From positions 1 through 64,000 of the forward strand of contig NZ_CP076364.1 in the NCBI RefSeq assembly GCF_018798885.1: a DNA stretch of 64,000 nt, in the 5' to 3' direction. The notes beneath the pieces were generated by a model. That model was not told the DNA's origin, did no database searches, and saw only the letters and a program-made list of their open reading frames with translations. Positions within the stretch are counted from its first letter, which is position 1. Each line of letters begins with the position of its first letter. A program made the position numbers and the translations under genes. Below are positions 1-64,000 of the stretch, one piece after another. Source of the DNA: Gemmobacter fulvus (lineage in GTDB: Bacteria; Pseudomonadota; Alphaproteobacteria; Rhodobacterales; Rhodobacteraceae).

Positions 1-770
1 TCCGCTTTGCGGATGCATCGAAAATTATTGGGCCAGCAGCTTCGCTGCGATGGTTCGCCGTTGATCTGTTCGCATTAATGTTCAAGCGAATCTGGAATGA
101 TCAAGAATCAAAAGAGGTTATGGAGCGAAATTTTGTTGGAGTTACGGCGGACCGGCTTGTCGACGGGGTTCCACTTCGCCTTTTGACTAATGCTGAGCTT
201 CAGAGGATTTGTTTTGAAGCTATTGCAGGCGAAGCTATGGGGAGTAGCACAAAGAGGGGAAGGCCCTACACGTGGCTGATTACGCACTTGGCGGATGGTA
301 AACAGCAAATATCTCCGCGTTCATTTCTGACTGCGCTAAGGGTTTCGGCGGAAGAATCCGATATTAGAGATGGGCTTGCTATTGATTACAAAGGTATTCA
401 ATCTGGAGTTGCGGAAGCTTCGAATGCTCGCCATGACGAGTTGGCAGAGGACTATCCTTGGATTGAAACAGCACTCGAGCCATTGAGAGGTCAATCAGTT
501 CCGGCGTCGCAGGAGGACTTCTATGACATCTGGCGTCGTCAGGAAATTCCTCAAAAGATTCTCGCTGAGTACGCGGATTCGCGTGCGCCATTGGAGATTT
601 CACGTGCGGATCCTGAAAATCTGCCCCAAGCCCTTGAGCGGTCTTTGGTTCAGTTGGGTGTATTTGAGGACCGCGATGACGGTCGGATTAACGTGCCCGA
701 CATTTTCCGTATTTCGACCGGGATGAAGAGAAAAGGTGGAGTGCCGCCGCAGCGAAGGAAGACGTACTGA
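1..770 (+). CDS. C-terminal part of a large ATPase-like protein (5' end outside window)
   Basis: The reading frame is open from base 3 to the stop at 768-770, so the gene begins before the window and about 256 residues are visible. An internal Met at base 78 is probably not the start. The tail carries a 'RPYTWLITHLADGK' stretch, then 'SPRSFLTALR', and ends in 'INVPDIFRI' and 'KGGVPPQRR'. From memory, endings of this kind occur in P-loop ATPases of the Sll1717 type and related large ATPases of accessory islands, where the Walker motifs lie N-terminally. No Walker motif is in the visible part, so the ATPase label is an inference from family resemblance. It lies at the edge of an accessory region with toxin-antitoxin genes and an integrase. 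Confidence 0.5.
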   Translation, partial: RFADASKIIGPAASLRWFAVDLFALMFKRIWNDQESKEVMERNFVGVTADRLVDGVPLRLLTNAELQRICFEAIAGEAMGSSTKRGRPYTWLITHLADGKQQISPRSFLTALRVSAEESDIRDGLAIDYKGIQSGVAEASNARHDELAEDYPWIETALEPLRGQSVPASQEDFYDIWRRQEIPQKILAEYADSRAPLEISRADPENLPQALERSLVQLGVFEDRDDGRINVPDIFRISTGMKRKGGVPPQRRKTY

Positions 771-893
771 GAGCCGCGCTTCACTCCCGACGGTAGGACC
801 GGCAACTTAGTGGAACTCGGCCCCGCAGCTGCGGCGCGCTCGACCGGCCGCTTTGATCGGGTTGTCAGCTTCGCAAGGGGCAGGTTCGCGCCC

Positions 894-1073
894 TCAATCA
901 GGGTCGCTAGTCGTTATAGGCCGCTTCACATGGGCTTCGGCTATCGCACGTAGGCTTTCGAGTCCGCCAACTGCATCCTCAATTGCTTTTCGAAGCTTCT
1001 GGTCATGACCTGGGCGAAACCGCCCACCGCGTGTCGTCTCACCGCAGCCACAGTAGCACTCGCGTTCAGACAT
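894..1073 (-). CDS. Small cysteine-rich hypothetical protein (59 aa)
   Basis: The open frame extends further upstream, but the ATG at 1073 is the likely start: a strong GGAGGG ribosome site lies just upstream and the region before it reads like non-coding sequence. The protein begins MSERECYCGCGE, a C-x-C-x-C cluster, followed by a glycine/arginine-rich 'TRGGRFRPGHDQKLRKAIE' stretch and a short helix. The clustered cysteines and His could bind a metal, or the protein could bind nucleic acid; neither is shown. Small proteins with the same CGCGE...RFRPGHD look are found scattered in bacteria without an assigned function. It sits alone, downstream of another hypothetical gene on the same strand. 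Confidence 0.6.
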   Translation of the reverse strand: MSERECYCGCGETTRGGRFRPGHDQKLRKAIEDAVGGLESLRAIAEAHVKRPITTSDPD

Positions 1074-1260
1074 CGAACCCTCCAGATAATTTGGTTTGAG
1101 TATGGATGTCAGACCGGGGTGGTGCAACGTCAGCTTTCGGGAACGAATGCTGCGGCCAGCGTCCAAGGCAAACGGCGGCTCTGGGCCGACCGGGTCGATA
1201 CGGCGCGCGGGCCTCAAGAAGGGCTTGCTGCGACGCCGCATGACCGCTTTGAGCCGAGAC

Positions 1261-1629
1261 CTACCTGTTTTGGTCTGCGGCAAAGTCCGCTTCGTACGCT
1301 GCTTCACATAGTCCAAAGTGGTTGGTGGCGGTTTGCCAAAGCATCACCGCTGCCAATAAGCGCGCAGCCATGAATAATGCAGCGGCTTCTTCAGCATCGT
1401 TTTTCTCTTCTGCATTGAAGTAGCGATCATCCAGCGCGTCTATTTGATGTTGAGTAACCTTATACGACTGAACTTCAAAGCTTTCAGGCAGAAGTATAGC
1501 AGCCCTCTCTGGCATGGTCGTCAGTTTCCCCACCAAGATCTCCATTACCGTCGCTCTAGCGTCAGACAAGGCCGCAGAGTTGATTTTCTCTGCCAGGTCG
1601 GGATTGGTTGTTTTCAAGCGAGAGATCAT
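1261..1629 (-). CDS. Hypothetical protein (122 aa)
   Basis: I do not recognise this protein. It is acidic and alanine-rich, predicted mainly helical, with no signal peptide or membrane segment. The sequence runs ISRLKTTNPDLAEKINS, then an ordinary soluble composition, and ends ADQNR. The third-position GC pattern and amino-acid composition look like a real gene rather than an antisense shadow. It is followed on the same strand, about 190 bp away, by the 59-residue cysteine-rich gene. No ribosome site is obvious before the ATG. Confidence 0.45.
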   Translation of the reverse strand: MISRLKTTNPDLAEKINSAALSDARATVMEILVGKLTTMPERAAILLPESFEVQSYKVTQHQIDALDDRYFNAEEKNDAEEAAALFMAARLLAAVMLWQTATNHFGLCEAAYEADFAADQNR

Positions 1630-1881
1630 AACTCAACACTATGGCGCTAAGCGACGAAAGCAATGGCTGAACGACGGCTAGGTCCCGCATAGCTACCATC
1701 GTGGCCGAAACTTTGCTGCGGTGCCAGTCGAACGTCACCTTTCGCGGATGCGGCCACGCAACATAGTTCGAGGATGACCGTCGTCTTTGGGCCGTTCACC
1801 TATTCCTTGGGCGGCCAGGAAGCTCTAAGCTTGATACCTTGTCGGGCAGGCTGCCTGGACCAATAGGCTGGAAGGTTTCCC

Positions 1882-2787
1882 ATGGATGTCAAACTCATGT
1901 TGCACCCCCGCAACCAACACCGGGAGGGGTATGACTTTGAACGCCTGATCGTGAAATCTCCGGAACTGGAGGCATTCATGACAAGAAACCCACGCGGTCA
2001 GATGACGATCAATTTTCAGGACGTGGACGCGGTCCGTCTGCTCAACCGGGCGCTCTTGATGACCCACTATGAGCTTGATTTTTGGGAGATTCCTGCCTCT
2101 TACCTGTGCCCGCCGATCCCGGGTCGTGTCGATTACATTCATTACCTGGCGGATCTGCTTGCCGAAAGTAATGATCAGGAGATCCCGCACGGCTCGGGTA
2201 TCAAGGCGCTGGACATCGGGACCGGTGCGAGCCTTGTGTATCCGCTGACAGGTCAGCATGAATATGGCTGGGACTTCACTGGCGTAGATATCGATCCGGT
2301 CTCGCTCAAATCAGCACGGCAGATCTGCGAGCGGAATGGGCTGAATATGAAGCTCAGACGTCAGAACAACCCAGAGGATATCTTCGAGGGTGTTATCGGC
2401 TCCGATGATCGTTTCCACCTTACGCTGTGCAATCCCCCGTTTCATGCGTCGCTTGCGCAGGCGGAAGAGGGCACGCGGCGCAAGTGGCGCAATCTTGGCA
2501 AGGGCAACTCTGCCGAACTCAATTTTGGCGGCCGGAATGCCGAACTCTGGTGTCCGGGTGGTGAAATCAGCTTCATTGCCAGAATGGTCGAGCAGAGCAT
2601 GAATTTTGCCGGCCAATGCCTATGGTTCACCTGCCTGGTGTCCAGGAAAGACAACCTCAAGCCACTCTCCAGACTTCTGAAGAAAGCGAAGGTTGTCGAA
2701 TTCAAAGTTGTCGAAATGGCGCAGGGCCAGAAGACCAGCAGGTTCATTGCCTGGACCTACTATCCGGAACGGCAGAGATCCTTGTAG
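1882..2787 (+). CDS. rlmF: 23S rRNA (adenine-1618-N6)-methyltransferase RlmF
   Basis: This enzyme transfers a methyl group from S-adenosylmethionine to N6 of adenine 1618 in 23S rRNA, in the cytoplasm during ribosome maturation. The 301 residues fit the family length. Visible landmarks in order: the N-terminal 'LHPRNQHREGYDF' signature near residue 7, the SAM-binding 'LDIGTGASLVYPL' loop, a 'GVDID' acidic residue for the ribose, and the catalytic 'CNPPFH' motif (N-P-P-F class), followed by the RlmF-type 'GGEISFI' segment. It stands alone, flanked by hypothetical and toxin-antitoxin genes, so it is an island passenger or a residual core gene. Confidence in the family is high. Confidence 0.93.
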   Translation: MDVKLMLHPRNQHREGYDFERLIVKSPELEAFMTRNPRGQMTINFQDVDAVRLLNRALLMTHYELDFWEIPASYLCPPIPGRVDYIHYLADLLAESNDQEIPHGSGIKALDIGTGASLVYPLTGQHEYGWDFTGVDIDPVSLKSARQICERNGLNMKLRRQNNPEDIFEGVIGSDDRFHLTLCNPPFHASLAQAEEGTRRKWRNLGKGNSAELNFGGRNAELWCPGGEISFIARMVEQSMNFAGQCLWFTCLVSRKDNLKPLSRLLKKAKVVEFKVVEMAQGQKTSRFIAWTYYPERQRSL

Positions 2788-2922
2788 GTGGATCAGGTTC
2801 AGCAACAGGTCAGCGCGCAGACCCCATCAGATTAAACTGTAGCGTTCCATTATGAGCGATCGCTTTAGGGAATGCCGCGCCGCAGCGGCGGCATGCTCTG
2901 ATCGGCTGCTCAGGGCCGCACA

Positions 2923-2944
2923 TGAGACGCCACCTGGCGTCTCA
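2923..2944. repeat. Perfect 10-bp inverted repeat near parE end
   Basis: TGAGACGCCA and TGGCGTCTCA face each other across two bases. It overlaps the predicted 3' end of the frameshifted parE and lies between it and the end of rlmF, so a role as a bidirectional transcript end is possible. There is no T-run, so I do not call it an intrinsic terminator. Confidence 0.5.
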
Positions 2945-3229
2945 GATACTCTCTTCCCAGTTCCCCCCCCGTGCAAAAACACCCGTAACACGGTAACGCG
3001 GCTCTCATTGACCATGAAGGCGATGGTCAGGCGGCGCTCAAATCCGATGATGCGCAGACCAGAGCGAACATCCGCGCTCCGAACCTATGCCCAGTCTCTG
3101 ACAGAAGGCCTCCACCCATTCGAGATACGCGAGCGCAAGAACCGGCGATGCCTCATTGGCGATCCAGTCATACAATGCCACGAGATCCCCCGCGGCTTCC
3201 GGAGCGAAGACGACTGGACGCTCCTTCAA
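2942..3229 (-). pseudogene. parE: ParE/RelE-superfamily toxin, frameshifted
   Basis: The first 63 codons encode a normal ParE start (MKERPVVFAPEAAGDLVALY, with the helical hairpin after it) and then stop early. Shifting frame at the 'GSERG' codons near 3057 restores the family's C-terminal half, 'DVRSGLRIIGFERRLTIAF' followed by 'SRVTVLRVFLHGG'. A second slip in a run of eight G's near 2972 is needed to reach a sensible stop. ParE toxins are ribonuclease-fold proteins, some of which poison DNA gyrase. The gene overlaps parD by ATGA. Two frameshifts, one in a homopolymer, suggest a decayed toxin, although sequencing error in the G-run cannot be excluded. Confidence 0.75.
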
Positions 3230-3507
3230 GAGCGGCCAGCCAATGCCTTTGCGTGACGTTCGCGGATGGAACCGAACACCTTATCCACCGGGAGTGCCCG
3301 TCCCGGATCAACCTCCATCGCATCATAAACCGGAGCGACCTCCTCGCGGAGCCAGCGCTCAACGGCGGCATTACGTTCCTGGAGTGCCCGAAGCCCTGCG
3401 CGAACGACCTCGCTGGCCGAAGCATAACTGCCGGAGGCGACGAGATCATCGATGAAGGCAGTATGCTCAGGTGGCAGGCTGACAGTGCGCTTTTCGACCG
3501 TTGCCAT
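3226..3507 (-). CDS. parD: ParD-like antitoxin (CopG/ribbon-helix-helix)
   Basis: This is a 93-residue antitoxin. The frame is open further upstream, but the ATG at 3507 is preceded by a GGAG site eight bases away and gives the canonical ParD start MATVEKRTVSLPPEHTAFID. The N-terminal ribbon-helix-helix (about residues 1-45, including 'SGSYASASEVVRAGLRAL') binds DNA and represses the operon, and the C-terminal tail wraps the toxin. It overlaps parE by four bases, the usual antitoxin-first order. Because parE is broken, ParD may persist as an orphan repressor or an antidote to related toxins. An inverted repeat lies directly upstream. Confidence 0.88.
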   Translation of the reverse strand: MATVEKRTVSLPPEHTAFIDDLVASGSYASASEVVRAGLRALQERNAAVERWLREEVAPVYDAMEVDPGRALPVDKVFGSIRERHAKALAGRS

Positions 3508-3520
3508 GAAAGAAACTCCG

Positions 3521-3548
3521 ATACGGTATGGCAAATTCATACCATACG
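3521..3548. promoter_or_regulatory. Probable ParD operator
   Basis: ATACGGTATG is followed after seven bases by CATACCATAC, an imperfect inverted repeat with perfect GGTATG/CATACC cores. It lies 14 bases upstream of the parD start, where ParD proteins autoregulate their operon. Binding is inferred. Confidence 0.5.
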
Positions 3549-3590
3549 GAGCCTCGGTGTCACACGCTTAGCACCCGAGAGATCCGGCGC

Positions 3591-4163
3591 TCAGCACCCA
3601 TATACTTTTCTTCCGCTGGCGCTGTAGTAGTAACGCCCGCCGCGAGGCCCCGTATGGCAAGTCGGCGATGACCGCCTGGGTGCAGTGTAACGAACAGGTT
3701 TGGGCTTGTACTTCGCCACGCTGGATTTCAGGGCCTTACCCCATTCGCAGGCATTCCCGTCTCCATCTCCATCGAGACCATGCGGGTCGCGGTGTGGCCC
3801 GCCATTCGCGATGAAAAACCGTTGCGCTTCACCAGCAGAAGCAAAATCTGAGCAGTTCTTATCATCGCGCGGGACGGGAGCAGCACTGGCCCCCCCCCTA
3901 GCATAGAGCGATTTGCCAACCGTTGCGGCTGTTCTCGCCCCTAGATATGAGCTGCCGCCATAGGCCGTGTTACACTGAAGTGCACCGCGAGCGCCCAGTT
4001 CAGCCTCAATCGCCAGTAGATCGGCTCCGCTTGCTGAAACATGGGCACTGCAAAGAGCGGATGTGGGTTGCGTACTAAGTGCCTTAACCTGTGTTGACGT
4101 GGGGACCCCGCATGCAGATACAAGAAAACTGGCCGTGAATGCCATGATCAGCGCTCTGTTCAA
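3591..4163 (-). CDS. Lipoprotein with excalibur calcium-binding domain
   Basis: This is probably a secreted lipoprotein of about 190 residues. I place the start at a TTG (4161-4163) because GGGAGG lies seven bases before it and it yields a compact signal peptide ending in the lipobox 'FLVSAC'; the longer ATG frame has no such support. The middle holds an excalibur domain: Asp/Cys-Ser-Asp-Phe, then 'LDGDGDGNACE', an EF-hand-like calcium loop with flanking cysteines. The C-terminus 'TGPRGGRYYYSASGRKVYGC' resembles the small basic PBCV-type adaptor repeat. The function is unknown; excalibur proteins are cell-surface or extracellular and sometimes nuclease-linked, but no nuclease motif is seen. 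Confidence 0.8.
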   Translation of the reverse strand: MNRALIMAFTASFLVSACGVPTSTQVKALSTQPTSALCSAHVSASGADLLAIEAELGARGALQCNTAYGGSSYLGARTAATVGKSLYARGGASAAPVPRDDKNCSDFASAGEAQRFFIANGGPHRDPHGLDGDGDGNACEWGKALKSSVAKYKPKPVRYTAPRRSSPTCHTGPRGGRYYYSASGRKVYGC

Positions 4164-4371
4164 CTTTAAGCCTCCCTTAGAAATACCGCTCCTAAAGAGG
4201 ATTTTACCCTGTAGTTCAAGAGGACGATGCATGTCAGGCTTTGCCAGGGGGCTGCCTAAATATGAGCTACGCCCCCGATCCGATTTGAACCGCTGCGCTC
4301 TGCACGAGTGGCCGATTGAGGGATGCCGCAGCGCGGCACATGGGCATCTCGAATGCCCGCTATGAGTCGGC

Positions 4372-4716
4372 CTACTCCGTCAGATCGTCCAGAGTGATGT
4401 CGAGAGCGCCCGCCAGCGCGCGCAAGGTTGCGATCGAGCCCTGTTTGCGGCCCGTCTCGATCTCCGCCACAGTGACGCGGTTGACGTCGGCCCTTTCGGC
4501 CAGTGTGGCTTGGGTCAGGCCGCGCAGGTCTCGGTAGACGCGCAGCGGGTTTTCTCCGTCGAGTAACCGGTTCGCGTAGTCGGAGGGAATCAGTTCATCT
4601 CCGCCCGCTCCCAGGGCCGCCTTTGCCCGATCATAGCTCTGCAGATCGGCCAGATCTTCGGCCGCGGCCCGCAGGCGGTCATATTCTTCGCGGGGGATCG
4701 TCACCATCTCGTTCAT
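4372..4716 (-). CDS. HTH antitoxin of a RelE-type pair
   Basis: This protein has 114 residues. The N-terminal part 'MNEMVTIPREEYDRLRAAAEDLADL' resembles a Phd/YefM-like helix used for toxin contact. The C-terminal half is an XRE helix-turn-helix ('GLTQATLAERADVNRVTVAEIETG'), which binds DNA and represses the operon. It lies 11 bp downstream of the relE-like toxin, the reversed toxin-first order typical of HigBA-like pairs. It is probably the antitoxin and autorepressor. Confidence 0.85.
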   Translation of the reverse strand: MNEMVTIPREEYDRLRAAAEDLADLQSYDRAKAALGAGGDELIPSDYANRLLDGENPLRVYRDLRGLTQATLAERADVNRVTVAEIETGRKQGSIATLRALAGALDITLDDLTE

Positions 4717-4727
4717 TTCATTTCCCT

Positions 4728-4979
4728 TCAGTCATAGATGCCGCCGCGTGGCCCTATATCGAGAACTGCGAGGACATTGCCCTGGTCATCCATGACCACA
4801 CGCCAGTCACCAACCCGCAGACGGATCCCCTCACGCCCCTTGAGGGCCCTCAGGTTGTTGCCCTGTGAGGCCGGGTCCTGTGCGTAGGCCTCGATCTTGG
4901 AACGGATCAGCACGGCCGTGTTTGCCGGCATCCGGCGCAACGCCCTGATCGCGGCCTTCGTGTAACTGATCTGCTTCAT
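4728..4979 (-). CDS. RelE/HigB-type mRNA-interferase toxin
   Basis: This 83-residue protein has the RelE fold signature: 'YTKAAIRALRRMPANTA' (helical hairpin), 'LRALKGREGIRLRVGDWRVV' (core beta strands with the basic catalytic Arg residues) and 'VLAVLDIGPRGGIYD'. Family members cleave mRNA on the ribosome or otherwise block translation. All landmark segments are intact, so the toxin should be active. It is the first gene of a two-gene operon with the HTH antitoxin, and a palindrome sits immediately upstream of the start codon. Confidence 0.87.
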   Translation of the reverse strand: MKQISYTKAAIRALRRMPANTAVLIRSKIEAYAQDPASQGNNLRALKGREGIRLRVGDWRVVMDDQGNVLAVLDIGPRGGIYD

Positions 4980-4980
4980 A

Positions 4981-4999
4981 ATGTAGCTTTAGGCTACAT
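4981..4999. promoter_or_regulatory. Operator palindrome before the RelE-type operon
   Basis: ATGTAGC and GCTACAT form a perfect 7-bp inverted repeat with a 5-bp spacer, directly abutting the toxin start. A third half-site (AGCTACA) lies about 35 bp further upstream near 5029. The placement fits autorepression by the HTH antitoxin. Confidence 0.6.
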
Positions 5000-5069
5000 G
5001 CGGTGCTGCGTCAAGGGTGATGTCGCCTCAAGCTACAATCGTGGCCAACTTGTACCGCCCGAGATTGCC

Positions 5070-5702
5070 TCACAGATCGATCCCCTCCGAGAGTGTCAGC
5101 GCATCTTCGATGTCAACGCCGAGGTAGCGCACCGTGCTGTCCATCTTCGTGTGTCCGAGCAACAGTTGAACAGCCCGGAGGTCACCAGTCTTCTTGTAGA
5201 TCTGCGCCACCTTGGTCCGGCGAATCGAATGCGTGCCAAACGCGCTCGGCTCGAGGCCTAGCGATATCACCCAGCCCCGGACGATCCGCGCATATTGTCG
5301 CGTGGATGGGTGCGGGCTGCCATGGATCCGACTGGGCCACAGGAACTCGAGACCAATCATCTCGGGGTCGCTGATCCACCGCTCTAGGGACATGCGGGTG
5401 GTCTCGGTGATCTCGAAGCGGACTGGCTTGCCCGTCTTGCTCTGGATCATCGAGGCGCGTTCCTTGACGCGCCCGGCGGCGAAGACATCGCTGACCCGGA
5501 GGCTGACAAGATCGCAACCACGAAGCTTGCTATCCACGGCCATATTGAACAGCGCGAGGTCGCGCGCATTACCCACTATTTCGAGCCGGGCCCAGATGGA
5601 CCAGGCATGCCGCGGCATGAGCGGGCGCTTCTGGCCGATGATGCGGCCCTTGTTCCAGGCGACGCTGTCAGGGCGGAGGGCAGGAGTAGGATCGATGGAC
5701 AT
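5070..5702 (-). CDS. Tyrosine recombinase / phage-type integrase
   Basis: This is a 210-residue site-specific recombinase. The ATG at 5702 is chosen over the upstream one because GGAGG lies seven bases before it. Catalytic landmarks are present in order: the first Arg in 'KLRGCDLVSL', the His-x-x-Arg box 'HSIRRTK', 'LLGHT', and the nucleophile Tyr in 'STVRYLGVD'. It is shorter than most phage integrases (300-400 residues) because it lacks a large N-terminal arm-binding domain, as in small transposon- or plasmid-type recombinases that use simple core sites. It lies beside two toxin-antitoxin modules and may have mobilised this island or resolved a plasmid. No attachment site could be identified. 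Confidence 0.88.
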   Translation of the reverse strand: MSIDPTPALRPDSVAWNKGRIIGQKRPLMPRHAWSIWARLEIVGNARDLALFNMAVDSKLRGCDLVSLRVSDVFAAGRVKERASMIQSKTGKPVRFEITETTRMSLERWISDPEMIGLEFLWPSRIHGSPHPSTRQYARIVRGWVISLGLEPSAFGTHSIRRTKVAQIYKKTGDLRAVQLLLGHTKMDSTVRYLGVDIEDALTLSEGIDL

Positions 5703-5867
5703 GGGAATGCCTCCTGTCCACCAAGCCCGCCCTTCTTCGGTCATGCCGACCACCACAGGATTCTACGCTCCCGGGCAGGAGTGGAGGAGCCTGACGGCGC
5801 TGCGGCATGGCAGGTTCAGCAAGGCTGGGAAGCGGACGTTCGTGACCTATGCAGCGAACACCGCGCA

Positions 5868-5892
5868 ATGCTCGGCGCGAGGGGCCGAGCAT
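5868..5892. repeat. Hairpin in the gap before the RND operon
   Basis: ATGCTCGGC pairs with a matching GCCGAGCAT across a seven-base loop. The surrounding stretch from 5703 to 6039 carries no convincing gene. It lacks a T-run, so it is a possible weak transcript end only. Confidence 0.35.
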
Positions 5893-5977
5893 GCAAAGGA
5901 GTCTTTCCAAAATTGCATGAAGTGCCACACGCCCTCCGTCACGACTGCATTTTAGCTTGCGTTCGTGCTCTAACTGA

Positions 5978-6005
5978 ATGATAGATTTTTATCGCAATCT
6001 ATCAT
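5978..6005. promoter_or_regulatory. Perfect inverted repeat, probable operator of the RND efflux operon
   Basis: ATGATAGATT and AATCTATCAT are exact reverse complements separated by eight bases, 35 bp upstream of the adaptor start. The size and symmetry fit a dimeric TetR- or MarR-type repressor. It does not match the palindrome before the nearby tetR gene, so the regulator may be another protein. Confidence 0.6.
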
Positions 6006-6039
6006 GGGCATGTGATGCTCATCAGAAGGGTCATCGGGC

Positions 6040-7158
6040 ATGGGCCGCAAAAAGCTTCTCTTCATGAGCATCGTTGCGCTTGCAGGCGCAGGAGTGACAG
6101 CATTTGCGCTTCTATCGAGGCAACCTCATGGGGAGGCCCAGGCCGCCACCGATCCGCGCGCGCTGCCTCATCTTGTCAGAGCTATGCTGGTGTCAGAGGT
6201 GGCCGGTGTTCAGAGATCCTTTACTGGAACCGTCGAGGCAAGGGTGCAGAGCAATATCGGCTTCCGGGTGCCGGGAAAGTTGATTGAGCGACTGGTGAAT
6301 GTCGGTGAAACCGTCACGGCGGGGCAGCCCCTCATCCGCATTGACGACACCGATTTGCGCCTTGCCCTGATCGCCAGGCAAAATGCCGTGTCAGCGGCGC
6401 GCGCCATTTTAGTGCAGGCAACTGCCGAAGAGAAACGCTTTGCTGTACTCGTGAACCAGGACGCGATCGTGTCGGTTCAGCGCTACGAACAGGCAAAGGC
6501 GGCATTGGATACGGCAGTGGCGCAACTGGCTGCGGCAGAAGCCGAAGCCGATGTTGCGGAAAATGCCGCGAACTACGCGGTGCTGACCGCAGAAGTGGAC
6601 GGAACCGTCGTGGCTACCCTGGCAGAGCCGGGCCAAGTCGTCGCGGCGGGCCAAGCTGTGGTGGTGATCGCGCAGAGCGGCGCTCGCGAGGCAGTCGTCA
6701 ATCTGCCAGAGGATCTTCGCCCCACTCCTGGATCACGTGCGATGGCAAGCGTCTATGGAGCGAGTCAGGAGCGCAGCACCGCAACGCTGCGGCAGATCGC
6801 TGATGCGGCCGATCCGTCAAGCCGAACCTATGAGGCGCGCTATGTGCTTGAGGGCGAATCCGCCTCGGCCCCGCTTGGCTCAACCGTTACTGTTTGGATC
6901 GTTGATACCGCGAAGCAGGCCGAGGCGGCGGTTCCGGTTGGTGCGATCCTCGATGATGGCCGCCAGACCGGGGTCTGGGTTATCGACAGCGGCACTTCCG
7001 CCGTCCGTTTTGCGCCGGTCCAAGTCAAGATGATTGGCGGTGAAACTGCGTCCGTGACGGGTATCGCACCGGGAGCGCAGATCGTCGCATTGGGCGCGCA
7101 CTTGCTGACTGATGGTGCGGCGATCCGCATCGAGGGCGCGACAGAGGCGGCAAACTGA
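6040..7158 (+). CDS. RND efflux periplasmic adaptor (membrane fusion protein)
   Basis: This 372-residue adaptor links an inner-membrane RND pump to an outer-membrane channel. A signal/anchor segment ('LLFMSIVALAGAGVTAFALL') opens the protein. A lipoyl-type half-motif 'NIGFRVPGKLIERLVNVGE' follows near residue 70. Next come a long coiled-coil hairpin rich in Ala/Glu (about 115-180), the second lipoyl half 'AEVDGTVVATLAEPGQVV', and beta-barrel and membrane-proximal domains. The stop overlaps the pump start by one base (TGATG), so the two are translationally coupled. No outer-membrane factor gene is nearby, so the pump must use a TolC-like channel encoded elsewhere. The substrate cannot be told from sequence. 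Confidence 0.92.
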   Translation: MGRKKLLFMSIVALAGAGVTAFALLSRQPHGEAQAATDPRALPHLVRAMLVSEVAGVQRSFTGTVEARVQSNIGFRVPGKLIERLVNVGETVTAGQPLIRIDDTDLRLALIARQNAVSAARAILVQATAEEKRFAVLVNQDAIVSVQRYEQAKAALDTAVAQLAAAEAEADVAENAANYAVLTAEVDGTVVATLAEPGQVVAAGQAVVVIAQSGAREAVVNLPEDLRPTPGSRAMASVYGASQERSTATLRQIADAADPSSRTYEARYVLEGESASAPLGSTVTVWIVDTAKQAEAAVPVGAILDDGRQTGVWVIDSGTSAVRFAPVQVKMIGGETASVTGIAPGAQIVALGAHLLTDGAAIRIEGATEAAN

Positions 7159-10100
7159 TGGGTTTCAATCTCTCTGCATTGGCGGTGCGCGAACGTGCGG
7201 TCACCCTGTTCTTCATCGTGCTGCTGGCTGCGGCCGGCGTCTATGCCTTTGCCAAGCTTGGCCGGGCAGAGGATCCGTCCTTTACCATCAAGACGCTGAC
7301 GGTCAGCGCCGTCTGGCCCGGCGCGACTGCGCATGAAATGCAGGATCTGGTTGCAGAGCCGCTTGAAAAGCGCATCCAAGAACTGACCTGGTATGACCGT
7401 GTCGAAACGACTACACGGTCGGGCTATGCCTTTCTGACCGTGACCCTGAAGGACAGCACGCCGCCCGCCGCCGTCGAGGAAGAGTTCTATCAGGCCCGCA
7501 AAAAGCTGGGGGATGAGGCCAGAAACCTCCCGCCCGGCGTAATCGGCCCCTTCGTCAATGACGAATATTCAGATGTCAGTTTCGGCCTTTATGCGTTGAA
7601 GGCCAAAGGCTTGCCGATGCGCGATCTGGCGCGGCAGGCCGAGGCGATCCGCCAGGATCTGCTGCATGTGCCCGGCGTCAAGAAGATCAATATCCTTGGC
7701 GAGCGTCAGGAACAGATCTTTGTCGAGTTCTCTTATGCCAAACTGGCAACTCTCGGCGTGTCCGCACAGGACATTGCCAGCGCGTTGCAACGGCAAAACA
7801 CGGTCACGCCCGCAGGGTCAATCGACACCAGCGGCCCGCAAATATTCATCCGGTTTGACGGGGCCTATGACAGCATTCAGGCAATTGCCGACACGCCGAT
7901 CATGGCCGGTGGCCGAACGCTGAAGCTGTCAGATATTGCCGAGGTGCGGCGCGGCTATCAGGAGCCGGAAACCTATATCATCCGGCACGAAGGCGAACCG
8001 GCGATCATGCTGGCTGCCGTCATGCAGCAAGGCTGGAACGGCTTGGAGCTTGGCAAGGCGCTGGAAGTGCGCACCAGCGCCATTGCTGAAACCTTGCCGC
8101 TTGGCATGATGCTGGCCAAGGTCAGCGATCAGGCGGTGAATATTGACGCCGCCGTCAGCGAGTTCATGTTGAAATTCGCCATGGCGCTTGGGGTTGTGCT
8201 GTTTGTCAGCCTTGTCAGCATGGGGTGGCGCGTGGGGATCGTGGTCGCGCTTGCCGTGCCGCTGACACTGGCCGTGGTCTTTCTGATCATGCTGGAAACC
8301 GGACGGTTCTTTGACCGTATCACCCTCGGTGCGCTGATCCTCGCCTTGGGCCTGCTGGTTGACGATGCCATTATCGCCATCGAGGTCATGGTCATCAAGA
8401 TGGAAGAGGGCATGGACCGGATAAGTGCCGCCGCCTACGCTTGGAGCCATACTGCGGCCCCGATGCTGTCGGGCACGTTTGTCACCATCATCGGGCTGAT
8501 GCCGGTCGGTTTTGCGGCATCAAGCGCAGGCGAGTATGCGGGCAATATCTTCTGGGTCGTGGGCTTTGCGCTGATCGTCTCATGGGTGGTTGCGGTGATC
8601 TTTACCCCCTATCTGGGCGTGAAAATGCTGCCCGACATCAAACCGGTCGAGGGCGGTCATCACGCAATCTATGACACGCCGAATTACCGTCGGCTGCGGC
8701 AGGTCATCAAATTCACTGTCCGGCACAAGCTCATGACCTGCGCGATTGTGGTGGTCATCATGGGGGCCTCAGCGGCGGGCATGGGCTCGGTCAAGCAGCA
8801 GTTCTTCCCGACATCCGACCGGCCGGAGGTTCTGGTCGAGGTGCGGATGCCCGAAGGCACCAGCATCGGTGCCACCACGGTGGCGGTCGAAAAACTGGAA
8901 CGCTGGCTTGGCGATCAGCCCGAGGCCGAGATCGTCACCAGCTATATCGGCCAGGGCGCGCCACGCTTCTTCTTTGCGATGTCGCCGGAACTGCCGGATC
9001 CGGCTTTTGCGAAAATCGTGGTGCTGACCAAAGATGCCCATACGCGCGAGGCGCTGAAGCACCGCCTACGCGAAGCCGTTGCCGAAGGCCTGGCACCCGA
9101 GGCTTTCGTTCGCGTCACGCAACTGGTCTTTGGGCCTTACACTGCGTTCCCGGTGGAATTCCGGATTATTGGGCCAGATCCAGCCCGGCTTTACGAGATT
9201 TCGGATCAGGCGCTCGACCTGATGTCTACCGTTCCCGATGTACGACAGCCCAATCGCGACTGGGGCAACCGTTCCCCCGTGCTGCGCTTTGTGCCCGATC
9301 AGGAGCGGCTGAATCTGATCGGACTGTCGCCCGCCGAGGCCTCGGTGCAACTGCAAATGTTGCTCAGCGGCCTGACCGTGACGGCGGTGCGTGAGGATAT
9401 CCGCAATGTGCCGGTCGTGGCGCGCAGCGCGGGCGACACCCGGCTTGACCCGTCGCGGCTGGCGGATTTTTCGCTGATGAGCCGGGATGGAAGCCAGATC
9501 CCGCTGGATCAGCTTGGCCGTTCGGAAATCCGGTTTGAGGAACCCATCCTCAAGCGGCGCGATCGGATGCCGATCATCACGATCCGCTCTGACATCAACG
9601 AGGCCTCGCAGCCCCCTGAAGTATCCCTCCAGGTGATGCAGGCGCTGCAACCTCTGATCGACAGGCTGCCGATCGGCTACCGGATCGAGATGGCCGGGAA
9701 TATCGAGGAGTCGATGAAGGCAAACACGGCGCTGGCAAAGATATTCCCCGTGATGATCGCCGCCATGCTGATCGTCATCATCCTCCAGGTGCGCAGCCTG
9801 TCGACCATGACGATGGTGATGCTGACCGCGCCGCTTGGTCTGGCGGGGGTGGTGCCAGTGCTAATCGCCTTTGATCAGCCCTTCGGTTTCAACGCGATCC
9901 TCGGGCTCATCGGTCTGGCGGGCATCCTGATGCGCAACACGCTGATTCTGACCGAACAGATCAAGGAAAATCAGGCGGCGGGCCTTGATGACTATAACGC
10001 CGTGATAGAGGCGACCGTGCAGCGGACAAGGCCGGTGATCCTGACCGCGCTGGCGGCGATCCTCGCCTTCATCCCGCTGACCCATTCCGTGTTCTGGGGG

Positions 10101-10271
10101 TCGATGGCCTACACGCTGATCGGCGGCACCGCCGCGGGCACCGCCCTCATCCTGCTGTTCTTGCCCGCGCTTTATGCGGCCTGGTTCAGGATCTCACCGA
10201 AGGATCAGGGCACAGTGTCAGAGATGCCAGTCCATCAGCTGAACCGGGGCGCGCAGCTGGCAGCGGAGTAA
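7158..10271 (+). CDS. RND multidrug efflux transporter (AcrB/HAE1 type)
   Basis: This 1037-residue inner-membrane pump exports drugs or other amphiphiles using the proton gradient. It shows the duplicated RND layout: one N-terminal helix, a large periplasmic loop, six helices, a second loop and five more helices. The TM4 proton-relay pair is present in 'LLVDDAIIAIE'. In TM10 the position of AcrB Lys940 appears to be Arg ('GILMRNTLIL'). It is coupled to the adaptor gene upstream and followed by a strong hairpin. A TetR repressor is encoded convergently about 230 bp downstream and is a candidate regulator, though its own palindrome differs from the one before this operon. Confidence 0.94.
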   Translation: MGFNLSALAVRERAVTLFFIVLLAAAGVYAFAKLGRAEDPSFTIKTLTVSAVWPGATAHEMQDLVAEPLEKRIQELTWYDRVETTTRSGYAFLTVTLKDSTPPAAVEEEFYQARKKLGDEARNLPPGVIGPFVNDEYSDVSFGLYALKAKGLPMRDLARQAEAIRQDLLHVPGVKKINILGERQEQIFVEFSYAKLATLGVSAQDIASALQRQNTVTPAGSIDTSGPQIFIRFDGAYDSIQAIADTPIMAGGRTLKLSDIAEVRRGYQEPETYIIRHEGEPAIMLAAVMQQGWNGLELGKALEVRTSAIAETLPLGMMLAKVSDQAVNIDAAVSEFMLKFAMALGVVLFVSLVSMGWRVGIVVALAVPLTLAVVFLIMLETGRFFDRITLGALILALGLLVDDAIIAIEVMVIKMEEGMDRISAAAYAWSHTAAPMLSGTFVTIIGLMPVGFAASSAGEYAGNIFWVVGFALIVSWVVAVIFTPYLGVKMLPDIKPVEGGHHAIYDTPNYRRLRQVIKFTVRHKLMTCAIVVVIMGASAAGMGSVKQQFFPTSDRPEVLVEVRMPEGTSIGATTVAVEKLERWLGDQPEAEIVTSYIGQGAPRFFFAMSPELPDPAFAKIVVLTKDAHTREALKHRLREAVAEGLAPEAFVRVTQLVFGPYTAFPVEFRIIGPDPARLYEISDQALDLMSTVPDVRQPNRDWGNRSPVLRFVPDQERLNLIGLSPAEASVQLQMLLSGLTVTAVREDIRNVPVVARSAGDTRLDPSRLADFSLMSRDGSQIPLDQLGRSEIRFEEPILKRRDRMPIITIRSDINEASQPPEVSLQVMQALQPLIDRLPIGYRIEMAGNIEESMKANTALAKIFPVMIAAMLIVIILQVRSLSTMTMVMLTAPLGLAGVVPVLIAFDQPFGFNAILGLIGLAGILMRNTLILTEQIKENQAAGLDDYNAVIEATVQRTRPVILTALAAILAFIPLTHSVFWGSMAYTLIGGTAAGTALILLFLPALYAAWFRISPKDQGTVSEMPVHQLNRGAQLAAE

Positions 10272-10299
10272 GTCGGCTTTGGCCGGACCTGAATGAAAC

Positions 10300-10328
10300 G
10301 GCCACCGGGCATGACCTGCCCGGTGGCC
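10300..10328 (+). terminator. Strong hairpin downstream of the RND gene
   Basis: A perfect 12-bp stem (GGCCACCGGGCA with TGCCCGGTGGCC) has a five-base loop, 28 bp past the RND stop. No T-run follows, so termination may be partial. It could also act as an mRNA-stabilising or attenuating structure before the small GTG-start gene. Confidence 0.5.
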
Positions 10329-10348
10329 CGCTCTGGAGAGGGAAGACT

Positions 10349-10501
10349 GTGGTGCGCAATCTGTTCGCGAAGATATGGCTGTGGATCAGAGGTCTGGACG
10401 GAATTGACGATCCGCAAGGCGCGTTTCTGCACAGTCTGGAACAACGGATCACGAGGCTGGAACATGCCCGCGATCAGGAAAAGACTGCGCCACCGTCTTA
10501 G
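10349..10501 (+). CDS. Small protein of 50 aa with GTG start
   Basis: The GTG at 10349 lies seven bases after GGAGAGG, and the frame runs to TAG at 10499-10501. The product reads VVRNLFAKIWLWIRGLDGID followed by an amphipathic coiled-coil-like tail (FLHSLEQRITRLEHA) and a charged end. The N-terminus is hydrophobic and could lie against the membrane. It follows the RND pump after a hairpin and its stop overlaps the convergent tetR stop by four bases. I do not know the family. Small membrane-associated helpers of RND pumps exist (AcrZ with AcrB), but AcrZ-type likeness is not evident; the link is only by position. Confidence 0.5.
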   Translation: MVRNLFAKIWLWIRGLDGIDDPQGAFLHSLEQRITRLEHARDQEKTAPPS

Positions 10502-11076
10502 TCAGCGGCGATATCCCGGACCTGACTGGCAACCGCCTGCAGCAGCACATGTGCAAGCGCCTCGTCATTCACCGCACGCGACAGCGTCAGTGCGCCGACC
10601 ATCAGCGACAGCAAAACCATTGCCTTGTCTGATGGGCCGCCATCACCATCGGATCCGGTCAGGTCCGACAGCATCCTGAGATGCTCTTTCACCCCGGCTT
10701 CGAACCGGGCCTTGACCTTAGGGCCCTGACGGGCAGCATCTGCACCCAGTGCGACCATGGGGCAGCCTTTGCTCTTCTCGTTCAAATGCTCAGGCGAAAG
10801 GTAGAACGCCGTGATCGCCTCAAGCGGCGCGTCAGGATTCTTGGCCACGGCATCCGTCCATCGCTGTGCTGCCATTTCCATGGATCGCCCTGAGGCCTGT
10901 GCGATCAGATCTTCCTTCGATGCAAACTGCTTGTAGAAGCCGCCCTGCGTCAGACCTGCGCCCTTCATCAGATCCTTGAGACCGATGCCATCAAAGCCAT
11001 GTTCGCGAAACAACGTGCTGGCTGCATTGATGACGGCCTGATGATTCTGTTCCGCCTGCGCGCGCGTAACTCTCAT
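10498..11076 (-). CDS. TetR-family transcriptional repressor
   Basis: This is a 192-residue regulator. The N-terminal helix-turn-helix (about residues 10-57: 'AVINAASTLFREHGFDGIGL', then 'LMKGAGLTQGGFYKQFASKE') is a classic TetR DNA-binding domain, and the C-terminal part is a ligand-binding helical bundle with a 'CPMVALGADAAR' stretch. The 'GGFYKQF' recognition helix is close to that of the AcrR/NemR-like group. The ATG has a GGAG site six bases upstream. A 16-bp palindrome lies 38 bp upstream, consistent with autorepression. It sits between the RND and MATE genes and may control either. Confidence 0.92.
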   Translation of the reverse strand: MRVTRAQAEQNHQAVINAASTLFREHGFDGIGLKDLMKGAGLTQGGFYKQFASKEDLIAQASGRSMEMAAQRWTDAVAKNPDAPLEAITAFYLSPEHLNEKSKGCPMVALGADAARQGPKVKARFEAGVKEHLRMLSDLTGSDGDGGPSDKAMVLLSLMVGALTLSRAVNDEALAHVLLQAVASQVRDIAAD

Positions 11077-11113
11077 GGGGCGCTCCGATCCCTGAATTTG
11101 CTGTGCAATCCAT

Positions 11114-11129
11114 AGCCTCTATAGAGGCT
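11114..11129. promoter_or_regulatory. 16-bp perfect palindrome upstream of tetR
   Basis: AGCCTCTATAGAGGCT reads the same on both strands. It lies in the 98-bp gap between the tetR start and the end of the MATE gene, in operator position for tetR. Confidence 0.65.
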
Positions 11130-11174
11130 GAACGCAATCAAAGCAGCGCCGATCCGGCGACACCGCATGGCACC

Positions 11175-12527
11175 TTAACGCCGCACAACCCCCGCCAGCA
11201 TGATCACACCATAAGCCAAAAGACCCAGACCCAATGCCAGATACAGCGCGCGAATATCGCCGGTCCAGTTCAGCGCCAGCCAGCCGCCGCCAAGCGCGAT
11301 CACCAGCCGGACAATCCCTGCCATCAGCGGAAGCGCCAGCTTTTGCTGGCCCTGAGCCGCAAAATACAGAACCAGACCCAGCCCGAAGAAGCCGTAGAAT
11401 GGCCCCACAATCTGCAAATAGGCGCGTCCCGCTTCGATCATCTCTGGCTCGGCGCTGAACAGGGTCAGCCAGGCCACCGGGAAAAGCGCCGCGATCAGGC
11501 CCACCGTCTCGGTCACGGCAAAGGCCAGCACGGCGCCAGTCAGCGCGATCTGGCGCGCACGGGCCTGCAACCCGGCCGCGGCATTGGTGCCGACCAGCGC
11601 CACCATCGGCGCGCCGATGCCGAAGACCAGCGGGATCAGCAAATATTCCAGCCGGATGCCGGTGCCGAAGCCCGCCACCGCCTCGACTCCCAGCCGCGCG
11701 GCGATGATTGCCGTGCTGCCCGCGATCACCACATTGCTGATCACCGACTGGACCGAAGAAAACGCGCCAATCTTCAGGATCCCGGCAAAGTGCCGTCCTT
11801 GCAGCGGCAACCAGCGAAAGCGTGCGGGGTTGCGACCCGAAACGATGTAAAGACCCAGAATGGCCGCCCCCACCACATAATACAGCACCAGTGCCAGCCC
11901 GCCGCCCGCGATGCCCATTGCCGGAACCGGGCCAAAGCCGAAGATCAGCATTGGCGAGACCGGGATAAGAAACACCACCCCGAGCACCGAAACCAGCGCG
12001 GGCACGAGCATATTGCCTGCGCCCCGGATCACGCTGCCCAAGCCGTTCATCAGCCAGGTAAAGACGTTCCCGGCAAAGACCACGTTGGAATAGAGGATCG
12101 CGGCCTCCAACTCGCCGCCCCGCCCGCCAAGCGCGGTGTAGATCGGTCGCCCCCAGATCAGAAACAGCACGGAGAACCCCAGACCGATCACGACATTGAC
12201 CACCACGGCATGCAGCACCAGCGCATCCGCATCCGCGCGCCGCCCCGACCCCAATGCGCGTGCGATGGAGGAGGAGACAGCCCCGCCCACCGCGCCTGCC
12301 GAAATCATTGTCATCAGCATGACGACCGGAAAGACCAGCGCCATCCCTGCCAGCGCATCGGTGCCGACTTTTGACACCCAGAAGGTCTCGATCAGCCCGG
12401 TCGAGGCCTGCGCCAGCATGATAAGCGCATTGGGCAGCGCCATCCTGACCAACAGTGGCAGGATCGGCGCGTCCAGCAGGCGCTGCGTGCGCGGGTCGCG
12501 TTGTATCTGCGCAGCTGCGGTGGTCAT
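11175..12527 (-). CDS. MATE-family efflux transporter
   Basis: This 450-residue inner-membrane protein has about twelve hydrophobic segments in two six-helix halves. The start 'LPLLVRMALPNALIMLAQAS' and 'VSKVGTDALAGMALVFPV' match the first helices of the MATE family, which exports cationic drugs and metabolites with Na+ or H+ antiport. It lies 46 bp downstream of the fabF paralogue on the same strand and is probably co-transcribed with it, pairing a fatty-acid synthesis enzyme with an exporter. Confidence 0.92.
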   Translation of the reverse strand: MTTAAAQIQRDPRTQRLLDAPILPLLVRMALPNALIMLAQASTGLIETFWVSKVGTDALAGMALVFPVVMLMTMISAGAVGGAVSSSIARALGSGRRADADALVLHAVVVNVVIGLGFSVLFLIWGRPIYTALGGRGGELEAAILYSNVVFAGNVFTWLMNGLGSVIRGAGNMLVPALVSVLGVVFLIPVSPMLIFGFGPVPAMGIAGGGLALVLYYVVGAAILGLYIVSGRNPARFRWLPLQGRHFAGILKIGAFSSVQSVISNVVIAGSTAIIAARLGVEAVAGFGTGIRLEYLLIPLVFGIGAPMVALVGTNAAAGLQARARQIALTGAVLAFAVTETVGLIAALFPVAWLTLFSAEPEMIEAGRAYLQIVGPFYGFFGLGLVLYFAAQGQQKLALPLMAGIVRLVIALGGGWLALNWTGDIRALYLALGLGLLAYGVIMLAGVVRR

Positions 12528-12573
12528 GCGGGCACCAATGGGCTAGAGGCAGGGTAAGAAAGGGCGGCGCGGA

Positions 12574-13845
12574 TCACATTCCGGTCCAGCGGCGCAGCAC
12601 AAGGCTCGCATTGACGCCGCCAAAGCCGAAGCCGTTTGACAGGGCATAGTCGGTCTGAAGGCTGCGGGCTTCAAGGCCGACCAGATCCAGCCCCTCGGCT
12701 GCCGGGTCCGGTTCAGTCAGATTGCGCGTCGGCGGCGCGATCTGGTCGCGCAGCGCCAGCGCGGTAAAGATCGCCTCCAACCCACCTGCTGCCCCCAGAA
12801 GATGACCGGTGGCCGATTTTGTGGCACTGATCGCCGGGCCGGGCAGGCGTGTAAACAGAGAGCGGATTGCCGCCAGTTCGCCCAGATCACCAACCGGGGT
12901 CGAGGTGGCATGCGCGTTCAAGTGGCCCACCGCATCTGGCGAGACCCCAGCCTGAGCAAGCGCAATCTCCATAGCGCGCCGTGCCCCATCGCCATCCTCG
13001 GGGCCAGCGGTGATGTGCCAAGCGTCCGACGTGGTGCCGTAGCCCACGATCTCGGCAATTGGCTGCGCACCACGGGCCAGCGCATGGTCCAGTGCCTCGA
13101 TCACCAGAATCCCCGCGCCTTCGCCCATGACGAACCCGTCCCGCCCCTGATCAAACGGGCGCGAGGCCAGAGCGGGCGTCTCATTCCAGCCAGTTGACAG
13201 CGCGCGGGCCGCCGCGAAGCCGCCAAGTGCGGTGCGGTCGATGCAAGCCTCGGCACCCCCGCACAAAGCTACATCAATCTCACCGGCGCGGATCATGCGG
13301 GCGGCATCTCCAATGGCCTGCACCCCCGCCGCGCAGGCAGTAACCGGCGCGCCAAGCGGGCCTTTGAAGCCGTGCCGGATCGAGACCTGCCCTGCAGCAA
13401 GGTTGGCCAGAAACGACGGCACCGTGAAGGGCGACAGGCGGCGCGGGCCGCGCTCGGCCACGGTCGTCACCGCATCGACGATGGCGTGAAAGCCGCCGAT
13501 CCCGGTTGCGATGATCGTGGCAGTGCGGCGCCGCTGTTCTTCGGTTGTCGGAAGCCAGCCCGCCTGCGCCATAGCTTCATCAGCCGCAGCCATGGCAAAC
13601 AGGATGAAGCGGTCCATCCGCCGCTGATCCTTGGGCAATACGGCCCGGTCAGGATCAAAGCCGCCTTCGGGGTCTTCGGCGATTCCCGGAACAGGTGCCG
13701 CAACCTTGCAACCCAGGTCAGCGCTGACCGCGTCAGGCAGATGCCTCAAGCCGGATCCACCCACCAAGAGGCGTTTCCAGTTCATCTCAGTGCCAACGCC
13801 CAGCGGGCTGACGGCACCCATACCGCTCACTACGATTCTGCGCAT
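12574..13845 (-). CDS. fabF: Beta-ketoacyl-ACP synthase II (FabF-type) paralogue
   Basis: This enzyme condenses malonyl-ACP with an acyl chain in fatty-acid elongation, in the cytoplasm. The ATG at 13845 (GGAGG seven bases upstream) gives 423 residues, the normal FabF length. The Cys-His-His triad is complete: nucleophile in 'PVTACAAGVQAIGD', first His in 'LNAHATSTPVGD', Lys/His in 'SATKSATGHLLGAAGG'. No acyl-carrier or other fab gene is beside it, unlike the usual fabD-fabG-acpP-fabF cluster. It is followed by a MATE exporter and preceded by a large inverted repeat, which suggests a regulated extra copy. A resistance role against synthase inhibitors is possible; specialised-lipid synthesis is the alternative. 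Confidence 0.9.
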   Translation of the reverse strand: MRRIVVSGMGAVSPLGVGTEMNWKRLLVGGSGLRHLPDAVSADLGCKVAAPVPGIAEDPEGGFDPDRAVLPKDQRRMDRFILFAMAAADEAMAQAGWLPTTEEQRRRTATIIATGIGGFHAIVDAVTTVAERGPRRLSPFTVPSFLANLAAGQVSIRHGFKGPLGAPVTACAAGVQAIGDAARMIRAGEIDVALCGGAEACIDRTALGGFAAARALSTGWNETPALASRPFDQGRDGFVMGEGAGILVIEALDHALARGAQPIAEIVGYGTTSDAWHITAGPEDGDGARRAMEIALAQAGVSPDAVGHLNAHATSTPVGDLGELAAIRSLFTRLPGPAISATKSATGHLLGAAGGLEAIFTALALRDQIAPPTRNLTEPDPAAEGLDLVGLEARSLQTDYALSNGFGFGGVNASLVLRRWTGM

Positions 13846-13857
13846 GGCATAGCCTCC

Positions 13858-13895
13858 GTTCCACATTAGAGTTCATACGAAATCTAATGTGGAAC
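13858..13895. promoter_or_regulatory. Large inverted repeat upstream of fabF paralogue
   Basis: GTTCCACATTAGA and TCTAATGTGGAAC are perfect 13-bp arms around a 12-bp spacer, ending 13 bases before the fabF start codon. A dimeric repressor site or a 5'-UTR hairpin covering the approach to the ribosome site are both possible. It differs from the other two operators in the efflux block. Confidence 0.6.
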
Positions 13896-14122
13896 GGCAA
13901 GCCCATGATCTTCTTCCCAGGCCTTCGAGGTTCCCGCGGGGACGCGGCTCCGAAGATGCTGTGGTCAGGACGGTTGCCGACACCGATCAAGCATACCAAC
14001 AAGTTGGGTACATCGGAATTGCATTGAACCAGCATCATGTTGGCGGCCACCGCGCCGACCACGGACCAAAACATGCGCCCGGGGGGCATTTCAAACGCAG
14101 GCACGCCTGCAGGGGGTGGTAG

Positions 14123-14401
14123 AGAAAGCCGAAGGAAGATGGCCAGCGCTCGATCATCGCCGAAAATATCCTCGATCGCGACTTCGAGGCGGCCCGGTCG
14201 AACCAGAAATCGCTGGCCGACTTCACCTACATCTGGACGGCAGAAGGCTGGCTCTAGGTCGCGGTTGTGCTGGACCTCTTTTCCCGGCTTGCCGTTGGCT
14301 GGTCCATGAAGGCTGAGCGGGATGCCTCGCTGGTCATGGACGCACTGATGATGGCGGTCTTGCGGCGCGGGAAAGCCGATGCTCTGCTTCATCATTCGGA
14401 C
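14123..14401 (+). pseudogene. IS3-family transposase (OrfB) fragment
   Basis: The frame encodes the start of an IS3-type DDE integrase core: 'LADFTYIWTAEGWL', an in-frame stop at 14255 where the family has Tyr, then 'VAVVLDLFSRLAVGWSM' and 'DALLHHSD'. The last Asp of HSD would be the second catalytic Asp; the third acidic residue and the rest are missing. The fragment ends abruptly and is followed by a piece of an unrelated transposase. It cannot be functional. Confidence 0.8.
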
Positions 14402-14426
14402 AGTCCACGAAACTGGCAGCAGCTCA

Positions 14427-14630
14427 TACCTGGAAACGCTCGATGACACAGCCTTTGGCGTAGAGAGCCCGGTAGAGCCGAAGTTCACATCGCATTCCGA
14501 TCCGGCCTCGCAATGGATCGAGGCTCGCGGAGGTCCGGCCTACTTTGCCGACTTCACCACCTACTTGATCGACACCGACAAGGGCGTGATCCTAGACGCG
14601 GAAGCCACCCGATCACACGCTCAAGCCGTT
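14427..14630 (+). pseudogene. IS1182-family transposase fragment
   Basis: About 68 codons match the central part of IS1182-type DDE transposases: 'YLETLDDTAFGVE', 'SHSDPASQW', 'GGPAYFADFTTYLID', 'GVILDAEATRSHAQA'. Both ends are lost. It is wedged between the IS3 remnant and a short IS110-type terminus, so this 0.6-kb patch records several nested insertions and deletions. Confidence 0.65.
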
Positions 14631-14640
14631 CGAAAAGCCA

Positions 14641-14668
14641 CTTGCACCAAGGGGGTCATCCATACATG
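14641..14668 (+). repeat. Orphan right end of an IS1111-type element
   Basis: The segment (CTTGCACCAAGGGGG, then a diverged GTCATCCATACATG) is similar to the right termini of the two IS110-family elements in this window (54766-54793, and the reverse strand at 44021-44050). It retains the subterminal GGGGG...ATCCA-ACA pattern. No transposase of that type is left nearby. Confidence 0.5.
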
Positions 14669-14881
14669 CACAAATTGACCTTCATTCTTTCGGTTAAACG
14701 GCGCTCCTGCGTTTCGATAGGTTCTGATTTCTTCGTTCTAGCAGACGTCAGATTGTAGCTTCCGTCACTTTCCGAATCCGGGGGAGGTGGTCACTTGAGT
14801 TTTGCCTGCTATGTACGGCAATTCTCTTCCCGGGAGGAGCATGGTGGCGAGACATAACCCTCATAGAGCGCGCAGAGAAGT

Positions 14882-15127
14882 TTATGCTTCGCTTTTTGGG
14901 TTCTCTTCCTTCAACAGCGCCCAAGCATTGACGTTCAGTCCTTGAGCGATGCGATGGAGGTTGTCGAGAGAGATGTTTTGCTCACCCCGTTCGACGGCAC
15001 TGAGATAGGTGCGGTTCAGGCCCGCTTCATGTGCCAGAAACTCCTGTGACCAGCCTTTCTCGGCGCGCAACAGTCGCATGTTGCGGGCGAGGACATCGCG
15101 CAGCGGGCTTCGGGGCGTGGATTTCAT
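14882..15127 (-). CDS. XRE-family HTH regulator (81 aa)
   Basis: This small DNA-binding protein is built of one HTH_3 domain: 'LARNMRLLRAEKGWSQEFLA', then 'EAGLNRTYLSAVERGEQNIS' and 'LDNLHRIAQGLNVNAWALL'. The second and third helices are canonical Cro/C1 type. Proteins of this size and shape often act as controllers in restriction-modification, conjugation or prophage modules. It sits at the VirD4 end of the conjugation operon, divergent from a GTG-start gene, and may regulate transfer. Confidence 0.85.
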   Translation of the reverse strand: MKSTPRSPLRDVLARNMRLLRAEKGWSQEFLAHEAGLNRTYLSAVERGEQNISLDNLHRIAQGLNVNAWALLKEENPKSEA

Positions 15128-15232
15128 GCGGGATGCTATTGTGCATCACCGCTTTTAACTCTACCTGTTTTAAGAGACATTCGTGGACCGCACGATGGTT
15201 GCCGCAGCAGTGTTCGAGTTGAGGGTATCAAG

Positions 15233-15646
15233 GTGACAGTTTCAAAGCTTTCAAAAGACAGGATTGTTCAGAAGAGACTTGCCGCGTTTCTTGTGATGTT
15301 CACGGCACCGCAATCCGTCGTTCCGACCACCACATCCCGGAGTCGATGTGATCGGTCTTCGACCGCCAAGACCCTGGATATTGTCCTTGAGATCCTGCTC
15401 GACGCGGGTCTGGGACTGGAAGCCGCCCGTCCCTTATCACAGGACTCCTACAACTGGTTGCTTCCGCGCGTTCTGCGCGCGCCGAAGAATGGATCAAGGT
15501 TCGAAATCACCATCGGGCTGCGTGGAGGATATGATTGCAGGGGGGTGATCGGGGCAACCGTTGTTCGAAGCGAAGCGATGACTTTTGAAGCCCTGACCAT
15601 GATGCTGCGGAGCCTCGCCGCGCTTGAAGTGGTTGAGCAGGTGTAG
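15233..15646 (+). CDS. Hypothetical protein (137 aa), GTG start
   Basis: I do not recognise this gene. The GTG start lies seven bases after GAGGG. The protein has a Lys/Arg-rich N-terminus, then a predicted helix 'TLDIVLEILLDAGLGLEAAR' and a beta-rich segment 'RFEITIGLRGGYDCRGVIGA'. There is no signal peptide or clear motif. It is divergent from the XRE regulator and ends about 130 bp from the 3' end of virD4 (convergent). It is probably a conjugation-island accessory gene. Confidence 0.45.
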   Translation: MTVSKLSKDRIVQKRLAAFLVMFTAPQSVVPTTTSRSRCDRSSTAKTLDIVLEILLDAGLGLEAARPLSQDSYNWLLPRVLRAPKNGSRFEITIGLRGGYDCRGVIGATVVRSEAMTFEALTMMLRSLAALEVVEQV

Positions 15647-15775
15647 ACAGCTGATCGGGCAGTGCGTCCGGAGGGCCTGCCGCTATCCTCGGTGAGCTTC
15701 GATCTGGGGGTTCTGGGAGCGCTTGCCTGAGTGCCTCTGCCCGTCAAAGGGACCCGAGTTTCCCCAGCAGGGAAC

Positions 15776-17752
15776 TCATGCTCCCATTTCCTGCACTTTC
15801 TTGGTGAACCTGTGCATGCGCGCCACAGCAATAATCTGGTCTGGTCGGAACGCTGCAAGACTTGCTCCCGATCCTGTCGAATCTGGTGGGCTGGAAGGTT
15901 CGCTGGGCTGGCCATTCTGCTCGAAGAGTGGCTTTTCCACAGCCATGAGTTCCGCCGCCAGTTTCGGTTTGGACAGGGCCGCAGCAGATCCTGGTTTTTC
16001 GGCTCGCACAAAATCCACCGCCACCTTTTGCCCGGCCTGCCGCTCCAGCTCTTCCACTCTTGCTGCCAATGCTCGCAGCGTCGCTCCGTCCTTCGACGGG
16101 TAGGGCAGGGGCCCTGCCTGCGCCGCAAATAGCGACTTGAAGGTCGGGTCCTGGAAATAGACGATCCGATGGACCAGCAGCGGGTTCTGCCGTTCCGGGA
16201 TGAGAATTGCCTGATCCGGGTTCAGCCGCCGCACCTCGTCGGGGGTCAAGAGCGGTCGCTCTTCCATCCGACGGCTGACCGACCGCCGCTGCATGAAATC
16301 CCGATCCCGCGACACGCTGTCGGAAACCGAAAGCTTGGTGGTCTTGCCCAATGCATCCGAAATCTCCCCCGCGGTCTTCTTGTCGTTGGCGGCGAGGTAG
16401 AGCTTCATGCCGGCGGCGGACTCGAGCGACAGGCGGACATTCTCGCCGTAGATATTGTCGAGACCGGGGATCGACTGGGTGATGATCGACACCCGCGCGC
16501 CATGACCCGCGAGCTGCTTCAGGGCCTGTTCAACAATGGGCATCGGACCAAGTTGGTCGAATTCGTCGAGCATGACCATGACGGGCCAGGGTTCAGATTT
16601 CGGGTCGGGGAGGGTGGAACGCATGGTGGCGATGAGTTCACCAAAGAACAGTCGGACCAAGGGCGACAGCGTGCGGATGTCATCGGCGTTGACGACGACA
16701 TAGATCGACATTGGCCGCTTGCGCAGATCCGCGAAGGAGAAATCATTGCCAGAGGTCGCGCGATCCACGGCCGGGTTGTTCCAAAGCGTCATGCCGGCGC
16801 CACCAAGAACGGAAGCGTGGGATGACAAGGTCCGGTCAGAATATCCCGCAAACTTTCGGAAGGTCTGGGCAGCGTTGGGGTGTTTCACCTCCTCGGCATG
16901 CTCGCCGTAAACCTCTTGGGTGGCACCACGACCAAAGAGGATGCGGCTGATCTCGCCGATGGTAGGCTTGCCCCGCTCAATCGCCAGAAGACCTGCGGCA
17001 ACGAAGAGTTCGCGCCCCTCGGTCAGGAAGTCGCCAGCGGTGCCTTTGTCCGAAACCGTCAGGAAATAGTCAGAGATCTTGGCCAGTTCGGTGTAGCGTT
17101 GTTCGAGATTTTCAATGCGGGCGACGCGCTCGAGCGGGTTGTAGCGATGGGTCGGATGTTCAAAATCGAAGGGTGAGAAGCGATAGACCGCGTCGCCTTC
17201 GGCCTGTCGGCGCCTGGAAGTTGCCTCGAAAATCTCGCCCTTCACATCGAGGACGACAATGCTGCCATTGAAGAGCAGCGTGTTTGGGATGACATAGCCC
17301 ACGCCTTTACCAGCCCGGGTGGGTGCCACAACGAGGCAATGCGGGAACTTCTGGAACGTGGCGCTGACGTAAGGTGCGCTCTTTGACGGTGCCCCGAGCT
17401 TGCCGAAGACCATGCCTGCTCCCAAAGGCTGCAGGAGGCCATTTGCTTTCATCTCCGCCTTCGCCTGGAACTTGGCTTGGCCGTATTCTGTCAGCTGTTG
17501 GCGAAAGGTCAGAGCGACCGCGGCAATCGTGAAGAGCACGGTCGACGCACCAACGATCTGCCAAGGCAAGACCCAGGGCACGGAGGTCAGTCGTGCAAAA
17601 CCGGGGAACTCGGCGATCAGGACAAAGATGCCGGTCGCATTGGGATCGCGCCCGAGGATGAGGTTGAGAACTAGACCCCCGACAATGAGTCCAACCAGCA
17701 GGCCGGACGTGAGACCAAGGGGAAGGAGATATGCAATGCGTTGCATGATCAA
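15776..17752 (-). CDS. virD4: VirD4/TraG-type IV secretion coupling protein
   Basis: This 658-residue inner-membrane ATPase recruits the relaxase-DNA complex to the secretion channel. Two N-terminal membrane helices are followed by Walker A 'PTRAGKGVGYVIPN' (near residue 140), 'VVLDVKGEIFEAT', Walker B 'MVMLDEFDQLG', and the conserved 'GHGARVSIITQSI' segment of the TraG/VirD4 family. It is the last gene of the transfer operon and overlaps the upstream gene by ATGA. A VirD4 protein implies DNA transfer rather than only protein secretion. Confidence 0.95.
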   Translation of the reverse strand: MIMQRIAYLLPLGLTSGLLVGLIVGGLVLNLILGRDPNATGIFVLIAEFPGFARLTSVPWVLPWQIVGASTVLFTIAAVALTFRQQLTEYGQAKFQAKAEMKANGLLQPLGAGMVFGKLGAPSKSAPYVSATFQKFPHCLVVAPTRAGKGVGYVIPNTLLFNGSIVVLDVKGEIFEATSRRRQAEGDAVYRFSPFDFEHPTHRYNPLERVARIENLEQRYTELAKISDYFLTVSDKGTAGDFLTEGRELFVAAGLLAIERGKPTIGEISRILFGRGATQEVYGEHAEEVKHPNAAQTFRKFAGYSDRTLSSHASVLGGAGMTLWNNPAVDRATSGNDFSFADLRKRPMSIYVVVNADDIRTLSPLVRLFFGELIATMRSTLPDPKSEPWPVMVMLDEFDQLGPMPIVEQALKQLAGHGARVSIITQSIPGLDNIYGENVRLSLESAAGMKLYLAANDKKTAGEISDALGKTTKLSVSDSVSRDRDFMQRRSVSRRMEERPLLTPDEVRRLNPDQAILIPERQNPLLVHRIVYFQDPTFKSLFAAQAGPLPYPSKDGATLRALAARVEELERQAGQKVAVDFVRAEKPGSAAALSKPKLAAELMAVEKPLFEQNGQPSEPSSPPDSTGSGASLAAFRPDQIIAVARMHRFTKKVQEMGA

Positions 17753-19932
17753 AACTCCCGGTCCTGATTGCGATCATGAGCATGCGCCCGCGCGTGTTCC
17801 GGCGGTCGCGACGCCGCTTGCGCCACCATTCGGCGTTCCGCTGCCTCCGCTTCATGGGCACTGAGACCAAGCGAGGGGTGTTCCTTTGCCGCCGACACGA
17901 CTGCCACCGCCATCGCCGCCCGTGCGGCCGGGTCCGGCACGTCCTTGGCCAGTGCCTCGGTACGGCCTGCGGCGATATCCTTCAGAACGGAAGCCCCATA
18001 ACGCTCCTTCATTTCTTCCGCGAAGTCCCGCGCCTGGTTTTCATTGCGGAAGGCAACGGATCCCTGGCTGGCATGGACGCGTGCTAGCGATCCCAATGCC
18101 TCCACCAGAGGGTCAGGGCCGCGGGCCACTTCGATGCTGCGGGCGGACTGGATCAGTTCGGCGGCGCGTTCATAGAAGCGATCCACTCGTTCGGCCGCAG
18201 ATCTGCGGCCCTGGGCGTTGCCGAGATCAAAGCCGTGGCGCTTGGCGACGTCGGTAATATCGGACTTCACCCAAGATTCCTCTTCGCGGGCGTTGGCGGC
18301 CCCGGTCTCCAGACGCTTCTGGAGTTTTTCACTGTTGATGCCTGACAAGCGGGCGTTGAGGCTCAGATCGGCCGCGAGGCTATTCGCGCTGCCGTTTTGG
18401 AATGCGGTCTCATCGCCATCAACCACGAGCGCGCTCGCACCGATGGATGTGCTGTAAAGCGTCGAACGGGGCGGGGCTTCGATTTCCACCTGCTGCCGAT
18501 CCAGCCCAAAGGCTGCCGCAGCTTCCTTGGCAATGCCCTGCATTTCGAATCGCAGGTCGTCCTGTCGGTCCGACGGCAATCGGTCGATCTGCGCGGTTGA
18601 TTGCGCCACCCAGGCCGAGATTGCCCGCTCCGGGTCGGAAGCAAAATCGCTGCGCTGCTGTTCCTCTTCGACATAGGCCGCCATCACCGGGCTTTGCGCC
18701 AGATGCTTGGCTAAAGCTTCACTGAGTGGCCCCTCATCAGGAAACTTCGCCAGAACCTCAGCACCGCCATCCCGGGCATAGGAGGTGACAGCCAAAAGCT
18801 CATCGGGCAGAAAGCCGCTGGAGCCTTCGCCGTCGACAAAGCGGCCGGTGCCAAGCGTGGCGTCAGCATTGGGGATATACTCTGCCACCACCTTCCGAAA
18901 TTCCGGATCGGCAACAAGCCGCTCTGCCAGATCGCGGGTGTTTTCAGTGTCGCGACCAAGGCTCAGGACGAGCTGCGCGTCATCGCCCGCATAGATAGCG
19001 GCCTCTGCGCGGGCGAACTCGGGCTGTGGCCGATGCTCAAGGACAAGCCCTTCCGGCCCGCGGTCGGGTTCTTCCACCAAGTCGCGGTCCATCTCGGCCG
19101 CGCGCTTTACGGCCAGCTCAAGACCTTCCTCGCCACCCTCATAGAAATCATAAGCATGGCGCAGCGCCTCGCGGGAATTCGGGAGGGTGCGCTCCGAGAA
19201 CGTGACCTCATTCTCACCCCCCGGAAGAATTGCTTCATAGCCCGTATGAACACCCTGATCGGTTGCAACCGCCACGGGTCGCAATTCAACATTTGCATCG
19301 GTTGTGACCCAGTCGCCGGTGGCGATGATGGGCGGCTTTTCAGCAGGGGCATCCTGATGCGCTGCGACCTCACGATCCGCCACTTCCTCCCGGGCTTGCA
19401 CCGCCGCGCGCAATTCTGTGTCCGGCGTGGCTGCGTCACTGTGGTCCGCCCAAAGCGCTGCGGCCTTTTCAGGTGCGCGGCGGGCGAAGGCCTCGAGATC
19501 ATCCCTCAGCCCTGTATCCAGCCGCTCGGTCACGGCAGGACCATCCTTGCCCCATTCAACCTTGCTCAACCGTTCTGTCAGCGAGGCTTCCATCGCATTG
19601 AGGAACCCGGCGCGAAACTCCGCATCCGGCGCATGCGAGTTCGGCAGTGATTTGAAATACCGCGTCTCGCCGCTCTCATAGGTGCCGTGAATTTCCGTCC
19701 GGGCCATGGTGCGCGCGATGTTGCCGTCGATATGCGCCACCGAGGGCCGTTCTGCCGGATTGGCGCGGAAGAACGCTTCGCCCGCTTCACGCGGGTCTTC
19801 AAATTCCTGCGCCGCCCCTGAAATCGTCAAGCGAACGGAGAAGTATTCCTTGGGTCGGTCGGTTGCAGAGCGCTCCGCATCGCTGCGCTGTGTTTCAGGA
19901 CGCGCCACACCTTCATTGATGTCGTTTTCCAT
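17749..19932 (-). CDS. Large conjugation-operon protein of unknown function (728 aa)
   Basis: The ATG at 19932 is chosen; an in-frame TTG 18 bases upstream is the alternative. The protein is acidic, rich in Ala, Glu and Arg, and has no signal peptide or membrane helix, so it is cytoplasmic. I see no relaxase triad (three-His motif with an N-terminal Tyr) and no Walker motif. It includes a 'IIATGDWVTTDANVELRPVA' stretch and long helical regions. It sits between virB11 and virD4 and overlaps virD4 by ATGA, so it is tied to DNA processing or coupling. Large polyvalent proteins of mobile elements often sit at such positions; a divergent DNA-processing or recruitment factor is one reading. Confidence 0.7.
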   Translation of the reverse strand: MENDINEGVARPETQRSDAERSATDRPKEYFSVRLTISGAAQEFEDPREAGEAFFRANPAERPSVAHIDGNIARTMARTEIHGTYESGETRYFKSLPNSHAPDAEFRAGFLNAMEASLTERLSKVEWGKDGPAVTERLDTGLRDDLEAFARRAPEKAAALWADHSDAATPDTELRAAVQAREEVADREVAAHQDAPAEKPPIIATGDWVTTDANVELRPVAVATDQGVHTGYEAILPGGENEVTFSERTLPNSREALRHAYDFYEGGEEGLELAVKRAAEMDRDLVEEPDRGPEGLVLEHRPQPEFARAEAAIYAGDDAQLVLSLGRDTENTRDLAERLVADPEFRKVVAEYIPNADATLGTGRFVDGEGSSGFLPDELLAVTSYARDGGAEVLAKFPDEGPLSEALAKHLAQSPVMAAYVEEEQQRSDFASDPERAISAWVAQSTAQIDRLPSDRQDDLRFEMQGIAKEAAAAFGLDRQQVEIEAPPRSTLYSTSIGASALVVDGDETAFQNGSANSLAADLSLNARLSGINSEKLQKRLETGAANAREEESWVKSDITDVAKRHGFDLGNAQGRRSAAERVDRFYERAAELIQSARSIEVARGPDPLVEALGSLARVHASQGSVAFRNENQARDFAEEMKERYGASVLKDIAAGRTEALAKDVPDPAARAAMAVAVVSAAKEHPSLGLSAHEAEAAERRMVAQAASRPPEHARAHAHDRNQDREF

Positions 19933-20006
19933 GGGGTACCTGCGGGGCAAAGAGCCGGAAAGAGGGAAGAGAAGGGGGGCGCGCGCTGTCGGGTACCGCG
20001 CCGACG

Positions 20007-20993
20007 TCAGTCGTCGAGACCGGGGAAATACATCTCCATGATCCCGCGCTGGTCACCGATGCGGCCCATCTGGAGGATCACGTCGATCGAGGTTTGCAGA
20101 TATCGGATGACCTCGCCGAAACTGAGCCCGGTGCCCTGGGCCATCACCAGAAGCGCAAGGCGGTCCATCGCCTTGCGGGCGGAATGGGCATGCAGCGTGG
20201 TGAAGGAACCAGAATGCCCGGTGTTGATCGCATCCAGAAACGTCGCGGCCTCAGCCCCGCGCAATTCGCCCAGGATGATCCGGTCAGGTCGCAGGCGCAG
20301 CGTGGCCTGCAAAAGTTTGTCGGCAGAGCGGTGCGAGCCCTCGTCACGCTGCGCGATCAGGCTCACGGTATTGGGCTGACCGGGCAGAAGTTCGAGGGAA
20401 TCCTCAATGGTGACGATCCGCTCATCGGCGGCGACCATTTCCAGGAGCTTGCGGCCAAGCTCGGTCTTGCCCGTCGAAGTGCCGCCCGAAACGATGACGT
20501 TGAGCCGTTCAGACACCAGCTTGCCGAGGAAGGCCTCAACATCCGCTCCTTCCGACCCGGCGCGGATCTCGGCCACCATCGCGCGGCGTTCCTCTTCCAG
20601 GGAGTTTTCTTGGCCGCGCAGAAAACTGAAGGATTTGGCCAACCGCCTCACATCCCCCTGCCGGGACCGAAACACCCGGATACCGATCACCGTGCCGCCA
20701 GAGACCGCAGGGCTGCCGACCACCTGACACCGCAGCATCAGATCGCGATACCGCACCGCCGCCGAAACCAGAGGAGCAGTTTCCGTGAAGGTGTTTGACG
20801 TCGAGTTGGCGATCTGGGAGGCCAAATCACGCACCGCCCTTGCGGGTAGGGCGGCAAGACCGCTTGGGGTCATGTGAATCTGCCCCGCGCGTTCCAACCA
20901 GATCGATCCATCGGCGTTGATTGCCAGTTCCATGACGGCGGGGTCCGACAGGGCGGCATCGAGTTGCCCGAGATAGGTGTCGAGATAGCTCAT
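20007..20993 (-). CDS. virB11: VirB11 traffic ATPase
   Basis: This 328-residue hexameric ATPase at the cytoplasmic base of the type IV secretion channel powers pilus biogenesis and substrate transfer. Motifs in order: Walker A 'VSGGTSTGKTELG', the Asp box around 'IVTIEDSLEL', Walker B 'RPDRIILGELRGAEA' and the His box 'TTLHAHSARKAMDRL'. The length fits the family. It overlaps the virB10 stop by one base (virB10 ends at 20993), so translation is coupled. Confidence 0.95.
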   Translation of the reverse strand: MSYLDTYLGQLDAALSDPAVMELAINADGSIWLERAGQIHMTPSGLAALPARAVRDLASQIANSTSNTFTETAPLVSAAVRYRDLMLRCQVVGSPAVSGGTVIGIRVFRSRQGDVRRLAKSFSFLRGQENSLEEERRAMVAEIRAGSEGADVEAFLGKLVSERLNVIVSGGTSTGKTELGRKLLEMVAADERIVTIEDSLELLPGQPNTVSLIAQRDEGSHRSADKLLQATLRLRPDRIILGELRGAEAATFLDAINTGHSGSFTTLHAHSARKAMDRLALLVMAQGTGLSFGEVIRYLQTSIDVILQMGRIGDQRGIMEMYFPGLDD

Positions 20994-22312
20994 CAGTAAA
21001 ACGCCAGATCCGCATCGACGCGGATCATCACAACCGCACCCTGATTGACGCTGATCGTCGGTGGGATGCTGAGATAGTCGGCCATCACTGTATTGACTGC
21101 CTCGCCAAGATCGGTGCCGACGTTTTCGGCGGCGTCGGAAGCCACCTCGTCATCCGAATAGCGCGCCGAGGCGATCGCGGGCACGGCACCGATTACGGAA
21201 ATCAGCGCGGCAGTGCCAAACCGTTGGAGGAAGTGGTTCCGCACCGTGCCGGGCAGGCCAGACCGTCCGATCCTGTCGGTACCGTAGGCAGCAAGGGTGA
21301 CAGATTGCCCATCTGTGGTCACCAGCCGGTCCCAGGCGATCAGCACACGCCGCTGACCTGAACCAACCTCGGAATCGTAACGCCCGAACAGCCGCGATCC
21401 GCGCGGGACCAGCACGCGGGACATGTCGAACGACCAGACATCATGGCTGACAAGGGCCGAGACATGCCCGGCAAGATCGGTGTTGATCGCAGTCTCAAGA
21501 GCTGCTTCGATCAATGTGCCCTGCATCACCGTATGGGCCGGATCGGCGATGACCTCCGCCTGACGGACCTCGGCAATCTTGGCTCCCGACCGACGAAACG
21601 CGTCGTCAACAGTCGTGGCCTGCCCGGGCGCCCCCGGGGCAGGGGCCGCGGTACCAGCCTCACCGCCCATATCCATGCTGGAGCGCAAGGCCACCATGTC
21701 GGAATTGATTTGCGCCGCGCTCAGCATCTCCGCCTCTTGCCTGCGCCGCGCCAGGTCTTCTGCCCGGGCGCGTGACGCTTCGGCCTCAGAGTCCCCCTCA
21801 ATCAGCGATTTGGTCTCGAGTTCAGTCTGCAGCCGGATGTTTTCGCGCTCCAGATCGGAAAGGGCTGCCGCGCGGGCCTTTGCATCGGCATCAAGGGCGG
21901 CGACCTGCGCCCTCAGATCTGCCAGCGCTGCTTCATCAGTGACGGTCACGGGATTTTCCTTCAGATCGGCGATCTGGGCATTCAGCGCCTCGATCTTGGC
22001 CTGTAGCCGCTCCGCGTCTGAGGTGTCTGGCGCAGTCGGAATAATCTGCGGCTTTGGCCGTGCGACACTGAATCCATCGGTTCCGGTGTCATTGCCTTGG
22101 AAATCGCTGACCGACGCCGTCTCGATCGCAGGTGCCGGGGCAGGCGCATCTGGTGCGGCAAGGACGAGCCAGGCCCCGACGCCGATACCGGCGACGGCTG
22201 TCACGGCGGAGAGCGCGTATGGGTTTATGCCTCGGCGGCGCTTTGGGGCCTCTGAAGGTTTCATGCGCTCCATGCGGGCAGAGAGTTTTTCGGCCTGGGT
22301 CTCGTCGTTCAT
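20993..22312 (-). CDS. virB10: VirB10 (TrbI-like) channel scaffold
   Basis: This 439-residue protein spans the periplasm and links both membranes in the core complex. It has a short cytoplasmic N-terminus, one inner-membrane helix ('AVTAVAGIGVGAWLVLAAP'), a long flexible and coiled-coil periplasmic region, and the C-terminal TrbI/VirB10 beta-barrel domain with 'SRLFGRYDSEVGSGQRRVL' and a predicted antenna segment. It overlaps virB9 by four bases. Confidence 0.94.
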   Translation of the reverse strand: MNDETQAEKLSARMERMKPSEAPKRRRGINPYALSAVTAVAGIGVGAWLVLAAPDAPAPAPAIETASVSDFQGNDTGTDGFSVARPKPQIIPTAPDTSDAERLQAKIEALNAQIADLKENPVTVTDEAALADLRAQVAALDADAKARAAALSDLERENIRLQTELETKSLIEGDSEAEASRARAEDLARRRQEAEMLSAAQINSDMVALRSSMDMGGEAGTAAPAPGAPGQATTVDDAFRRSGAKIAEVRQAEVIADPAHTVMQGTLIEAALETAINTDLAGHVSALVSHDVWSFDMSRVLVPRGSRLFGRYDSEVGSGQRRVLIAWDRLVTTDGQSVTLAAYGTDRIGRSGLPGTVRNHFLQRFGTAALISVIGAVPAIASARYSDDEVASDAAENVGTDLGEAVNTVMADYLSIPPTISVNQGAVVMIRVDADLAFY

Positions 22313-23025
22313 TCGTTGACCCCCGCATTGGCCGTGACGCAGACGTATTCCTCGCCAAAGCGTAGCACCCAGCGTTCGGACCTGGTGCTGGCCGTGATCG
22401 TGGTGCCGCGGACAGCAACATTGACTGAGTATTCTTGCCCCTTGGCATCCGCCCGGAAGATCGTCGGCATTGGCGCGCCCGGTGAGATGACGAATGTGGT
22501 CTTACGCCCGTCATCTGAAATCGAGACCGGCACAAAGCCGGGCAGGGCGCGGCCCTTCTTCATGATCTTGTATGTCATGGGCAATGAGGCAGGGATCTCG
22601 CTGCCGGTTGTGGCGGCACGTGTGCTGCCCGGTACGGTGAACTTCACCGAATAGTTCGGCGTACCGCGCCCGCCTTCCGTGACTTGCAGAAAGTAGATGT
22701 TGCGGTGTGTCTCGACCGTCAGGTTGGTCGTGGCCCCGGCGACAACGGGTTTGATGATGAACAGATTTGCCCGCTCCAGCTTGTCGATCTTGAAGCTTTC
22801 GAGATCGCCGATGGCGATGGACTGGATCTTTTCTCCCGCGCCAAGTTCGACGAGGGTGACGTTTCTGAGCCGGGTGTTGATCCGATAGACTTGGCCTTCC
22901 TGATAGGTGGCATAGGTCACGCGGGTATCATGGCTGCCAGGTTTGGGCGCGGTCTCGGAAAAAGCGGGCAGGGCGGTGAGGCTGGCAAGAAGACCCGCCA
23001 AATGAAACGTGGAACGGGGGATCAT
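22309..23025 (-). CDS. virB9: VirB9 outer-membrane core subunit
   Basis: This 238-residue periplasmic protein has a cleavable signal peptide ('FHLAGLLASLTALPAFS'). The N-terminal beta domain and C-terminal 'VPVSISDDGRKTTFVIS' strand region match VirB9/TrbG, which forms the outer-membrane cap with VirB7 and VirB10. It starts one base after the virB8 stop and overlaps virB10 by ATGA. Confidence 0.93.
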   Translation of the reverse strand: MIPRSTFHLAGLLASLTALPAFSETAPKPGSHDTRVTYATYQEGQVYRINTRLRNVTLVELGAGEKIQSIAIGDLESFKIDKLERANLFIIKPVVAGATTNLTVETHRNIYFLQVTEGGRGTPNYSVKFTVPGSTRAATTGSEIPASLPMTYKIMKKGRALPGFVPVSISDDGRKTTFVISPGAPMPTIFRADAKGQEYSVNVAVRGTTITASTRSERWVLRFGEEYVCVTANAGVNE

Positions 23026-23026
23026 G

Positions 23027-23707
23027 TCAGCCCTCCTTCGGGGTCAGGGTTTCTGCAGTGATGCGGTAGTCCGTCACAAGAAAGCCGGTCGGGTTCTGCC
23101 AGACGAGGTCGAGCGCGGTCTGCTTGGAGGGCTCGAAGCGATAGGTGACCGTGGCGGTGAACTTGCCAATCCGATCCGGCACCCCCTCGCCATCGGAAAC
23201 CCAGGTCTTGGTGAAACGCACCTGGGCGGTTGTGTCGGTCACCGGGGTGATCGACAGGACATCAATGACCACCTTGGAATTCTGTCCATAGAGCTTTGGA
23301 GGGTAGTTGGCGTTGCCTTCGGACCAAAGGCTGACAAGCCCTTGGCGGGCGTTGCCCTCGGACCAGGTATAGGCGCGCAGGATGCGGCTCTCATTGTCGT
23401 GCTGATCATAAGTTTCGCGGTCGGTGACATAGGCGAAAAGCAGGCTTTGCCGGATGGCCTCAGCCTGTTCGATCCCGGCCTTTTCCACTGCGACCACGCG
23501 TTCGGCGACACCTGTGTCCTTGTCGACGATGGCGAGAAAGGCCTCGGTCTGTTTCAGGGGGAGGAGGACCAAGACGGCAATCATACCCATGAGCCCGATG
23601 GCAAGTCCGCCACCCGCCACGGCATAAGCGATGCGCTCGCGCTTCTTGACGCCATAGAACATCTCGGCTTCGAGAAAACTTCTCAATTCAGGGGGTGAGC
23701 CTGTCAT
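23027..23707 (-). CDS. virB8: VirB8 inner-membrane assembly factor
   Basis: This 226-residue bitopic protein has a cytoplasmic N-terminus, a membrane helix ('AYAVAGGGLAIGLMGMIAVLVLLPL') and a periplasmic NTF2-like domain with 'VRFTKTWVSDGEG' and 'YRFEPSKQTALDLVWQNPTG'. VirB8 nucleates assembly of the channel. It follows virB6 by 60 bp. Confidence 0.93.
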   Translation of the reverse strand: MTGSPPELRSFLEAEMFYGVKKRERIAYAVAGGGLAIGLMGMIAVLVLLPLKQTEAFLAIVDKDTGVAERVVAVEKAGIEQAEAIRQSLLFAYVTDRETYDQHDNESRILRAYTWSEGNARQGLVSLWSEGNANYPPKLYGQNSKVVIDVLSITPVTDTTAQVRFTKTWVSDGEGVPDRIGKFTATVTYRFEPSKQTALDLVWQNPTGFLVTDYRITAETLTPKEG

Positions 23708-23767
23708 CGTCTTGCTCCGAAAATGGGGACTGGCGTGGGGGCCGTTTGTGGGGGCGGCGCGTCGGTG

Positions 23768-24766
23768 TCAGGTGTCGCGGATGAATTGACCAAGGCGGGC
23801 CCTTGCCGCCTGGCCCCGCTCGGCATCCGACCGCGCCTGATCACGCAAATGGTGGTGTTCTGTCTTGCCGTGCAGGAAGCCCGAACGCACTTCGCTCATG
23901 CGCCTTGCCGAATAGTCGGAGGCCTTTTCCAGCGGCTTACCCGCAACCCGCAGTGCTTGCGGCGCGATGCTTGCGAGGCTGATCTGGCCGGTGATGTGCG
24001 TCACGGCATTCGGGATCGCCATCAAGGCGAAGATGCCGACGAAGACGATGACGAAGAAGCCGAGGATCGAGCCGAGGTCGGTGACGTCCTCGGTTTCCCG
24101 AAACACATCGTGCGCCACGGTGACGACCGCAACGATGACCCCAGCCGAGGCAACCGGATACATCAGATAACCGATCATCGCTGAGAGCCAAGCCTCGAAT
24201 ATGCCCTTGGTCTTCTCGAAGATCGTGGCGCCGATGGCGATCGGGGCAACGCCGAGAAGAAAGGCGATCATCAGCTTCGAGAAACCGACGATGAAGACAT
24301 AGACGGCCATCAAGACGCCGAGCACCACGTAGAGAACGGCGGCCACAAAGCCGCGCATGATCGAGGACATCGCGGAAGACACAGAGTCGACATTCCCGGC
24401 CATCATATTGGCCATGTCATCCATAGCCGCTGTCGCAGAAGCGCCGACGCCACCGCCACCCAAACGGAAGTACTCGAGCGCAAGGGCGCTGAGCCCGTTG
24501 CTGGCGGCCTCATATATCTGGGTGAAATTCGACCAGGTCAGGCCGAACATCAGGACCATGACGATCCGGAAAGAAAGCTGAACCGCGTCGCGCATCGAGA
24601 TCCGATAGACATTCAAGGCCGCGTTGATCCCGACCATGACGAGCAGAAGGGCAAGCAGGGTCGTGTAGATCGGGCCGACAGCACCGGCTGTCGCCTCGAA
24701 ATACTGCCGTCCTGCGGAGGTGATCGCCGCATCCAGCGTCGTCAGAATGGTCGAGACGCTGTCCAT
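23768..24766 (-). CDS. virB6: VirB6 polytopic channel protein
   Basis: This is a 332-residue inner-membrane protein with at least five hydrophobic segments, for example 'TLLALLLVMVGINAALNVY' and 'VAAVLYVVLGVLMAVYVFIV', and a hydrophilic C-terminal tail. The ATG at 24766 is preferred because it overlaps the upstream stop by one base (TGATG) as elsewhere in this operon. VirB6 lines the inner-membrane translocation path for DNA. Confidence 0.92.
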   Translation of the reverse strand: MDSVSTILTTLDAAITSAGRQYFEATAGAVGPIYTTLLALLLVMVGINAALNVYRISMRDAVQLSFRIVMVLMFGLTWSNFTQIYEAASNGLSALALEYFRLGGGGVGASATAAMDDMANMMAGNVDSVSSAMSSIMRGFVAAVLYVVLGVLMAVYVFIVGFSKLMIAFLLGVAPIAIGATIFEKTKGIFEAWLSAMIGYLMYPVASAGVIVAVVTVAHDVFRETEDVTDLGSILGFFVIVFVGIFALMAIPNAVTHITGQISLASIAPQALRVAGKPLEKASDYSARRMSEVRSGFLHGKTEHHHLRDQARSDAERGQAARARLGQFIRDT

Positions 24767-25254
24767 CAGAAGCTGCCGCCACACATCGTTTCGGCGACCG
24801 CGATCAGCTTCTTGGCTTCTTCGGAAACCGCTTCTGTTTGTTGCCAGCCAAGACGCTCGACATCATGCCGCTCGCGCAACGCTGCCGCGATCTTCTCGAC
24901 ACTTTCCCAACTTGCCACTTTGCCAGAACAGTTGCAGTCCCTTGTGGAAATGACATTTCGGGCGCGCACAAAGCTGTAGATGTCGCGCAGGGCCCGCGAC
25001 TCGGGGCCAGACCGCGCCAACGCGTACCCCGCAGGCCAAGAGGTTTCACAGTTCCGGAATTCTTCATTCACCGCGCCCGGGATCGGCTGGACGTTTTCAG
25101 GTACTTCGACTTTCGGCAGAACGTCGAGATAGGCATCCTCCTGGGGGCTGGCCGCTGGGGCAGGGGTTTCGGCCCAAGCTCCTGTTGAGATGATTGCGAT
25201 CAGCCCGACGGCACCGCCCATCATTTGTGCTTTGAAAACTTTGGCCATGATCAT
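24766..25254 (-). CDS. Secreted hypothetical protein in transfer operon (162 aa)
   Basis: An N-terminal signal peptide ('GAVGLIAIISTGAWAETP') directs this protein to the periplasm. The mature part has four or five cysteines, including 'DCNCSGKVASWESVEKIA', suggesting disulphides. I do not know the family by name, but similar small secreted proteins sit between virB5 and virB6 in alphaproteobacterial clusters, at the position often held by an entry-exclusion or VirB7-like protein. It overlaps both neighbours by a few bases. Confidence 0.75.
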   Translation of the reverse strand: MIMAKVFKAQMMGGAVGLIAIISTGAWAETPAPAASPQEDAYLDVLPKVEVPENVQPIPGAVNEEFRNCETSWPAGYALARSGPESRALRDIYSFVRARNVISTRDCNCSGKVASWESVEKIAAALRERHDVERLGWQQTEAVSEEAKKLIAVAETMCGGSF

Positions 25255-26048
25255 TCTCCCCCAAGGACCTTGATGAACTTCTGCTCTTCTGCGGCGGTGG
25301 CGGCGTCCATGACGCCCGCTTCGCCCATGCCCATCAGCTGGGCGGATTCCATGTTCCAGATATTGGCCAGCGCAATCGACAGTTCCGCTGTCATGCGGGT
25401 GTTGAGGTCGATCGCCTCTTTCAGCCCTTCCGTGTCCGGGATCTCCTGGACGAGTTCGTGGACCCGCTCGAGGCTTTCCGTGGCCTTGACGGAAGAGGAT
25501 TCAGCCGCAGCCGAAAGGAAGGCTGCCGTATTGGCCTGAGCGCCGATCCGTGCCGCCCCTGCATCATCGCTCTTGGCCAAAGTATCGACTGTGGCCCTGT
25601 CTAAGCCAGCAGAGACGAAGAACTCGGAAACATACTGCGTGGCAGGCTTGCCGCCGACCTTGCCGGAGCTGGTCATCAGGGAATAGTTGCCGCCCTTGGC
25701 TGCGATGAGCCCGCCTGTCAGATCAAAAATATCGGGCAGGATATCATCGAAGAAGGTGTCAGGATCTGGAATGCCCAAGGCTTCCAAGGTGAGCCCGTTG
25801 CGCAAAGCATCAAGCTGCGCCTTGAGCGTCGTAATCTGTTCGATTTGCTTCAGGATCTGCTCGTCGAGCTTCAGGTTCGAGGCAATTAGCTCCTTCACCT
25901 GCAGCTTGGCCTCGGCCAGCACCTCTCCAATCTTGGCGATGCTGGTGAGATCAACTGTCGGTACGCCCTGGGCATGAGCGGTGACCGGCATTGCAAAGGC
26001 GGCAGTGACAAGAACGGAGCCCAGGCCCCGGATGGCTATGGCGATCAT
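25251..26048 (-). CDS. virB5: VirB5/TrbJ-like pilus-tip or adhesion subunit
   Basis: This 265-residue periplasmic protein has a signal peptide ('[20 protein letters not shown]') and long coiled-coil helices (about residues 30-90), the layout of VirB5/TrbJ minor pilins. Family members sit at the pilus tip and mediate recipient contact. It overlaps the lytic transglycosylase by ATGA upstream and the secreted protein by ATGA downstream. Confidence 0.82.
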
Positions 26049-27187
26049 TTGGAACCTGCGCTTACTTTGAGGAATGTTGAATCAACGGCATAGGCCTGCA
26101 ACCAGAGTGCATATCGCGCCTGGTCGACCTTCGTGCGGGCTGACTTTACCCGTCCGACCATCAGCGCAATACGCACTGCTTCCGCCCGGGCATAGCTGTT
26201 GAGGTCAAAGGCTTCCTTGGCCGATTTGGTCGTGGGGATGCGTTCGATGATGGAGCGCAACCGCTTCAGCGCCGCTTCGATCTCAACAGAGGCGGCCATG
26301 CCATAGTGCAGGCCCGCGTCGGCAATGTTACTGGCCTCGGCGATCGCCAAGTCGCGCGGATCAAAGGTGCCAACCTGATCGACGCCGGTGATCTTGTGTG
26401 CATAGGCGTTGAAGAACCCGGTGATGCGGACAACGTAATCCTGAGTTTCCTTGAACGGTGGGATACCGCCATATTTCGAGACGTTGCCGGGACCGGCATT
26501 ATAGGCGGCGAGGGCCAGCGGCACGGAGCCGAATTTGTTCAACTGCGCCAGAAAATATCGCGCGCCGCCGTCAAGCTGCAGCATCGGGTCATCATAATAC
26601 GCCGGATAAATGCCGAGATCCCTGGCCGTGCCCGGCATGACCTGCGTGAGGCCAAAGGCCCCGACCGGGCTGCGCGCGCCGATGGAAAACCCGGACTCTT
26701 GTTTCACGAGGCTCTGGAACCAGATACGGAATTCGACCGGGTTCAACCCGGCGCGGGCAAGGCCCGGATGCGTGGCATATTTTCGGGCGGTTGCGACAAT
26801 CATTTCCTCGATGCTGGTCTTGGCATCGCCAAAGAGCCGGGCGGCATAAGGGCTGTTGTCCTCGACCTTGTAGAGTGCCGCGGTCTCTGCACCGGGCAGG
26901 ATTTCCAGATCGGTGATCCACCGGGTCGGCCCAGTCATCATGGCCAGCGTGGCGTCCAAGGCGTCAAGCTGGTTTTGATGCAACTCGGCGCTGCGGCTCT
27001 TCTTGTCGGCTTCAAGCTCGCGCGCGCCCGTCAGTGTGGTCATCTGCGCGATCTCCAGAGCATGCTGGATGACCGACTTGCCATCCGCAATGGGCACGCC
27101 TCGCGCCATCGCCATGAGCGGCAGCGCCGCAGTTGCCAGAGCAAGGACTCTGGCCGAGCGTTGGAATTTAGTGGCAGGGAATGACAT
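26045..27187 (-). CDS. Second lytic transglycosylase of the transfer operon
   Basis: This is a 380-residue exported protein (signal '[17 protein letters not shown]') with an SLT domain in its middle: catalytic Glu in '[20 protein letters not shown]', then '[14 protein letters not shown]' and '[17 protein letters not shown]'. It cleaves peptidoglycan to let the channel through. A helical C-terminal extension of about 120 residues follows the SLT domain. Together with virB1 this gives the operon two transglycosylases. The ATG at 27187 lies inside the end of the upstream lipoprotein gene. Confidence 0.9.
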
Positions 27188-27371
27188 CAAGGCTCGACGT
27201 GTCTACCCGCGGACCTGAAACTACGTCGGGTCTTGCGCTCTTGGTGGAACTGGTCACAGTAGGCCCCGCCTTCGCCCAGCAGTTGGTCTTGGTGATCGGC
27301 ACGCCGGCACAGCCAGCAAGCGTGAAAAAGCCGAATCCGATAATGATATTTATGTAATATATTGATTTCAT
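27168..27371 (-). CDS. Small lipoprotein, VirB7-like position
   Basis: This 67-residue protein has a hydrophobic start and lipobox 'FTLAGC', so it is a small outer-membrane lipoprotein. VirB7 is a lipoprotein of this size that stabilises VirB9. Here the gene lies between virB4 and a transglycosylase rather than beside virB9, so the assignment is by size, lipobox and operon membership only. The first codons are AT-rich compared with the neighbours. It overlaps the next gene by 20 bases. Confidence 0.65.
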
Positions 27372-27378
27372 TCAACAA

Positions 27379-29721
27379 TCACTCCCTCCAGAATTTGGGT
27401 CGCGCGGCGTAGTCAGTGCCAAAGGTACTGAGGCCAGCCTGACCACCACCGAGCGCAGTCAGCAGCGACCCCAAGGGTTTGAGATCGACATTCAAGACTG
27501 TCGAGCTGCGCGGTGTGCGCGACAGCACCATGCGCTGACCCGGGATCGGGCTGAGGACAAAATCCAACTCGCCATCGGTCAGCCGGAACCCGTCATAGTC
27601 GGCGCTCGACGCTTCGCCATTCGGGAACAGAAGCTGGTTGGGGAGCGCTTCCAGTATCGAGCGGGTTTTGGAACCCCGGATCTGGCTTGGAAACTGCGTC
27701 ATCATCACCACGACCACGTTCTTCTTGCGCGCCGTCACCAGCCATTCGGAGAGTTTCCTGGCGAAGTACTCGTCGTCGAGCACCTTCCAGGCCTCATCAA
27801 TGAGGATGAGCGTCGGGCGCTTTTCCTCGATCAGCATCTCGATGCGGCGGAAGAGATAGCCGAGGATCGCGGTGCGTTCGGTGCCGAGATCGAGGATTTC
27901 GGTGAGATCGACCGCTGTCACATCATGGCTGGTGAAATCCACCACCGGCTCCTCGGCCTCACCAAACACCCAGCCGTAGCGACCCTCGGGGCCCCATTCG
28001 CTGATCCGCTGCGCCAGATCGAGTCCGTCGCCCACATCACCGAACAGTTCCTGAAACGCGCGGAAGTTCCGCAGCCCTTCCCGGGCTTTGCCGTTCTGGG
28101 AAATCGCCGACTTCAGTGCTTCTGACTGCAGCGGCGTCATCGGCCCGCTACGGGATTCAAGCAGCGCCACGAGCCAATCCAGAAACCATGCCTCACCGCG
28201 TTCACCGGATTCCGTGGCAAGCGGATTCAGGCCCGTCGGTCGTCCGGCACGGATTTCGGCATAGCGGCCGCCAAGGGCGCGGACCGCCATCTTGAGGCCC
28301 GCTTCCTTATCAAAGATGATCGTGCGGCCCCCTGCCCTTTGCGCTTGGGCCGCGAGGAAGGCGACGGTGGTGGTTTTGCCGCCGCCTGATTTGCCCAAAA
28401 CGAGAGTGTGACCGTTGGTTGGTTCTGCCAGCGGATCACCAGGTTCATGGAAGCTGAACCGGTGCAGGCTGCCCTGCAGCGTCTGAAACAGCGTCAGCGG
28501 CGTTTGCCATGGCAGGCGGGCAGCTTCCGTTCCAGTATCGGCGGCATGTAGCGCCGCCATATCGGAGAAGTTCAACGACGAGACGGTCATGTCCCGCGCC
28601 CGATAATCCATGTTGCCAGGGTGCATGGCGAAGAACGCAGCCTCGAGGGCCGTGACTTCGCGGACCAGCCGCATGCCATTTTGATGTGCAATGCCGCGAA
28701 TGCGGGCGACTTCGGTATCGAGCGCAGCCTGATCCCCGGCAAAGACGGTGATGGTCATCTGGTGCAGACCAAAGCCCAACTCGCCGCTTTCGGACTTGTC
28801 CGCTGCCTCGAAGAGCTGGGCCTCGATCGTAGCGGCAATGTCCTCGGAGGCCCGCATTTGGGCCACGCGTCGTTTGACCCGTTCGGTAATGCTGCCGCGC
28901 TCGATCGGTGTGTAGCTGTGAGTGATGATGGTGTCGCGGGAAGCTCCGAGCGCATCCAGCATGCCGGGCCAGGTCGAGGTGGCATAGGACTTCACGTAGA
29001 GGACGGCTCCAACACGAGCTGTGTCCGCCCCCTCCTCCACCGTGAACTGACCTTTGCCGAAGCGGATGGCGGCATCGCTCGCATCCTCGGCGATGATGCC
29101 AAACGCGCTGCGGCGTTTGTTGCGCAACTCGCCAGTCAAGAGCGACGCATAAAAGCCAGTCAGGCTGCCATCGCTGATCTTGAGCCGGTGAGATTTGACG
29201 CCAAGGCCTGTCTCGAGGATCGAGACCACCTCGCGCAATTCTTCCAAGCGCCGGTCGGTATCCTCGCCCCAGACCTTTGCAGCCGCCTTGCCAAAGAGCG
29301 GCACCGCCAGCGGGGCAACCTGCCGCCGGACGACCGTCAGGATCAGCACAGAGTCCTGAAGATTGCGGCGCTGCAGCTCGGCACTCCAGGCTCGGTCGAT
29401 ATCGGCGGCGAAGCTTTGGCCGTGGATCGATTTTAGTTGGGCTTGGACCGGGCGCATCATCCGGTGCAGATAGAAGCTGAAACGCTCATCGAGCGTGTCG
29501 AGGAGATGCGCGAACCCTGCCCGCAGGGCTGTGATCGCTGAAGTTCCCGCTGTGATTCCGTCGATGCCGGTCACTTCGAGCGAAATCATCAACCCGTTGT
29601 CGCGTGTCCGGACCACCTCATCATCAAGCTCGATGACGTAAGGCAGGTGCGCATAGATCTTCGGGTCAGCCGGGATCAGCGCCCGCGCCCTGCCCTTCAA
29701 CCCATCCCGTTCAAGAAACAT
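27379..29721 (-). CDS. virB4: VirB4 ATPase
   Basis: This 780-residue AAA+ ATPase energises pilin extraction and channel assembly at the inner membrane. The N-terminal CagE/TrbE/VirB4 domain is followed by Walker A 'VLGKSGGGKTTTVAFLAAQ', Walker B 'PTLILIDEAWKVLDDEYFA' and the downstream 'VVVVMMTQFPSQI' segment. The length is standard. It overlaps virB3 by 11 bases. Confidence 0.96.
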   Translation of the reverse strand: MFLERDGLKGRARALIPADPKIYAHLPYVIELDDEVVRTRDNGLMISLEVTGIDGITAGTSAITALRAGFAHLLDTLDERFSFYLHRMMRPVQAQLKSIHGQSFAADIDRAWSAELQRRNLQDSVLILTVVRRQVAPLAVPLFGKAAAKVWGEDTDRRLEELREVVSILETGLGVKSHRLKISDGSLTGFYASLLTGELRNKRRSAFGIIAEDASDAAIRFGKGQFTVEEGADTARVGAVLYVKSYATSTWPGMLDALGASRDTIITHSYTPIERGSITERVKRRVAQMRASEDIAATIEAQLFEAADKSESGELGFGLHQMTITVFAGDQAALDTEVARIRGIAHQNGMRLVREVTALEAAFFAMHPGNMDYRARDMTVSSLNFSDMAALHAADTGTEAARLPWQTPLTLFQTLQGSLHRFSFHEPGDPLAEPTNGHTLVLGKSGGGKTTTVAFLAAQAQRAGGRTIIFDKEAGLKMAVRALGGRYAEIRAGRPTGLNPLATESGERGEAWFLDWLVALLESRSGPMTPLQSEALKSAISQNGKAREGLRNFRAFQELFGDVGDGLDLAQRISEWGPEGRYGWVFGEAEEPVVDFTSHDVTAVDLTEILDLGTERTAILGYLFRRIEMLIEEKRPTLILIDEAWKVLDDEYFARKLSEWLVTARKKNVVVVMMTQFPSQIRGSKTRSILEALPNQLLFPNGEASSADYDGFRLTDGELDFVLSPIPGQRMVLSRTPRSSTVLNVDLKPLGSLLTALGGGQAGLSTFGTDYAARPKFWRE

Positions 29722-29977
29722 GGCGCCGCCCTTTCCGAAGAATGGCCATCGGCGTCGCCCGCATCAGGACCGCAAAGACATGATGCCCGTTAGGGTTCAC
29801 CTTCGTGGCGATACGAGCCAGCCCGTACCAGATCGGGGCCGTCAGGAACCACCAGACCGCTTTGAAGAGGATGAAAGGCAGCACGGTCATCGCTCCCACT
29901 GCCATGGCATAGGGCATCGGCAGGCCGAGGAACCTGGCTTGCCGCGAAAGCCCGAGGATGACCGCGCTTTTCTCCAT
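29711..29977 (-). CDS. virB3: VirB3 inner-membrane protein
   Basis: This 88-residue protein starts with a short hydrophilic segment ('SAVILGLSRQARFLGLPMPY') and has two adjoining membrane helices ('GAMTVLPFILFKAVWWFLTAP'-type region). It matches the VirB3/TrbD family in size and layout, and in its fixed position between virB2 and virB4. It helps pilus assembly. Confidence 0.88.
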   Translation of the reverse strand: MEKSAVILGLSRQARFLGLPMPYAMAVGAMTVLPFILFKAVWWFLTAPIWYGLARIATKVNPNGHHVFAVLMRATPMAILRKGRRHVS

Positions 29978-29992
29978 GGATCTGACCTCGCC

Positions 29993-30292
29993 TCAGCTGA
30001 ACGACGAACGCAGGTTGGCGACGATGGCGGGGCCCGCGAAGACGAGAAAGGCGCCGACAACAACCAGTGCAACCCAGGCCCAGGAGATCCGGTTGAAGGC
30101 CGCCAGGAACCCGGTCACCACGAAGGCAATTCCAAAAAATGCTGTCGCCAGTGTGCCCCGGAACGAGGCCAGGACGCCGGTTGCAACTTTCTCAGCCTTG
30201 GTAAAGACCACTTGCGCCAAAGCAGGCTCGGATTGCGCCAGAAAAAGGGTGCAAAGGGTCAGGCCCAGAAGAGCCAGGTTTGGATTGCGCAT
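29993..30292 (-). CDS. virB2: VirB2-type major pilin
   Basis: The ATG at 30292 gives 99 residues: a long signal peptide ending near 'PALAQ', then two hydrophobic helices ('TLATAFFGIAFVVTGFLAAF' and 'WVALVVVGAFLVFAGPAI') joined by a short positive loop, as in VirB2/TrbC pilins. This subunit polymerises into the conjugative pilus. It follows virB1 closely. Confidence 0.88.
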   Translation of the reverse strand: MRNPNLALLGLTLCTLFLAQSEPALAQVVFTKAEKVATGVLASFRGTLATAFFGIAFVVTGFLAAFNRISWAWVALVVVGAFLVFAGPAIVANLRSSFS

Positions 30293-30314
30293 GATGGGAG
30301 GTGTCCTTTTTTTG

Positions 30315-31022
30315 TCAGAGATCGGTGAGGATGCGGTCATAGGCCGCCATCACCTTTACGATGTGGGACTGGGTCTCGGCGTAGGGTGGCACGCCGTCAT
30401 ATTTGCGAACTGCATCAGGCCCGGCGTTGTAGGCGGCAAGGGCCAGTTCCAGGCTACCAAAGGCTGCCATTTGTTCGAGAAGATAGCGCGCGCCGCCGTC
30501 GAGATTTTCGATTGGGTCCGCTGGATCGACGCCAAGATAGGTGGCGGTTCCCGGCATCAACTGGGCGAGACCCAGGGCACCCGCATGGCTGACAGCCCCG
30601 TGGATGTAATTGCTTTCGACCTTGATCATCGCCTGGAAGAAGGCGGTCCACTCTGTGGGCGAAATCTCCAGCCGCGCCAGGGCCGGATGGTCCTGATAGC
30701 GGGTGGCGATGAGCCGGATCGACGGCAGCACATCCCTTGGGGCTGCAACTCCTTTGGTGCTGTGGGAGACGTCAGCTGCTGCTTCTGCACCCTCCCCTTC
30801 TCGGGTCTCTTCTTCAACAGGTTCAGGACGCACCGGGACAATCAGCTGTCCCTGACCGTCATAGCGCAGAACAGATGTATCAAGTGCGGCGAACTGAACG
30901 TCACCGCCCTGCCCTTCCGGCTCATTCCAGCGGATCACTTCCGCCTGAGAGGCTCCGCATGCCAGTGCAGACAGCGCCAGCGACAGCAGGCACGTCGAGA
31001 TGGTCGAGGTTGAGTTTGCCAA
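30315..31022 (-). CDS. virB1: VirB1-like lytic transglycosylase
   Basis: The C-terminal half is an SLT domain: catalytic Glu in '[17 protein letters not shown]', '[18 protein letters not shown]', '[18 protein letters not shown]'. The N-terminus carries a lipobox-like export signal '[12 protein letters not shown]'. The start is uncertain: the frame is open far upstream inside the preceding gene; I use the TTG at 31022 because it gives a short signal peptide. It opens the peptidoglycan for the secretion channel. Confidence 0.85.
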
Positions 31023-31260
31023 AGGCGAGACCGAACATACCGATTGGCGAATTGACGATCCGTTCCCGCGCAAGCGCGGTGACCAGCAGGAAGCGCTCCC
31101 CCGCAGGGCTGACAACGTAAAACAGCCATTCCCCCGAGAACCGCTCGTCGGGGTTGGGCGCACTGACACACTCGATCTCAACAGTCGCTCCTGGGATTGC
31201 GGCCAGCTTGCGGAAATCGCGTTCCAGCAAGACAGGCAATGCACGCCGTTTGGTAGTCAT
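30922..31260 (-). CDS. Hypothetical first gene of the transfer operon (112 aa)
   Basis: The ATG at 31260 follows GAGGGG by five bases. The product is a soluble, beta-rich protein ('[20 protein letters not shown]', '[20 protein letters not shown]') with no signal peptide. I do not recognise a family. It overlaps the probable virB1 start and is the promoter-proximal gene of the long minus-strand vir operon, so it may be regulatory. Confidence 0.65.
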
Positions 31261-31448
31261 GGGGTCCCCTCGGATCATCTGTTGGGAACGTTGTATCGCA
31301 GATTTATTTGTGAAGCGATGCCTAACAGAAAGTATGGTGCGTTCAATGCAAAAATGACAAATACGATAAAAGAAGCCTGCACGAGCCGTCGGATGACTGA
31401 ACGGGCGTTCGGCTCAGGCCAGCGGTCAGAGCCTTCCCAAATCGAAAA

Positions 31449-31859
31449 ATGGAGCTGAAACGTGAGACCGCGAAGTTGAGAAAAGCCCAAGAAATATTGA
31501 GAGATCGTCCGCCTCCAGACGCAGTTTCATTGTCCGGCAAGGCACGCCCATTGCGCAGGCGGGCCCGGCTTCTGCCCGCAATCTGCATGGCAGTCGCCCT
31601 TGGCTCCGAAGCCTTCGCACAACCAGAGGCGATTCGCTGTCTGGCACCAGAAGTGCCGATCGCCGATCTGCCGGATGCGGTTCTCGCCAAGTACCGCGCG
31701 GAAATTGTGGCCGAGTTCGAGGCATACTTCGCCGCCCTGAGTGATCACGTCGCCTGTCTCGACACTGAGCGCAGCCGCGCCTTGTCCGAAGCCCGCGTGG
31801 CCACCGAGGCCTATTCAGCCTTCCTCAACAATCACCCAGCCCAGAAGGACCTCCCGTGA
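31449..31859 (+). CDS. Exported hypothetical protein, divergent from the vir operon
   Basis: The frame gives up to 136 residues. The first 20 ('MELKRETAKLRKAQEILRDR') look like the tail of an IS3-type OrfA, and the likely real start is a TTG near 31533-31551, just before a signal peptide ('ARLLPAICMAVALGSEAFA'). The mature part is acidic and helical with two cysteines. It overlaps the TrbM-like gene by ATGA, so the two form an operon and both products are periplasmic. Confidence 0.6.
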   Translation: MELKRETAKLRKAQEILRDRPPPDAVSLSGKARPLRRRARLLPAICMAVALGSEAFAQPEAIRCLAPEVPIADLPDAVLAKYRAEIVAEFEAYFAALSDHVACLDTERSRALSEARVATEAYSAFLNNHPAQKDLP

Positions 31860-32533
31860 AACCCCTCCTCCCTAGCCTGCTCCTTGGTCTTGGTCTCTCA
31901 ATCACGACCATCACCCCGGCAGCGGCTTACCCCGTCGATTGCGCGATCCTCTTGTGTCTCGCCGGGGGCTGGCCCACTTCCGCCGAATGCGCCCGCGCCC
32001 GCACTGTCTTCATTCGTCGCATCACACCTTGGCCGATCGAACCGCCACTCCAGATCTGGAATTGCCCGATGCGGGCGAGTTTCCGGGGTGAGGATCGCCC
32101 GCGAGCTCGGCTTCTTGAGGTCGATTTCCAGGCAGCCCAAACGCCGCGCGTCTATTCACACCCGGAGGCTCCGACCGTACCACTTTTGGCCGACGCTAAA
32201 GCCAAGGTCGATATCACTGATCCCGCCTTCGACTTTCTGCGCACGATCCGGGTTTTCCACATTGATCAAGCCTACCAACGTTTGAGCGGTGGAGGCAGCG
32301 ATATGTGCACCCAATCACAACGCGTTCGGGTGGGAATTTATGATGAACAGGGGAGGTTCCGTTGGCACCGCTCGCATGTGGAAGCGGTCCCCTCGGCATT
32401 TGAGGGCTTGCAAGGCTGGAAAGGGCTGCAGGCCTATGACCAGTCCGGTTGCCCAACCATCCATCTTCGTGGGGTCTTTGTAGAATGGCGGGACTATGAG
32501 GGCACCTATGGCCATGAGGTGGTGCACTACTGA
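31856..32533 (+). CDS. TrbM-like periplasmic transfer protein
   Basis: This is a 225-residue exported protein with signal peptide 'LLPSLLLGLGLSITTITPAAA'. The mature N-terminus 'YPVDCAILLCLAGGWPTSAEC' carries the Cys-rich CEAILCLS-like start of TrbM-type conjugation proteins. Further cysteines lie near the middle and end. TrbM is an accessory transfer protein of unknown activity. Its place beside the vir operon, on the opposite strand, supports a conjugation role. Confidence 0.7.
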   Translation: MKPLLPSLLLGLGLSITTITPAAAYPVDCAILLCLAGGWPTSAECARARTVFIRRITPWPIEPPLQIWNCPMRASFRGEDRPRARLLEVDFQAAQTPRVYSHPEAPTVPLLADAKAKVDITDPAFDFLRTIRVFHIDQAYQRLSGGGSDMCTQSQRVRVGIYDEQGRFRWHRSHVEAVPSAFEGLQGWKGLQAYDQSGCPTIHLRGVFVEWRDYEGTYGHEVVHY

Positions 32534-32671
32534 CCGAGTTGATCTCTAGCTTTAACCGGACCGGAAACCACCCCCCCCAAAAACAGAAACGACGTCAGAC
32601 CATAGACCCAACGCCGCGCTGAATTCTCTCGTGACAAAGAGTTTTCTAGCGCTACTGAAGCAGCCAATCAA

Positions 32672-32700
32672 CCGACAAGTCCACTTGTCGGGCCGATTTT
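32672..32700 (+). terminator. Probable intrinsic terminator after the TrbM-like gene
   Basis: CCGACAAGT and ACTTGTCGG are a perfect 9-bp repeat around two bases, followed within five bases by a TTTTT run. It lies 139 bp past the TrbM-like stop and 46 bp before the next gene. The tight spacer makes it also usable as a repressor site for that gene. Confidence 0.5.
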
Positions 32701-32745
32701 TGCTTGCTGATCGGTCTGATGTCCTGATCCGAAGGACACTCCATC

Positions 32746-33588
32746 ATGGACATGACGACTGGCGCCATTCTGCGCCGCATCACCCAGACGCCGCTTTCGG
32801 TTGCCGCCCACAAGTTGGCCACAGTCATCCTCGATGGCATCGCCTGGAAGGATGGATACAATGGCCTCGCCCGTGGCACCGCCGCCTTCACCCTTGCGCA
32901 TTTGGCCGAGAAGATGGGCGTGTCACGACAGCATTTAACTGCCCTGCTCTCCGAACTGGCGCAGTCCGGTCTGCGCCTCACCCGCTGGAAGCCAAACGGC
33001 AAATTCGCACCTTGGCTGTTTCGCTTCAGCGGCCCCGAAGATGATCCAATCTCGCCAGACGCCGTGTCAGCCACAGGCGACACATCACTATCTATGGAGT
33101 CTAAAAACAAAACTATCTTCGCAGGGCGGATCGAAATCGATGCGCACGCCAATGTCTACGATACGACTTGGGCAGAACTGATCAGAGCCGCGAAAACCTC
33201 GCTCGCCTGTTGGAATGTCGATACCCAGGCGATCTGGGACCGCTTCGTGGTCTTCAACAAGGCGCGCGGAAACGCAGCCGTTCCAGCGGGGTTTCTGCTT
33301 GGCTTCATGCGGAAATGGCGGACTTCGGCAAGTGCGGGAACGAGGTCATTTGCAGACGCCATACCGCGGCCCGTCCTTGATCAGGCCGAGCAGGAATTGC
33401 ATCGACTGATCGCTGCAGCGCCAAGTAAGAACAGGGAGTTTCATGCGTCAGATCTTCGTCGGCTGATCGGTCAGACAGCCTATGATGCCCGAGTCCTCGA
33501 CGTGATCCGCCAGTTCGGATGTCCGAGATTTGCAGCAAACCTGGCTGTTCATGGGCAAGCAGTGATGGCCGGTGAGATTTCAAGGTGA
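32746..33588 (+). CDS. Winged-helix DNA-binding protein of mobile elements
   Basis: This 280-residue protein begins with a replication-initiator-like or MarR-like winged helix: 'PLSVAAHKLATVILDGIAWK', 'LAEKMGVSRQHLTALLSELA'. A linker and a helical C-terminal domain follow ('WDRFVVFNKARGNAAVPAGF'). Proteins of this layout accompany plasmids and conjugative elements of Rhodobacterales and may be replication or regulation factors; I cannot tell which. It lies past a terminator-like hairpin and is therefore its own unit. Confidence 0.65.
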   Translation: MDMTTGAILRRITQTPLSVAAHKLATVILDGIAWKDGYNGLARGTAAFTLAHLAEKMGVSRQHLTALLSELAQSGLRLTRWKPNGKFAPWLFRFSGPEDDPISPDAVSATGDTSLSMESKNKTIFAGRIEIDAHANVYDTTWAELIRAAKTSLACWNVDTQAIWDRFVVFNKARGNAAVPAGFLLGFMRKWRTSASAGTRSFADAIPRPVLDQAEQELHRLIAAAPSKNREFHASDLRRLIGQTAYDARVLDVIRQFGCPRFAANLAVHGQAVMAGEISR

Positions 33589-33618
33589 GGCTGTTGTTCC
33601 AAGCCAGCCACTCCGGAA

Positions 33619-33974
33619 CATAAGTAAAGGCAAAGACGGCCCTCCTTGGCCTGACTCGGACAGCAGCGTCGGAACTGGGTGAATTCGGCGTCCGCGTCAA
33701 TGCGATCTGCCCTGGAACGCTTATCAGCGAGTTGACTGCCGGGTTCCCGCATTTTGCGGCGATGCTGCATGCAGCACCGGCTCGTCGACATGGCGACATC
33801 GACGAGATATCAAAGGCCGTACTTTTTCTCGCCTCGCGGGACTCGACCTTCATCAACGGCGTGGCCATTCCTGTTGACGGCGGGTTCACGGCAGCAGGGC
33901 CACTCCGATTGGTACACAGGCTGGTCCAATCGCCTAAAGCAATTGCCGCGCTTGATGCACAGACAACCGCCTGA
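33619..33974 (+). pseudogene. C-terminal half of a short-chain dehydrogenase
   Basis: The frame starts within the active-site helix of an SDR enzyme ('KAKTALLGLTRTAASELGEF') and continues through 'GVRVNAICPGTLISELTAG' and the C-terminal 'VDGGFTAAG' signature. The Rossmann half with the cofactor-binding Gly motif and the catalytic Ser/Tyr is missing. An IS5-family element begins 20 bp downstream. It is a broken passenger gene. Confidence 0.8.
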
Positions 33975-33993
33975 AAATACTGGCGTTTGGTTA

Positions 33994-34857
33994 GGCTCCA
34001 GACTCATTGATCGTCATAGCCAGAACATGACGGTAGCGGCGAAAGCGACTGCGGAGAGGAATGTCTTTGCGCACCTGTCGTAGCGGGTTGCGACGCGGCG
34101 CCAGTCCTTCAGCCTACCGAACATGATCTCGATCCAGTTGCGGGGACTATAGCGGCGCTTGTCGTAGGGGACGGTCTTGGCGCGTGACTTCCGGCCCGGG
34201 ATGCAGGGGCGTATCCCCTTGTCTTTCAAAGCATCCCGAAACCAGTCGGCATCATAGCCCCGGTCGGCAATCAGCCATTCAGCGGCCGGCAGGCTGCCCA
34301 GCAAGGCCGCGGCGCCGGTATAGTCGCTGACCTGGCCCGCGGTCATGAAGAAGCGCAGCGGGCGGCCCTTGGCGTCGGTGAATGCGTGGAGTTTAGTGTT
34401 CATGCCACCTTTGGTGCGGCCGATCAGACGCCCTCTCTGGTCGCCGGGCCCCCCTTTTTCGCCCGCAGGCTCGAAGCCGTGCGGTGCGCCTTCAGGTAGG
34501 TCGCGTCGATCATGACGACCTTCTCTTCGCCGCCTTCGGAGGCCAGTCCCTCCATCATCCGGGCGAACACCCCCATGTCGCCCCATCGCTTCCATCGGTT
34601 GTAGAGTGTCTTCGGCGGGCCATACTCCCGAGGCACATCGCACCACCGCAACCCATTGCGATTGACGAATATTATCCCGCTCAGAACACGCCGGTCATCG
34701 ACACGCGGCTTGCCATGGCGCTTCGGAAAGAACGTCCGCAGCCGGTCCATCTGCTCGTCAGTAAGCCAAAAAAGGTTGCTCATCTTCACCCCCGTCAGTC
34801 CGGGAGCTTGAAACATGCAGGCCTGGCGACCTCAAGCAGATCAATGGGTCCTGACCC
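33994..34857 (-). mobile_element. IS5-family element (IS427-like), about 864 bp
   Basis: The 19-bp termini at 33994-34012 and 34839-34857 (inner part CATTGATC shared, 15 of 19 matching) bound a two-frame transposase. The left flank ends in TA but the right flank does not, so no target duplication is visible. The right end abuts an IS110-type left end at exactly the point where the second 359-bp repeat also begins. Confidence 0.8.
34014..34783 (-). CDS. IS5-family transposase, two frames joined by frameshift
   Basis: The ATG at 34783 opens frame one ('MSNLFWLTDEQMDRLRTFFP', the DDE-type N-domain and the first Asp in 'VVMIDATYLKAH'). It runs into an A5-G6 stretch near 34455, then stops. The second frame resumes with 'RGRLIGRTKGGMNTKLHAF', 'LIADRGYDADWF' (second Asp) and 'NWIEIMFGRLKDWRRVATR' (third acidic residue). 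Such slippery runs are the normal programmed frameshift of IS427-type elements, so the transposase is probably intact. Confidence 0.85.
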
Positions 34858-35206
34858 TTCTGTATCTGCGCTCTGCTATACTGGCCTCGTCACCGGCCCC
34901 GGCCAGGGTCAGTGACGGGGTGGTGCGCGACGTCTGACCCTTGTGGCCTGACCTCGCTTCTTAGCCTGTCGGCACCGCCTCTCTTCATCGTCTCGAACAG
35001 TTGATTGCGGCCTTGCAGGACCGCGCACCAGAAGGAAGAAAGCATGGACAACCTATCACATGGCCGCGTTATCGGCATAGATGTCAGCCGCGATTGGCTT
35101 GACGTTCATTGCCTCCCAGATGGGCATCGCGTCAGAGTGCCCAACGCCCCGGCGGGTCATGCTGCCGTAGCGGATCTTGCCAGAGACCGAGACGCCGTCG
35201 TCTGCT
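34848..35206 (+). repeat. Left copy of 359-bp direct repeat flanking the catabolic cassette
   Basis: This copy matches 43584-43942 with three differences that I can see by eye. It begins inside an IS5-type terminus (GTCCTGACCC) and runs through the long non-coding left end and the first 54 codons of an IS110-family transposase, breaking at the iolG-like stop codon. Confidence 0.9.
35044..35206 (+). pseudogene. IS110-family transposase, first 54 codons
   Basis: This fragment starts with ATG at 35044 and encodes 'MDNLSHGRVIGIDVSRDWLD', the RuvC-like start with the first catalytic Asp, and 'HRVRVPNAPAGHAAVADLA'. It is cut at a TAG made by the junction with the catabolic genes. The 190-bp leader resembles the long left end that carries the guide RNA in the IS110 group. 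Confidence 0.85.
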
Positions 35207-36209
35207 AGGTGCCCAGCACGTTCGCGAAAGCCACCGGCTTTCCGGATTGCAACGACTGTGCAGCGGCTTCTGCCATCGCAAGCGCCGCGATGCCGTCAGA
35301 CAAGGTGACCGGCAGCGCGTCCCCTGCGCTGACTGCCGCAACAAAGGCGGCCCATTCAGCAGAGTAGGCCGGCATATAGCGTTCAAGGAAGAAATAGGTG
35401 GGTTTTGCCCCTGTGACTCCGGCGATGGTCGATTTGACGACTGTGTTTTCAAGCATGTTCTGCGCCTGCAGCAAGCCTTCGGACCCCAGCAGCTCAACCC
35501 GCTGGTCATAGCCATAGACCGCTCGACGACTGTTCTTGATGACCGCAATCCGACCATCGGCATAGGTCAGCGTGACCACCGCCGTATCCACGTCTCCCGC
35601 CGCCCCGATGGCCGGATCGACGATGGAGGATCCCACAGCTGAAACGGTGACGGGGGGCGCATCCATGATGAAATTGGCCATGTCGAAATCATGGATCATC
35701 ATGTCGCGGAACAGACCGCCCGAGACCTTGATATAGGCCACGGGCGGGGGCGCCGGGTCGAACGAGGTGATCGACAGCAGCTCGGCCTTGCCGATCTCGC
35801 CCTTGTCCAGCGCGGCTTTCAGCGCGGCGAAGTTCGGATCAAAGCGGCGGTTGAAGCCGATCATCACGGGGCGGCCCGTAGAGGTGACGGCCTTCTGGCA
35901 GGCCTGTGCCCGCGCCAGCGACAGATCCACCGGCTTTTCGCACAGCACGGCTTTGCCCGCCGCCGTTGCCCGCTCGATCAGGTCGGAATGGGTGTCGGTC
36001 GAGGTGGCGATCAGCACGGCGTCGATCGACGCATCGGCCAGAATGGCCTCGGTGGCGCGGGCCTCGGCCCCGTATTGCGCGGCCAGTTTGGCGGCGGCGT
36101 CAGCGTTGATGTCCGACACCGCGACAAGACGACTGCCGGGATTGGTGGAAATGGCGGTGGCATGCACGCCCGCGATGCGGCCTGCGCCAAGAAGGGCTAC
36201 GTTCAACAT
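35205..36209 (-). CDS. Gfo/Idh/MocA oxidoreductase, inositol 2-dehydrogenase-like
   Basis: This 334-residue NAD(P)-dependent dehydrogenase has an N-terminal Rossmann motif 'VALLGAGRIAGVHA', the family signature 'CEKPVDL', and the catalytic Asp/His segment 'GGLFRDMMIHDFDMANF', as in IolG, which oxidises myo-inositol to its 2-keto form. Related enzymes act on many polyols and sugars, so the substrate is open. It is the last gene of the operon, and its stop codon is the exact junction with the left 359-bp repeat. Confidence 0.9.
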   Translation of the reverse strand: MLNVALLGAGRIAGVHATAISTNPGSRLVAVSDINADAAAKLAAQYGAEARATEAILADASIDAVLIATSTDTHSDLIERATAAGKAVLCEKPVDLSLARAQACQKAVTSTGRPVMIGFNRRFDPNFAALKAALDKGEIGKAELLSITSFDPAPPPVAYIKVSGGLFRDMMIHDFDMANFIMDAPPVTVSAVGSSIVDPAIGAAGDVDTAVVTLTYADGRIAVIKNSRRAVYGYDQRVELLGSEGLLQAQNMLENTVVKSTIAGVTGAKPTYFFLERYMPAYSAEWAAFVAAVSAGDALPVTLSDGIAALAMAEAAAQSLQSGKPVAFANVLGT

Positions 36210-36225
36210 GTGATGACCTTGTCAG

Positions 36226-37035
36226 TTACAGGCCCAGATCGGCCTTGAAAGCGGCGAATTCAGCGTCAGCCATGGCGACGTTGTGCTGCGGTTCGGGATA
36301 GGCGCCTGCGTTCACGTCGGCGATGAACTCGCGGAAGGCGGCGATGCGTTCGCTTTGCAGCCGGGCGTATTCGGCGGCGAAGGTGCGGTAGGTTTTGGCA
36401 TGACGCGGCTTGTGGCCATCGGTGCAGCCCAGCACGTCTTCGGCGAACAGATATTGCGCGTCGGCCCCCGGCCCCGCTCCCATGCCCAGCATGATCATCG
36501 GGGTGTTTTGCGAGATCAGCGCGCCCAGACGGTCGGGCACCACCTCCAGCTCTGCACCAAAGCAGCCGATGGCTTCCAGCTGTTTCACATGGTCCCAGAC
36601 CGACCGTGCCTCGGCTGCGGTTTTGCCCACCGCGCGCCAGCCGGTCCAGGTGATGTAGCTGGGGATCAGGCCGACATGGGCGACCACGGGCATGTGGTTG
36701 TCGCACAGCGCCTTCTGGATATCCAGACTGGCGGCGCAGTAGAAGCAGTCGCCCCCCATCGCAGTGAACTTGAACGCCGCGCGGAGGTACTCTTCCGCTG
36801 TGGCCAGCCCGCCATAGGGGCCGAAGGGCAGACCGACCTGCACGAAACAGCGGCCTGCCGCCTCGCGCATTTCAGCGGTGAAGAAGCGGCTTTCAATCGA
36901 CAGCATGTGGATGCCCGCCGCATCGGCCGCGGCGGCTTCCTCCAGCGTGGTGACATAGAGCATGCTGATTTTCTGCCCCCGCGCTTTCATGGCGCGCATG
37001 TCGTGCACCGTGGGGCGATTGGCTTTGTGGACCAT
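36226..37035 (-). CDS. PanB-like enzyme with altered metal site
   Basis: This 269-residue protein is of the ketopantoate hydroxymethyltransferase family (PEP/pyruvate TIM barrel). Clear PanB landmarks: 'VGLPFGPYGG', 'VVAHVGLIPSYI', 'LEVVPDRL', 'GMGAGPGADAQ', 'DGHKPRHAKTY', 'PEPQHN'. By my alignment the PanB metal ligands are changed: the GDS Asp is Glu48, the ADMPF Asp is Gly68, the Lys and Glu of V-K-x-E-G-G are Tyr99 and Ala101, while the catalytic Glu (E164) stays. It is therefore unlikely to make pantoate and probably does an aldol or retro-aldol step in this operon's pathway. The ATG at 37035 lies four bases after the upstream stop. Confidence 0.85.
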   Translation of the reverse strand: MVHKANRPTVHDMRAMKARGQKISMLYVTTLEEAAAADAAGIHMLSIESRFFTAEMREAAGRCFVQVGLPFGPYGGLATAEEYLRAAFKFTAMGGDCFYCAASLDIQKALCDNHMPVVAHVGLIPSYITWTGWRAVGKTAAEARSVWDHVKQLEAIGCFGAELEVVPDRLGALISQNTPMIMLGMGAGPGADAQYLFAEDVLGCTDGHKPRHAKTYRTFAAEYARLQSERIAAFREFIADVNAGAYPEPQHNVAMADAEFAAFKADLGL

Positions 37036-37039
37036 GATA

Positions 37040-37813
37040 TTACACCGTAAAAGCGTTGCGGAAGGCTTCGAGAGCAGCCTCTTCATCGCCGCTGGCAAAG
37101 CCTTCAAGGCTGACATGGCCGGAATAGCCCATGGCTTTCAAAGCCTTGGCAATAGCGTGATAGTTGATCTCGCCCGTGCCCGGCTCGTAGCGGCCCGGGT
37201 TGTCGGCCACCTGCACCTCACCGATCCATGGCAGGCATTTCTCGCACCAGCGGATCAGATCACCCTCGCCGATCTGGGTGTGGTAAAGGTCAAGGTTGAT
37301 GCGAAGCTCGGGGCGGTTGACCGCGGACACCAGCGCCAGCACATCTGCCGTTGACCCGAAGGGGCAGCCCGGATGATCCAGCAGGTTTAGGTTTTCCAGC
37401 GTAAAGATCACACCCAGTTCCGCCCCAAGATCGCAGATGCGGTTCAGGGTATCGCGGGCCTTCAGCCACATTGCACCCGTAGCCACCTGTGTCTGCCAGA
37501 TCGGGATACCGCCATCGCCCAGCCCCGTGCCGTGCAGGTTCAGCCGCTGCACCCCAAGCCGTTTGCCCACGGCAGCGGTTTCCCGGGCCGAGGCCAGCAG
37601 CAGGTCAGCGCCCGCATCATCGGCCAGGCGCCCCTCGAGATAGCCATTCATGATGGTGAAAGTGGCCCCCGTGGCTGCCAGCTTGGCCAAATCCCAGGCG
37701 GGCCAGTTCCACAGGCCAACACCAAAGCCCATCTCTTTCAGACGCGACGCGCGCCACTCGATCGGGCGGTCGCACCACAGCATTTCGGCGCAGGCGGCAA
37801 GGGGGAATGTCAT
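37040..37813 (-). CDS. Hydroxypyruvate-isomerase-like TIM-barrel enzyme
   Basis: This 257-residue protein is of the sugar-phosphate isomerase/epimerase (AP-endonuclease 2) fold. Metal-binding acids are visible in 'FTLENLNLLDHPG', 'INLDLYHTQIGEG', 'VQVADNPGRYEPGTGEINY' and 'HVSLEGF', and the 'RYEPGTGEINY' stretch is typical of hydroxypyruvate and related keto-acid isomerases. It probably isomerises a small keto- or aldo-sugar acid in the pathway. It starts one base after the Rieske gene. Confidence 0.88.
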   Translation of the reverse strand: MTFPLAACAEMLWCDRPIEWRASRLKEMGFGVGLWNWPAWDLAKLAATGATFTIMNGYLEGRLADDAGADLLLASARETAAVGKRLGVQRLNLHGTGLGDGGIPIWQTQVATGAMWLKARDTLNRICDLGAELGVIFTLENLNLLDHPGCPFGSTADVLALVSAVNRPELRINLDLYHTQIGEGDLIRWCEKCLPWIGEVQVADNPGRYEPGTGEINYHAIAKALKAMGYSGHVSLEGFASGDEEAALEAFRNAFTV

Positions 37814-37814
37814 G

Positions 37815-38138
37815 TCAGATCTCGATATACACAGCGCCGTCTTCGACTTTGACGGGGAAGGTTTTCAGGTTGATGCAGGCGGGAGCGCGCTTGGCCTCGC
37901 CGGTGCGGTAGCAGAAGGTGGCGCTGTGCTTGGGGCATTCGACCGTGCCCTCCATCACCAGCCCGTCGGCGAGATGCACCTTTTCGTGGCTGCAAATGCC
38001 GTCCATGGCGAAGAACTCGTCTTCTTCGCTGCGGATGATGATGAAGGTCTGCGCGCCGTGATCAAAGCGCATCAGATCGTCAAGGTCGATGTCGGTGGTG
38101 GCGCAGGCGCGTATCCAGTTGGGCATGATCAGATCCAT
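37815..38138 (-). CDS. Rieske [2Fe-2S] ferredoxin
   Basis: This 107-residue single-domain electron carrier has both cluster boxes, C49-S-H51 ('GICSHEKVHLADG') and C68-P-K-H71 ('VECPKHSATF'). Small Rieske ferredoxins pass electrons from a flavin reductase to an oxygenase. The operon also encodes a membrane di-iron hydroxylase, the most likely acceptor. No reductase gene is present, so one must be supplied from elsewhere. Confidence 0.92.
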   Translation of the reverse strand: MDLIMPNWIRACATTDIDLDDLMRFDHGAQTFIIIRSEEDEFFAMDGICSHEKVHLADGLVMEGTVECPKHSATFCYRTGEAKRAPACINLKTFPVKVEDGAVYIEI

Positions 38139-38222
38139 CGGTTTTTGGGTGCCCCGGCCCGGTAGAGGATCGGGCCGGGGCGATGATCGGTGTCCGGGGG
38201 AAACTGGACACCGACGGGGAGA

Positions 38223-39044
38223 CTATTGCGCCGGCGGCGGCGGGTGGCCGCCATGGCTGTTCATGTAGGTTTCGATCTCGGCCTCAAGGCTGGCCATCGA
38301 GGCCCCGCCCGCCATCAGATCGGTGATTTCTTCGCGGGTCTTTTCGCCCTTGTGGAAGTCGGCGGCGACCGCGCCGCGGATCAGCACCGCGAAATGATCG
38401 CCCACGGCCATGGCGTGCATCACCTGATGGGTGATGAAGATCACCGCGAGGCCCCGCCGTTTCGCCTCGTTCACGATGCGCAGAACATGGGTGGCCTGCT
38501 TGACGCCAAGTGCTGCGGTGGGCTCATCCAGGATCAGCACCCGCGCGCCGAAATGCACGGCACGGGCAATGGCCAGTGATTGACGTTCGCCGCCGGACAG
38601 ACCGCCGACCAGACGGTCGCCGTCGTCGATCCGGGTGATGCCGAAATCGCGCACGGCCTTGACGGCGATGTCATTGGCGCGCTGGCGGTCATAAACCTTG
38701 AACGGCCCGAAGCCCTTGGTCGGCTCTACCCCCACGAAAAAGCTGCGGCCGATGGACATCAGGGGGAAGGTTCCACCGAACTGGTGCACCGTGGCGATGC
38801 CCTTTTCAGATGCGGCGCGCGGGGTCGGCAGGCCGATGCCCGTGCCATCCATCTCTATGGTGCCAGAGCTGGGTTGGTGGACGCCCGACATGATCTTGAT
38901 GAGCGTGGATTTTCCGGCGCCATTGTCGCCCAGCAGGCACAGAACCTCACCCGCGCGGACCTCCAGCGTGATGTCATGCAGCACGTCGATGGGGCCGAAG
39001 GATTTGTTGACGCCACGCAGCGCAAGGATTGGTGCGGCCATCAC
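38223..39044 (-). CDS. Ribose-type sugar ABC transporter, ATP-binding protein
   Basis: This 273-residue protein has one ABC domain: Walker A 'LLGDNGAGKSTLIKIM', signature 'VGGLSGGERQSLAIARA', Walker B 'ARVLILDEPTAALG', H-loop 'VIFITHQVMHA'. RbsA-type proteins usually have two domains in 500 residues, so this is the single-domain (FrcA-like) form that dimerises. It overlaps the permease gene by four bases. Confidence 0.93.
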   Translation of the reverse strand: MMAAPILALRGVNKSFGPIDVLHDITLEVRAGEVLCLLGDNGAGKSTLIKIMSGVHQPSSGTIEMDGTGIGLPTPRAASEKGIATVHQFGGTFPLMSIGRSFFVGVEPTKGFGPFKVYDRQRANDIAVKAVRDFGITRIDDGDRLVGGLSGGERQSLAIARAVHFGARVLILDEPTAALGVKQATHVLRIVNEAKRRGLAVIFITHQVMHAMAVGDHFAVLIRGAVAADFHKGEKTREEITDLMAGGASMASLEAEIETYMNSHGGHPPPPAQ

Positions 39045-40048
39045 TTGCCCCCTTTCTTCGGCGCATAGGACAGCGCCATTTTGCGGAAGGTATTGTTCAT
39101 CAAGACTGCGCCCAACAGCAGCACGCCGATGATGAGCGACGACCAGTTGCGGTCAAAATCAGTGTAGTAGATGCCTTGGGTGACGATGGCGAAGGTGATG
39201 GTGCCAAAGAAGATCCCGATCACCGACCCGAAGCCCCCGGTCAGCAGCACGCCCCCCACCACAACCGAGATGATCGCGTTGAAGATGAACGACTGCCCGC
39301 CCGCCACCTGGGCCGAGTTGTAAAGGATCGCCTGGCACATGCCGACAAAGGCGGCGGAGGTGGAGGACAGCACGAACAGCACCATGGTCAGCCGCTCGGT
39401 CGGGATGCCGGCGTTGCGGGCCGAAACCTTGTCGCCGCCCATGGCGAAAACCCAGTTCCCGAAGGGTGACAGGTGGACAAAGAACACATACAGCGCCGTC
39501 AGCCCCAGCCACCACAACACCATGACCTGCATCTGCCCGCCCAGCACGAAATCGCCAAACATCACCTTGGCCACGCCTTCGGTTTTCAGGGCGACCGAGG
39601 TGGATTTGGTGATCAGCACGGTCAGGCCCAGCACGATGCCCTGAACGGCAAACAGGGTGCCCAGCGTCACGATCAGCGATGGAACGGCGGTGCGGATCAC
39701 CAGAAAGCCATTCACCAGACCGACGATCACGCCGAAAGACAATGCCGCAGCAATGCCCATCCAGATCGGCAACCCGTAATGGCCCGAGATCACGGAAACG
39801 GTCATCGCGCCAAAGGGCACCATGGCCCCGACCGAGATGTCCAGCTCGCCCGCGATCATCAACAGGCCCAGCGGAATGGCGATGACGCCAAGGTTTGCGG
39901 CAACGTTCAGCCAGCTTGCCATGCCGGAGGGTTTCAGGAAGGTGACTCCGCCAAAGATGGCAAAGAAGATGAGGACGGCGAAAAGGCCAAGCGCGGCCCC
40001 CGCTTCGGGGCGGCGCGCAAGGGCGCCAAAGGAAAAGGTTCTGGACAT
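39041..40048 (-). CDS. Ribose-type sugar ABC transporter, permease
   Basis: This 335-residue integral membrane protein with eight to ten helices is of the RbsC/BPD_transp_2 family, for example 'PLGLLMIAGELDISVGAM' (the conserved EAA-like segment with G-E-x-D-x-S-V-G) and 'SVVVGGVLLTGGFGSVIG'. The ATG at 40048 is preferred over one 51 bases upstream, since it gives the usual N-terminus. It transports the ligand delivered by the binding protein. Confidence 0.93.
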   Translation of the reverse strand: MSRTFSFGALARRPEAGAALGLFAVLIFFAIFGGVTFLKPSGMASWLNVAANLGVIAIPLGLLMIAGELDISVGAMVPFGAMTVSVISGHYGLPIWMGIAAALSFGVIVGLVNGFLVIRTAVPSLIVTLGTLFAVQGIVLGLTVLITKSTSVALKTEGVAKVMFGDFVLGGQMQVMVLWWLGLTALYVFFVHLSPFGNWVFAMGGDKVSARNAGIPTERLTMVLFVLSSTSAAFVGMCQAILYNSAQVAGGQSFIFNAIISVVVGGVLLTGGFGSVIGIFFGTITFAIVTQGIYYTDFDRNWSSLIIGVLLLGAVLMNNTFRKMALSYAPKKGGK

Positions 40049-40128
40049 GATGCCCCCGGAATGGCTGCGAGAAACGGGCGAGGTGTGGGGTCCGGCCAAC
40101 CCGTGGCGGGGGCCGGACCGATGTCAGA

Positions 40129-41100
40129 TCAACGCGCGCCTTTGGCCACCCCGGCCAGCGTGGCATCGATGTTGGACGCATCCACGATCCCCGGGCCGGT
40201 CAGCACCGGAAACACCGGCAGGTCGGTGCCAAAGTCGATATGCGCGGCCAGCAGGCTGACCGCCAGGAAGGATTGCAGATAGGGCTGCTGGTCAATGGCA
40301 AAGGCCTGGGTGCCGCCCTTGATACGGTCAAGACCCGCCTGGTTCATGTCGAACGAGCCGAGCAGGGTCTTGCCGCTCTTGCCCGCCTGATCCACCGCGA
40401 TGGCCGCGCTGTCAGCGTCGCCGGCCGAGATGGTGATGACGCCGTCGATGCTTTCATCTTTCAGCAGTTCCGCCTTGATCGCCTCGGCCACGGCCGTTGC
40501 ATCGCCAAAGCTGGTGGTCGGCAGCGGCAGTTGCGCACCCATGCCGCCTGCGGTGGTCACGCCATCGATCACGCCCTTGCAGCGCGCCTCGGTGTTGGAC
40601 GCACCCGGCAGGGTGTTGATGCAGAGCACATTCTTCTGCCCGCCCTTGCCGAAATACTCGCCCCCGGCCAGACCGGCCACATATTCATCAGAGCCGACAT
40701 AGTTGATCGCGCCCAGTTCGGTCGCCTTGTCAGCACCGCCCGCATTCATCAGGATCACCTTGATCCCTGCGGCGATGGCGTCCTTGATTGCGGGATCTTC
40801 GGCCTCGGGCACCCAGTTCGGGATGACCAGACCATCAACCTCCATCGAGATCGCGGTGCGGATCAGTTGCACAACATCGGGGGCGAAGTTGTCGTAATTC
40901 ACCAGACGCAGGTAGTTCACGCTGCCGCCATTGGCGACAACGCCGGGGGTGGCATCGTCTATGCCTTTCTTGATGATGTTCCAGAAGGCATCGTCATTCG
41001 AGCCGCCGATCACCGCGATATCGGCCGACATCGCCGCCGAAGCGCTGCTGATCAGGGCCGTGGTTGCCAATGCCTTGGCGAGGGTTTTCATAAAGCTCAT
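40129..41100 (-). CDS. Ribose-type sugar ABC transporter, periplasmic binding protein
   Basis: This 323-residue exported protein has signal 'ALATTALISSASAAMSA' and is a type I periplasmic binding fold of the RbsB/LacI-like class ('DIAVIGGSNDDAFWNIIKKG', 'VDGLVIPNWVPEAEDPAI', 'IDGVITISAGDADSAAIAV', 'LGSFDMNQAGLDRIKGG'). It captures the substrate for the operon's enzymes. Homologues bind pentoses, polyols or autoinducer-2; ligand contacts cannot be assigned from sequence alone. Confidence 0.92.
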   Translation of the reverse strand: MSFMKTLAKALATTALISSASAAMSADIAVIGGSNDDAFWNIIKKGIDDATPGVVANGGSVNYLRLVNYDNFAPDVVQLIRTAISMEVDGLVIPNWVPEAEDPAIKDAIAAGIKVILMNAGGADKATELGAINYVGSDEYVAGLAGGEYFGKGGQKNVLCINTLPGASNTEARCKGVIDGVTTAGGMGAQLPLPTTSFGDATAVAEAIKAELLKDESIDGVITISAGDADSAAIAVDQAGKSGKTLLGSFDMNQAGLDRIKGGTQAFAIDQQPYLQSFLAVSLLAAHIDFGTDLPVFPVLTGPGIVDASNIDATLAGVAKGAR

Positions 41101-41196
41101 GTGTCGTCTCCTCCCTTGTCCCGCCGTTGGTGGCGGGTTTTCAATCTTTGGGTTGACCTGCTGACCCGGCCTCCCTGCCGGATCAGCAGGGATGGA

Positions 41197-42213
41197 TCAT
41201 CCGCGCAACGCCTTGGCGTTCATCCGCGCTTTCTTTTTCTCGAACCGGGCCTGCATCTGCGCATCGCCCGCTTTCGATCCGTCGTGGAAATAGCCAAACC
41301 ACTTGTCCAAAGGGATCAGCCCATCCCCGCCGTAGTTCACTTCGAAATACTTGTGGTGCAGGTAATGGGCGTAGGCGTGGCTGTCCAAAGTGCTGTCTTC
41401 CGTGATCTCCAGCTTGTCGAACCCGATATGGCCATTCACCGCGCCAAACCCCGCCAGATGCAGCTGGAACATTGCAATGATCGGGTTCGAGGGGATCACA
41501 AGGTGCCACAGCGCAACGGCGTGATACAGGAAGCCTTCGACAGGGTGCATCGACAGCGAAGACCACGGGCTGGGGTTGACCGAGTTGTGGTGAACCGAAT
41601 GCACCCATTTATACAGCAGCGGCGTGTGGATCAGGCGGTGGATGCAGAAGAAATGCACCTCATGGATCGCTGGGGCCAACAGGGTCAGCGTGACCAGCCA
41701 CAGCCAGTTGTCAGACCAGCTCAACCATGGAACGGCGCCCGTGGCATAGGCGTGCAAAAAGATCACCTGCACCAGCGTCCACAGCGGGATCGAGAGGAAG
41801 AAGCTGCGCAGGAAGTTGTCGATGTTCTGCGATTTGAACCAGAACACATCCGAAGGCTGTTCGGCCGGGAATTTCGCGTTGTACTTGAACCGCGTGCCCT
41901 GCTTTTTCTTTACATACCAGAACAGCTCCACCCCGCCGTAAAACACGAAGATCGCGGCGGCGTTCACGGCGTAAAGCCAGAGCGGCCAGCCAAAGGACAG
42001 GGTTTTCATCACCTCGACATCGGGCACGACATAGAACCACCAGATCAGCGTGGTTGCCATGTGGAAGGCGTTCCACGGGAACAGGTATTCCGGGATCCAG
42101 GCCAGAACTTTCGGCAGGCTGAACGGGCGCTTCCAGAACGGTGGCACGTCCAGAACCGCAGACGGGGCCCAGTCGCCACGTTTGTTCCGGGTGCCGAATT
42201 TCAGATCGTCCAT
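41197..42213 (-). CDS. Sterol-desaturase-type membrane hydroxylase
   Basis: This 338-residue membrane enzyme of the fatty-acid hydroxylase superfamily uses a di-iron site to hydroxylate an unactivated carbon. The ATG at 42213 has GGAGG six bases upstream. Several hydrophobic helices surround the histidine boxes 'HEVHFFCIHRLIH', 'WVHSVHHNSVNP' and 'HAYAHYLHHKYF'. It is the first gene of the operon and is joined by a Rieske ferredoxin downstream, a fitting electron donor. A water-soluble ABC-imported substrate with a membrane hydroxylase is unusual. Confidence 0.88.
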   Translation of the reverse strand: MDDLKFGTRNKRGDWAPSAVLDVPPFWKRPFSLPKVLAWIPEYLFPWNAFHMATTLIWWFYVVPDVEVMKTLSFGWPLWLYAVNAAAIFVFYGGVELFWYVKKKQGTRFKYNAKFPAEQPSDVFWFKSQNIDNFLRSFFLSIPLWTLVQVIFLHAYATGAVPWLSWSDNWLWLVTLTLLAPAIHEVHFFCIHRLIHTPLLYKWVHSVHHNSVNPSPWSSLSMHPVEGFLYHAVALWHLVIPSNPIIAMFQLHLAGFGAVNGHIGFDKLEITEDSTLDSHAYAHYLHHKYFEVNYGGDGLIPLDKWFGYFHDGSKAGDAQMQARFEKKKARMNAKALRG

Positions 42214-42436
42214 CTCTCGCCTCCGTTGCTTGACCTGCTGCTTTGCAAAGAAAATACGCCATCGCGCCGGGCCCGTTGTGCACGGTGCGCGGTCTGGCTT
42301 TGCAGCCCGGTGCTTTGGTAAATTTCCCCTGCTGGGGCGTCTGTCGGGTGTGGCCCTGCAGACCGCCTCATGGATCATTCTTAGACTTTCAATTCCACGC
42401 TCGATCAAGAATGGAATTTTTGTTTGCTTAATTTCG

Positions 42437-42479
42437 TCTCAAATGTATCATGTGGTATCACAAATGATATGATTTGAGA
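42437..42479. promoter_or_regulatory. Operator region between lacI-type gene and catabolic operon
   Basis: TCTCAAAT and ATTTGAGA form a perfect 8-bp inverted repeat across 27 AT-rich bases, with GTATCA repeated inside. It lies just upstream of, and overlaps, the regulator start, in a 260-bp divergent gap. It is a likely binding site for the LacI-type protein and perhaps RNA polymerase. Confidence 0.45.
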
Positions 42480-43511
42480 TGTTCTGCAGATGACCCGCCC
42501 CGCGATCTGGCCGATGCGGCCGCCGTTTCTGTTGCCACCGTGAACCGGGTTTTGGCGGGGGCGGCCAATGTGCGCGCGCCGACTCGGCTTCTGGTTCAGG
42601 AAGCGGCGGAGAGAATCGGCTTCTACGGCTTGGGCACCATCCAGTCGCGCGTTGCAGCCAGTCGCCCGAAATACCGCTTTGGCGTTCTGTTGTTGCAGCC
42701 GCATCGCCCGTTCTACCAAAACATCGCCGCCGCCCTGCGCCGCGCCGTGGCCGAGGTGACCAGCGCCGAGATCGACCTGCGGATCGAATTTCTGGAGGAT
42801 CTGTCGCCACAAAACACCGCTGACCGCGCGCTTGCGCTGGCAAAGGACTGTCAGGCCCTGTGCATCGTTGCCGCCGTGCATCCCATCGTGACCGAGGCCG
42901 TGGCCCAGATTCAGGCGCGGGGGGTGCATGTCTTTGCTCTTGTGGGGCAGCTTTCGGCCACCGGTCAGGTGCCCTATATCGGTTTGGACAACTGGAAGGT
43001 TGGCCGCACCGCTGCATGGACGTTTGCCAATGTCTGCAAGACCCCCGGCAAGATCGGGATTCTTCTGGGCAACCCTCGCTATCGAAATCAGGAAATGAAC
43101 GAAGCTGGTTTTCGGTCCTATTTCCGCGAAATGGCGTCCGAGTTTACCCTGCTTGAACCGCTCTCAACCTTTGAAGCCTCGGCAATCGCGCAGGAGATGA
43201 CGGAAAAGCTGCTTGCAGAGCATCCTGATCTGGTCGGGCTTTACATCTCGGGCGGTGGGATAAGTGGCGCGCTTGCTGCGCTGCGCAGTGCGGGCAAGAC
43301 GGAGAAAATTGTGGCGGTGGGCTATGATCTGTTTGATGTGACCCGTTCGGCGCTGCTGGATGGCACCATGACCCTTGTCATCTCGCACCCATTGGACCGA
43401 CTTGCCCATGACGCGATGGAGGCCATGGTCGCCGCATGCGCGCCCATCAGCAGCCCCGCAAACCTGACCCGTGTGGTTCCCTTCGAGATATACACGCGAG
43501 AAAATCTGTAG
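42474..43511 (+). CDS. LacI-family transcriptional regulator of the cassette
   Basis: This 345-residue protein has an N-terminal LacI helix-turn-helix ('RDLADAAAVSVATVNRVLAG', the family's V-S-x-x-T-V-x-R-V-L) followed by a sugar-binding PBP1 domain ('YRFGVLLLQPHRPFYQNIAA' to 'TMTLVISHPLDRLAHDAMEA'). The first codons are unusual (MRCSADDPPRD), so the start is uncertain. It is divergent from the catabolic operon and likely senses the same imported compound as the RbsB-type protein. Confidence 0.9.
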   Translation: MRCSADDPPRDLADAAAVSVATVNRVLAGAANVRAPTRLLVQEAAERIGFYGLGTIQSRVAASRPKYRFGVLLLQPHRPFYQNIAAALRRAVAEVTSAEIDLRIEFLEDLSPQNTADRALALAKDCQALCIVAAVHPIVTEAVAQIQARGVHVFALVGQLSATGQVPYIGLDNWKVGRTAAWTFANVCKTPGKIGILLGNPRYRNQEMNEAGFRSYFREMASEFTLLEPLSTFEASAIAQEMTEKLLAEHPDLVGLYISGGGISGALAALRSAGKTEKIVAVGYDLFDVTRSALLDGTMTLVISHPLDRLAHDAMEAMVAACAPISSPANLTRVVPFEIYTRENL

Positions 43512-43518
43512 GTGCCCA

Positions 43519-43572
43519 AAGGTCTTCCTTTCGGCCGTCGCCCTCGCCGCAACCGTCATGTTCTGGCTATGA
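43519..43572 (+). pseudogene. IS5-family transposase 3' remnant
   Basis: Eighteen codons, 'KVFLSAVALAATVMFWL' and stop, match the end of the IS5 transposase at 34014 but are diverged, so it is a different element. It begins right after the lacI-type gene and is followed by a terminus GAGTCCTGACCC, where the right 359-bp repeat begins. Confidence 0.75.
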
Positions 43573-43583
43573 CGCGAGAACGA

Positions 43584-43942
43584 GTCCTGACCCTTCTGTA
43601 TCTGCGCTCTGCTATACTGGCCCCGTCACCGGCCCCGGCCAGGGTCAGTGACGGGGTGGTGCGCGACGTCTGACCCTTGTGGCCTGACCTCGCTTCTTAG
43701 CCTGTCGGCACCGCCTCTCTTCATCGTCTCGAACAGTTGATTGCGGCCTTGCAGGACCGCGCACCAGAAGGAAGAGAGCATGGACAACCTATCACATGGC
43801 CGCGTTATCGGCATAGATGTCAGCCGCGATTGGCTTGACGTTCATTGCCTCCCAGATGGGCATCGCGTCAGAGTGCCCAACGCCCCGGCGGGTCATGCTG
43901 CCGCAGCGGATCTTGCCAGAGACCGAGACGCCGTCGTCTGCT
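43584..43942 (+). repeat. Right copy of 359-bp direct repeat
   Basis: This copy is the same as 34848-35206 apart from three differences seen by eye. Here the IS110-type transposase frame continues another 78 bases before being interrupted. The two copies flank the whole catabolic cassette in direct orientation. Confidence 0.9.
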
Positions 43943-44020
43943 TTGAATCTACTGGCGGTCAGGAATGGCAACTCTGGGCGGTTCTTGAGGCAGAAGGTAT
44001 AGCCGCCCGCCAAGTGCCAC
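43780..44020 (+). pseudogene. IS110-family transposase 5' part, interrupted
   Basis: The ATG at 43780 starts the same transposase as the left repeat and goes further: 'VVCFESTGGQEWQLWAVLEA' (the second acidic motif) and 'GIAARQVPP'. It is then cut by the IS1111-type element at 44021. The expected continuation is not found on the other side of that element, where IS3 sequence lies instead. Confidence 0.8.
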
Positions 44021-44301
44021 CGTGTGTGGATGCCCCCGGTTTTGCAAGCTGATTGTTCGACGTTTCGTCTGGGCTTCAATCGGTCGTGTGTCAGGCCTCT
44101 CAATGTGGCCTTTGTGACGCCACGGGCCGGTATGCTGTTCGGAAGGCAAGGCCCACATCGGTTCAGAGAGCTGTAGCGCTCGAGCTCCGGGACTGGGTTT
44201 CCCACCTTGAACTTTGAAGTCCGTGTCGCTTACTCCGTCTGTCGATCACCTTGCCCAGGCCTTGCGGCCCATAACGTCATCCCGCGTTTTGCTGCTTGGG
44301 A
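44021..44301 (-). ncRNA. Candidate bridge RNA region of IS1111-type element
   Basis: The 280-bp right end has no gene. In IS1111-type members of the IS110 family the right end encodes the bridge RNA that pairs with target and donor DNA. Aligned to the other copy, the guide-like place reads CTCTGAACCG, close to the left flank GCGTGAACTG. RNA boundaries are unknown. Confidence 0.45.
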
Positions 44302-45315
44302 TCACGCCATTCGATAGTCCTCCCCTTTCGTCATCATCGCCCAAACCATTCGTGCCATCTTGTTAGCCAATGCGACGGCGGCAACCATGCGCGGCTTGCG
44401 GGCAACGAGGTTGGCCAGCCATCGGTCGGGACTGCTGCCGCGGCGCACAACCCAGCGGATTACGCTCATGGCCCCGACGATCAACAGCTTGCGGATGTCG
44501 CATTGCCCCATCTTGCTGACCGCACCTAGGCGGGTCTTGCCGCCGGTTGAGTGTTGTCGCGGGACTAGACCCAGCCACGCGGCAAAGTTCCGGCCATTGT
44601 CAAAGGCCTCAAGATCCGGAGCAAAAGCCGCGATGGCGCCGGCGGTCACTGGGCCAATGCCCGGCACGGTGCACAGTCGCCGCAACTCGCAATCGGTCTT
44701 TGTCGCAGCCTCAAGGTCGCAGGCCAAGCGCGTGATGATGTCGGTCAGCTGGTCGATCTGCTGCAAATAGATCTGTCCCATCTCCCGAACCGGCGCAGGC
44801 AGATCGACATCCGATCCCTTCAAGGCAGTTTGCAAAAGCTTCAGATGGATCGGCCCTTTCGGAGCCACCAGGCCGAACTCTGCCAGATGCCCTCGTAGCG
44901 CGTTGATCAACTGCGTCCGCTGCCGCACAAAACACTGATGCGTTCGAAAAGCTACGGCACGCCCTTGCTTCTCGGCGCTCTTAACGGCGACGAAGCTCAT
45001 GCTGGGCCGTGAGGCCGCTTCGGCGATGGCTGCCGCGTCAGCAAAATCATTCTTCTGGCGCTTCACAAAGGGCTTCACATAATTTGCCGGGATCAGCCGC
45101 ACGTCATGACCGTGCGCCATGGCCACACGGCCCCAGTGATGCGACGTGGCGCAAGCCTCCATAGCGACAACACACGGTACCTGATCCGCAAGCAACTGCA
45201 CCAGCCGCCCACGCGATATCGCCCGGTTGAAGACAACGACGCCATCCGACCTGACGCCGCAAACCTGAAAACTGTTCTTGGCAAGGTCGATCGCCAGTAT
45301 GCTAATCTCAGACAT
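44302..45315 (-). CDS. IS1111-type transposase (DEDD recombinase)
   Basis: The ATG at 45315 gives 337 residues: N-terminal RuvC-like DEDD domain ('MSEISILAIDLAKNSFQVCG', 'VVAMEACATSHHWGRVA', 'KRQKNDFADAAAIAEAA') and C-terminal Tnp_20 domain with 'CTVPGIGPVTAGAIAAFAP' and 'RNFAAWLGLVPRQHSTGGK', which carries the Ser of the active site. It appears intact. It is related to, but clearly diverged from, the copy at 53505. Confidence 0.93.
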   Translation of the reverse strand: MSEISILAIDLAKNSFQVCGVRSDGVVVFNRAISRGRLVQLLADQVPCVVAMEACATSHHWGRVAMAHGHDVRLIPANYVKPFVKRQKNDFADAAAIAEAASRPSMSFVAVKSAEKQGRAVAFRTHQCFVRQRTQLINALRGHLAEFGLVAPKGPIHLKLLQTALKGSDVDLPAPVREMGQIYLQQIDQLTDIITRLACDLEAATKTDCELRRLCTVPGIGPVTAGAIAAFAPDLEAFDNGRNFAAWLGLVPRQHSTGGKTRLGAVSKMGQCDIRKLLIVGAMSVIRWVVRRGSSPDRWLANLVARKPRMVAAVALANKMARMVWAMMTKGEDYRMA

Positions 45316-45392
45316 GGATGCCTCCCTCATCTTGGTTCCAACAAAACCACTTTGGCACATTCGATGCTGTCGGGTGGGGGCATCCACCGCAT

Positions 45393-45464
45393 CAGTTCAC
45401 GCCGAGTTCGAACGGCAGCAGAAGATGAGACGCGAAGGCGTCTAAGAAACTCGGGGCTATTCAA
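45393..45464 (+). pseudogene. IS3-family OrfB 3' tail and terminus
   Basis: The codons read 'AEFERQQKMRREGV' and stop, the normal OrfB ending, followed by the element's terminus AAACTCGGGGCTATTCA. A second tail of the same kind lies at 49511-49627 on the other strand. Confidence 0.75.
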
Positions 45465-45566
45465 TGCAATGGGGCGGAACTTTGACGAACGAGCCGTACT
45501 CGGGCTGATCCCCCCGCAAAGTCGTTGATTTACTGTCGACGCTGCGAGCGAGGCCTAAAAGAGGAA

Positions 45567-45592
45567 CCGGGCAGATCATCAAATCTGCCCGG
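45567..45592 (-). terminator. Intrinsic terminator of the secreted-protein gene
   Basis: CCGGGCAGAT and ATCTGCCCGG form a perfect 10-bp stem with a six-base loop. On the minus strand a pyrimidine-rich TTCCTCTTTT follows. It lies 57 bp beyond the stop at 45649. Confidence 0.7.
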
Positions 45593-45648
45593 ATTCGAAT
45601 ATTTCAATGATGATTCTATCAAAAGACCGCTGAACGCGTAGCCGGTCT

Positions 45649-46041
45649 CTAGTTAACTGTGACCGTGATACATCCTGACAGCTTGTCGCCCTTGACCTTG
45701 GGGTCATTCGAGGTGTTGGTCGTGCAGAACTTGTCCTTGCCCTTGAAGCCAGGACTGGGCGTATAAATCAGGCCCTGACCCTTGGCGATCGTCAATTTTC
45801 CATTCTTTGGCCCGTGGGTCAGCTTGACCTCGGTTGCAGGAATGCGCGTATTCGTCGCCTCGAAGATAAAGCCCGGAAAGCTGATCTCGCAGGTCTTGTC
45901 AGCCACCGTCATCTCGAAACTGCCATTACCCTGACCACGTCCCCAGCCACGACCATTGCTGCCGGTGCATTCCGCATAGGCTGCCGATCCGAGTGCAACA
46001 AGGGCGCCGAAGATGGTGCAAAAGGTGATTGATTTATGCAT
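45649..46041 (-). CDS. Secreted hypothetical protein (130 aa)
   Basis: The signal peptide 'ITFCTIFGALVALGSAAYA' is followed by a Gly/Arg-rich segment and a beta-rich domain, 'PATEVKLTHGPKNGKLTIA' and 'LIYTPSPGFKGKDKFC', which resembles one Ig/cadherin-like repeat (G-x-L-x-Y-T-P-x-x-G-F-x-G-x-D). Three cysteines in the mature part may form disulphides. The role is unknown; a surface or periplasmic binding protein is likely. It has its own terminator. Confidence 0.8.
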   Translation of the reverse strand: MHKSITFCTIFGALVALGSAAYAECTGSNGRGWGRGQGNGSFEMTVADKTCEISFPGFIFEATNTRIPATEVKLTHGPKNGKLTIAKGQGLIYTPSPGFKGKDKFCTTNTSNDPKVKGDKLSGCITVTVN

Positions 46042-46121
46042 CTACTCTCTCCATTACAACTTCTTATCCAATGCCTAGCTGGCCATGCGGCACAGAAAGA
46101 CGCACTCAGTATTGTCGATCT

Positions 46122-46760
46122 TCATAATGCTGCATAGACATAAAGACACTGACAAGGCTCAGTTTGAGATGCGCTAAGGCAGGCATGACCCATCGTGCCG
46201 TCAAAAAACAAACTGTCACCGACATCTAGCGTGATAGGCGTGTAGCCTTCCGAATGGAACGCAAGCCGACCGGATAGGACAAAAAGCATGTCCTCGCTCT
46301 CATGCCTGTTCATCGGGCCGAAGGCCGCGAGGTCGGCCTCGATAAAATCGACGACCGCCGCCTGAAAGTGACGACCCTGCAATTGACTGGCCAGCGCGTA
46401 GAAACGGTGATTGGGATAGTCGAGGGCCACACCCGACATCCTACGTTCGACGTGCAGACGCCCAACAAGCGGGTGCCGCTCAGGCTGAACCAAAGCTGCA
46501 AGTTCGATCTGCAAGCCACGAGCCAGTTTCAAAAGCAGCTCAAATGTAGGTGAAAGCTGTCCCTTTTCGATTTTCGACAGGGTTGATCGGGCAAAGCCTG
46601 CCTTGGCCGCAAGGTCAACCTGACTCATGCCCTGCGCTTGGCGCAGGGTACGAATTCGCTCGGCCAATCCTGCATGAGCATCTTCATCCCGAGGACGCGA
46701 TTTGCTGTGTTCTATAGTCAAGTCGTTCTCATTGACTGCATTGTGTTCGTATAATAGCAT
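46122..46760 (-). CDS. XRE-cupin transcriptional regulator
   Basis: This 212-residue protein has an N-terminal Cro/C1 helix-turn-helix ('GMSQVDLAAKAGFARSTLSK') and a C-terminal cupin ('MNRHESEDMLFVLSGRLAFH', 'ITLDVGDSLFFDGTMGHAC') that would bind a small ligand. It is divergent from the aminotransferase operon with only 30 bp between starts, and its first codons overlap the promoter, so it probably represses both itself and that operon. Confidence 0.9.
   Translation of the reverse strand: MLLYEHNAVNENDLTIEHSKSRPRDEDAHAGLAERIRTLRQAQGMSQVDLAAKAGFARSTLSKIEKGQLSPTFELLLKLARGLQIELAALVQPERHPLVGRLHVERRMSGVALDYPNHRFYALASQLQGRHFQAAVVDFIEADLAAFGPMNRHESEDMLFVLSGRLAFHSEGYTPITLDVGDSLFFDGTMGHACLSASQTEPCQCLYVYAAL
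46750..46755 (+). promoter_or_regulatory. Probable -10 box of the aminotransferase operon
   Basis: TATAAT lies 35 bp before the aminotransferase start. A GTGTTC motif is repeated upstream (near 46707 and 46743), a possible pair of regulator sites. No good -35 hexamer sits at 17 bp, as expected for an activator- or repressor-controlled promoter. Confidence 0.4.
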
Positions 46761-46790
46761 TCATCTGACTCATGATCAAAGGCTAATCCG

Positions 46791-48113
46791 ATGACGGGAC
46801 TGAAATCGCAACAATTGTTCGAACGCGGTCGCAAGGTGCTGATCGAGGGTGTTTCCTCAGCCTCGCGAGGTCCTTCTACGTTTGGCGGCGCCCCGCGGTA
46901 CATGAGCCATGGGCAGGGCGCACGTCTGTATGATGTAGACGGCAATTCCTACATCGACTGGATGATGGCGTTCGGGGCCTTGCCCCTGGGCCATGCCCAT
47001 CCCGCTGTCGTCGAGACCGTCGCGCGTGAAGTTGCGGGGGGTACTCATTTCGCCACGGCCCTACAGGTTGAAGTCGAAGTGGCCGAAATGCTCGTTGACC
47101 TTCTACCACATGTGGAGAAGGTCCGCTTTGCCAACACAGGGACCGAAGCCGCAATGGCTGCCATCCGGCTCGCACGCGGTCATACTGGGAGACGCAAGAT
47201 CATCAAGTTTGAGGGGCATTACCATGGCTGGTGGGATGCCGTTCTATTGAACACCAATCCCCTACCGCCAACGATGTTTGGTCATCCCAATGACCCGATT
47301 CGCATTCCTGACAGTTCGGGCATTCCCGAAGAAGCGTGGCGCGACACCATTGTTGTCCGCTGGAACGATGTCGAGGCATTAGAACGTGCCATGGCCATCC
47401 ATGGACGTGAGGCGGCTTGCCTCGTGACCGAAGGTATCATGTCGAATATGGGGGTCATTCCACCAAAGCCTGGCTATCTCCTGCGAATGCAGGACCTGTG
47501 TCGCGAGTACGGCGCCCTGTTCTATCTTGATGAAACTGTAACAGGGTTTCGTGTCGCTGCTGGCGGCTGCGCTGAACTCTACGGTCTGGACCCTGATATC
47601 GTGACTTATGGCAAAGCACTTGGCGGTGGCCTGCCCATGGCAATGATCGGTGGGCGAAACGAGGTTATGTCTGGCCTCGAATGGGGCAAGGTGCTGCATT
47701 ACGGCACCCATAACGCGGGTCGTCTCGCGTTAAGCGTGACCAAAGTTATGCTGCAAACCCTCCTGGCAAACGATCGCGCCGGTTTTTCCGTTCTACGTGA
47801 CCGCGGGCTGAAGATGGCCGAAGCGTTTCGTACGGTTGCGCGCGCTTCGAACCGGCATGGGGTGATCTGTCAGGGTGTGAACTCAATGTTCCAGATCTTC
47901 TTTACGGATCGTGAGGTTATCAGCGATTTTCGTGAATTCTGCACCCATGTAGACCGCTTGAAATTCCGCGATTTTACCCTGCGGCTGATGGACAAGGGGA
48001 TCTACATGAATCCTTCGGCCACGCTGCATTCCCTGTCTTCGCTCGCACATAGCGACGCCGATATCGCAGCCACGGCTAAAGCCATGGCCGAAGTTCTGGA
48101 CGAAATGCCATGA
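46791..48113 (+). CDS. Class III aminotransferase, glutamate-1-semialdehyde-mutase-like
   Basis: This 440-residue PLP enzyme resembles HemL: 'GGAPRYMSHGQGARLYDVDG', 'VRFANTGTEAAMAAIRLARG', 'KFEGHYHGWWDAVL', 'LFYLDETVTGFRVAAGG' and the PLP-lysine segment 'VTYGKALGGGLPMAMIGGR'. True HemL is a core haem gene; this one is paired with a dehydrogenase and an XRE-cupin regulator, so it more likely transaminates an amino acid or amine in a catabolic route. Its stop overlaps the next gene by ATGA. Confidence 0.88.
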   Translation: MTGLKSQQLFERGRKVLIEGVSSASRGPSTFGGAPRYMSHGQGARLYDVDGNSYIDWMMAFGALPLGHAHPAVVETVAREVAGGTHFATALQVEVEVAEMLVDLLPHVEKVRFANTGTEAAMAAIRLARGHTGRRKIIKFEGHYHGWWDAVLLNTNPLPPTMFGHPNDPIRIPDSSGIPEEAWRDTIVVRWNDVEALERAMAIHGREAACLVTEGIMSNMGVIPPKPGYLLRMQDLCREYGALFYLDETVTGFRVAAGGCAELYGLDPDIVTYGKALGGGLPMAMIGGRNEVMSGLEWGKVLHYGTHNAGRLALSVTKVMLQTLLANDRAGFSVLRDRGLKMAEAFRTVARASNRHGVICQGVNSMFQIFFTDREVISDFREFCTHVDRLKFRDFTLRLMDKGIYMNPSATLHSLSSLAHSDADIAATAKAMAEVLDEMP

Positions 48114-48889
48114 TATTGCGCGTCGGATTTTTGGGCACGGGATCCTTGGCAAGCTTTCTGGTTCGCTGTTTGTCTCGGGAACCGGATGTCAGGATCATGA
48201 TTTCCCCTCGCAACGCTGCGCGTGCGGCGCAGCTTGCCTGCGACTATGGCGCCGAAGTTGGCGCCGACAATCAAGATGTCATCGAGCGCAGCGACCTCTT
48301 GATGGTGTGTCTACCTGCCGACGCAGGAGCCGAGGTCCTTGCGAAGCTGCAGTTTCGCACTGGACAGGTAGTGATTTCAGCGATGGCAGGCGTTTCCCAT
48401 GAGTTGGTCACTGCAGCAGTTTCGCCCGCCTGCGCACATCTGGCGATGATGCCCGGTCATGCCAATGCGCTTGGCCTTGGCCCGGTTGTTCTCTATCCCA
48501 GCGACGTACAAAGCCATGCGTTATTGCAGCGCTTTGGTCCGGTGATCTCTGTCAAAGACGAGGCTACCTTCACGACAGCGGCCACCTTCGGCGCAGTGTC
48601 GGGTGCCAGTTTTGCATGGATGGTCACGATGATCCGGTGGTTTGAAAATCATGGGTTAGCTTCCGACTACGCACGAAAGTTGGTAGCAGCCACTTTGCAG
48701 GGGAATGCCGGGGTGCTCCTTGCTGAGGACACTCCACTGGATGACATTCTGGCAGGTGTCGCCACACCCGGTGGCATCACCGAACTGATGGTTGACAGTT
48801 TAGAAAAACATGATGCCCTGAACAGTTGGGTGTACGGTATGACTGATGTTCTGCACAGACTGAAAGCGCCAGCAGCGCCAAGCGATTGA
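48110..48889 (+). CDS. Pyrroline-5-carboxylate-reductase-like NAD(P) enzyme
   Basis: This 259-residue protein has a Rossmann start 'VGFLGTGSLASFLVRCLSRE', then 'RSDLLMVCLPADAGAEVL', 'VISAMAGVSHELV', and a helical C-terminal dimer domain with 'VATPGGITELMVDSLEKHDA', where ProC has the T-P-G-G-x-T motif. That keeps the ProC active-site loop. With the aminotransferase it could transaminate a diamino or omega-amino acid and then reduce the cyclised imine. Confidence 0.85.
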   Translation: MILRVGFLGTGSLASFLVRCLSREPDVRIMISPRNAARAAQLACDYGAEVGADNQDVIERSDLLMVCLPADAGAEVLAKLQFRTGQVVISAMAGVSHELVTAAVSPACAHLAMMPGHANALGLGPVVLYPSDVQSHALLQRFGPVISVKDEATFTTAATFGAVSGASFAWMVTMIRWFENHGLASDYARKLVAATLQGNAGVLLAEDTPLDDILAGVATPGGITELMVDSLEKHDALNSWVYGMTDVLHRLKAPAAPSD

Positions 48890-49179
48890 TCAGTGCGGAT
48901 GACAGCACCGGTGCCTCTCGCACCAAGCTGGGCGGGCTATGGCAACTGTGTTTCGATAATGGGACTGATCTCAGCCAAGGGACGCTGCGGACCTGTCTCC
49001 AAACCTGCTGCAGGCTTGCCCGAGACTCGACTGTCTGGCGCGCCCGAGGCGGTCAAAGGCGAATACCGTTGAACACAGAAGCCGACTAACATTTCAAAAG
49101 AGAAAACCGCAGTCCTGCAGCGCGTGCCCCAAACACAAAGCCGCTCGAGTAGGACGATCCCGTTACCTAAGTCTGAAGC

Positions 49180-49449
49180 CTAACTTCGGCGAAGCGACAA
49201 GCAGACACACTTTGCGATGCTAGCGGTTGCAAAGTCACTTTCTTTGGCGAGTTCGTCGATCTGCGAGGCAAAACGAAACCGCTCCTGAGGCGTTGCGCCG
49301 AACTCATCAATGACTCGAAGAATGATCCTTATCGCAGCCATTCGAGTGTACATCACCTCGCGTTCCAGGGCAATCATGCGATCACTGCCGGTCATAGTCG
49401 ATATTATCCCTTCTGTCTGAGGCCAACTATAAGCAGTGACTTGGGTCAC
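49180..49449 (-). CDS. Small hypothetical protein (up to 89 aa)
   Basis: The sequence 'MTGSDRMIALEREVMYTRMA' followed by 'IIDEF'-like helices and 'ERFRFASQIDELAKESDFA' looks like a compact helical domain. The second Met (codon 19, near 49395) may be the true start. I do not recognise the family. The 290 bp between the ProC-like gene and this one show no other gene. Confidence 0.45.
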   Translation of the reverse strand: MTQVTAYSWPQTEGIISTMTGSDRMIALEREVMYTRMAAIRIILRVIDEFGATPQERFRFASQIDELAKESDFATASIAKCVCLSLRRS

Positions 49450-49510
49450 GAGTGTTTTTCCATTAGGTGATTCTAGGATACATGTTTGACTTCAAACTAC
49501 AACCTCTGGT

Positions 49511-49627
49511 CGAATAGCCCCGAGTTTCTTAGACGCCTTCAAGTCTCATCATCATCTGCCGCCGTTCGAATTCAGCAGGCGATAGCATCTCAATCCTCGC
49601 ATGCTTGTGCCTCGGGTTGTAGATGAC
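49511..49627 (-). pseudogene. IS3-family OrfB 3' end and terminus (minus strand)
   Basis: The codons read 'VIYNPRHKHARIEMLSPAEF' then 'MRLEGV' and stop at 49529, followed by the terminus GAATAGCCCCGAGTTT also seen at 45464. It is cut at 49625 by another IS3 piece in the opposite direction. Confidence 0.75.
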
Positions 49628-49841
49628 AACGCTCTGACCGAGACGGTCAACGCATGTTCAAGGCTGAGGTCATCCACCGTCGTGGCCCTTGCGCAGTTTC
49701 GAGGCCCTAGAATACGCAACCTTGGAATGGGTGGACTGGTTCAACAAGCGCTGCCACCTCGAGCCGTTCGGAAACATCCCGCCAGCGGAAGCTGAGGCCA
49801 ATTTCTATTCAGCTCTGGAAACTGAACCCATGGCCGCATAG
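49625..49841 (+). pseudogene. IS3-family OrfB 3' part (plus strand), frameshifted
   Basis: The segment starts 'DNALTETVN' (the family's D-N-A-x-x-E-x-x-N with catalytic Glu) and continues through frameshifts as 'FKAEVIHRRGP', 'EYATLEWVDWFNKR', 'LEPFGNIPPAEAEANFYSAL' to a stop at 49839. It is a different IS3 subgroup from the tail on the minus strand. The 118 bp after it contain a terminus-like TCAGCCTCCGGCAAAACCCG. Confidence 0.75.
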
Positions 49842-49959
49842 CTAACGAAAATCAGCCTCCGGCAAAACCCGGCGCGTTTCAGGAGGATTACCGCTCGTCG
49901 GCTTGTTCAGAATGCAATCTGCCCTTGAAAAACACCGCCTCCAGGCCGAACTCGCAGCG

Positions 49960-50892
49960 TCAGAAAATGAAATCATTGCGACCTAGATCGTCTATGTTTA
50001 CTCCTTGGACGATAATTCTAGTTCCTGAGTCATCATCGATGATGGTGTTTCCGCCCTTCATGGTTAGGTGGTTGTTCATCAGATCGCGATAGCTCTTGAT
50101 TTCTAACACATCGGTTAAATCTATTTTCTCACGTAGGTTTGTGGATTCAAAATCTATGATCCGATCCGTACCGCAGTTGTCTTGAAAAACGAAGCTGTCA
50201 TGACCCGTGCCGCCCACCAGAGTGTCGCGCCCCTTACCCCCGATCAGTCGGTCATTACCAGCTGACCCTGTAAGTTGATCATTTCCGACTCCACCGACAA
50301 GAACATCATTTCCTCTGCCGCCGCTCAGTTGGTCGTTCCCACCGGCCCCTGAAATTCTGTCATTCCCTGCTCCACCAGAAAGATTATTTGCGTACTTATC
50401 GCCAGTAATTCTGTCATTTTGCGTAATACTTGGAACGCCAATACGAGAGAGAGGAATGTCCATATTCGGCCCATAGAAGCCCCAATCTAGGAGCTGTACT
50501 CTGTGGACCGATTTTATAAAATAATTCATGTCAGCCGCTGAATCTATATCAGGGATCGCATTTCCAGAAATTTGCGTCAGAAATGTCTTCCCCCCACCAA
50601 GTTCCACCGAAAGGATGTTGGATACGCCGCCACTCCACGAAAGCTGCTCTGTCTCTGCGTCCAAGTTGGCGATGGTGTAGAGGGGGATGTTGTCGCCGCC
50701 GATACGGAGAGTCTGCAGCTGACTTTCGAGGTAGATATACTCGTCGGGTTCGCCGTTCGTGTAGGTCCTTGTATATCTGATTGTTGAGTTTGACCCGCTT
50801 GCCACAATTCCCATGCTAGCATCAGCGACTTTGGATACGGATCCGTCGGGTCGAAACGTCGCGATATATCCCTCGTAGGTAAAAGTTGTCAT
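49960..50892 (-). CDS. RTX-repeat calcium-binding protein
   Basis: This 310-residue protein starts at the ATG at 50892 (GGAGAG upstream). The N-terminal 160 residues are beta-rich and unassigned. Residues about 170-250 hold RTX nonapeptides of G-G-x-G-x-D type ('GGAGNDRISGAGGNDQLSG', 'GGKGRDTLVGGTGHDSF'), which form a calcium beta-roll outside the cell. The end 'IIVQGVNIDDLGRNDFIF' resembles a type I secretion signal. No ABC exporter is adjacent. Base composition is more AT-rich than the neighbours, which suggests transfer. It is followed by IS remnants. Confidence 0.88.
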   Translation of the reverse strand: MTTFTYEGYIATFRPDGSVSKVADASMGIVASGSNSTIRYTRTYTNGEPDEYIYLESQLQTLRIGGDNIPLYTIANLDAETEQLSWSGGVSNILSVELGGGKTFLTQISGNAIPDIDSAADMNYFIKSVHRVQLLDWGFYGPNMDIPLSRIGVPSITQNDRITGDKYANNLSGGAGNDRISGAGGNDQLSGGRGNDVLVGGVGNDQLTGSAGNDRLIGGKGRDTLVGGTGHDSFVFQDNCGTDRIIDFESTNLREKIDLTDVLEIKSYRDLMNNHLTMKGGNTIIDDDSGTRIIVQGVNIDDLGRNDFIF

Positions 50893-51025
50893 GGTGGGCT
50901 CTCCAATTTCTGAGGCATCGTCAATCTGCGTAGATTTAGTAGAAAGCAGGCAACATCTGGAATGCAAGTCACTTTATAAGTTTTTTGCTTTAGGAAAAGT
51001 TTTTGTACGCAAATTCAGTGTGTTA

Positions 51026-51875
51026 GGCCGTGTTGACAAAAGGGATTCACGGGGCGCTCTGAACGTGATTCAAGCTGGTATCTGCGATGGAGACCAGCTT
51101 GGCACGAGACCTGATGTCGGACGATGAATGGGCGTTTCACGAACGCTTCATCCTGGCCGTCCGCGCACCGAACGGGCGCAAACCTATGAACCATCGTCTT
51201 GTTCTGGATGGGATTTCTGGATAGCGCGCACAGGTTCTCCGTGGCGTGACCTGCCGGAGGAGTTCGGCAAGTGGTCGTCTGTCTACCGCCAGTTCCGGCG
51301 CTGGACCCTGGCTGGGCTGTGGGAAGGGATACTGGAGGCCTTGAACGAGAGCGGGGTGGTTCCTGCGGCCTTGCAGATGATCGACAGCACCGTGGTCCGC
51401 GCCCATCATCAGGCAGCGGGCGCTAAAGGGGGACTCCGCGACAAGGTTTTGGCCGTTCGCGAGGTGGCTTCACGACCAAGATCCACCTCCGCGTCAATGG
51501 CGCAGGCCTGCCCATGAGGTCGGACATCACGCCGGGCCAGACATCGGACTATCTGGGCTTCAACCTCATCATGGACGACAACCTGCCCGAGCCGAGCGTC
51601 CTGCTGGCAGATCGCGGCTATGACTCTGACAAGCTTCGAGAAACCATGGAGGGACGCAACGTCGTGCCAGTGATCCCCATGCGCAAGTCCCGCAAGCTGC
51701 GCGTGGCCGTGGACCGCACCCTCTATCGGCTGCGCAACCTCGTCGAGCGCTGTTTCAACAAGCTGAAGAACGCCCGCCGCGTCGCCACCCGCTACGACAA
51801 AACCGCAGAGAGCTTCTTGGGCTTCATCGACATCACCTCGATCCGCCTCTGGCTCCGCCATTTGTCAACATGACC
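51026..51875 (+). mobile_element. IS5-family element (IS427-like) with TA target duplication, 850 bp
   Basis: Termini GGCCGTGTTGACAAA (left) and TTTGTCAACATGACC (right) are inverted repeats of 13 of 15 matching bases, each flanked by TA (51024-51025 and 51876-51877), the duplication expected for this group. It therefore inserted as a whole, between the RTX gene and the pyruvyl transferase. Confidence 0.85.
51114..51873 (+). pseudogene. IS5-family transposase with a frameshift
   Basis: The ATG at 51114 begins 'MSDDEWAFHERFILAVRAPN'. A one-base loss at about 51212 shifts the frame before 'WIARTGSPWRDLPEEFGKW'. A second shift at AAAGGGGGA near 51427 leads into 'RSRGGFTTKIHLRVNG', 'LLADRGYDSDKLRETM' and 'LVERCFNKLKNARRVATRYD', and may be the normal programmed one. 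The first frameshift probably kills the gene. Confidence 0.75.
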
Positions 51876-51977
51876 TAGGCTACTCGTTGCGTGCTATTGC
51901 ATCGAAACGGTCTGGCTTTCAAAGCATGGTATTCTTGTCTCATACGTCCGTTCTGCAACAGCGCCACCCATGGTGCG

Positions 51978-53087
51978 TCAGAAGAAATCGCGTTGCTCTG
52001 GCGTTATGAGTTCACGCGGCAGAGTATTTGTAAGCCTTGGATTGTATTTTAGAAAGTCACTCCAAATCAGCTGGCAAAGATCCTTCATGTATTCAGATGC
52101 TTCAATTTTTACCTTTTTAACTTCTTCTTCGGGAGAGTCAGGAATGCCGCCCGCTAGGATATCCATCAACTCATCAGTCGATGAGGGAACCGTGAGGTGT
52201 CCGCAGTTAATTGAATCCATAAATGCCCGAGCTTTTACCACAGGATTTACACTAATTGTAGGTACGCCATACATCGTCGAAACAATTGTCGTATGCAATT
52301 TCATGCTGAGCATGAGTGAGCACTCCCCAATTGCTCGACTAATATCATCAAGATTCTCAGTATAGACAAGCTCTTTGTCACTGAAGTCCAGAAGTTTGGC
52401 GTTCTCGTAATCTTTTAGACCATGGGCACCTACTCCGCCAATGATATGCCGTACTCTCCATCCTTTCTGGGATAGATGTTTGGCAGCCCTTTCAAGAATC
52501 CGGTATTCTTTACCGCTCTTAATGTGACGCGTAACCAAACCCACAACTGGCTTCCCCTGCGGCCTTAAAGCCTTCGGAAGAGGCAGAGCTAACACCATGT
52601 CCGGATGGTGTCTGACCGGAACCCGGAGTGCCATATTTTCCTTAATCCAAGCGGCCGAGCCAGGGTCGCGGTTGGAAACAGAGCGAATGTTTGGATGTGA
52701 CAGAAACTTCGACCACCTTTTTACAACACTATCCAAGACATCAGGCCTGTTACGCTCTACACCTATGCCAGAAACATAGACAGGCCGCCGAAGATAGGCC
52801 TGATTGATGAAGTCGCCATCAATTTTTTCACGGTAAGGACAAAGAAGATCGCCACCACCCAGTACTACAGCGTCCATCATATCAACGAATTGGTTTTTAA
52901 AACTACGGAGGTAGCTATGTTTAGGCAGTCCAGCCAGAAAAAACAGCTTTGCCCAAGGCGAGAACCAGTATTGATAGTTCTTGATATAGAGTTCATCGCC
53001 GTAATTGCCTCGCCCGAACGACCCTGTAATTCCAATTCTGGGTAGCTTCCGGTCACCGGCACCTCTGCCGCGGGTATTTTTTTTCAA
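51978..53087 (-). CDS. Polysaccharide pyruvyl transferase family protein
   Basis: This protein has 369 residues from a TTG at 53087 (AGG-TAAAAAA before it). It begins 'LPRIGITGSFGRGNYGDELY', the G-x-x-N-x-G-D-E start of the WcaK/AmsJ family, then 'DAVVLGGGDLLCPYREK', 'VYVSGIGVERNRPDV', 'VVGLVTRHIKSGKEYRIL' and 'CSLMLSMKLHTTIVSTMYGV'. Such enzymes add ketal pyruvate from phosphoenolpyruvate to exopolysaccharide sugars. The AT-rich composition points to acquired DNA. No glycosyltransferase is beside it, but cellulose genes lie about 9 kb away. Confidence 0.87.
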   Translation of the reverse strand: MKKNTRGRGAGDRKLPRIGITGSFGRGNYGDELYIKNYQYWFSPWAKLFFLAGLPKHSYLRSFKNQFVDMMDAVVLGGGDLLCPYREKIDGDFINQAYLRRPVYVSGIGVERNRPDVLDSVVKRWSKFLSHPNIRSVSNRDPGSAAWIKENMALRVPVRHHPDMVLALPLPKALRPQGKPVVGLVTRHIKSGKEYRILERAAKHLSQKGWRVRHIIGGVGAHGLKDYENAKLLDFSDKELVYTENLDDISRAIGECSLMLSMKLHTTIVSTMYGVPTISVNPVVKARAFMDSINCGHLTVPSSTDELMDILAGGIPDSPEEEVKKVKIEASEYMKDLCQLIWSDFLKYNPRLTNTLPRELITPEQRDFF

Positions 53088-53504
53088 TTTTTTACCTGGA
53101 TATCACTGCATTTCACCAAACACACTAATTTGATAGGAAAATTTACGCAATACAAGAATCTCCATTAAGGAGTGTCCCGATCGGCGTTGTTGCACAACAC
53201 TGACTGTCGAGGATTCACAACGTGAATCCATGCGGTTAGACGGGTTGCATGAGCAAGCCATCCCCCGCCCGCTACCGCACGACAAACTGGTCCAGTTACA
53301 CTGCCTCGCTTTGCAGGCGCGGTTCGCTGTTGATCTGGCTGGACAAGGACATGACCTGGCTCTCGCCGCATGATGGCAGCCCCGGTCGCCCTGCGGTTTT
53401 CTCGGATGCCGCGATCCAGTTCTGATGGGGTGGACACCCCCGCCCGACGGCATCGCAATGTGCCATGGTGGTGATGTCGAAATCGCCACAGAGGAGAGGT
53501 GTCC

Positions 53505-54533
53505 ATGGACGAGATTACCATAGTCGGGGTCGATCTGGCCAAGAGCGTTTTTCAGGTTCACGCCGCAAATTCAGACGGGCGAGCCGTCATCAGAAAGCGG
53601 CTGCCGCGCACTCGTTTCCTGTCCTTCATGTCACAGATCAAGCCCTGCGTGGTCGCGATGGAGGCTTGCGCAACCTCGCACCACTGGGCACGTGAACTGA
53701 CTGCCCTCGGACACAACGTTCGTTTGATACCACCGATCTACGTGAAACCTTTTGTGAAGCGCCAGAAAAACGATGCCAACGACGCTGAGGCTATTGTCGA
53801 AGCGGCACTGAGACCAGCGATGCGCACGGTGCCAGTCAAATCGCAGGAGCAGCAGGCCCTTGCCATGCTGTTCCGGACACGCGAACTGCTGCTGACGCAA
53901 AAGACCCAGCTAATGAACGCGCTTCGAGCCCATCTGGCAGAGCATGGGGTCATCGTGGCGGGAGGTCGTCGATCAATTGATCCGTTCATCAGCGTTCTCG
54001 ACGATGTGACAAACACGCTTCCTCATGTGGTGCGAAAGGTCGGGGCCATTTATCTGGACCGGATCGCCCAGACCGCTGGCGAAATCGAAGATCTGGAAAG
54101 GCAGATCGACGAGCAGGCCAAGGTGCATGAGATGGCACAGCGCCTGCGCACCATTCCGGGGGTCGGGCCGGTCACGGCTATGGCCGTCGAAGCTTTCGCT
54201 CCGGCCATGGAGAGCTTTGCGCGTGGCAGGGATTTCTCTGCCTGGCTCGGGCTTGTTCCCCGGCAGCACTCCAGTGGAGGCAAGCAGCGCTTGGGTCGAA
54301 CTTCGAAAATGGGGCAGCGCGACATCCGCAGGTTGCTGATAAGCGGCGCGATGTCGATTATCCACTGGAGGGGTCGGAACGGTGGAAAGCCCGGATCATG
54401 GCTGGCGCGGATGCTTACATGTAAATCGCGGATGCTGACCGCCATCGCTCTGGCCAACAAGCTCGCCAGGATCATCTGGGCCATCATGACACGAAAGGAC
54501 GTTTACAGGGATCCTGCGGGGGCGGTCTGCTGA
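53505..54533 (+). CDS. IS1111-type transposase (DEDD recombinase)
   Basis: The ATG at 53505 (GGAGAGG upstream) gives 342 residues: 'MDEITIVGVDLAKSVFQVHA' (first Asp), 'VVAMEACATSHHWARELTA' (Glu), 'KRQKNDANDAEAIVEAAL' (Asp pair), then a coiled-coil and the Tnp_20 domain 'TIPGVGPVTAMAVEAFAP' and 'FSAWLGLVPRQHSSGGKQRL' with the catalytic Ser. It is complete and likely active. Confidence 0.95.
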   Translation: MDEITIVGVDLAKSVFQVHAANSDGRAVIRKRLPRTRFLSFMSQIKPCVVAMEACATSHHWARELTALGHNVRLIPPIYVKPFVKRQKNDANDAEAIVEAALRPAMRTVPVKSQEQQALAMLFRTRELLLTQKTQLMNALRAHLAEHGVIVAGGRRSIDPFISVLDDVTNTLPHVVRKVGAIYLDRIAQTAGEIEDLERQIDEQAKVHEMAQRLRTIPGVGPVTAMAVEAFAPAMESFARGRDFSAWLGLVPRQHSSGGKQRLGRTSKMGQRDIRRLLISGAMSIIHWRGRNGGKPGSWLARMLTCKSRMLTAIALANKLARIIWAIMTRKDVYRDPAGAVC

Positions 54534-54793
54534 CCGCGTCCTGTCAGGAGCGTCGGTGACGCAAGTAGAGCACTGATCTCGTATGGGCAAAAGATCGACC
54601 GATCGGGGTGGGGCAGCCAGGGAAAGGCAAAGAGCTTCGAGCTCGCAGTTCTGATATGGCCTCCATCCGCGCATCACCATCCCGGCCAGCGGCACGAACG
54701 GCCGCGCATGAAGGCCTTACACATGTTAGCAGCCGGTCACTTGCTCGCGAAGATCACAAAAAATACTTGCGTAAGCGGGGGTATCCACACATG
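54534..54793 (+). ncRNA. Candidate bridge RNA region
   Basis: The 260-bp non-coding right end includes CAGTTCTG at 54646-54653, identical to the last eight target bases before the insertion point (53417-53424). IS1111-type bridge RNAs carry such a left target guide in the right end. I could not find a convincing right-side guide. RNA ends and folding are not determined. Confidence 0.6.
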
Positions 54794-55781
54794 TCTGACG
54801 ATCAAGGTGCTGTTCAAGCTGCCGCTCAGGCAAACGACCGGGATGGTGGCCAGCTTGCTGAAGTTGGCAGACCTGGACTGGGCCGTGCCCGACTATACGA
54901 CCCTGTGTCGGCGGCAGAAAACTCTGGCTGTCCAGATCCCGTATCGGCGCGCCGATGGCCCCTTGAACCTGCTGGTGGACAGTACCGGGATAAAGTTCCT
55001 CGGTGATGGCGAATGGCAGGCGCGCAAGCACGGCGTGCAGGGCCGCCGCCAATGGCGCAAGGTCCATCTGGCCATGGATACCGCCACGTCCGACATCCGC
55101 GCCGTGGAGTTTACGCCCAGCAGCGACGGTGACAGCCCCGTTCTGCCAGAGTTGCTGGACCAAATCCCCGAAGGCGAGGAGATCGGCACAGTGACGGCGG
55201 ACGGTGCCTATGACACCCGCCGCTGCCACACCGCCATCATCGACCGGCAGGCCACTGCTATCATCCCGATCCGTAAGAACGGGCGTCCATGGAAAGAGGA
55301 CTGCCCGGCCGCGATCGCGAGAAACGAAACCCTGCGCGCCACCCGGCACTATGGCAGGGCATTCTGGAAACGCTGGACCGGATACCACGTCCGAAGCCGG
55401 ATCGAGGCAAAGATGCGGTGCCTCAAGGCCTTCGGTGAGCGCATAGCAGCCAGAGACCCCGACCGCCAAACTGCAGAAATCCAGATACGCGTCGCCCTCA
55501 AGAACCGCTTCTCAGCCCTCGGCACTGCCGAGATCGTCCGCGTGGCCTGATGCCAAAGGGGAAAGGGGTAATCATGCCTCAGGCGTAAGTTACGCAACAA
55601 CGCCCCTTCAGGGAATAACATGTGCCCACGCTGACCAGAAATGTGATACGCAATCTACGGTTGATTCTAAGGTACGGAACAGACCGGCACGGAAGTGCGT
55701 TCACGACAGGAAGGATGAACTGGTCCCCTGGTCGTCGCAGCTGGGGGCATCTTCCGCGAGACATGAGCCCATGGGGTAGCG

Positions 55782-56669
55782 ATGACGAAACGAGTCACCA
55801 AAGCAGTTTTTCCCGTCGCCGGATTGGGAACCCGGTTTCTTCCGGCGACAAAGGCTCTCCCGAAGGAGATGCTGACGATCATCGACAAGCCCATCATCCA
55901 GTTCGCCGTGGAAGAGGCGATCGCCGCAGGGATCACCCATCTGATCTTTGTCATCGGGCGCACGAAGCGAGCGATCGCCGATCACTTTGACGCCAACCCG
56001 GAACTGGACATGCTGTTGCGCGCGAAGGGGAAGGACGAGCTTGCCGACAAGCTGAATGCAATCGTTCCGAAGCATGCCGCCTGCATCTATTTTCGCCAGG
56101 CCGAGGCCCTCGGCCTTGGCCATGCGGTTGCCTGTGCGGCACCGGTGATCGAACCGGACGAGCCTTTTGCCGTGCTTCTTGCAGATGACCTGATGCGCGC
56201 TCCAACCCCGGTGCTCAAGCAGATGATCGACATCTACGATACGACCGGGCGGAGCCTAGTCGCTGTCGAACCCGTCCCTTCGTCCATGGTGCAGAGCTAC
56301 GGGATCGTCGATGCCGACCTGCCGCATGTCGGCTCGTATGCAGACATGCGCGGCGTTGTCGAAAAGCCGTCGCCTGGCGATGCGCCCAGTAATCAGGCGA
56401 TCGTCGGCCGCTATGTGCTTGATGGCCGGGTGATGGGCTTCCTCAAGAACCAGAAGGCGGGCGCGGGCGGAAAGATCCAGCTGACCGACGCGCTGAGCCG
56501 TCTGATCGGCGATCCCGGGCTGGATGCCTACCGCTTTGACGGACGCCGCTATGATTGCGGTTCGAAGATCGGCTTTCTGGAATGCACTATGGCCAGCGCA
56601 CTTGAGCATCCCGAATTCGGCCCGAAGGTGCGCGAATTGATGCAGTCCCTGCTTGCGAGTTCACCTTGA
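55782..56669 (+). CDS. galU: UTP-glucose-1-phosphate uridylyltransferase
   Basis: This 295-residue GalU makes UDP-glucose from UTP and glucose 1-phosphate. The nucleotidyltransferase start 'VFPVAGLGTRFLPATKAL' with 'PKEMLTIIDKP' is intact, as are 'FRQAEALGLGHAVACA' and 'FAVLLADDLMRAP'. UDP-glucose is the direct substrate of cellulose synthase; bcs genes lie 3 kb downstream, with two diguanylate cyclases between. Confidence 0.96.
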   Translation: MTKRVTKAVFPVAGLGTRFLPATKALPKEMLTIIDKPIIQFAVEEAIAAGITHLIFVIGRTKRAIADHFDANPELDMLLRAKGKDELADKLNAIVPKHAACIYFRQAEALGLGHAVACAAPVIEPDEPFAVLLADDLMRAPTPVLKQMIDIYDTTGRSLVAVEPVPSSMVQSYGIVDADLPHVGSYADMRGVVEKPSPGDAPSNQAIVGRYVLDGRVMGFLKNQKAGAGGKIQLTDALSRLIGDPGLDAYRFDGRRYDCGSKIGFLECTMASALEHPEFGPKVRELMQSLLASSP

Positions 56670-56749
56670 CCGCGTTGTCTCCAGTGCAGGGCCTTTGGGC
56701 TGGCGCGCCGTCATTCCATCGCCGCGCCGCGCCGCGGGCTTGACAGGCG

Positions 56750-58405
56750 ATGCTGCCGGAATGGAAGATGGGCGCCTGCCTGCACCTGATGTCATCGGGA
56801 CCTCATGATTATTTCATCGTGATCCTGTTTCCGCTGTTCATCGGAATTACGTTCTGGATTCAGCGGCAGCCGCAGTTTGACGGCAAGCGCTACTTCGTGA
56901 TGGCGAACTGGTCGGTCACGGCCTGGCTGCTGTCGGTCGCGCTGGAGCTGTTCAGCGTGGAGCCGCATTGCAAGATTCTGGCGGGCACGCTCGCATATCC
57001 GGGTATCGGGCTGTTGCCGGCAAGCTGGTTTCTCTTCGTCTACCGCTACACCCAACACGAGACCGGGCCCATCCTTCCATGGCAATGGTGCGTGCTGATC
57101 GGTGTGCCCGCCTTTGCGACCTTGATCGCGATCACCAATCCCCTTCATCAACTTTTCTACGGCCCCGGTACGGCACCGGTCAGTTCCGTGCCGGGGTCAC
57201 CGGTCAACTATGTTCACGGTCCGCTGTTTTACCTCCTCGCCGCAACGCTCTATGCTTTCATTCTGGCCAGCCTCGCATTGCTGGGCAATGCGGTCAGACA
57301 GTCAGCTGGCATTGCCCGCATGCTCTACGTGCTTCTGATCGCGATGACCGTACTGCCGACCTTTGGAAACATCGGCTATATCGTGTTCGGGCTGAACATC
57401 GCAGGCTTCGATCCGACGCCGTTCCTTTTTTCGTTCCTTCTGCTCGCCTATGCCGCGCTGATTTCGCTCAACAATTTCTTTCAAGTCTCGTCGATTGCCA
57501 AGGACATGGTGTTCGATACCCTACCCAACGCAGTGATCGTGGTCAGGCGTGACGGACAGCTGGTCGCCCATAACCGCGAGGCCGAGCGCATCTTTGGACC
57601 TGGCGCGAGGACCCTGCCAGTCGGCGGGCAGGTCGCCGAGCTGGACCCCTTGATGCAACGTGTCACCGCGCCGGAGCCGGTAACTGGGCCAACGGAGATG
57701 ATGATCGGCGAGCGGGAGTTCGAGGTCTCCTCGACACCTCTCACCCAGACCATCCGCGCCGGTCGGCAGATCGTCATCGGCTATGCCTTCGTTTTTTTCG
57801 AAGTGACGGCCTACCGGCAAATCGAGCGCGAGCTCGCCCATGCGCTCAGCACCACCGACGCCCGGCTGGGCGAGCTTGCCCTGCAGAACCGCCGCATCTC
57901 GGACGAGGTCCGGACCGATCCTCTGACTGGACTGCTGAATCGCCGGAGCCTGAGCGACGCTTTTACCGCCATGTCCAGGACGGAAGAAGATACCATCTTC
58001 GCCGTGCTGATCGATATCGACCACTTCAAGAAGATAAATGACCGGCTTGGTCACGGTGTCGGCGACCAGGTTCTTGCCGCATTCGGAATCGGCCTGAAGA
58101 GGGCCTTTCGAAGCGAGGACAAACTGTATCGGCTTGGCGGTGAGGAATTCCTCGCTCTTCTGCCCAATATCGGGCTGCAGGAACTGCATGGCAGGATCGC
58201 CGGCCTGCGGCTGGAAATTGGCCAGATGGGCAGCCAGTTCCTGCCCGCTGACATGGATCTGCAATTCTCGGCCGGTATCGCCGTCATGCCGACGGATTCG
58301 CACGATCTGGCCGAGTTGCTGGATCTGGCCGACAAGCGGCTCTATTCGGCCAAAAACCGCGGTAGAAATCGAACAGTCGGTCCTCTGGCGGAGAAGCGGG
58401 TGTAA
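56750..58405 (+). CDS. Membrane diguanylate cyclase with 7TM, PAS and GGDEF domains
   Basis: This is a 551-residue sensor. About seven hydrophobic helices in the first 240 residues resemble the histidine-kinase N-terminal 7TM module. A PAS-like region follows ('LPNAVIVVRRDGQLVAHNRE'), then a GGDEF domain at about 380-545 ('DPLTGLLNRRSL', 'LIDIDHFKKINDRLGHGVGD', 'LYRLGGEEFLALL'). The GGEEF active site is intact, and an RSED inhibitory site lies five residues before it, so it should make c-di-GMP with feedback control. Confidence 0.92.
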   Translation: MLPEWKMGACLHLMSSGPHDYFIVILFPLFIGITFWIQRQPQFDGKRYFVMANWSVTAWLLSVALELFSVEPHCKILAGTLAYPGIGLLPASWFLFVYRYTQHETGPILPWQWCVLIGVPAFATLIAITNPLHQLFYGPGTAPVSSVPGSPVNYVHGPLFYLLAATLYAFILASLALLGNAVRQSAGIARMLYVLLIAMTVLPTFGNIGYIVFGLNIAGFDPTPFLFSFLLLAYAALISLNNFFQVSSIAKDMVFDTLPNAVIVVRRDGQLVAHNREAERIFGPGARTLPVGGQVAELDPLMQRVTAPEPVTGPTEMMIGEREFEVSSTPLTQTIRAGRQIVIGYAFVFFEVTAYRQIERELAHALSTTDARLGELALQNRRISDEVRTDPLTGLLNRRSLSDAFTAMSRTEEDTIFAVLIDIDHFKKINDRLGHGVGDQVLAAFGIGLKRAFRSEDKLYRLGGEEFLALLPNIGLQELHGRIAGLRLEIGQMGSQFLPADMDLQFSAGIAVMPTDSHDLAELLDLADKRLYSAKNRGRNRTVGPLAEKRV

Positions 58406-58661
58406 TTCACTTGGGTCGGGCCATATTGCGCAGGGCCTGACGGTCAGCTGCATGATCATGCTGTCGGGCATGAGGTGCTGACGATCCTTTGGATCAACTT
58501 CCCCCTGCGACCGACCCTACCTCGGCGTGGTCGAGGGACGATCGGGGGTCAGGATCCTGCGGGGGGCAGGTCAACATCATGGCTGCATTTGGCCACATAA
58601 CCGCCGTGTTGCGCCGCCACTTCTTGGAACCTGAGATCAGTAGAATTTTCTCCGGATTTTC

Positions 58662-59726
58662 ATGATGATGTCGCAAGAACTGCTCTTCGCCGGATTGCAT
58701 GCAGTTGGCCTGGTTGCGATATGCACCATGGCCTATGGCTGGTTTCAGCGCTTCGTGCCGCACCGGATTGTTCGCCAGCTTGCCATCGGAGGGCTGCTTG
58801 GGACAGGCGCGGCGCTGTCCATGACGCAGCCGTACATCATGATGGATGGCTATCAGGCTGACAGCAGGAACCTGTTTCTGGCCATTTCTGCCGCTTTCGG
58901 TGGCGCTCTGTCGACATTGGTATCCTTGACAATAGCCGGCCTGTTCAGGATCAGCATGAGCGGACATGGCGTGCTTGTCGGCGTGGCGACCATGACCATT
59001 GCCTGCATCTCGGCCGCAATCTGGACCCAGGCAACGCGCAGCAAGCGTCGGAGAAGCTGGGAGGCCTGGGTCATGCTTGGCGCGATCCTCAGCGCACCCT
59101 CGCTGGTCATCATGGCGGTCTTCGATCTGATGGACCCCTCTGTCGTCGCCGCTCGCATTGCGGCTGACATGATCGGTGCAGTCTTCTTCGGCAGGATGTT
59201 CGAGAGCGAGTTGCGCCGCGGCAATCGTGAAAGGCAGCTCAACCTTGAAGCCAGCACGGATCCCCTGACAGGTCTGCCGAATCGCCGGGCCTTGATGGAC
59301 TATATTGATCACATCAGCCCGTCAGAGCGGGAAAGCATGGCGCTGCTGGTTGTAGACGCGGATCATTTCAAATCCATCAATGACCAGCATGGCCACGATG
59401 TCGGCGACGAGGTTCTTAAAATGATTGCCAGTTCACTGTCAGCATCCATCCGCCAAGGAGACTTCGCCGAAAGGTTTGGCGGCGAAGAGTTTGCAGTCTT
59501 GCTTCGGGTCGACCGGCCTGAAAACGGTTATGAAATGGCCGAGCGGCTTCGCAGGGAGCTGTCGGGTTTCCATGAAGTCTCCGGCAAGCGGATAAATGTG
59601 ACTGTGAGCGTGGGCGGTGTATCCCTGCCACCGACAAAGTTCGACTTTCAGAAAGTGTTTCGCAAGGCGGATGCAGCCCTTTATGCGGCCAAACGTCTGG
59701 GACGAAACTGCGCGGTCTTTGTCTGA
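58662..59726 (+). CDS. Membrane diguanylate cyclase with 5TM-LytS-type sensor
   Basis: This is a 354-residue protein with about five or six N-terminal helices similar to the 5TM receptor of LytS ('PYIMMDGYQADSRNLFLAIS', 'GALSTLVSLTIAGLFRISMS') and a C-terminal GGDEF domain ('DPLTGLPNRRALMDYID', 'VVDADHFKSINDQHGHDVGD', 'ERFGGEEFAVLL'). The RQGD inhibitory site precedes the intact GGEEF by five residues. It probably works with the preceding cyclase to control cellulose. Confidence 0.92.
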   Translation: MMMSQELLFAGLHAVGLVAICTMAYGWFQRFVPHRIVRQLAIGGLLGTGAALSMTQPYIMMDGYQADSRNLFLAISAAFGGALSTLVSLTIAGLFRISMSGHGVLVGVATMTIACISAAIWTQATRSKRRRSWEAWVMLGAILSAPSLVIMAVFDLMDPSVVAARIAADMIGAVFFGRMFESELRRGNRERQLNLEASTDPLTGLPNRRALMDYIDHISPSERESMALLVVDADHFKSINDQHGHDVGDEVLKMIASSLSASIRQGDFAERFGGEEFAVLLRVDRPENGYEMAERLRRELSGFHEVSGKRINVTVSVGGVSLPPTKFDFQKVFRKADAALYAAKRLGRNCAVFV

Positions 59727-59846
59727 TCCGCCTCCCGGCTGCGAAACAGGGCGGAAGTCGCTCCTGCCATGCATCGGACGCCAGAAAGCTGGCCCTCAAG
59801 ACCGTCCTGATGACCCTGAAAAATTCTGGTTTCGATCAGCTCGCCT

Positions 59847-61250
59847 TTATTCGCCCTTCGTGGCCCGCAATCCGCGACGGGTTTCGTCGGTCGAAAGCTC
59901 GTTGTTGAGCTTCTCGAACTGGCGACGGGCCTCGGCACGGTTGCCGGCATTCAGCCAAGCATAGGCGCGCAACACCGCAAGATCGCGACGGATCCCGCCT
60001 GTCAGTTGCTCCAGCGCGTCGAAATAAGCGATCGCCTTCCTGTAATCCTTGCGTTTATAGGCGTTTACCCCGCGCTGATCCAGGATCTGCCGCTCGATAT
60101 CCACCCGCTGCTTGCGCGTGAAATCGGTCGCGGCGGCGATACGAGAGGCGTCTTCCGTCATGCCCATCTTCAGATAGGCAAGCGCAATACCGTAAGCCGC
60201 ATCGCGGCGCTGCTCACCGTTCAGCCCGGCCTTCAGCGCGGCCTGGAAGGTCGCAACGGCCTCCATCGGCTGATCAAGGTTGAAGGCGCACCAGCCGCGC
60301 TGGTACATCACGGATGCCGCCCGTGATCCGGCTGAGAGGGCGAGGCAGCGCGACCAGTCACCCGCATTGACCGCCGCCTGAAAACCGCCTCCCCCCCCGC
60401 CTCCGGATGGCGCCGGGGCGGCGCCGGCGGGTGGCGCGGCACTGGCCGTCGGAGCAGCAGGAGCGGGCGGTGCGTTGGGTTTCTTGCCGGCCTCGGGTGA
60501 TGGGGTTGGCGCCTTTTCGGCGACGTCAGGGATCGTTGCGACTTGGCCCCGACCGGCCAGAAGTTTCTGGCGCAAGACCTCAAGTTGGGGTTCCATGGCC
60601 GGAATCCTTTGTCCGACCTGTGCGATCAGGGCGAGGATTTGCTCCTCACTCGCGACTGCATCCGCTTTCTCAAGCGTCGCGATCAGATCGGCAGGCGACG
60701 TGCAGGTGCCGGCCACGGCGGTATAGGTGCCAAGCGCATCCGCATCTCGTCCGGCCGCTGCCTGCGCCTCACCGATCCGCCAGGCATTGTTGATCCGGTC
60801 GCAGCGCAAAAGTCCGGGGACGGAGGAGGCCACGGAAATCGCCTGATTGAGGTTGCCCGCCGCGAGCGCGCTGTCGAAACGCGCCTGACCCTCGCCGGTT
60901 TCGAGCAGCGCGATCATCTCGGCGGGCGGCTCCCAAGCCGGAAATTCAGCCTGCGCAGCTGCGATCATGGCTCGTGCCGCGTTGAAATCCTGCGCCGCGA
61001 TCAGGCGAAAGATCTCATCTATCTCGGTCGAAGGGCCAGTCATGGCAAGCCGGGCCAGATCCTCGGGTGGCTGCCAATAGGGATACTTCAGCTGCAGGCG
61101 GCGCATTTCTGCGTCGATCGCGGCCTGATCCTGCTGCTGCACGTAGAAATTCAACGCCAGCAGTTCCTCGGTCGGAGGTGCGGTATCCTGGGCAATGGCG
61201 GCCCCGGCACTGGCCATCAGCAAGCCGCATATCAGAAGGGAACGGATCAT
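59847..61250 (-). CDS. TPR-rich periplasmic protein of the cellulose cluster
   Basis: The ATG at 61250 overlaps the bcsZ stop by four bases. The 467 residues include a signal peptide ('MIRSLLICGLLMASAGAAIA'), degenerate TPR helices in the first 220, a Pro/Ala/Gly-rich linker with a glycine run near the middle, and further TPR helices. BcsC is much longer and ends in a 16-strand barrel; none is here, so this is a shortened BcsC-like periplasmic part or an unrelated scaffold that guides cellulose through the periplasm. Confidence 0.8.
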   Translation of the reverse strand: MIRSLLICGLLMASAGAAIAQDTAPPTEELLALNFYVQQQDQAAIDAEMRRLQLKYPYWQPPEDLARLAMTGPSTEIDEIFRLIAAQDFNAARAMIAAAQAEFPAWEPPAEMIALLETGEGQARFDSALAAGNLNQAISVASSVPGLLRCDRINNAWRIGEAQAAAGRDADALGTYTAVAGTCTSPADLIATLEKADAVASEEQILALIAQVGQRIPAMEPQLEVLRQKLLAGRGQVATIPDVAEKAPTPSPEAGKKPNAPPAPAAPTASAAPPAGAAPAPSGGGGGGGFQAAVNAGDWSRCLALSAGSRAASVMYQRGWCAFNLDQPMEAVATFQAALKAGLNGEQRRDAAYGIALAYLKMGMTEDASRIAAATDFTRKQRVDIERQILDQRGVNAYKRKDYRKAIAYFDALEQLTGGIRRDLAVLRAYAWLNAGNRAEARRQFEKLNNELSTDETRRGLRATKGE

Positions 61251-62332
61251 ATCGGCACACATCTTGGGAAAGTGGAGGCCTGGGCGACCAACGCCATCAG
61301 ATGCAACGTGGCCGGGTAATAGGGCTGATCGGCAGTAAAGCCCGGCATCAGGGCGCCGACCTCGTTGGTGGTAACACAGTTCGCAAGTGCCGCAACCGCA
61401 CCATAGCCGGGATGGGTACTGCGCTCGAATACGCCCTGCCCCGCTGGGTCAAAGACCGTGGGGGCACCACCCACATCCTCCGCCGCAGCCGTCATGTCGG
61501 CATAAGACCTGACCGCCGGGCTTTGCGCCTGACCGGACCAGAGCGCGAAGAGCGGCACCCGCACTGCCTCATACCCTGAGACGCCGGAGAAGGGCTGCGG
61601 CGCAGGGGCAATACCCGCCGCTGTCAGCATCACCCAGTCGGGAATCGGGCCCCGCGCGGCCAAATCCGCGATAAGCGCATTACCGTCGTCGGCCAGCCGC
61701 GAAAGTTCGGGCATGGCACATGCGCTGGCCAGCTCGTGCATCGCAAGGGGCATGTAATAGGAAGGATTTACCACGATCCCTTCGGGTCGGCGAAAACCAC
61801 TTACCCCCGGCAGCAAGACTTGCCGTGACGACCCATCAGGCCAAGGGGCCGTGCAGCGCCGGACCAGATCGCGTGTAATTTGTTCGGCCCGCGCAGTTTT
61901 GGCCTCTGCCTCGCCCTGCGCGGCCGAAAGGATCAGTCCCCAAGCGTAGAAGAGATCTCCATCGCTGGCATTGTTGCGGTCCGGAATACGGGGTGTCCTG
62001 TCCGGAAGCCAGCGCCAGGCAAGCAGCGCATCCTCGCGGACCGCGAGATTGGTCTCTGTCCAGTCGATGATCCGCGATACGGCCTCACCATCGCCAAAAA
62101 GCGCGGCGAGGGCCAGACCATAGCCCTGCCCCTCGGAATGGCTGGCGTTGCCCTGAAAGCCGTCCACCACCCGGCCCTCGGGGGCGAGGCAAAGCGTTTT
62201 CCAGGCCTGCCAGCTTTGTTGAAGCGGGTGATCCGCGCCAAAGGGCGCGGCCAGACCGCCGGTCTGTGACGATGCCGGCCCGCACAGCATTGGCGCGGCC
62301 AAGGCAGCACCAAGGAACGACCTGCGGTTCAT
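61247..62332 (-). CDS. bcsZ: Cellulose-synthase-associated endoglucanase (GH8)
   Basis: This is a 361-residue glycosidase of family 8. The start at 62332 overlaps bcsB by ATGA and has a Tat-like signal 'MNRRSFLGAALAAPMLCG'. The catalytic Glu sits in 'HSEGQGYGLALA' and the Asp in 'NNASDGDLFYAWGLI', both as in BcsZ/CMCax. It trims beta-1,4-glucan during cellulose export in the periplasm. Confidence 0.94.
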   Translation of the reverse strand: MNRRSFLGAALAAPMLCGPASSQTGGLAAPFGADHPLQQSWQAWKTLCLAPEGRVVDGFQGNASHSEGQGYGLALAALFGDGEAVSRIIDWTETNLAVREDALLAWRWLPDRTPRIPDRNNASDGDLFYAWGLILSAAQGEAEAKTARAEQITRDLVRRCTAPWPDGSSRQVLLPGVSGFRRPEGIVVNPSYYMPLAMHELASACAMPELSRLADDGNALIADLAARGPIPDWVMLTAAGIAPAPQPFSGVSGYEAVRVPLFALWSGQAQSPAVRSYADMTAAAEDVGGAPTVFDPAGQGVFERSTHPGYGAVAALANCVTTNEVGALMPGFTADQPYYPATLHLMALVAQASTFPRCVPI

Positions 62333-64000
62333 AGTCCCATTCCTTTTCTGCGGCTCAGAAGCACATAGAGCAATGCAGGCACCGCCGAGACCAAGGCCAG
62401 CCCCAGCATCGCGAGGGTGAACAGCAGCGGCGACCAGGAGGCGTAATTCCCAAGCGCCGTGCGCAGCTCGCCTGCATCGGGCGTGACCAGAAGGCGTGGC
62501 GGACGGATCGGGTTCCAGATTTGCCAGCTGCCGTCGGCTTGCAAAAGTGCGGCCTCGCCCTGCGCCAGAGAATCCTCGCGCAGCCGGTTCAGCGCGCTGC
62601 CAACCTCCGCGGCCGAAACGCCCGGTCCAAGCATCAGCCACAGCTCGCCACTTTGCTCAAACTCCGGCCGCAGCAACAAGGCCTGGCCGCTGCGCCCTTC
62701 CAACCAGGCCGGCAGGCTTTGCGCAGTTCCTACGAATGCACTGTCCCGCAGCGCCCGAAGCTCGCCCTCCAGATAGCTGCGTGGTGACAAGTTCTCCCAA
62801 AGGTCACTTACAAACTCGGAAGCCGCGCTTGGTTCCTCAACCGGCAGGGGTTCTTCGGCTTCATCGGTCAAACTGAATGTCGGCGCCGCCGGCGTTGGCG
62901 TCGCTGTGACAGTGGCCGCCGCGGTATCCGGTTCAGGGGCGCGCGGGAAAAGCACGCGCTGAACGGCAGTCAGCGAAAGTCCGGTTTCTTCAAACGGAAC
63001 CAGCCCGAAATCACCAAGGCCCACGACCTGCAGCCGGACGAGCGTGGAAACCTCGGCTGCAGGGGCCAGTTCGGCCGCAATCTGCGTTGCCTCACTCTCC
63101 AGCTTGTCCCGCTCGACAGCATCTTCGGGGGCAACGACCCCCGCAGGATCAAGCCTGAGCAGTGCCGTAACAAGTCCCGGCAGCACCATGGAGGGCGATG
63201 GCGGAATGGTCAGACTGCTTTCATCAAGAACCACCAGCATATCGGCGCGCATGACCGGACAGGCCCCCTCGGGCGGGTTTCCGGGAACCATCATCTCGAA
63301 GGAAAGGGTATTCTGCCCCGGATGCAACAGGTTGGCGTTGAATCCGACTGGCAGGACCGGAAGAATCTCTCCGCCCTCTTCGTCCAGCGGCAAAAGGCGG
63401 ATCGTCTCATCATTGACTTTGACGAGCAGGATCGCGCCCGACGGCAAGCCGCGCGCAAAGCCATAGGACAGGTCAAGGCGGGCCTTTTGGTTGGCCATCA
63501 AAAGCCAGTCCGTCGGCAGGGCGAAGGTGATATCACGGCGAAAATAGTGCGTGTTACCAATGACGTCGCCTGAGCGAAGCTCGGAGATCGGTGTTTTCAC
63601 GCCGGGGCGGATCTCTGCCTCCGTCACCGGAGGGGCCGGGGGAAAGGCGGCAAGGAAAGGCGTCAGATCGGGCAAAGCATCATCCAGGTATTCGATTTGC
63701 AGCACCAGCCCGCGGCTTGCACCCTGCCGAACCCAGGCGCGCGGCGCGTCCGAGGAGATCAGGGCGATCGAGGCGATCGGATGCTGTCCCAAACCATAGA
63801 AAGACCCCTGGGCGACACGTGCGCCGGGACCAAGCACCCGGCTCAGCTGCTCTGAAACCCTTCGGACCAGCGCCGGATCCGTGGTTTCATCGGTCAGCAA
63901 CAAGATGCTGCGGCCGCCGGATGTTTCGCTTCGGGCAGCGATCGCAAAGCCCGCAGCGTCGGGCTTCAGCGCCGCATCGGGAACTAAAACCCCGGTCTGG
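62329..64000 (-). CDS. bcsB: Cellulose synthase regulatory subunit BcsB, C-terminal part (continues past the window)
   Basis: The frame is open to the window end, so the start lies beyond 64000; about 557 residues are visible. The region with 'RSGDVIGNTHYFRRDITFAL' and 'LRSGDV'-like beta domains and the final membrane helix ('SPLLFTLAMLGLALVSAVPALL') match BcsB, the periplasmic carbohydrate-binding partner anchored beside BcsA. bcsA is expected just upstream, outside the window. Confidence 0.9.
   Translation of the reverse strand, partial: QTGVLVPDAALKPDAAGFAIAARSETSGGRSILLLTDETTDPALVRRVSEQLSRVLGPGARVAQGSFYGLGQHPIASIALISSDAPRAWVRQGASRGLVLQIEYLDDALPDLTPFLAAFPPAPPVTEAEIRPGVKTPISELRSGDVIGNTHYFRRDITFALPTDWLLMANQKARLDLSYGFARGLPSGAILLVKVNDETIRLLPLDEEGGEILPVLPVGFNANLLHPGQNTLSFEMMVPGNPPEGACPVMRADMLVVLDESSLTIPPSPSMVLPGLVTALLRLDPAGVVAPEDAVERDKLESEATQIAAELAPAAEVSTLVRLQVVGLGDFGLVPFEETGLSLTAVQRVLFPRAPEPDTAAATVTATPTPAAPTFSLTDEAEEPLPVEEPSAASEFVSDLWENLSPRSYLEGELRALRDSAFVGTAQSLPAWLEGRSGQALLLRPEFEQSGELWLMLGPGVSAAEVGSALNRLREDSLAQGEAALLQADGSWQIWNPIRPPRLLVTPDAGELRTALGNYASWSPLLFTLAMLGLALVSAVPALLYVLLSRRKGMGL

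Follow-up and report, generated by a model that had tools for sequence, protein, structure and literature searches.

A conserved operon of Gemmobacter fulvus with a MocE-type ferredoxin and a remodelled PanB-like protein, proposed for the catabolism of O-methylated inositols

Which compound is degraded by a gene cluster of Gemmobacter fulvus that joins a sugar-type importer, a membrane oxygenase and a Rieske ferredoxin, and what would a PanB-like protein do in such a pathway? The cluster lies within the 64,000-nucleotide stretch analysed here (the window, positions 1 to 64,000 of contig NZ_CP076364.1). The preliminary description of this DNA had listed eight tightly spaced minus-strand genes under a divergent LacI-type regulator, and this list was right, as all nine genes were found at 35205-43511, eight on the minus strand with spacing from a 1-bp overlap up to 96 bp, and the regulator gene on the plus strand (42474-43511; PF00356 and PF13407). 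The N-terminal codons of the regulator are out of frame relative to 18 orthologues, so that its frame opens at TTG. In the divergent promoter region, intergenic motif comparison revealed two TGATAC/GTATCA motifs (42445-42460) as a candidate operator. This motif was present in 36 of 46 intergenic regions against a mean of 3.4 and a maximum of 9 in 200 shuffles, which overstate the significance since the regions are related by descent, and in which single-base shuffling was substituted whenever the dinucleotide walk failed to close. Inverted repeats in the promoter region were limited to two weak pairs, and in a consensus scan of 35000-43700 neither terminator-like sites (8 versus 7.1 expected) nor promoter-like sites (1 versus 2.0 expected) were in excess. 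The operon is flanked on both sides by insertion sequence remnants (34848-35206 and 43584-43942) which are 99.2% identical to each other, and their IS110 type was judged from the sequence and from a nearby IS110 transposase gene (44302-45387).

The families of the encoded proteins would fit oxidative catabolism of an inositol-like compound. The oxygenase (41197-42213) is a membrane di-iron enzyme of the FA_hydroxylase family (PF04116, 63.3 bits, cut-off 31) and a proposed O-demethylase. It is 59% identical to a homologue on S. meliloti pSymA, from which its start, common to both, was taken, and 12 histidines, including those of the HX3H, HX2HH and HX2HH motifs, were invariant in all 54 aligned rows. 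The ferredoxin (37815-38138) carries the C-X-H...C-X2-H motif of a Rieske [2Fe-2S] protein and passes the curated cut-off of the MocE family (TIGR02377, 155.2 versus 136.15 bits). The importer consists of a periplasmic sugar-type binding protein (40129-41100), a permease of ribose/galactofuranose type (39041-40048; PF02653, 142 bits) and a single-domain ATPase (38223-39041; PF00005, 102.4 bits). The IolG-type protein (35205-36209) passes the cut-off for inositol 2-dehydrogenase (TIGR04380, 424.8 versus 355 bits), and the xylose-isomerase-like TIM barrel (37040-37813; PF01261, 93.6 bits), which reached no NCBIfam model cut-off, is proposed to be a keto-inositol isomerase or epimerase.

The earlier remark that the combined functions are not familiar from any named pathway is not supported, as shown by the MocE match and by a near relative, the mocDEF system of rhizopine catabolism in S. 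meliloti L5-30 and R. leguminosarum. This is the nearest system described, and in it an oxygenase, a MocE-type Rieske ferredoxin and a reductase act on an O-methyl inositol derivative (PMC10107442, PMC3538637, PMC5132102). In several rhizobia, a LacI gene is likewise divergent from mocD, with a TIM barrel gene nearby and the inositol pathway downstream. However, the window has a PF04116 oxygenase, whereas MocD-type loci have a fatty-acid-desaturase-type enzyme, a contrast that rests on record annotation and on PF00487 in the homologue L144 rather than on the L5-30 MocD sequence. In addition, the trio is incomplete here, with no reductase gene in the operon, while the operon holds its own importer and IolG and adds the PanB-like protein to the mocDEF set as described in those sources.

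Many Rhodobacterales and Rhizobiales share this catabolic operon in conserved form. We collected 62 related loci and used the 38 with at least 7 kb on either side for counts, where a gene was scored as present when its match exceeded a threshold that we set (150 bits for PurU and FolD). The gene set was conserved, with the oxygenase, MocE and LacI in 37 of 38 loci each, each importer part in 36, the TIM barrel in 35 and IolG in 29. MocF (10/38), PurU (10/38) and FolD (5/38) were found on the strand of the operon, one PurU excepted, and matches below 150 bits to PurU (L047, L049 and L052) and FolD (L055) were not counted. PurU and FolD are linked to the operons of relatives in several gene orders; L012, for example, has the order SBP-permease-ATPase-MocE-TIM-MocF-PanB-FolD-PurU-IolG. 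Two Marivivens loci continue directly downstream into iolG-iolC-iolD. In seven plasmid loci (L014, L015 and L138-L142), the PanB-like clade is paired with another di-iron enzyme, MocD, together with MocE in all seven, MocF in five and PurU in two. Hyd-MocE clusters without a PanB-like gene also exist (L016, L017 and L143), and therefore the PanB-like step is not obligatory. Chance association of the genes is ruled out by the gene set shared among the 38 well-flanked loci, and a pathway without relatives by the many related loci.

The PanB-like protein (36226-37035, with a likely start 81 bp inside the longest ORF) belongs to PF02548 (124 bits, cut-off 28.7) and has the PanB fold, with aldolases and lyases among its weaker fold matches. 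It reaches 84.8 bits against the panB equivalog TIGR00222 (cut-off 207.55). Like ketopantoate hydroxymethyltransferase, it retains the active-site residues H136 and E181, which were kept in all canonical, T1 and T2 rows. In contrast, D45, D84, K112 and E114 (E. coli numbering), which we take to be the metal and keto-acid ligands, were all kept in 31 of 31 canonical PanB rows and none was kept in any of 72 PanB-like rows (64 T1 and 8 T2); a separate alignment showed that they are replaced in the protein of the window as well. The PanB-like proteins form a clade separate from canonical PanB. In this tree, the window sequence (L003, L125) was represented by its 96%-identical orthologue L018 from Gemmobacter aquatilis; the duplicates L002, L083 and L135 were left out, as were ORFs longer than 400 aa (L141 is one of them) and short sequences, for example the partial L078 and L079, which fell below filters of a 200-aa ORF and more than 120 aligned residues, and the placement of the long rows L128, L129, L130 and L134 is unsure. 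A canonical PanB function is ruled out by the score below cut-off, the lost ligands and a separate canonical-type PanB in the same genome (355 bits, ligands kept). The catabolic operon of the preliminary description stands in its importer, ferredoxin-fed di-iron oxygenase and inositol-type enzymes, but its chemistry, in which a methyl branch would be hydroxylated and then lost as a hydroxymethyl group in a PanB-type retro-aldol step, is highly improbable. The PanB fold and the hydroxylase are in its favour, but a retro-aldol step would need the metal and keto-acid ligands, which this protein has lost, and the context is one of inositol, with no indication of a branched substrate.

We propose instead that the operon serves to degrade a cyclitol with an O-methyl group. 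Pinitol, ononitol or another O-methyl-inositol, or a closely related compound, is the most likely substrate; it would be demethylated oxidatively with transfer of the C1 unit by the PanB-like protein to tetrahydrofolate (THF), a reading to which we give about even weight. An ether rather than a C-methyl substrate fits IolG, the iolC and iolD genes beside two relatives, and folD and purU in some relatives. The ABC importer would take up the cyclitol, and electrons would flow from a ferredoxin reductase encoded elsewhere in the genome through MocE to the oxygenase, which would turn the O-methyl group into a hemiacetal by hydroxylating its carbon. The hydroxymethyl or formaldehyde unit would then be moved onto THF by the remodelled PanB-like protein, giving 5,10-methylene-THF, which FolD and PurU could convert to formate. 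The freed inositol would be oxidised by IolG, isomerised by the TIM barrel and directed into the IolE/D/B/C pathway of myo-inositol catabolism. Elsewhere, the genome encodes IolE and IolB over cut-off and IolC- and IolD-like proteins (four Iol genes were checked), PurU, and on contig C1 a MocF-like reductase (43%). A precedent for ether opening through a hemiacetal within PF04116 is alkylglycerol monooxygenase (AGMO), which has the FA_hydroxylase motif and hydroxylates the carbon beside the ether oxygen so that the hemiacetal yields an aldehyde (PMC3617469); as described there, it is a tetrahydrobiopterin-dependent lipid enzyme, whereas the oxygenase of the window is probably fed by ferredoxin and would act on a polyol. 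In porphyran degradation, 6-O-methyl-galactose is also demethylated oxidatively with release of formaldehyde, but by a P450, and the start of the abstract does not mention a PanB-like protein (PMC10033563). A legume exudate with pinitol as its most concentrated component induced homologues of mocDEF in R. mesoamericanum, together with myo-inositol genes and an importer of MocB type; these mocDEF homologues belong to another genus, and the authors interpreted them as rhizopine catabolism (PMC5789663).

The PanB-like clade can be considered more broadly. Matches at E 1e-40 were found in 10 of 190 genomes drawn evenly across the class (own genome included), and seven regions were opened from six of the nine other matching genomes. 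Oxygenase genes were adjacent or close in five of these, MocD in three and PhyH in two, one of the latter also with TauD, while L147 and L149 had no oxygenase among the 6 and 5 neighbouring ORFs tested. We tentatively suggest, at somewhat less than even confidence, that the clade is a new enzyme family that catalyses the uptake by THF of formaldehyde or of the hydroxymethyl group of a hemiacetal or hemiaminal, a THF counterpart of Fae that serves several O- and N-demethylase families (PF04116 and PF00487 di-iron enzymes and PhyH/TauD dioxygenases). A comparable fate of the C1 unit, transfer to THF followed by PurU, is likely for a GcvT-like, old-yellow-enzyme-type and PurU locus on contig C3 of the same genome, which uses the GcvT fold where the present operon has the PanB fold. 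Against the folate step, 28 of the 38 well-flanked relatives have no purU over threshold, and the operon in the window has no folD, purU or reductase gene. Two glutathione-dependent formaldehyde dehydrogenases over cut-off in the genome would be a sufficient alternative, and Fae had no match there. In the same O-demethylation operon, the PanB-like protein could act on the carbon skeleton, as an isomerase or a metal-independent aldolase on a keto-inositol, with formaldehyde going to these dehydrogenases. The aldolases and lyases among the fold matches and the position of the gene between those of the TIM barrel and IolG agree with such a role. However, members of the clade also stand with PhyH/TauD or MocD in L144, L145, L146, L148 and L150, where the 15-16 kb opened gave no match to inositol-gene queries, and the PurU/FolD linkage occurs in several gene orders, so that we consider a carbon-skeleton role unlikely.

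The THF-linked O-methyl-inositol route also has competitors regarding the substrate. A methylated sugar or another methylated polyol would suit the ribose/galactofuranose-type importer, and PanB-like relatives are found with gluconolactonase- and IlvD/EDD-type genes (L145) and with a glycine-betaine-type binding protein (L148), but the IolG equivalog match in the window and iolC/iolD directly downstream in the Marivivens loci leave this a low probability. Rhizopine (3-O-methyl-scyllo-inosamine) or another amino-cyclitol, degraded by a true moc system, would require the same enzyme logic, and both the MocE match and the binding protein, whose nearest NCBIfam model is the rhizopine MocB model NF052284, are in its favour. 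That model was matched at 151.8 bits against a cut-off of 420, however, the regulator is of LacI type instead of MocR (GntR/aminotransferase), and the nine genes include none for amine removal. Many of the 62 related loci are in Rhodobacterales, which to our knowledge are not known as rhizopine users, and we regard a true moc system as improbable.

The matches listed in a full-text literature search included no paper that we could identify as a description of this operon or of a PanB-like partner in demethylation, and none of them, by title or start of abstract, assigned a bacterial O-demethylation operon to methylated inositols. In many plants, these compounds account for a major part of the carbohydrates (PMC5889025). 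The spontaneous reaction of formaldehyde with THF is described as too slow to sustain growth on C1 compounds, and E. coli PanB and LtaE had been suspected as its catalysts until a double deletion made this unlikely (PMC7073904). With the very fold that came under suspicion there, the PanB-like clade offers a specific candidate for an enzymatic route of formaldehyde to THF. If this is true, proteins annotated as '3-methyl-2-oxobutanoate hydroxymethyltransferase' in such clusters (for example L012, L014, L015 and L138-L142) would not be pantothenate enzymes.

All nine genes listed in the preliminary description were present as it had described them. In this genome of 4.68 Mb and seven contigs, the window lies on contig C4, where the minus-strand operon encodes an oxygenase (PF04116 model), an importer (Peripla_BP_4 binding protein, BPD_transp_2 permease and ABC ATPase models), a ferredoxin above the curated cut-off of the MocE model, a xylose-isomerase-like TIM barrel, a PanB-like protein that matches PF02548 and misses the panB equivalog cut-off by far, and an IolG above the cut-off of the inositol 2-dehydrogenase model, with a LacI-type regulator divergent from them. 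The closest named operon relative found was in Gemmobacter aquatilis (DNA identity 93.7% over 8.26 kb).

The surprising component is the PanB-like protein. The AlphaFold2 model (pLDDT 81.8, pTM 0.84) matched only PanB enzymes among its first 28 solved structures (TM 0.60–0.73 by query length), and canonical PanB rows split from the remainder of the tree with support 100/100. We aligned 31 canonical PanB rows with 64 type-1 and 8 type-2 rows of the PanB-like clade, reading the window's own row in a separate alignment, and took E. coli PanB numbering and residue roles to apply. In all 64 type-1 and 8 type-2 rows the segment with D45 is absent; D84 is replaced by G (one type-1 row is gapped there), K112 by Y and E114 by A or S, and H136 and E181 are retained; the window's own protein has lost the ligands as well. 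In 11 more distant rows (9 different), the four ligands are also gone and H136 and E181 also retained. As one reading, the preliminary description had offered hydroxylation of a methyl branch and then loss of a hydroxymethyl group. A retro-aldol requires a metal-held enolate, and therefore the loss of the PanB metal and keto-acid ligands argues against this C–C cleavage.

We favor instead the oxidative O-demethylation of an imported O-methyl-inositol. The O-methyl carbon would be oxygenated to a hemiacetal, and AGMO provides a precedent for the PF04116 motif in hemiacetal-forming oxygenation (PMC3617469). At the remaining PanB-like site, acid-base help alone would suffice to hand formaldehyde to tetrahydrofolate (THF). 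Without an enzyme, formaldehyde was found to condense with THF too slowly to sustain growth on C1 carbon; PanB was one of two E. coli enzymes suspected of catalyzing the step, a role then made unlikely (PMC7073904). One review calls the reaction with THF spontaneous and credits Fae with accelerating the one with tetrahydromethanopterin (PMC8879981). A proposal for canonical PanB has its keto acid and methylene-THF joining in an adduct (PMC4814558), which makes folate binding a plausible, if putative, inheritance of the PanB-like protein. Other formaldehyde routes may operate beside the folate one, since the genome carries two glutathione-dependent formaldehyde dehydrogenases.

Using the PanB-like protein as query, genome contigs were scanned, giving 62 loci, and ratios were computed on the 38 with at least 7 kb on both sides, leaving out 24 near contig ends. 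Among the 38, the oxygenase, MocE and LacI each occurred in 37, the TIM barrel in 35, IolG in 29 and each importer part in 36; the counts for all 62 were 47 (oxygenase), 55 (MocE), 47 (LacI), 50 (TIM barrel), 45 (IolG) and 49–52 (importer parts). Over threshold, purU was found in 10/38 and in none of the other 28, folD in 5/38 and a MocF-type reductase in 10/38, all on the operon strand bar one purU. In Neotabrizicola (L012), folD and purU directly follow the PanB-like gene (PanB-FolD-PurU-IolG); other orders are IolG-MocF-PurU-FolD (L045, L048, L076), IolG-MocF-FolD-PurU (L059) and IolG-FolD-PurU (L054, L063), and these differences suggest repeated recruitment of folate genes. No folD or purU match was found in three opened oxygenase–MocE clusters without the PanB-like gene (L016, L017, L143). 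In the G. fulvus genome, purU lies away from the operon, adjoining GcvT-like and old-yellow-enzyme-type genes.

The IolG in the operon, the iolC/iolD genes downstream in two Marivivens loci, and the iolC-, iolD-, iolE- and iolB-type genes on contig C1 point to an inositol as substrate. The 1998 model reportedly has mocDEF taking the O-methyl group off 3-O-methyl-scyllo-inosamine. The names MocD, MocE and MocF come from rhizopine catabolism, in which mocBA, mocC and mocDEF take part (PMC10107442). In rhizobia, LacI (FixV-type) genes are transcribed away from mocD, and a TIM-barrel gene lies close by (PMC3538637). Mimosa exudate, whose most concentrated component is pinitol, raises expression of mocDEF homologues in Rhizobium mesoamericanum, together with genes for a MocB-type importer and for myo-inositol; rhizopine was the explanation put forward by the authors (PMC5789663). 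We read the response instead as pinitol demethylation. A second cluster type combines a 'fatty acid desaturase family' gene (MocD) with MocE and the PanB-like gene in all seven plasmid loci opened (L014, L015, L138–L142), with an FAD reductase in 5/7, iolG near the PanB-like gene on the same strand in 4/7 (L014, L140, L141, L142) and purU at the divergent-arm end in 2/7 (L140, L142). The G. fulvus genome holds such a MocD-type cluster too, as its second set, on C1 at about 2658 kb (locus L080, 10264–19454), in the order PanB-like, MocE, MocD, then LacI, TIM, importer, short-chain dehydrogenase and IolG.

IS-type remnants of 359 bp (34848–35206 and 43584–43942; 99.2% identical to each other) flank the operon, and each edge carries one copy of a 10-bp direct repeat (35206–35215 and 43509–43518), with no further plus-strand copy and one extra on the minus strand; both features suggest that the operon was mobilized as one unit. 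The terminal IolG codons differ from those of G. aquatilis (L018) and the related locus L020, and appear to derive from the flank. TGATAC/GTATCA, a candidate operator, occurred in 36 of 46 divergent promoter regions (200 shuffles: mean 3.4, maximum 9, a control too lenient for regions of common descent). All operon enzymes have open reading frames. The N-terminal LacI codons (42474–42510) do not keep the reading frame of the 18 orthologues compared, and regulation may thus be altered in this genome; a TTG-started frame is still open, and relatives carry intact copies. Beside the island (46122–48889), an HTH-cupin regulator gene is oriented divergently to genes for a class-III aminotransferase and a P5CR-like reductase.

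The PanB-like clade is widespread yet sporadic, since 10 of 190 genomes in an even draw of the class, own genome included, matched at E 1e-40; oxygenase relatives occur in 117 plasmid records. The PanB-like genes of L072 and L074 were assigned by binning to Trueperaceae and Flavobacteriaceae MAGs, through transfer or misbinning. We opened seven regions from six of the nine other matching genomes. The remaining three stayed at their original width: L126 and L134 sit close to the start of their contigs, and the 3.8-kb L127 contains MocE, TIM and IolG. MocD adjoins the PanB-like gene in L144, and L145 (2396–14733), from an AT-rich genome, reads MocD-MocF-MocE-PanB-MocD-Hyd. L145 further includes an importer and genes of the gluconolactonase, IlvD/EDD and enolase-superfamily types, and may serve methylated-sugar catabolism. 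In L148 (6084–10685), MocD-MocE-MocF-PanB adjoins a glycine-betaine-type binding protein, a possible N-demethylation version. Two alphaproteobacterial regions have PhyH-type genes: in L146 (6732–10059) two of them are divergent from a tandem pair of PanB-like genes, and in L150 (7092–10965) PhyH adjoins the PanB-like gene, with TauD genes near. No oxygenase was found among the six and five neighboring ORFs tested in L147 and L149. Judged from gene content, the factor common to PanB-like regions is a predicted demethylation-capable oxygenase, rather than one substrate.
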